A DNA stretch of 19,207 nucleotides. Source: Gemmatimonadota bacterium (lineage in GTDB: Bacteria; Latescibacterota; UBA2968; UBA8231). The notes beneath the pieces are model-generated. The model saw only the letters and a list, made by a program, of their open reading frames with translations. It did not search any database and was not told the DNA's origin. Every line of letters begins with the position of its first letter. Position 1 is the stretch's first letter. Positions 1-19,207 of the stretch are shown in pieces. A program made the position numbers and the translations under genes. The stretch spans positions 6,632-25,838 of the forward strand of contig PATE01000014.1 in the NCBI GenBank assembly GCA_002712305.1, read 5' to 3'.

Positions 1-360
1 CTGGCGCGCGAGCACTCGGAGGATTCGGGGTCAGCGCGTCAGGGCGGTCTGTGGCAGGTCCTGGAACGTGACAACCTGCCGCCGATCGTTGAGCCGCACA
101 TCCGCCATCTTGGACTGGGTGGTGTGAGTGATCCCTTTGTCCTGGAGACGGGGGGTCACATCCTCAAGATCAACGATGACTACTCGACGCTGGAATCACT
201 GGTACGTGAAGAGTTGGTCGACGTACGAATGGAAGAGGTGATCGGCGACTATCGAAAGTTGATTCATGTCGAGGTGCGACTGGACGATGAGTGGCTGTGG
301 GACCCAGTGACGCAGTCGTCACCCTCGGAAACCCTCGCACCCGTTCAGGACGGCGGTTGA
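1..360 (+). CDS. Parvulin-type peptidyl-prolyl isomerase, C-terminal part (5' end outside window)
   Basis: The reading frame is open from base 1 to the stop at 358-360, so the visible 119 codons are the C-terminus of a longer protein. The first ~55 residues match the end of a rotamase (PpiC/SurA) domain: an A-R-E-x-S-E-D-S-G-S-A start, a G-G-L-W turn, a P-P-I-V-E segment, then G-G-V-S-D-P-F and a G-G-H-I-L-K-I strand. These correspond to the family pattern of a GG-L-G turn followed by GevS-Pv and GyHIikv. The remaining ~60 residues are an acidic helical tail. Such proteins fold or escort outer-membrane and periplasmic proteins. An in-frame GTG at 124 could be misread as a start, but it lies inside the conserved domain. 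The S4-protein gene starts 7 bp downstream, which suggests one operon. Confidence 0.8.
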   Translation: MAREHSEDSGSARQGGLWQVLERDNLPPIVEPHIRHLGLGGVSDPFVLETGGHILKINDDYSTLESLVREELVDVRMEEVIGDYRKLIHVEVRLDDEWLWDPVTQSSPSETLAPVQDGG

Positions 361-367
361 CGATCGT

Positions 368-661
368 ATGGTCCGAATCGACGCCTTTCTGAAGAACGTC
401 GGTCTGCACAAATCGCGCTCCCAGGCCAAACGCTGCTGTGATGACGGACGTGCTCAGATCGCAGGCGTTGTTGTGCGACCGTCGCAGGAGGTGCGCGTTG
501 GTGATCGCCTGCGTGTCGAAACGGAGACGCAGATTCTCGAATTGGAAGTGCTCGAAGTCCCCCAACGACCCGTGGCACGTGCCCGCCGCTCTGAATGTTA
601 CCGTCTGATCTCTCGGGAAGCTGTGGCTGAGGAGATCCTCAGCTTTGACGATGACGCTTAG
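368..661 (+). CDS. S4-domain RNA-binding protein (RqcP/Hsp15-like)
   Basis: This 97-residue protein carries an S4 RNA-binding fold at about residues 2-62: R-I-D-A-F-L-K near the start, K-S-R-S-Q-A-K-R in the second helix, a D-D-G-R-A turn, then V-R-V-G-D-R-L-R-V. Family members bind structured rRNA or stalled 50S-tRNA complexes; RqcP/YabO and Hsp15 act in ribosome quality control. Its length fits RqcP-like proteins better than Hsp15 (about 130 residues). The C-terminal ~35 residues are basic and then acidic, and I do not recognise them. It lies 7 bp after the parvulin stop and 24 bp before the methyltransferase. The S4 domain is clear; the assignment to a particular rescue pathway is inference. 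Confidence 0.85.
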   Translation: MVRIDAFLKNVGLHKSRSQAKRCCDDGRAQIAGVVVRPSQEVRVGDRLRVETETQILELEVLEVPQRPVARARRSECYRLISREAVAEEILSFDDDA

Positions 662-685
662 CCCGCCTCAGTAGCCATCTTCCCG

Positions 686-1498
686 ATGAACAACGAAGAC
701 CTGGACGGCTCGGACCCACAAGTGGACTCGAGCGGCCGAGTTGAAGACTCGGGCAGTCGGGTTGAGCCGTATGAGTCACTGGCTTCGATTTACGATCACG
801 TCATGCGGCACGTCGACTACGGACATTGGGTCCGCTACATCGACAACCTGCTGCGGGACGTCTGTGAAAACCCTCGACAGTTGATCGAACTGGCTTGTGG
901 CACCGGCAATGCCACGTTTGCCCTCGCCGATCTTGCGTACGACATCCGCGGCTACGACGGCTGTGAAGCCATGGTGCGTATCGCCGACGAGAAATCACGT
1001 GGCGACGGGCGTGGTGTCGCCTTCGAAGTGCGCGATCTGCGCGATCTGCATGATGTGGCGCCTGCAGAGGCAGTCCTGTGCCTCTATGACAGCATGAACT
1101 ATCTGCTCGAGATCTCAGACATCGACCAAGCGCTGGAACAGATCCATGGGGTGCTGATCCAAGGCGGAACCTTTATCTTCGACGTCTGCACCGAACAGAA
1201 TTCATTGCTGCATTTTGACGGCGTCGTGGATGTCGAGCAGGGTCCGGGATTCCGCTACACCCGGCGAAGCGACTACCACCATGGCGATCGCCTGCAGGTG
1301 AACGATTTCGATATTGAGTTCGATGACGGACGTCGTCATCAGGAGACGCATGTTCAACACATCTATCCCATTGACGTTCTGCGCGAGCGAATCGACGCAA
1401 GTCCTTTGCGGCTGCAGTCGGCCTTCGATGGGTTCAGCCGTCGACCGGGGTCGGAACGATCAGATCGGGTGCATTTTGTTCTGCAACGCAACGACTGA
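686..1498 (+). CDS. Class I SAM-dependent methyltransferase
   Basis: The 270-residue protein has the Rossmann methyltransferase motif I at residues 68-75 (E-L-A-C-G-T-G-N), followed by an acidic D91 at the end of the second strand (R-G-Y-D-G), which should bind the ribose hydroxyls of S-adenosylmethionine. Residues 133-139 (L-Y-D-S-M-N-Y-L context) match the D-S-x-N-Y-L block of a common small-molecule methyltransferase subgroup. A G-G-T-F-I-F-D strand follows near 160-166. The first ~27 residues are acidic and probably disordered, and no strong ribosome binding site precedes the ATG, so the start could be slightly different. The substrate cannot be read from the sequence. It sits between the S4 and DHH genes with short gaps, in line with co-transcription. 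Confidence 0.85.
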   Translation: MNNEDLDGSDPQVDSSGRVEDSGSRVEPYESLASIYDHVMRHVDYGHWVRYIDNLLRDVCENPRQLIELACGTGNATFALADLAYDIRGYDGCEAMVRIADEKSRGDGRGVAFEVRDLRDLHDVAPAEAVLCLYDSMNYLLEISDIDQALEQIHGVLIQGGTFIFDVCTEQNSLLHFDGVVDVEQGPGFRYTRRSDYHHGDRLQVNDFDIEFDDGRRHQETHVQHIYPIDVLRERIDASPLRLQSAFDGFSRRPGSERSDRVHFVLQRND

Positions 1499-1507
1499 GG
1501 ATCATCG

Positions 1508-2485
1508 GTGAATCTGCGGCCTCCAGAGTTGTCCACTTCCGAGTTGGATGGAGCGGCAACCTTTCTGCGCGACAGTGATGAGGTGATGCTGACATCACAC
1601 GTCAACAGCGATGGCGATGGGGTCGGCAGTTGCCTGGCCCTGGCCGGTCTTCTGCGAAGCCTGGGCAAAACTCCCAGCATTGTGTTGCAGGATGTCCCCG
1701 CTGACACCTATTCCTTCCTGGAAGGTTTCGACGCCATCATCCAGGCCGAAGAGTCGGCGACGCGCACCTTCGACCGTGTCATCGTTCTAGACTGTCCCGA
1801 ACGAGAACGTATCGGCAAAGCCGAGCATTTGATCGCGGCCGATGCAGTGCTGCTGAACCTCGATCATCATCTCGCCAATCAGCGATTTGGCGATTCGAAC
1901 ATCGCCAGCGAGGCGCTCTGTTCGACGTGTGAATTGGTGTTTCATCTGGCGAGCCACATGGGGCTGGAGATCGATCCTGCCACGGCGGCACAGCTGTATA
2001 CAGGGATCATCTTCGACACCGGAAACTTCCGCTACTCACTGACCACACCTGTTTCCATGGAGGTCGCCGCCGAACTGGTCCGGCGCGGTGCCCGCCTCGA
2101 TCGGATTGCTGATCGCCTGTACAACAATGCGACCTTCGGTTCGGTGAAACTCGTTGGGCGGGCTATCGAATCCCTCGAGCTGCATAGCGATGGACTTTTC
2201 GCCACGCTGCACCTGACCCATCAGGACATGCAGTTGGGCGACCCCGAAGCAGCCGTCAACTATGGGCTCATGGTGGGCGGCGTTGAGGTCTCTGCGTTGC
2301 TGAAGGAAGAGCAACCCGGGAAATTCCGCATCAGCCTCCGCTCAAGAGAACGAGTCGACGTGAGTGCTCTTGCCCATCAGTTCGGTGGAGGCGGTCACGC
2401 ACGCGCTGCAGGATGTCGGCTGGAAGGAACAGCCGACGAAGTCAAACAGCGACTGCATGAATCTGTGAATGAGGCGCTGACATGA
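1508..2485 (+). CDS. nrnA: DHH/DHHA1 phosphoesterase, NrnA-like (oligoribonuclease / pAp phosphatase)
   Basis: The 325-residue protein contains the full DHH set: H31 with D35 and D37 (S-H-V-N-S-D-G-D-G), D95 (V-L-D-C), the D119-H120-H121 signature, D170 (G-I-I-F-D-T-G-N-F) and the C-terminal DHHA1 glycine motif G-G-G-G-H at 293-297. These residues bind two Mn2+ ions and cleave short RNAs or 3'-phosphoadenosine 5'-phosphate in the cytoplasm. Length and motif spacing are those of NrnA. The start is GTG at 1508, 9 bp after the methyltransferase stop. Its end overlaps the next gene by 4 nt (ATGA), indicating translational coupling. In many bacteria nrnA lies near rbfA and truB; that context is not seen here. 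Confidence 0.9.
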   Translation: MNLRPPELSTSELDGAATFLRDSDEVMLTSHVNSDGDGVGSCLALAGLLRSLGKTPSIVLQDVPADTYSFLEGFDAIIQAEESATRTFDRVIVLDCPERERIGKAEHLIAADAVLLNLDHHLANQRFGDSNIASEALCSTCELVFHLASHMGLEIDPATAAQLYTGIIFDTGNFRYSLTTPVSMEVAAELVRRGARLDRIADRLYNNATFGSVKLVGRAIESLELHSDGLFATLHLTHQDMQLGDPEAAVNYGLMVGGVEVSALLKEEQPGKFRISLRSRERVDVSALAHQFGGGGHARAAGCRLEGTADEVKQRLHESVNEALT

Positions 2486-3411
2486 GTGGTGTGCAGCATC
2501 TGGTGACGTTGAAGGATTGGACGGCTGAAGAGATCGTGCAGGTCGTCGAGGCGGGCATTGCTGTGAAGAAAGACCCGCAGGCGTATGCCCAAGCCCTGTC
2601 GGGAAAGTCCTGTGCCCTTCTCTTCCAGAAGACATCGACTCGTACTCGGTGTTCGGCCGAGGTCGGCATGTTCCAACTCGGCGGCCAGGGTTTTTATCTC
2701 GATTGGCGGACGACGAATTTCGGTCTCGCAGATCTGGCTGACGAGATGAAGGTTCTTTCGACCTATTTTGACATGCTACTGCTGCGCCTGCTTGAACACG
2801 AGGATGTCCGCACTACTGCAGATGCTGTCGACGTTCCGGTCATGAACGGCTTGTGCAATCGTTATCACCCCTTGCAAGCACTGTGTGACCTGCAGACGAT
2901 TCAGGAAAAGCTGGGACGCCTTGAGGGGGTTCGCCTCACCTACACGGGCATCCACAACAATGTGACCAACTCCCTCCTGATCGCGGCGTTGCGCACAGGG
3001 ATGCACATCAACGTCGTGGCGCCGGAAATGAATGAAGCGGCGCGGGATGAACAGTTGCTGGAGATAGCGGCGGCCTCCGGTGCGTATCGAGAAGTTGACG
3101 ATCTACGCGATGCGGTGTTGGACAGTGATGTGGTGTATACCGATACGTGGCTGGACATGGAGTTCTTCAATGACGAGCGCTTCGCCAAGGAGAAGGCGAG
3201 GCGGATCGAAATGTTGACCCCGTATCAGTTGAATCGAAAGGTGCTGGAGGGTAGTGACGCGTTGGTCATGCACTGCCTGCCGGCGCACAGAGGATATGAG
3301 ATCGAGAGCGAGTTGGTGGACGAGCCGCGATCGGTCGTGATCGAGCAGGCCGAAAACCGGTTGCACTCGCAGAAGGCCGTCTTTCTGAAGCTGGCTGGAC
3401 AACTGTCATGA
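2482..3411 (+). CDS. argF: Ornithine carbamoyltransferase family enzyme
   Basis: Ornithine carbamoyltransferase transfers the carbamoyl group of carbamoyl phosphate to ornithine, giving citrulline in arginine synthesis. The 309-residue length is typical. Carbamoyl-phosphate motifs are intact: K50-T-S-T-R-T-R56, and H129-P-L-Q132 in place of the usual H-P-C-Q. The C-terminal H264-C-L-P-A-H-R-G block marks the ornithine branch, as aspartate transcarbamoylases lack this Cys. Two regions deviate. The G-R-G-E-S loop is replaced by T-N-F-G-L-A-D near residues 78-84. The ornithine loop D-x-W-x-S-M-G reads D221-T-W-L-D-M-E, with Ser changed to Asp and Gly to Glu. The family assignment is secure, but the exact amino-acid substrate is less so. 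No other arginine gene is in the window. It is coupled by ATGA overlaps to both neighbours. Confidence 0.85.
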   Translation: MSGVQHLVTLKDWTAEEIVQVVEAGIAVKKDPQAYAQALSGKSCALLFQKTSTRTRCSAEVGMFQLGGQGFYLDWRTTNFGLADLADEMKVLSTYFDMLLLRLLEHEDVRTTADAVDVPVMNGLCNRYHPLQALCDLQTIQEKLGRLEGVRLTYTGIHNNVTNSLLIAALRTGMHINVVAPEMNEAARDEQLLEIAAASGAYREVDDLRDAVLDSDVVYTDTWLDMEFFNDERFAKEKARRIEMLTPYQLNRKVLEGSDALVMHCLPAHRGYEIESELVDEPRSVVIEQAENRLHSQKAVFLKLAGQLS

Positions 3412-4217
3412 GAGCCGCAGCGATCCTCGCCCTGCTGCTGGGGAACATCGGTGCGGTGACGGCTCAACCAGAGGCGGGGGCGGCGACAGATTCGGTCGCT
3501 CAGAATTCCAGCGAAGTCCTGCTGGACATGCCGGGCAGCAAATACGGGATCCAGGCCATTCGTTATCCGCGCTCTGGTGCGGTTACGCAGATGATCGTGA
3601 ATCAGGCGAAGTATGTGGCCAATTTCGGTGACCGGGACGGGGTAAAACCGGGCTCGATTTTTGATGTCTATGGTGGAGGTGTACTGGTCGGCGTGTTGCG
3701 GGTGGAACAGACCTTCCGCGACTCCGCGTTCCTGCGCATGGTGACCCTCGAGCGCAAGGTCGATCCCAACTCCGATGTGGTCATCAAGCGAGGATATCGG
3801 CTCTACCCGAAATATGTCCTGCTGGAAACGGTCAATTTCGGCTCGGGCAAACCCGATTTTACGCCCGGAATGCATGAGAGAATGCGGTATGCGGCGCGTT
3901 TTATTTTGAGTTTTCCCGACTACCCCGTCGTACTCGAGGGCCACACCGACAATACGGGCAAGAAGTCAGAGAACGTGAAGCTAGCCATCCGACGGGCCGT
4001 CTCGATCGAGGACTACCTGAATGACATTCAGCTGGTCCCCCGTAGTCAGATGTTCCCCGTGGGATATGCGGAAGAGCGCCCCCTGGCCAGCAACAGCACG
4101 GAGATGGGGCGCTTCTCCAATCGGCGTGTCGATATTGTGCTCGTAGATGAGTTGCCACCGGAAGCGAGCACCGGCAGTCGGCGAGCACCGGCGGTGGATC
4201 TCAGCGTCCCAGACTGA
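3408..4217 (+). CDS. OmpA-family peptidoglycan-binding outer-membrane/periplasmic protein
   Basis: The 269-residue protein opens with a signal peptide (M-R, hydrophobic residues 3-18, probable cleavage after A-V-T-A around residue 19). Residues ~62-130 form a small beta-rich domain with N-F-G-D-R-D-G-V-K-P-G, a pattern like the SH3-like repeats found in FlgT C-termini and related envelope proteins. Residues ~140-248 are an OmpA domain: N-F-G-S-G-K strand, L-E-G-H-T-D181-N-T-G, R-R-A-V-S-I helix, G-Y-A-E-E-R-P and R239-R240-V-D-I. D181 and R240 correspond to the pair that holds diaminopimelate of peptidoglycan. There is no lipobox and no N-terminal barrel, so it is probably a soluble periplasmic or barrel-associated wall tether. 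It is the last gene of the operon, convergent with moaC 27 bp away. Confidence 0.88.
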   Translation: MRAAAILALLLGNIGAVTAQPEAGAATDSVAQNSSEVLLDMPGSKYGIQAIRYPRSGAVTQMIVNQAKYVANFGDRDGVKPGSIFDVYGGGVLVGVLRVEQTFRDSAFLRMVTLERKVDPNSDVVIKRGYRLYPKYVLLETVNFGSGKPDFTPGMHERMRYAARFILSFPDYPVVLEGHTDNTGKKSENVKLAIRRAVSIEDYLNDIQLVPRSQMFPVGYAEERPLASNSTEMGRFSNRRVDIVLVDELPPEASTGSRRAPAVDLSVPD

Positions 4218-4244
4218 ACGACCAGACTGAAACGACCGGCCTGA

Positions 4245-4718
4245 TCAGTCAGCGACCCAGCGGCCTGAACGACCGCCATCTTTCTCCAGAAGTCTCAGTT
4301 CACCGATGACCATTCCGCGATCGATCCCCTTGCACATGTCGTAGATGGTCAGCAGGGCGACGCTGGCTGCCGTGAGGGCTTCCATTTCGACGCCCGTTCG
4401 GTCCGCCAGGCGCACCTGCGCCTCAACCCGAACCCGGTCTTCGAGCACAACCAGATCGATCTCGATGGACGTGGGGTTCAGCGGATGGCACAACGGGATC
4501 AACTCGGCCGTGCGTTTGGCTGCCTGGATTCCTGCGATCCGTGCGGTGGTCAGCACGTTCCCCTTGGCGACCTGGTTGTTGTTGATCGCCTCCACCGTGG
4601 CCGGCTGCATACGGATCTCACCACCTACACGAGCGACACGGTCCGTGATCTGCTTGGCGGAGACATCGACCATCTTCGCCTGACCGGTGTCGTCGAGGTG
4701 GGTGAGTTGGTCCGCCAT
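4245..4718 (-). CDS. moaC: Cyclic pyranopterin monophosphate synthase MoaC
   Basis: MoaC converts 3',8-cyclo-7,8-dihydro-GTP into cyclic pyranopterin monophosphate in molybdenum cofactor synthesis. The 157 residues cover the whole family: K-M-V-D-V-S near residue 15, A-R-I-A-G-I-Q-A-A-K-R-T, the catalytic L-I-P-L-C-H-P-L block, T-G-V-E-M-E-A-L-T-A and the I-Y-D-M-C-K-G-I-D segment holding the catalytic Asp and Lys, then a G-G-R-S-G C-terminal motif. The start ATG lies 11 bp after the stop of the unknown upstream protein, so the two are probably co-transcribed. No other moa, mog or moe gene is visible. Confidence 0.95.
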   Translation of the reverse strand: MADQLTHLDDTGQAKMVDVSAKQITDRVARVGGEIRMQPATVEAINNNQVAKGNVLTTARIAGIQAAKRTAELIPLCHPLNPTSIEIDLVVLEDRVRVEAQVRLADRTGVEMEALTAASVALLTIYDMCKGIDRGMVIGELRLLEKDGGRSGRWVAD

Positions 4719-4729
4719 GGGAACGGCGC

Positions 4730-6208
4730 TCAGGCCTGACCCCAGGGCTTGATGGCTTCCTTCAACTGCTGGTATCCCTCGAGGAAGCCGGGACGCTCGT
4801 CTGCATACACCGTATCGAACGTGGCCAGAGCTGCGTCCAGCCAGTCGCTCAGTTCCTGATTGCCTGGGTTGGCGTCGAGATAGGCATCACGAATCAAAAC
4901 GAAGTGAATCCGGGGATCGTAAGGTCGCTTGGTGCCACCCATCGACTCGTCTCCATCGAGGAGTCGAAGCAACATGGCGTCCGCCGAGCCGAGGGTTTGC
5001 TCGTGGATGGGTGGGCCATCCATCCGATACATGACTGACGTCATGTCCCGGCCGTTGCCGGTCGTATACCCCATCTCACCCCAAAGATCGCTCATCTTCG
5101 CGTCGGCCCCCACTTTGTCGAGAACGAGCTGACCGAAGTGGCGCAAGGGATCGGACACATCAGCCAGCAGATCGGTGAGCCGGTCGCCATCCAGATCGGT
5201 GGCCAGCACGATGGCGTCCTGCTTGTCAATCAGATCCCACAGCAGCAAACCGTAGTTGGTGTCAGCAATGTGCTGTTCGATGCGGCCACTCCAACGATCC
5301 ATCCCCTCCTTGAAGTCCTTCGGCAACAGAGAGACGATGCGATCGACGCGTTCGCGATGCTCGACGTATCCGTCGACAGCGTACTTGCGTCCTACCTCGA
5401 ACTTCGTGTCCTGCAGCAGCCACGACAGCAGACCCGCATTGATGCCATCCTCCATGGCCTGCGTCGGCTTGAAGGCGACACGGCCGAGTTTCCCCGTCTC
5501 GTGCACCATCTGCAGGAAGCGTCGATTGGCATATGCCATCTGGATGCCAGGTGTATTCATCTCGGAGTGGATAATGCCCGTATCAGCGTTGACATCGAAG
5601 ACGGCCTTGTCCTGCGAATACGGCAAGCAGGGCATGCAGCGTACGGCGGTGATCGTGCCATAGGGTCGAACGTTGCAATACACGCCGGCCTGTGTTCTGA
5701 GCGGCGCATTGCCCGACTTGCCCTTCACCACCACCTTGCCGCCCTGGCCGTCGTTGACATAGGCATCGCCTGCCGTCGACCACTTGATCGACGTGCACGG
5801 CATGTTGCCGAACCAGGCCAACGGCTCAAGGTCGAGATCATGTCGGTACTGAGCCCACATCGGCACGCCATAGAAGGGCAGACCGAGAATGTCGCTCGCC
5901 GCAATCGTGCCCAGCAGGGCATAGGCATCGGTGAGCGAATGGGCGACGGGGTTGGCGGAGCCATCGTGATGGCCACCCTGCCAGATGACCGCGTCGGGAT
6001 AGCCCGTCGGGCACAGATCCGAAGGGCTGAACATGCCCTCAAGGAGTCCGAGCAGATCGCCCCCGTCGGCCTCGGTGCGCGCGATGTTCATCAGGTCCAG
6101 CATGCGGTCAACGTCTCCGGGATACAAGCGTTTGGAATGGACGAGGCGACACAGAGAGTCGCTCAGGAATCGGGCGCTGAATCTAACCGTGCTCGAGAAA
6201 ACCGGCAA
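4730..6208 (-). CDS. Large protein of unknown function
   Basis: I do not recognise this protein (492 residues from a TTG at 6208). It is predicted soluble: no signal peptide, no membrane segment. Visible traits are a G-Y-P-D-A-V-I-W-Q-G-G-H-H-D-G block, a W/Y/C-rich stretch (G-L-P-F-Y-G-V-P-M-W-A-Q-Y, then C-N-V-R-P-Y-G and V-R-C-M-P-C-L-P), a D-L-D-G-D-R-L-T-D loop that looks like a single Ca-binding loop but may be chance, and a long helical C-terminal half. The start is uncertain: TTG 6208 has weak ribosome-binding support, while ATG 6103 has GGAG 11 nt upstream and would give 457 residues; the extra 35 residues do read as plausible protein. It is upstream of moaC (11 bp) and divergent from groEL. 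The opposite strand also has a long open frame, judged a shadow. Confidence 0.65.
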   Translation of the reverse strand: MPVFSSTVRFSARFLSDSLCRLVHSKRLYPGDVDRMLDLMNIARTEADGGDLLGLLEGMFSPSDLCPTGYPDAVIWQGGHHDGSANPVAHSLTDAYALLGTIAASDILGLPFYGVPMWAQYRHDLDLEPLAWFGNMPCTSIKWSTAGDAYVNDGQGGKVVVKGKSGNAPLRTQAGVYCNVRPYGTITAVRCMPCLPYSQDKAVFDVNADTGIIHSEMNTPGIQMAYANRRFLQMVHETGKLGRVAFKPTQAMEDGINAGLLSWLLQDTKFEVGRKYAVDGYVEHRERVDRIVSLLPKDFKEGMDRWSGRIEQHIADTNYGLLLWDLIDKQDAIVLATDLDGDRLTDLLADVSDPLRHFGQLVLDKVGADAKMSDLWGEMGYTTGNGRDMTSVMYRMDGPPIHEQTLGSADAMLLRLLDGDESMGGTKRPYDPRIHFVLIRDAYLDANPGNQELSDWLDAALATFDTVYADERPGFLEGYQQLKEAIKPWGQA

Positions 6209-6298
6209 ACATCCGATCGGTGGTAGTGCCCGCCCCCGGCCTGCTGAGGAGCTATACGCACCGGCGTGGAATCCTGATCGGGAGAGGATTCGGCGACC

Positions 6299-6327
6299 TT
6301 GCCTTTTCCGGGAATCGTCGGTATCTT
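6299..6327 (+). promoter_or_regulatory. Sigma70-like promoter of groEL
   Basis: A -35 box TTGCCT (6299-6304) and a -10 box TATCTT (6322-6327) are separated by exactly 17 bp. Transcription would begin near 6334, placing the CIRCE element just inside the leader. This placement is common for HrcA-controlled chaperone genes. Predicted from sequence only. Confidence 0.6.
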
Positions 6328-6348
6328 AGTGGTTTCGGATAGGAAATT

Positions 6349-6375
6349 TCAGCACTCGGGGCATAAGAGTGCTTA
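6349..6375 (+). promoter_or_regulatory. CIRCE operator (HrcA binding site)
   Basis: The arms TCAGCACTC (6349-6357) and GAGTGCTTA (6367-6375) flank a 9-bp spacer, matching the CIRCE consensus TTAGCACTC-N9-GAGTGCTAA at 16 of 18 arm positions. The repressor HrcA binds CIRCE and releases it when GroEL is titrated by unfolded protein. The site sits 68 bp before the groEL start, so groEL should be heat-inducible through HrcA, which is not encoded in the window. Confidence 0.93.
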
Positions 6376-6429
6376 TTGTGCCTGTAGACAACTTAAGTCG
6401 TTTTCCCCCAACCATTTAGCCCACCACTC

Positions 6430-6437
6430 AGGAGGTG
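6430..6437 (+). promoter_or_regulatory. Strong ribosome binding site of groEL
   Basis: AGGAGGTG lies 6 nt before the ATG at 6444. It is the strongest Shine-Dalgarno match in the window, fits a very highly expressed gene and fixes the groEL start. Confidence 0.85.
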
Positions 6438-6440
6438 TAG

Positions 6441-8066
<1,626 letters not shown>

Positions 8067-8110
8067 GACCAACCAAACGGCCTTTCGGTCGCTGGTTCGT
8101 CATACAATGG

Positions 8111-8146
8111 AAGAGGGGGCTTCCGCACAGCGGAAGCCCCCTCTTT
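8111..8146 (+). terminator. Intrinsic terminator of groEL
   Basis: A perfect 15-bp stem (8111-8125 pairing with 8131-8145) with loop CACAG is followed by TTTCTG. It lies 44 bp after the groEL stop, between groEL and the convergent bactofilin gene. The very stable GC-rich stem may also slow transcription from the other strand, although the T-run there is poor. Confidence 0.85.
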
Positions 8147-8165
8147 CTGCATCAGGTGTATCTGC

Positions 8166-8612
8166 TCAGGCAGCTGGTGCTTCGTCTTCAGCGACCGCTT
8201 CCTCTTCTGGAGCATCGGTCACATCGAGGCGGGCCCCTTCCTCAATCACCAGTCGGGGCGTGTGCACCGAACCGCGGAAGGCCGCTGTGGCCGTAAAGTG
8301 AATCGTCCGCGTTGCCTGCAGGTGCCCGCTGACACGACCGCGTACGATGGCTTCACCGACTTCCAGACGCTCGGCCTCGACAAGCCCTTCCTCACCCACG
8401 TCGAGACGTGCTGGTGTACGCAGCGTGCCTCTGAAGGATCCCTCCACGTGGACGATGTGGCCCACCTCAAGGGTACCCACCATGGAACTGCCCTGACCGA
8501 TGACGGTGGCCGACTCGGCATGGATCGATTCAGCACTCAAAGCCACAACTCGCCGATCTCTGGACGACGTTGCTGGCCGTCCTCGATAAGGGTGAATCGA
8601 ACGCCGAGCCAT
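8166..8612 (-). CDS. Bactofilin (polymer-forming cytoskeletal protein)
   Basis: The 148-residue protein has a bactofilin core at about residues 26-128, with the right-handed beta-helix pattern of short strands separated by glycines: I-G-Q-G-S-S-M-V-G-T-L, V-E-G-S-F-R-G-T-L, L-D-V-G-E-E-G-L-V, V-R-G-R-V-S-G-H-L and F-R-G-S-V-H-T. The tail is Glu/Ala-rich and probably disordered. Bactofilins assemble nucleotide-free filaments that scaffold cell-wall enzymes at the membrane. The ATG at 8612 overlaps the upstream gene by 76 nt and has no clear ribosome binding site; a GTG at 8546 would start just before the core with a 10-nt overlap and may be the true start. Its upstream neighbour is a LytM-type protein, a pairing seen with other bactofilins. 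Confidence 0.88.
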   Translation of the reverse strand: MARRSIHPYRGRPATSSRDRRVVALSAESIHAESATVIGQGSSMVGTLEVGHIVHVEGSFRGTLRTPARLDVGEEGLVEAERLEVGEAIVRGRVSGHLQATRTIHFTATAAFRGSVHTPRLVIEEGARLDVTDAPEEEAVAEDEAPAA

Positions 8613-9274
8613 GGGTGACTCAGACCCAGTGGCTGGCCCTTCTGTACGTACTGCCCATCTTCGATGGTCGACATGGACAACCCGGCATACTCGGTGAACA
8701 GACCGTTGCCGTGATCCAGACGCAGATGGTGGTCCCCGTCAGGCGCCATCGATGTTGCCACGACACGCCCGGCGGCCGTTGCACGCACCAGACTGCCCGC
8801 CGGGGGACGATAGACAAGAACTTCTCCTTCATAGTCGGGCGTCGTAGCTCGCACGGGCGTGAGGGTTGGCACGGTTCGCAGGCGACCATAACGGAGCCGG
8901 TCGACGACGCTGATCAGCTGTTCGCCCACACGGGGCGAGCGAGTCAGAGATTCGCTATCGCTGAGGCCCACCGCCTCGGCCGTGATGCGACGCAGCTGGG
9001 CGTTGCTCGCCTGCAATCCGTTCAGGATCACCTCCAGCTGGTCGACACGTTGGACCTCCTCCACAAGGATATCCTTGTCCCGCTGCAGGTGCTCAACCCG
9101 ACGCGCCAGCTCCTTCGATTCCAGCATGGCGTGGAGACCCATCACCAACACCACGAGCAGGGCGACGCCGGACAGAGCCGCCACCCACACCAAAACGCGG
9201 GGAATCTTGTATTCGTAGGTGCGGCCCCCCTCCTCGGGAATGATGAGGAGGGTCAGGCGTGGGCCGGGAGGCAT
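8537..9274 (-). CDS. Membrane-anchored coiled-coil protein with degenerate LytM (M23-like) domain
   Basis: Layout of the 245 residues: basic cytoplasmic N-terminus, one membrane segment at ~27-48, a charged coiled coil at ~50-100, a linker, and an M23/LytM fold at ~158-235. The fold is marked by R-A-T-A-A-G-R-V-V, L-D-H-G-N-G-L-F-T-E-Y and V-Q-K-G-Q-P-L-G. The zinc ligands are absent: the H-x3-D segment normally ahead of the G-x-x-V-x-A strand is V-L-V-Y-R-P-P-A-G, the usual Y-A-H-L-S is Y-A-G-L-S, and the terminal H-L-H is replaced by V-R-F. It therefore should not cleave peptidoglycan itself and may bind or activate partners, as known for degenerate LytM factors such as EnvC and NlpD. AAGGG sits 8 nt before the ATG. 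It starts 12 bp after the miniprotein gene and overlaps bactofilin. Confidence 0.85.
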   Translation of the reverse strand: MPPGPRLTLLIIPEEGGRTYEYKIPRVLVWVAALSGVALLVVLVMGLHAMLESKELARRVEHLQRDKDILVEEVQRVDQLEVILNGLQASNAQLRRITAEAVGLSDSESLTRSPRVGEQLISVVDRLRYGRLRTVPTLTPVRATTPDYEGEVLVYRPPAGSLVRATAAGRVVATSMAPDGDHHLRLDHGNGLFTEYAGLSMSTIEDGQYVQKGQPLGLSHPWLGVRFTLIEDGQQRRPEIGELWL

Positions 9275-9286
9275 GCGATCGCCCTT

Positions 9287-9496
9287 TCAGGCGAACAGAT
9301 CCAGGAGCGTACCGACCATGTCGTCGGAGGTACGCACCACATTCGCGTTGGCCTCGGCGTCGCGAATCGAGGTGATCAGATCGACGGATGTACTCACTGG
9401 TTCGGCCCGTCCAAACGCAGTTCGGTCAGCCGCCCCTTCGAGACGGGTTTCTGCGCTCTGTAGGCCAGTGGCCGCAATGTTGAGGGCGTCGATCAT
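9287..9496 (-). CDS. Flagellar basal-body rod-like miniprotein
   Basis: This 69-residue protein looks like the two ends of a rod/hook protein joined directly. Residues 1-22 (M-I-D-A-L-N-I-A-A-T-G-L-Q-S-A-E-T-R-L) resemble the N-terminal Flg_bb_rod helix. Residues 36-68 (V-D-L-I-T-S-I then A-N-A-N-V-V-R-T, and D-D-M-V-G-T-L-L-D-L-F) resemble the C-terminal Flg_bbr_C helix of FlgC/FlgF/FlgG/FlgE. The N-terminal A-N-N-x-A-N signature is degraded to A-A-D-R-T-A. Short stand-alone rod-like proteins of about 90-130 residues are known in several phyla; this one is shorter. No flagellar gene is nearby; instead it heads the LytM/bactofilin cassette, so its job may be envelope-related. Only a weak AGAAG precedes the ATG. 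Confidence 0.72.
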   Translation of the reverse strand: MIDALNIAATGLQSAETRLEGAADRTAFGRAEPVSTSVDLITSIRDAEANANVVRTSDDMVGTLLDLFA

Positions 9497-9537
9497 GATC
9501 TTCTATTCATAGTATCGGCATCAGGGGGGAAAAGGTA

Positions 9538-9573
9538 CAGCCACCTCAGATTGGGTCAAATCTGTGGCGGCTG
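9538..9573 (-). terminator. Probable intrinsic terminator of the isomerase gene
   Basis: Arms 9538-9552 and 9559-9573 pair at 13 of 15 positions around a 6-nt loop. Read on the - strand the stem is followed by TACCTTTT. It lies between the TIM-barrel isomerase stop and the miniprotein gene and would separate the two transcripts. A second hairpin lies upstream at 9588-9618. Confidence 0.55.
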
Positions 9574-9587
9574 AACCAGTCATGGAT

Positions 9588-9618
9588 AGAGAAGGAGCCT
9601 TCTCAGTGGCTCTTCTCT
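9588..9618 (-). repeat. Inverted repeat overlapping the isomerase stop codon
   Basis: AGAGAAGGAGCC (9588-9599) and GGCTCTTCTCT (9608-9618) form an 11-bp stem with one bulged base and an 8-nt loop. The 3' arm includes bases of the TAG stop (9617-9619). No T-run follows, so it is more likely a 3' stabilising hairpin or the first half of a tandem terminator than a terminator by itself. Confidence 0.5.
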
Positions 9619-10438
9619 AACCAAAGGCCTGTCGGCGATGCTCGAGGAAGAAGGCCGCCTCACGGCGCACGGCGGTGAGGAAATCATCGTCGGTTTCGAA
9701 CTCGCAGTGGATCGATGCAGGACCCGAGAAATCGAGGGCCTTGAGCTCGGCGAACACCTCTGTCCAGTCCACCATCCCGAGTCCCGCCTCGACCACATCT
9801 CGCACTTTCACGCCGTGATTCTGCTTCTCACCCCGTCGAAGATGGAAGTCCTTCAGAGAAACACAGGTGAGATACTCGGCGGCAATCTTCGTGGCCACAA
9901 CGAATTCTTCACCTTCACCGACGAGGTGACCCGTGTCGAGATACGCCCCGACTCGCGCTGCGTCGAGACCACGAAGCAGGTGAAGGAGCATGCCTGCATT
10001 CAACCCCATACAGCGATTGGAATGGGTGTGGTACACGACCTGGACCCCATGTTTTGCAGCCAATTCTCCCCAGGCCGCCAGGTGAGCCCTTGTGGCTTCA
10101 ACCTGGTCCCAGTAGGAACTGTTGAGATCAATCTTGTAGTAGCCGAGTTTCACCCGCGGTACACCGGCGTCCGCCATGGCTGCAAGGAGCGTGTCGGCAG
10201 CCTCCACCGTCGGATCGACAAGGTCGGTATTGGCTGTAATCAGTGGTATGCCAAGACCACGGTCACGGAACAGCTGGGCTGCTGCGGGCAGGGCCTGCGT
10301 CACGTTGTCCGGGTTGACGGGGTGCCCAGGACGCACGGCCAGATCATACCCGTCGATTCCCAGCGCCTCAGCCAGGTCTGCCAGCTCTTCGACGGTCTTG
10401 TCGCTGAGCATTTTTGAGAACACGATCAGTTTCATCAC
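9617..10438 (-). CDS. Sugar phosphate isomerase/epimerase-like TIM barrel (xylose isomerase-like)
   Basis: The 273-residue protein fits the AP-endonuclease-2/xylose-isomerase-like TIM barrel. Strands and metal-site residues are visible in order: V-K-L-G-Y-Y near 96, V-V-Y-H-T-H at 134-139, A-Y-L-D168-T-G-H171, V-S-L-K-D197-F-H199 and I-H-C-E246-F-E248. Such enzymes bind a divalent metal and isomerise or epimerise keto-sugars or inososes, and are often paired with Gfo/Idh dehydrogenases. The start is GTG 10438 or the adjacent ATG 10435; GAGG lies 8 or 11 nt upstream respectively. A Gfo/Idh gene is divergent only 44 bp away, which supports joint action in sugar or cyclitol catabolism. The substrate is unknown. 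Confidence 0.85.
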   Translation of the reverse strand: MMKLIVFSKMLSDKTVEELADLAEALGIDGYDLAVRPGHPVNPDNVTQALPAAAQLFRDRGLGIPLITANTDLVDPTVEAADTLLAAMADAGVPRVKLGYYKIDLNSSYWDQVEATRAHLAAWGELAAKHGVQVVYHTHSNRCMGLNAGMLLHLLRGLDAARVGAYLDTGHLVGEGEEFVVATKIAAEYLTCVSLKDFHLRRGEKQNHGVKVRDVVEAGLGMVDWTEVFAELKALDFSGPASIHCEFETDDDFLTAVRREAAFFLEHRRQAFG

Positions 10439-10470
10439 TCGTTTCGCCTCTTTCTTCTCGTACCGACGTG

Positions 10471-10475
10471 GGGAG
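10471..10475 (+). promoter_or_regulatory. Ribosome binding site deciding the Gfo/Idh start
   Basis: GGGAG lies 7 nt before the GTG at 10483. It rules in favour of this GTG over the in-frame upstream codon at 10414, whose extra 23 residues precede the Rossmann fold and lie within the coding sequence and leader of the divergent gene. Confidence 0.7.
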
Positions 10476-10482
10476 TCTCATC

Positions 10483-11475
10483 GTGATACGGTTGCTCTGT
10501 GTAGGACTGGGTGGCATGGGCCACCATGACTGGAATGCGGCTGTCGATTGTGGTGGTTTCACGGCAGTGGGCGGTGTCGATATCTCAGACGCGGCCCGTG
10601 AGACATTCACCGACAAGACCGGTGCCCCCACGTTCACCCAACTGGAAGACGCGCTGGCGGCGGTGCAGGCCGATGCGGCCCTGATCGCCGCACCCGATCA
10701 GTTCCACGCACCCTTGACCCTCAACGCGCTCGATGCGGGCCTGGATGTCATCTGCGAAAAGCCGATGGCGGAGAATCTGCGCGACGCTCGCCGTATGCAC
10801 CACTCGGCCCTCGATCGGGGCAAGATGTTGATGATCCATCATCAGTTGCGCTGGCATCCTTGCTGGTTCGAGGCCCGCCGCCAGATCGAGGCGGGAGCCG
10901 TCGGTCAGCTACGACGAATCGACTTCCATTTCAGCGTACACTCTGATGTATGTATTCATGGATACCGCAGTCAATTGCCGCACCTGGTATTCCAAGACCT
11001 CAGTATCCATCACTTCGACCTCATCCGCTACCTGGTGGGTCAGAGGTGCAGGTCCGTGTTCGCACGGGACTGGGTCGCCGATGAACCGGGTCTGTCCATC
11101 CAGGCGGCAACCGATGCCGTGGCGATTCTGGAGTTCGAGGGACCCATCACCGCCGCCTACACCGCCACCGTGCGCGAACTGATCGATCCGGTGGGCTACA
11201 TCTGTCAGGCACGCGTCCACGGGTCTGAAGGCGAGCTGTTCATCGGCGGCGATCGCGTGACGGTGCAGACCCGTTCCGCTCACGCGCAGGGAACCGATCC
11301 TCTCATCATCTCGCCCGAACCGCCAGACGTGGGTACGTGGTCGGCCTTTGCGCAGGCCATCGAGACGCGCGAGCCAGCCCTGACGCACAGTGCCGACAAC
11401 CTGCAATCGCTGGCCTTGATGTTCGCGGCCATCGAATCCTCAGAGTCAGGACGAATTGTGGAACCGGCTGAATAG
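10483..11475 (+). CDS. Gfo/Idh/MocA family NAD(P)-dependent dehydrogenase
   Basis: From GTG 10483 the protein has 330 residues. It begins directly with the Rossmann strand and glycine loop (V-G-L-G-G-M-G, residues 7-13), continues with V-G-G-V-D as the second strand, A-L-I-A-A-P-D-Q-F-H, and the signature E92-K93-P94 whose Lys is catalytic. The second domain carries Q-D172-L-S-I-H176-H177-F-D-L, the equivalent of the D-x-x-x-H active-site pair. The family oxidises or reduces sugars and cyclitols at a secondary hydroxyl. It is divergent from the TIM-barrel isomerase and convergent with the hydrolase (41 bp between stops). The substrate is not deducible; the pairing suggests a keto-sugar or inositol-like route. 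Confidence 0.9.
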   Translation: MIRLLCVGLGGMGHHDWNAAVDCGGFTAVGGVDISDAARETFTDKTGAPTFTQLEDALAAVQADAALIAAPDQFHAPLTLNALDAGLDVICEKPMAENLRDARRMHHSALDRGKMLMIHHQLRWHPCWFEARRQIEAGAVGQLRRIDFHFSVHSDVCIHGYRSQLPHLVFQDLSIHHFDLIRYLVGQRCRSVFARDWVADEPGLSIQAATDAVAILEFEGPITAAYTATVRELIDPVGYICQARVHGSEGELFIGGDRVTVQTRSAHAQGTDPLIISPEPPDVGTWSAFAQAIETREPALTHSADNLQSLALMFAAIESSESGRIVEPAE

Positions 11476-11516
11476 AGAGGCACACGTCCGCCAGAGTCAC
11501 ACCGACCTCTGGTCTG

Positions 11517-12566
11517 TCAAAGCCAACGGCGCAGCCACTGCAACTGGGCATCGGCAGCAACACGGCCGTGCGCATGACCACCGCTGGCGCGCGTCACAGC
11601 GAAGGCGTCCGGCGAGCCGACGGTGCGCCAAAGCGCCTGCAACGCTTCCAGAGCGCTGTCCGCCTCGGCACGGTTGGGGAACGTGTCATCCTCTTCTGCG
11701 CGAACATCGAGGAAAGGACGAGGCGCCAAACAGGCGACCATCTCGTCAAAATCAATGGGCAGCGGCCGCGCGCCATCGAGGCAGGGGGCCAGGCGCGGAA
11801 AATTGTACCTCTGGGCCCAATTGTAGGCTCGGGCGCCATCGACGCCACGCAAGGGGCCCCAACCACACACCGAAACAACCGCTCGAATCCTCTTGTCGAG
11901 AGCGGCGCCGATGATCGACATCTGTCCCCCCTGTGACCATCCACACACGCCGATTCGATCTGCATCCACCTCGGCACGAGTGAGGAGAATGTCCACGGCA
12001 CGACTCACATCCCAGGCGGAAAGACCGACCCTTGTCCAGGAGGGGAAACGGGCATCCAACTGTGACGTGTCATGGCTTCGCAGCCCAGGGGCCGTACGCT
12101 CGCCGCAACACGGGTAGTCGGGACACAACGTGACGAAGCCCTGGCACGCCAGATCGACACCGTATGCCTCCGGGGCGCCGGGCACAAGCGGTCCCGCCAG
12201 ACCTGCAGGCGCGTCCTTTCCCCAATTCGGCGTCATGAACGATCCCGGTAGACAGATGACTGCCGGAGCGGGGTCGGTCAATGTTTTTGCCCGCAGCAAC
12301 CACGCCCAGACCACATCGTCCTCTGGTTCACCGTAGCGAATCTTCTCTCGCCACAGATCTCCATCGTCGTGACGCTCCACGACATGGGCTTCCGAGGTAC
12401 CGGCAGGTGGCAGGCCCGCGGGGGGACGACCGATGAGTTCGAGCAAAGCCTCGATTCGGTCCTGCTGCCAGGTGATCAGATCTCGTGCTGCGTGTCTGAG
12501 ATCGGGTGAGGTGCCGACGAAGGCCCCCATCGACTCGGGTGTTCGATCCTCTTGGCTGGCACCCAT
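11517..12566 (-). CDS. Alpha/beta hydrolase (Abhydrolase_7 / dienelactone hydrolase-like)
   Basis: The 349-residue protein has an alpha/beta-hydrolase fold. The nucleophile elbow is G-W-S211-Q-G; a probable acid lies in the L-D287-V-R-A-E-E-D-D segment, and the histidine is H331 or H333 in S-G-G-H-A-H-G. The oxyanion region is C-L-P-G-S-F at 105-110. It resembles acetyl-xylan-esterase/dienelactone-hydrolase relatives found in carbohydrate loci, with an N-terminal extension of ~80 residues. There is no signal peptide, so it is cytoplasmic. It starts 23 bp after the PhyH stop, with GAGG 10 nt upstream, and ends the - strand operon. The likely role is removal of an ester group from, or lactone opening of, an imported compound; this is inference. 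Confidence 0.85.
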   Translation of the reverse strand: MGASQEDRTPESMGAFVGTSPDLRHAARDLITWQQDRIEALLELIGRPPAGLPPAGTSEAHVVERHDDGDLWREKIRYGEPEDDVVWAWLLRAKTLTDPAPAVICLPGSFMTPNWGKDAPAGLAGPLVPGAPEAYGVDLACQGFVTLCPDYPCCGERTAPGLRSHDTSQLDARFPSWTRVGLSAWDVSRAVDILLTRAEVDADRIGVCGWSQGGQMSIIGAALDKRIRAVVSVCGWGPLRGVDGARAYNWAQRYNFPRLAPCLDGARPLPIDFDEMVACLAPRPFLDVRAEEDDTFPNRAEADSALEALQALWRTVGSPDAFAVTRASGGHAHGRVAADAQLQWLRRWL

Positions 12567-12589
12567 GGATCAGCTGCCTCGCTTCGGTG

Positions 12590-13378
12590 TCACGCGTCAT
12601 CCTCGTCGTAGATTACGGGCGCGTGTGCCGGATCGGCGAGATGAGACACGTAGTAGCTCTCATCGCCTTCGTTGGGTTCTACGGCCTCTGTTCGCAAATG
12701 AACCGCGACACTGCAACGGGGTCGGTCAGACGTGTTGGCGTCGCTGCCATGAAAGGTGAGGCAGTGATGAAAACTGACGCCCCCCACCGGCATGAGAGCG
12801 GACACTTCCTCCCACGTCTCACCGTCGGGTACGTCGATCCCGTCTCGCAGCGCCTGGTGGTCACCGGCAAAGAAGTCTCCCTGATCGAGAAACCCCCACC
12901 GGTGTGAGCCCCGTACGAAGCGCATAGGGCCGCAATCTGCCTCCACGTCACTCAGGGCCATCCAGATCGTGAATAGCCCTTCGGGCTGCTGCCAGTAACG
13001 CCAGTATTGTCGGTCCTGGTGCCAGCCCACGTGGCCTGCCGCCGCCGTGGCGGGTGGTTTGATCAGCAGTTGTGTCGCCCACACCTGGATCCGTCGTGCT
13101 CCTGTCACCACTGCAGCCAGCCTGGCGACGGTAGGATCACTCACCAGCGCATGGAGAGCGTGACTCGCCAGATGTGGGTCGTTGATCTTGCACAGCTTTG
13201 CCGGATCGTATCCCGGGTGCCCCGAGGGTGGCACGCCTGTGTCGAAGGTCCCGTCGCGTACCTGCAGCATCGCCGCCTGTGCCGCGGCCAGGGTATCCGG
13301 ATCGACGAGAGATCCACGGGGGATAGCGAATCCTTCTTCCACGAATCCACGGTGCAGAGCGTCATGGTCATGCGACAT
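12590..13378 (-). CDS. Phytanoyl-CoA dioxygenase (PhyH) family Fe(II)/2-oxoglutarate oxygenase
   Basis: ATG 13378 gives 262 residues and an 11-nt overlap with the upstream MFS gene; the frame stays open to 13462, but those extra 28 residues lie inside the MFS coding region and look unlike PhyH. The iron-binding facial triad is visible: H120-x-D122 (G-W-H-Q-D-R-Q-Y-W) and the distal H210 (F-H-G-S-D-A-N), followed by R219/R221 (D-R-P-R) for the 2-oxoglutarate carboxylate. The family hydroxylates or halogenates diverse small molecules; a bacterial substrate cannot be assigned. Position between an MFS transporter and a hydrolase points to catabolism of an imported compound. Confidence 0.92.
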   Translation of the reverse strand: MSHDHDALHRGFVEEGFAIPRGSLVDPDTLAAAQAAMLQVRDGTFDTGVPPSGHPGYDPAKLCKINDPHLASHALHALVSDPTVARLAAVVTGARRIQVWATQLLIKPPATAAAGHVGWHQDRQYWRYWQQPEGLFTIWMALSDVEADCGPMRFVRGSHRWGFLDQGDFFAGDHQALRDGIDVPDGETWEEVSALMPVGGVSFHHCLTFHGSDANTSDRPRCSVAVHLRTEAVEPNEGDESYYVSHLADPAHAPVIYDEDDA

Positions 13379-14690
13379 GGGGATCTCTCTGGAGCGGGGG
13401 GGGCGTGTCGGCGAGCCGTGCGCGCAGTCGTTGCAGCAAGACGAAGCTCGAGGCCACAGCAAGGATGCTGCCCACCAGCAAGGGCGTATAGGCGTCGATC
13501 GGAACGATCCACCAGCGGCCCTGTAGATCAGCGCTGGCGTCGAGCAGCGGCCCGGCGATCAGGGGGCCGCAGCCACCGACCAGTCCGATCCAGGCGTAGT
13601 ACAGAGCCAGATACTCGGTGCGTCGCTCCTCGGGCACGATATCGACGTAGAGCATACGCTGATCGGTGATCCACCAGCCATTGTACGTTGCGCCGGCGAC
13701 GAAAGCGATGATCAGGGCACCGAAGAAACTCCACTCGTGTTGGCGCGGCAACAACATCCACAGGACGGGCAGCAAGCCCATCAGCAGCAGCACGAGTCGC
13801 AATGGTCGTGTGCCGCGACGATCCGACCACCAGCCCCAGCCATACGATGAAAGCACACCCACCGCCGATCCGGCCACCTCCAGTAGGACGATTCGACTGC
13901 TTGGCAGACCAATCTCTTCCTTCATGAACAGGGGCACGAAAGCACTGAAGATCTGCATGGCCACCATCGTCAGGGCCGTATAGCTGAGATACAGCACCAA
14001 CCTCCGATCGGCCAACGCTTCACGCATAGCCGCCCAATGGGCGGTTTCGCGTAGGCGACCCGGCGCACCACCGGGAATGGGAAACGCGAGCAGCACACAA
14101 AGGACGCCCGCACCGACACCGAGGCCGATGAGCATCATGAAGCGCGAGAGGCCCGTCAGTTCATCGAGAATCCAACTGGCCGCCAGCAGCGCCGTGGTGG
14201 TTGCCAGCAGCCCGATGATGTTGTTGATCCCATACATGCGGCCACGCATGGCGGCAGGCACAATCTCCTGCGCCCACGGATACCAGCCCGTCTCGGCAAT
14301 CGCTCGTAACACGGCGAACGAAGCCATGCAGACCAGCACATAGTAGAAGGCGCCATCGACACCGCGTTGTTGGAGCACCCATGGCGTGAACAGGAGGCCC
14401 GCCGTGACGAGCTTGCGTGTCCCCCAGCACGCGATGAAGACACGCTTCACACCGAACCGGGCGATGGTGGGAGCGACAAACAGCGCGAGGATGCCGGAGA
14501 ACGGCAGGAGGGAGAGGACGATACCGATGCGTGTCTTGGGCAGACCCAGCTCGTTGAGGAACAACACGAACACGGGACCAAACCAGGTCAGTGCCGAGAA
14601 CACGGCATTGCTGGCGGAGTGGGCATAGTACCACGGCAACCGACGCACTTTCTCGGCGTCGCTCATCGTCGTGACGGGTGAATCCGTCAT
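13368..14690 (-). CDS. MFS transporter
   Basis: The 440-residue protein has about 12 hydrophobic helices in two halves, with a cytoplasmic loop near residues 205-225. A recognisable MFS loop motif is W-W-S-D-R-R-G-T-R in the second half, and R-F-G-V-K-R in the first half is the equivalent loop. It should be an inner-membrane secondary transporter. The start could be ATG 14690 or ATG 14666 (M-S-D-A-E-K); neither has a good ribosome binding site. It lies 59 bp after the SDR stop and overlaps PhyH by 11 nt. Judging by its partners it may import the substrate for the SDR/PhyH/hydrolase enzymes. Confidence 0.9.
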   Translation of the reverse strand: MTDSPVTTMSDAEKVRRLPWYYAHSASNAVFSALTWFGPVFVLFLNELGLPKTRIGIVLSLLPFSGILALFVAPTIARFGVKRVFIACWGTRKLVTAGLLFTPWVLQQRGVDGAFYYVLVCMASFAVLRAIAETGWYPWAQEIVPAAMRGRMYGINNIIGLLATTTALLAASWILDELTGLSRFMMLIGLGVGAGVLCVLLAFPIPGGAPGRLRETAHWAAMREALADRRLVLYLSYTALTMVAMQIFSAFVPLFMKEEIGLPSSRIVLLEVAGSAVGVLSSYGWGWWSDRRGTRPLRLVLLLMGLLPVLWMLLPRQHEWSFFGALIIAFVAGATYNGWWITDQRMLYVDIVPEERRTEYLALYYAWIGLVGGCGPLIAGPLLDASADLQGRWWIVPIDAYTPLLVGSILAVASSFVLLQRLRARLADTPPPLQRDPHVA

Positions 14691-14749
14691 TTAGGTTCGT
14701 CGGTCAGGTGGTGTGGGTCAGGGTTTTCTGAGTCGAGGAGAGTCGATCG

Positions 14750-15472
14750 TCAGATGGGCCGACGATACATGTCGGCCATGTTGCGCAGCGGCTCGTAACC
14801 GAGCATCCGGCGCGCCTTGTCGATGCTGAACTTCCCCTGACCGAGGTGGGAGTGAAGATTGAACTCCTGATAGTTGTCTTGAATCGATTCGATCTCCAGG
14901 GCCAACCGACAGGCTTGGTGCAGGTCGGGCCAAACGATGGTAAAGGGTGGAAAATCACTGCCGGACACAGGCCCCTCGGGAGGCGCGCCAAGACCGTTGA
15001 ACAGGAAGCAGATCGTCTGGATGTCGTGGGCGCGGGACCAGGCCTTGCAGATTTCGCGGCTGAGCATCTTCGTCGTCATGTAGTAGCCGGGCCCCGGCTG
15101 CAGCGGTGGGTCATTGATGTCGAAGCTATGATCGTAGTGCCCGCGCACACTCTCGGGCCCGGAATGCACGATCTTGCGGATGCCCAGTTCGGCGGCGGCC
15201 CTCATTACATGCCAGGCCCCGCGTGTGCTCACGTGAAAGCTCTGATCGGCGTCGTTGCGCACGACGGTGAAGTTCATGATCGCGTCCATTCCCCGGGCCG
15301 CGTCGCGCACCTGCTCGTAGTCGGTGACATCCACGTGGTCCACGTCGATGCCATCGGGATGGGACTTCACATCGGCCAGTCTGAGGTCGTAGTCATCGGC
15401 CAATCCGGGGATCAGATGGGGACCGATCAGTCCCGCCGCACCGAGGAACAAGACCCTCTTGTTCGCCGCCAT
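14750..15472 (-). CDS. NAD-dependent epimerase/dehydratase-family SDR (paralogue 1)
   Basis: The 240-residue extended-type SDR has the NAD loop G-A-A-G-L-I-G at 11-17, an acidic residue at the end of strand 2 (R-L-A-D34), which favours NAD over NADP, and the catalytic pair Y131-x-x-x-K135. It is short for the family (epimerases are about 310 residues) and resembles uronate-dehydrogenase-sized members. An ungapped hand alignment with the next gene upstream gives 156 of 239 identical residues (~65%), with near-identical blocks such as G-M-D-A-I-M-N-F-T-V and Y-Q-E-F-N-L-H-S-H-L. Stop and start of the two genes overlap in TAATG. The substrate is unknown; oxidation of a sugar or uronate is plausible. 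Confidence 0.88.
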   Translation of the reverse strand: MAANKRVLFLGAAGLIGPHLIPGLADDYDLRLADVKSHPDGIDVDHVDVTDYEQVRDAARGMDAIMNFTVVRNDADQSFHVSTRGAWHVMRAAAELGIRKIVHSGPESVRGHYDHSFDINDPPLQPGPGYYMTTKMLSREICKAWSRAHDIQTICFLFNGLGAPPEGPVSGSDFPPFTIVWPDLHQACRLALEIESIQDNYQEFNLHSHLGQGKFSIDKARRMLGYEPLRNMADMYRRPI

Positions 15473-16203
15473 TACGACATCTCCGTAGGTCGTCGGTAGA
15501 ACTCTGCCATGTTGCGGACCGGTTCGAATCCGAGGATGTCGAGCGCACGTTCAAGACTGTATTTCTGGTGCCCAAGATGGGAGTGCAGATTGAACTCCTG
15601 ATAGTTCGCGGGGACCGACTCCACCTCCAGAGCCAACCGACATGCGTGCTGCAGATCTTCCCAGACGACGGACATCGCGGGAAAATCGCGACCCGTGATC
15701 GGTCCCGCCGGCGGGTCGTGCAGGCCATTGAAGAGAAAACAGACGGTCTGGATGGAATAGGTCCGTGCATAGATCTCGCAGATCTCATCAGCGAGTAGTT
15801 TCGTCGCCGCATACCAGCCGGTCCCCGGCGTTCGAGGCACGTCGTCCACATCGAAGTCGTGATCGTACCACCGCCGTACCGCCTGGGGACCGGAGTGCAC
15901 CACCTTCTTGATCCCCAGTTCGGCGGCTGCCCGCATCACGTGCCACGCGCCTCGTGTGTTCACATGAAAGCTGAGGTCTGGGTCGCTGCGATTGACGGTG
16001 AAGTTCATTATGGCGTCCATGCCCTCGGCACCGGTCAGCACCTGGTCATAGTCGGTGATATCCAGACGCTCTACCTCGATCCCGTCGGGATGGTCCTTCA
16101 CATCGGTCAGCCGCAGATCATAGTGGGCTTCAAGCCCTGGCGTCAGATAGGGCCCAATCAGCCCCGATGCGCCGAGAAACAGGACCTTCTTCTTCGCACC
16201 CAT
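15472..16203 (-). CDS. NAD-dependent epimerase/dehydratase-family SDR (paralogue 2)
   Basis: ATG 16203 gives 243 residues and starts right at the Rossmann strand; a longer open frame to 16410 only adds arginine-rich shadow sequence from within the neighbouring gene. Ribosome binding bases (GGAAGG/GGCGGA) lie before this ATG, inside the end of the upstream SDR. Motifs: G-A-S-G-L-I-G at 11-17, D34 at the end of strand 2 and catalytic Y131-A-A-T-K135. It is the tandem paralogue of the following gene and is coupled to it by a TAATG overlap; it begins 2 nt after the upstream SDR stop. The two enzymes may form a heteromer or act on related stereoisomers. Confidence 0.88.
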   Translation of the reverse strand: MGAKKKVLFLGASGLIGPYLTPGLEAHYDLRLTDVKDHPDGIEVERLDITDYDQVLTGAEGMDAIMNFTVNRSDPDLSFHVNTRGAWHVMRAAAELGIKKVVHSGPQAVRRWYDHDFDVDDVPRTPGTGWYAATKLLADEICEIYARTYSIQTVCFLFNGLHDPPAGPITGRDFPAMSVVWEDLQHACRLALEVESVPANYQEFNLHSHLGHQKYSLERALDILGFEPVRNMAEFYRRPTEMS

Positions 16204-16205
16204 GC

Positions 16206-16955
16206 TCAGTCCGCCTTCCAGTTTGCGGCGAAATTGTGCTGCGGCTCGAAACCGATCGCACCTGTGGCGGCGGCGATGAGATACTTTGGATTCGGAGGTA
16301 GAGCGCAGACGTGGTAGAGGGCCCAGCGACTCGACCACACGGGACTTTGACTGGTGTCCCGACTCAGGGTGCCGGCGAAGGCTCGAGCTGCATCGCGCGG
16401 ATCGAGCCACAGCAGATCCGCATCCTGGCCGGCCACCTCATCTTCGCGAACCAACCTGCCAAGACGCAGCGCGGTCATGGAGATGTGGAAGTCGCGGGCG
16501 AACTCCCGGCACGTGAGCTCTCCCAAATAGCGACTCATCGTCACCATATGGGGGGCGGGCTGTGGTTTCCACATCTCTGAGATGTACACATCATCTGGGT
16601 AAGGCTCGAACAGATCGAGGGTACTGCCGTAGACCACCCGTTTGACACCGGCTTCAACGGCTGCCTTGCACAACACGTGAGTTCCGCGCGTGGCCAGGTC
16701 GAGCAGCATCTGATCTCGTGCCAGTTCGTCGTCGGGCAGCTGGGACGGTGGTTCTCCCGTGTGCAGCACCACCTCTATGTCTCGCATCGCCGACCACACA
16801 CGGTCGGCATCCGTCACGGACCCGGTTACTACTTCGTGGCGTGGATCCGCCTCGACAGGATCGTTGTCGAACAGGCGCAGCTGGTGGTTCTCTCCGAGTT
16901 CATCGATGATGGCGCGCCCAAGAGGGCTGGCAGCGCCGGTGAGCAGAATCCGCAT
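16206..16955 (-). CDS. SDR-fold NAD-binding protein lacking the catalytic YxxxK
   Basis: The 249-residue protein has the SDR nucleotide loop G-A-A-S-P-L-G (7-13) and an acidic D30 after strand 2. It continues with V-K-R-V-V-Y-G-S-T-L and the usual helix around 138-150. Aligning it to its two downstream relatives places V138-T-M-S-R142 where Y-x-x-x-K should be, so both the catalytic Tyr and Lys are missing. It may be a non-catalytic partner, a nucleotide-sensing protein, or use other residues. AAGGA is 9 nt before the ATG. It is the first gene of the - strand operon, divergent from the MATE gene across a 172-bp spacer that holds a palindrome. Confidence 0.82.
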   Translation of the reverse strand: MRILLTGAASPLGRAIIDELGENHQLRLFDNDPVEADPRHEVVTGSVTDADRVWSAMRDIEVVLHTGEPPSQLPDDELARDQMLLDLATRGTHVLCKAAVEAGVKRVVYGSTLDLFEPYPDDVYISEMWKPQPAPHMVTMSRYLGELTCREFARDFHISMTALRLGRLVREDEVAGQDADLLWLDPRDAARAFAGTLSRDTSQSPVWSSRWALYHVCALPPNPKYLIAAATGAIGFEPQHNFAANWKAD

Positions 16956-17023
16956 GAAAGCTGTCCTTTTGGCGTGGTCGTCATTTCCGGCCGCACAATG
17001 TCGATGCTGTGCGCCTCTGCGCC

Positions 17024-17045
17024 AAACCTGCGTGAACGCAGGTTT
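17024..17045. promoter_or_regulatory. Perfect inverted repeat, candidate operator
   Basis: AAACCTGCG (17024-17032), a 4-bp centre TGAA, and CGCAGGTTT (17037-17045) form a perfect 9-bp dyad. It is in the 172-bp spacer between the divergent SDR operon and the MATE gene, 68 bp from the SDR start and 82 bp from the MATE start. There is no T-run, so an operator is likelier than a terminator. The binding protein is unknown; no regulator gene is in the window. Confidence 0.6.
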
Positions 17046-17117
17046 ATGGTCACTATCATCAAATCGAGCTGCGGGATAGCTTCTCTGGTCTCAGATCGCA
17101 GGATCGTGGTCGAGTCT

Positions 17118-17121
17118 GGAG
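17118..17121 (+). promoter_or_regulatory. Ribosome binding site supporting the MATE TTG start
   Basis: GGAG is 6 nt before TTG 17128. There is no ATG upstream of the first membrane helix in this frame, so this site is what supports a TTG start. Confidence 0.65.
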
Positions 17122-17127
17122 TCCCCG

Positions 17128-18477
17128 TTGACGACCGTTCCCCCCGCCCAACCCGGCTCCTGGCACCGTACACAACGCGTCCTGCGTCTGGCCATGCCCT
17201 CGGCAGGCGAGATGCTGCTGGGCATGCTCGTGGGTCTGGTGAATACGTATCTCGTCGGTCATCTGGGCGCCGCCTCGTTGACCGCTGTGGGTCTCGGTGT
17301 CCAGGTGTCGATGGCGGCGATGGTTCTGTTTTCGGCCGTCGGTACCGGGGCCACGGCGGTCACAGCCCGCATGGTCGGCGCCGAAGACGTAAAGGGTGCC
17401 AACCGCGTCGTCGCCCAATCCGTCCTGATCGCCTTCCTCTGTGGTGTGGTCTCCAGTCTGGGTCTGTTCATTTTCGCAGAGCCGGCGATGGTCATCATGG
17501 GAGCCACAGGTGAGTCGCTGACGCAGGGCGTTGTCTATCTGCGCATCATCTGCATCGTGTTTCCCGTATCGTCCATGATCTTCGTCGGAGGAGCGTGCCT
17601 ACGCGGCGCGGGCGACACGCGCACTCCACTGTTGGTGATGGCTGTCGTGAACGTGCTCAACATCGTCGTCGCCTGGGTCCTGGTGGAAGGGATTGGCCCC
17701 TTTCCCGCCCTCGGCGTGGCAGGTGCCGCCTACGGCTCGGCGCTGTCGCGGTTCCTCGGCGGACTCATCGTCTTTGCGTTGCTACTCAGGGGCCGGTCCG
17801 GCCTGCGCCTACGCTGGCGAGGCCTGGACCGCGAGATCATGTGGCGTATCCTGCGTGTGGGTCTGCCGGCCTCACTCGATCAGCTCATCTTCCGCTTCGG
17901 CTCCCTGGTTTGGATCCGCATCGTCGCATCTCTGGGCACGGTCGCTTTCGCCGCTCACCAGATCGTGCTCAATGGAGAGTCCATCTCCTTCATGCCCGGT
18001 TGGGGTTTCGCCGTCGCGGCCACGACGTTGGTTGGACAGGGTCTGGGGGCGCGTGACCACGTGCGCGCCGAGAAGGACGCTCTGCTCGCGTTCTACATCT
18101 CAGCCGTGTTCATGTCGATCATGGGTGTGATTTTCTTTCTCTTTCCCGCCCAGATTGTGAGTCTGTTCACCGATGATGCCGACGTAATCGCCATGGGCAC
18201 GCTGCCCCTGCGTCTGATCGGACTGGTGCAGCCCTTCCTGGCGGCCATGATGGTCTTCAGCGGTTCTCTACGCGGCGCGGGCGACACATTGACACCGATG
18301 TTGGTCAATGGCGCCTCGGTCTGGCTGTTGCGAATCCCGTTGTCACTGATTGTGATCGAGTGGTTCGAGTGGGGACTCACCGGTGTCTGGATGGTGATGG
18401 CACTGGACCTGACCGTGCGTGGTGTTGTTTTGTTTGGGCAGTTCCGTCGTGGACGCTGGAAAACGATCGAGGTGTAG
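17128..18477 (+). CDS. MATE family efflux transporter
   Basis: The 449-residue inner-membrane protein has two six-helix halves with the MATE repeats visible: A-M-P-S-A-G-E-M-L-L-G near 23-33 with V-N-T-Y-L-V-G-H-L-G, and V-G-L-P-A-S-L-D-Q-L in the second half. The paired L-R-G-A-G-D-T motifs (residues ~155 and ~385) are characteristic of MATE symmetry. MATE pumps export organic cations, drugs or metabolites using Na+ or H+ gradients. Start is TTG 17128. It is divergent from the SDR operon and followed 2 nt later by a PhyH oxygenase, so the exported molecule may be related to that enzyme's product; this is inference. Confidence 0.93.
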   Translation: MTTVPPAQPGSWHRTQRVLRLAMPSAGEMLLGMLVGLVNTYLVGHLGAASLTAVGLGVQVSMAAMVLFSAVGTGATAVTARMVGAEDVKGANRVVAQSVLIAFLCGVVSSLGLFIFAEPAMVIMGATGESLTQGVVYLRIICIVFPVSSMIFVGGACLRGAGDTRTPLLVMAVVNVLNIVVAWVLVEGIGPFPALGVAGAAYGSALSRFLGGLIVFALLLRGRSGLRLRWRGLDREIMWRILRVGLPASLDQLIFRFGSLVWIRIVASLGTVAFAAHQIVLNGESISFMPGWGFAVAATTLVGQGLGARDHVRAEKDALLAFYISAVFMSIMGVIFFLFPAQIVSLFTDDADVIAMGTLPLRLIGLVQPFLAAMMVFSGSLRGAGDTLTPMLVNGASVWLLRIPLSLIVIEWFEWGLTGVWMVMALDLTVRGVVLFGQFRRGRWKTIEV

Positions 18478-18479
18478 TG

Positions 18480-19207
18480 ATGTTGACCGACGAACAGGTT
18501 CGGGCTTTTCGCGAAGATGGCTTTACTGTTTGCGAGGACTTTCTGTCGCAGACAGAAGTTGACGCCCTGTTGCAGGAAGCAGATGGGGCAATCGAAGGAA
18601 ATACGCTCGCCACCCATGACGCCGAACGCATGGAGATGGAGCCGGAGCAGCCGCCGGATGGCGGAGCCGTGCGCCGGCTCTACGAGCCCTGCACCTACTA
18701 TCCCGTCTCCCGTGCATTGTCCGAAATGGACAAGCTTCTCGACAGCGTGCAGCAACTGTTCGGACCGAATCTCCTGTTCCACTACAGCAAGCTGAACATG
18801 AAGCCGGCCAAGGTGGGATCCGTCGTCGAATGGCACCAGGATTTGTCGTATTACCCGATGACGAATCGGGACTCTCTGGCGGTGTTGTTCTATCTCGATG
18901 ACACGGATGCGACCAATGGGCCGCTGAAACTGATCCCCAAACGCCACGAGGCGCCGCTGATGCAGCACACACGGGAGGGATTCTTCCAGGGGAGAGTGAC
19001 CGAACCTGTGGACGAGTCCGACGTCGTGATGGCTGAAGGGCCGGCGGGTACGGCCATCTTCATGCACGGACTCACGCCCCATGCGTCAGCGCCGAACACG
19101 TCGGGCAAACCGCGACGCACGCTGATCCTCGCCTATCGTGCCGCCGACGCGATCCCGCTGTTTCTCGGTCCTATGACGGCGACACACGAAACTCACGTGC
19201 GTCTCGT
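18480..19207 (+). CDS. Phytanoyl-CoA dioxygenase (PhyH) family oxygenase, 3' end outside window
   Basis: From ATG 18480 the frame stays open to the window edge, giving 242 codons plus two bases. The N-terminus M-L-T-D-E-Q-V-R-A-F-R-E-D-G-F is typical PhyH. The iron site is H119-x-D121 (E-W-H-Q-D-L-S-Y) with distal H201 (T-P-H-A-S-A-P-N), then P-R-R-T for 2-oxoglutarate binding. It is clearly divergent from the PhyH at 12590-13378, so it is not a recent duplicate. It begins 2 nt after the MATE stop, so the two are surely co-transcribed. Substrate unknown; missing residues are only at the C-terminus. Confidence 0.92.
   Translation, partial: MLTDEQVRAFREDGFTVCEDFLSQTEVDALLQEADGAIEGNTLATHDAERMEMEPEQPPDGGAVRRLYEPCTYYPVSRALSEMDKLLDSVQQLFGPNLLFHYSKLNMKPAKVGSVVEWHQDLSYYPMTNRDSLAVLFYLDDTDATNGPLKLIPKRHEAPLMQHTREGFFQGRVTEPVDESDVVMAEGPAGTAIFMHGLTPHASAPNTSGKPRRTLILAYRAADAIPLFLGPMTATHETHVRL

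Follow-up and report, generated by a model that had tools for sequence, protein, structure and literature searches.

A short rod-like gene heads a bactofilin–LytM operon that may be associated with the flagellum

The window, by which we mean the whole 19,207-nucleotide stretch of DNA that was analysed (contig C35 of the host genome G000), carries an operon of three minus-strand genes that converges on groL and encodes a miniature flagellar rod-like protein (the mini), a LytM/M23 protein, and a bactofilin. With roughly even confidence, we interpret this operon as a form of the known bactofilin–M23 pair that is associated with the flagellum and in which assembly of the rod would be coupled to the cell wall. 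Since the work on Bacillus subtilis there has been no explanation of the way in which bactofilins influence the flagellum, and the operon offers a concrete, testable physical route.

RESULTS

Operon layout and gene order. The features considered here are the following.

9287..9496, minus strand: mini-rod gene, 69 aa
8537..9274, minus strand: LytM/M23 gene, 245 aa
8166..8612, minus strand: bactofilin gene from its mechanical ATG, 148 aa (8166..8549 with the likely GTG start)
6444..8066, plus strand: groL, the fixed neighbour by which the locus is recognised in nearly all relatives whose contig extends that far
8110..8147, no strand assigned: bidirectional terminator-like hairpin, recognised from sequence, in the gap where bactofilin and groL converge
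9538..9573, minus strand: weak hairpin 5' of the operon, CAGCCGCCACAGATT...AATCTGAGGTGGCTG, with a short T tail
9513..9519, minus strand: GCCGATA element, 23 nt 5' of the mini start

The tight packing on one strand described in an earlier note on this DNA was found in full, with a 12-bp gap between mini and M23 followed by an overlap of M23 and bactofilin. The overlap measures 76 nt from the mechanical ATG of the bactofilin and about 13 nt from the GTG near 8549, which is the likely start because homologues begin right at the M23 stop. That note also placed probable terminators on both sides of the operon. A long hairpin does separate bactofilin from groL (folding energy of -54.7 kcal/mol for the 100-nt region that contains it); the upstream hairpin is weaker and is possibly the terminator of the isomerase gene upstream.

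The order groL/bactofilin/M23/mini was kept across the family (25 genomes compared), and the mini–M23 spacing stayed at 9-29 bp across 13 genomes, so the neighbourhood of the triad is conserved in relatives. A related-locus search of genome contigs returned one relative only. No paper on a mini/LytM/bactofilin triad was found in the literature searched, and the earlier note, too, knew of no such described system. A 492-aa protein encoded at 4730-6208 of the window (minus strand), which had no match in Pfam or NCBIfam, lies near groL in several relatives too.

Conserved order and spacing favour the flagellum-associated reading. They also bear on its main rival, hitch-hiking, in which a flagellar accessory mini landed once upstream of a cell-shape M23–bactofilin pair in the family ancestor and stayed there by descent, with no joint function. 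We regard this as a real possibility, on balance unlikely: one insertion followed by vertical descent would explain the synteny, but a short mini–M23 gap has been maintained over deep divergence.

The mini is a D0-only rod protein. Taken alone, the window mini scored below the cut-off against the Pfam domain Flg_bbr_C (18.7 bits, cut-off 23), a domain matched by six of the 14 family members (best 3.7e-7). The 14 same-family homologues align across both ends, and when their profile was compared with the PDB both halves matched the two ends of FlgG (E = 2.5e-6), with a less strong match to FlgC. The rod-like identity proposed earlier, sub-threshold for the single protein, is thus solid with its homologues, and the match to the FlgG ends favours an association with the flagellum. 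An AF2 model of the window mini (pLDDT 70, moderate confidence) placed helices at residues 2-27 and 33-68. The D1 domain that would lie between them is absent, replaced by a linker of 5 residues in the window protein and one about 35-40 residues longer in other minis. Because the profile matches both FlgG ends and two helices are predicted, the mini corresponds to a rod protein reduced to its D0 part, the two terminal (D0) helices without D1. Foldseek searches with the model gave no significant match; the weak ones, at E 5-9, included the PrgI needle and the rod in its proximal part (7cg0).

With FlgB, FlgC, FlgF, and FlgG the mini shares both D0 helices and the signatures SGL...R...AhNtAN and vrT.D.mlG.LLD. 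It differs from them in lacking D1, in its length (69-104 aa), and in being encoded outside flagellar operons, and its host genome encodes the full-size rod proteins and FliE as well. A role as stand-in for a missing FliE or FlgB/C was dropped for this reason, all of these being present. dN/dS values were 0.14-0.37 (seven pairs); the mini is a real gene under purifying selection, and the idea that it is a decaying FlgC was likewise discarded.

The LytM protein and its bactofilin partner. The bactofilin is identified with certainty from its sequence (PF04519, 70.8 bits, cut-off 27.9). The 245-aa protein matched Peptidase_M23 (PF01551) above the cut-off with 43.2 bits. Its layout comprises a short cytoplasmic tail (RLTLLIIPEEGGRTYEYK) that is conserved in the family alignment, one transmembrane helix (about residues 27-49, from hydropathy), a coiled coil assigned by eye, and a degenerate LytM domain at residues 155-219. 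Neither the window protein nor any of the 19 family members aligned has the zinc motifs HxxxD and HxH, which bears out the earlier description of the window protein as zinc-less. Most outgroup M23 proteins, those beside bactofilins in sister families, retain these motifs; the loss therefore most likely predates the flagellar losses described below. By its predicted domains, this is a bitopic pseudo-enzyme of LmdC architecture. Matches of M23 to RecA in the PDB search were set aside as summed chance matches.

That bactofilin and M23 proteins form a known pairing, as the earlier note had stated, is supported by LmdC and BacA of Hyphomonas neptunium and Rhodospirillum rubrum. There the M23 and bactofilin genes are likewise adjacent, and overlap in H. 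neptunium; LmdC is likewise bitopic, with a short cytoplasmic tail, a transmembrane helix, a coiled coil, and a C-terminal LytM domain; and the cytoplasmic tail of LmdC binds BacA (PMC10945521). LmdC, however, is an active endopeptidase in morphogenesis, whereas the window protein lacks the zinc site and a rod-like gene heads its operon. A degenerate, metal-free M23 protein is also found in Csd1-Csd2-CcmA of Helicobacter pylori, where Csd2 acts in the bactofilin's shape pathway (PMC5053510), but Csd2 pairs with an active Csd1 and sets helical shape, and no rod-like protein has been described with it.

In the LytM factors EnvC and NlpD, a degenerate LytM domain activates an amidase; the domain of the window protein is degenerate, and amidase activation is putative here. 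In its cell-division form, this explanation makes the LytM protein an EnvC/NlpD-type activator that the other two genes merely modulate. It would fit the degeneracy of the domain in all members, the presence of Amidase_3 in 23/25 family genomes (a point also in favour of the flagellum-associated reading), and the retention of M23 in genomes without flagella. It leaves unexplained why mini and bactofilin track the flagellum, the short tail, transmembrane helix, and coiled coil are those of LmdC, and no division genes were recognised near the operon; we consider it improbable.

The host is flagellated, and within the family the mini and the locus bactofilin occur only in flagellated members. The earlier note had remarked on the lack of flagellar genes around the operon. 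This is correct for the window but not for the genome, in which other contigs encode FliE, FliF, FlgB/C/F/G, FlhA, and hook-type proteins, with eight flagellin matches that also lie on contigs other than the window's. The premise of a flagellum-free host is thereby removed.

The family set consisted of 25 genomes, 15 flagellated and 10 non-flagellated. The mini was present in 14/15 flagellated and 0/10 non-flagellated members (Fisher 3e-6, with related genomes treated as independent), and the bactofilin of the locus in 13/15 and 0/10, respectively (Fisher 2e-5, under the same treatment). M23, in contrast, was found in 15/15 flagellated and 9/10 non-flagellated genomes. In gene maps, flagellated members show groL > < bactofilin < M23 < mini, and nine non-flagellated members show groL > < M23 alone; the tenth, G002, had a weak M23 match only. 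The absences in G018 and G024 are not gaps because these are single-contig assemblies. G009, which lacks several flagellar markers, was not counted as non-flagellated, since flagellins are present; the genome is 76% complete. A co-occurrence check proposed with the original observation thus found the gene order conserved and the mini confined, within the family, to flagellated hosts.

The same distribution largely refutes the version first proposed for the triad, a scaffold that spans the envelope, reuses a rod helix, and acts independently of the flagellum. The window without flagellar genes, and one genome outside the family (G025, see below) with a mini and no FlhA detected, would agree with it, but the host itself is flagellated and the mini is missing from 10/10 non-flagellated family members. 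We now consider a module of this kind very improbable.

A GroEL+M23 tree indicated two independent flagellar losses, in G015 and in a g7 subclade of eight. After each loss M23 itself stayed and its neighbours on both sides are absent, a pattern that favours a joint link of mini and bactofilin with the flagellum and argues against hitch-hiking. Because there are only two independent losses, a tree-based pair test cannot reach significance, which weighs against the flagellum-associated reading. So do the exceptions: G003 has a flagellum but no mini, and two further flagellated genomes, G006 and G012, have no bactofilin at the locus, breaks in the triad that hitch-hiking would accommodate.

A flagellar promoter element is suggested. 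The heptamer GCCGATA lies 23-28 nt 5' of the mini in 5/14 genomes from three genera (0.06 expected) and upstream of 0/395 other ORFs scored alike. Preceded by TAAAG, it also lies 5' of flagellin genes in these genomes, as the -10 box. We take TAAAG-N14/15-GCCGATAA to be the FliA (sigma-28) consensus and GCCGATA, presumably, to be a FliA box. Its position before the mini in these genomes favours a flagellar association. A TAAAG -35 element is not recognisable in the window, which counts on the other side, and a near-match, TAATG, was seen in G013; because the -35 part of the window is unrecognisable, FliA control of the operon is suggested only.

Orphan mini-rod proteins in other bacteria. A profile search of 386 genomes detected similar short orphan proteins in many other bacterial families of many phyla. 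FlhA was present in 16/17 inspected genomes with an orphan mini outside the family, compared with 158/361 non-family genomes overall. The exception counts against a flagellar association: G025 carries an intact mini of about 120 aa at L212:4085-4450 (contig C92 of G025, minus strand), and FlhA was not found in that genome. In sister families of the class the mini sits beside an hpt-like gene and not beside bactofilin, and the M23–bactofilin pair occurs without a mini, also in non-flagellated genomes. Minis of sister families and other phyla had neither a bactofilin nor a related M23 gene in the surrounding several kb, apart from one M23 at about 4 kb. These arrangements favour hitch-hiking and count against the flagellum-associated reading. 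Taken with the FlhA co-occurrence, the orphan loci indicate that the mini goes with flagella generally, and that its link to bactofilin is family-specific within the scope of the search. Orphan mini-rod proteins thus form a widespread group, for which no described function was found.

Several neighbours of these orphans were named by eye. An hpt-like phosphoribosyltransferase gene adjoins the mini at the sister-family loci L152, L153, L154, and L155; mutL, and in some cases a glutaredoxin-like gene, lie near sister-family orphan minis. At L157:6065-6667 (G297), the orphan mini adjoins a 91-aa ORF resembling a YjfB-type putative motility protein.

DISCUSSION

A proposed route from bactofilin to the rod. 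The only domain in FlgJ of this family is the rod-binding one, and a peptidoglycan hydrolase domain is lacking; the two proteins read are 142-186 aa long. The loci read were as follows.

L210:1351-1779, L211:422-982 (minus strand): FlgJ

Since this FlgJ carries no hydrolase, the rod should depend on another protein to open the wall, and the single-domain form in both proteins is in keeping with a flagellum-associated operon. We infer contacts among the mini, the LytM protein, and the bactofilin. The bactofilin would form a patch beneath the inner membrane and bind the LytM protein at its cytoplasmic tail, by analogy with BacA and LmdC. The LytM domain would extend to the peptidoglycan and, because it cannot cleave this itself, could recruit or activate a separate wall enzyme. 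The mini, exported or not, might pack against the proximal rod and so bring the wall-handling patch to the growing flagellum.

Bactofilins have been linked to flagellar assembly before: in B. subtilis PY79, BacE and BacF are needed for hook assembly (PMC4627819), and a change in the rod gene flhO suppresses bactofilin loss (PMC9103452). Like the LmdC tail–BacA binding, these genetics favour the flagellum-associated reading, and the link between bactofilin and rod argues against hitch-hiking. The B. subtilis effect is strain-dependent, which tempers the comparison, and neither an M23 partner nor a mini-rod gene is described for BacE/BacF in the two reports.

A bolder form of the flagellum-associated reading, which we offer tentatively and consider doubtful, would make the D0-only protein a widespread flagellar component that has yet to be described. 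Its role in this family would be that of an adaptor docking the rod on a bactofilin/pseudo-LytM patch, with the bactofilin filament setting where or when the rod crosses the peptidoglycan.

A second bactofilin gene. The host genome has a second bactofilin gene immediately 5' of a flagellin-like gene on the same strand, at L119:5207-7238 (contig C84 of G000). We dropped the idea that this flagellin-adjacent copy is the flagellum-specific one, as it is kept, without the flagellin, in the non-flagellated genomes G002, G018, and G024. This arrangement was also examined at L179-L183, L187, L190, and L191; the bactofilin–flagellin-like pair, with a flagellin-like ORF of 230-410 aa, is present in every flagellated family member read, G003 excepted.
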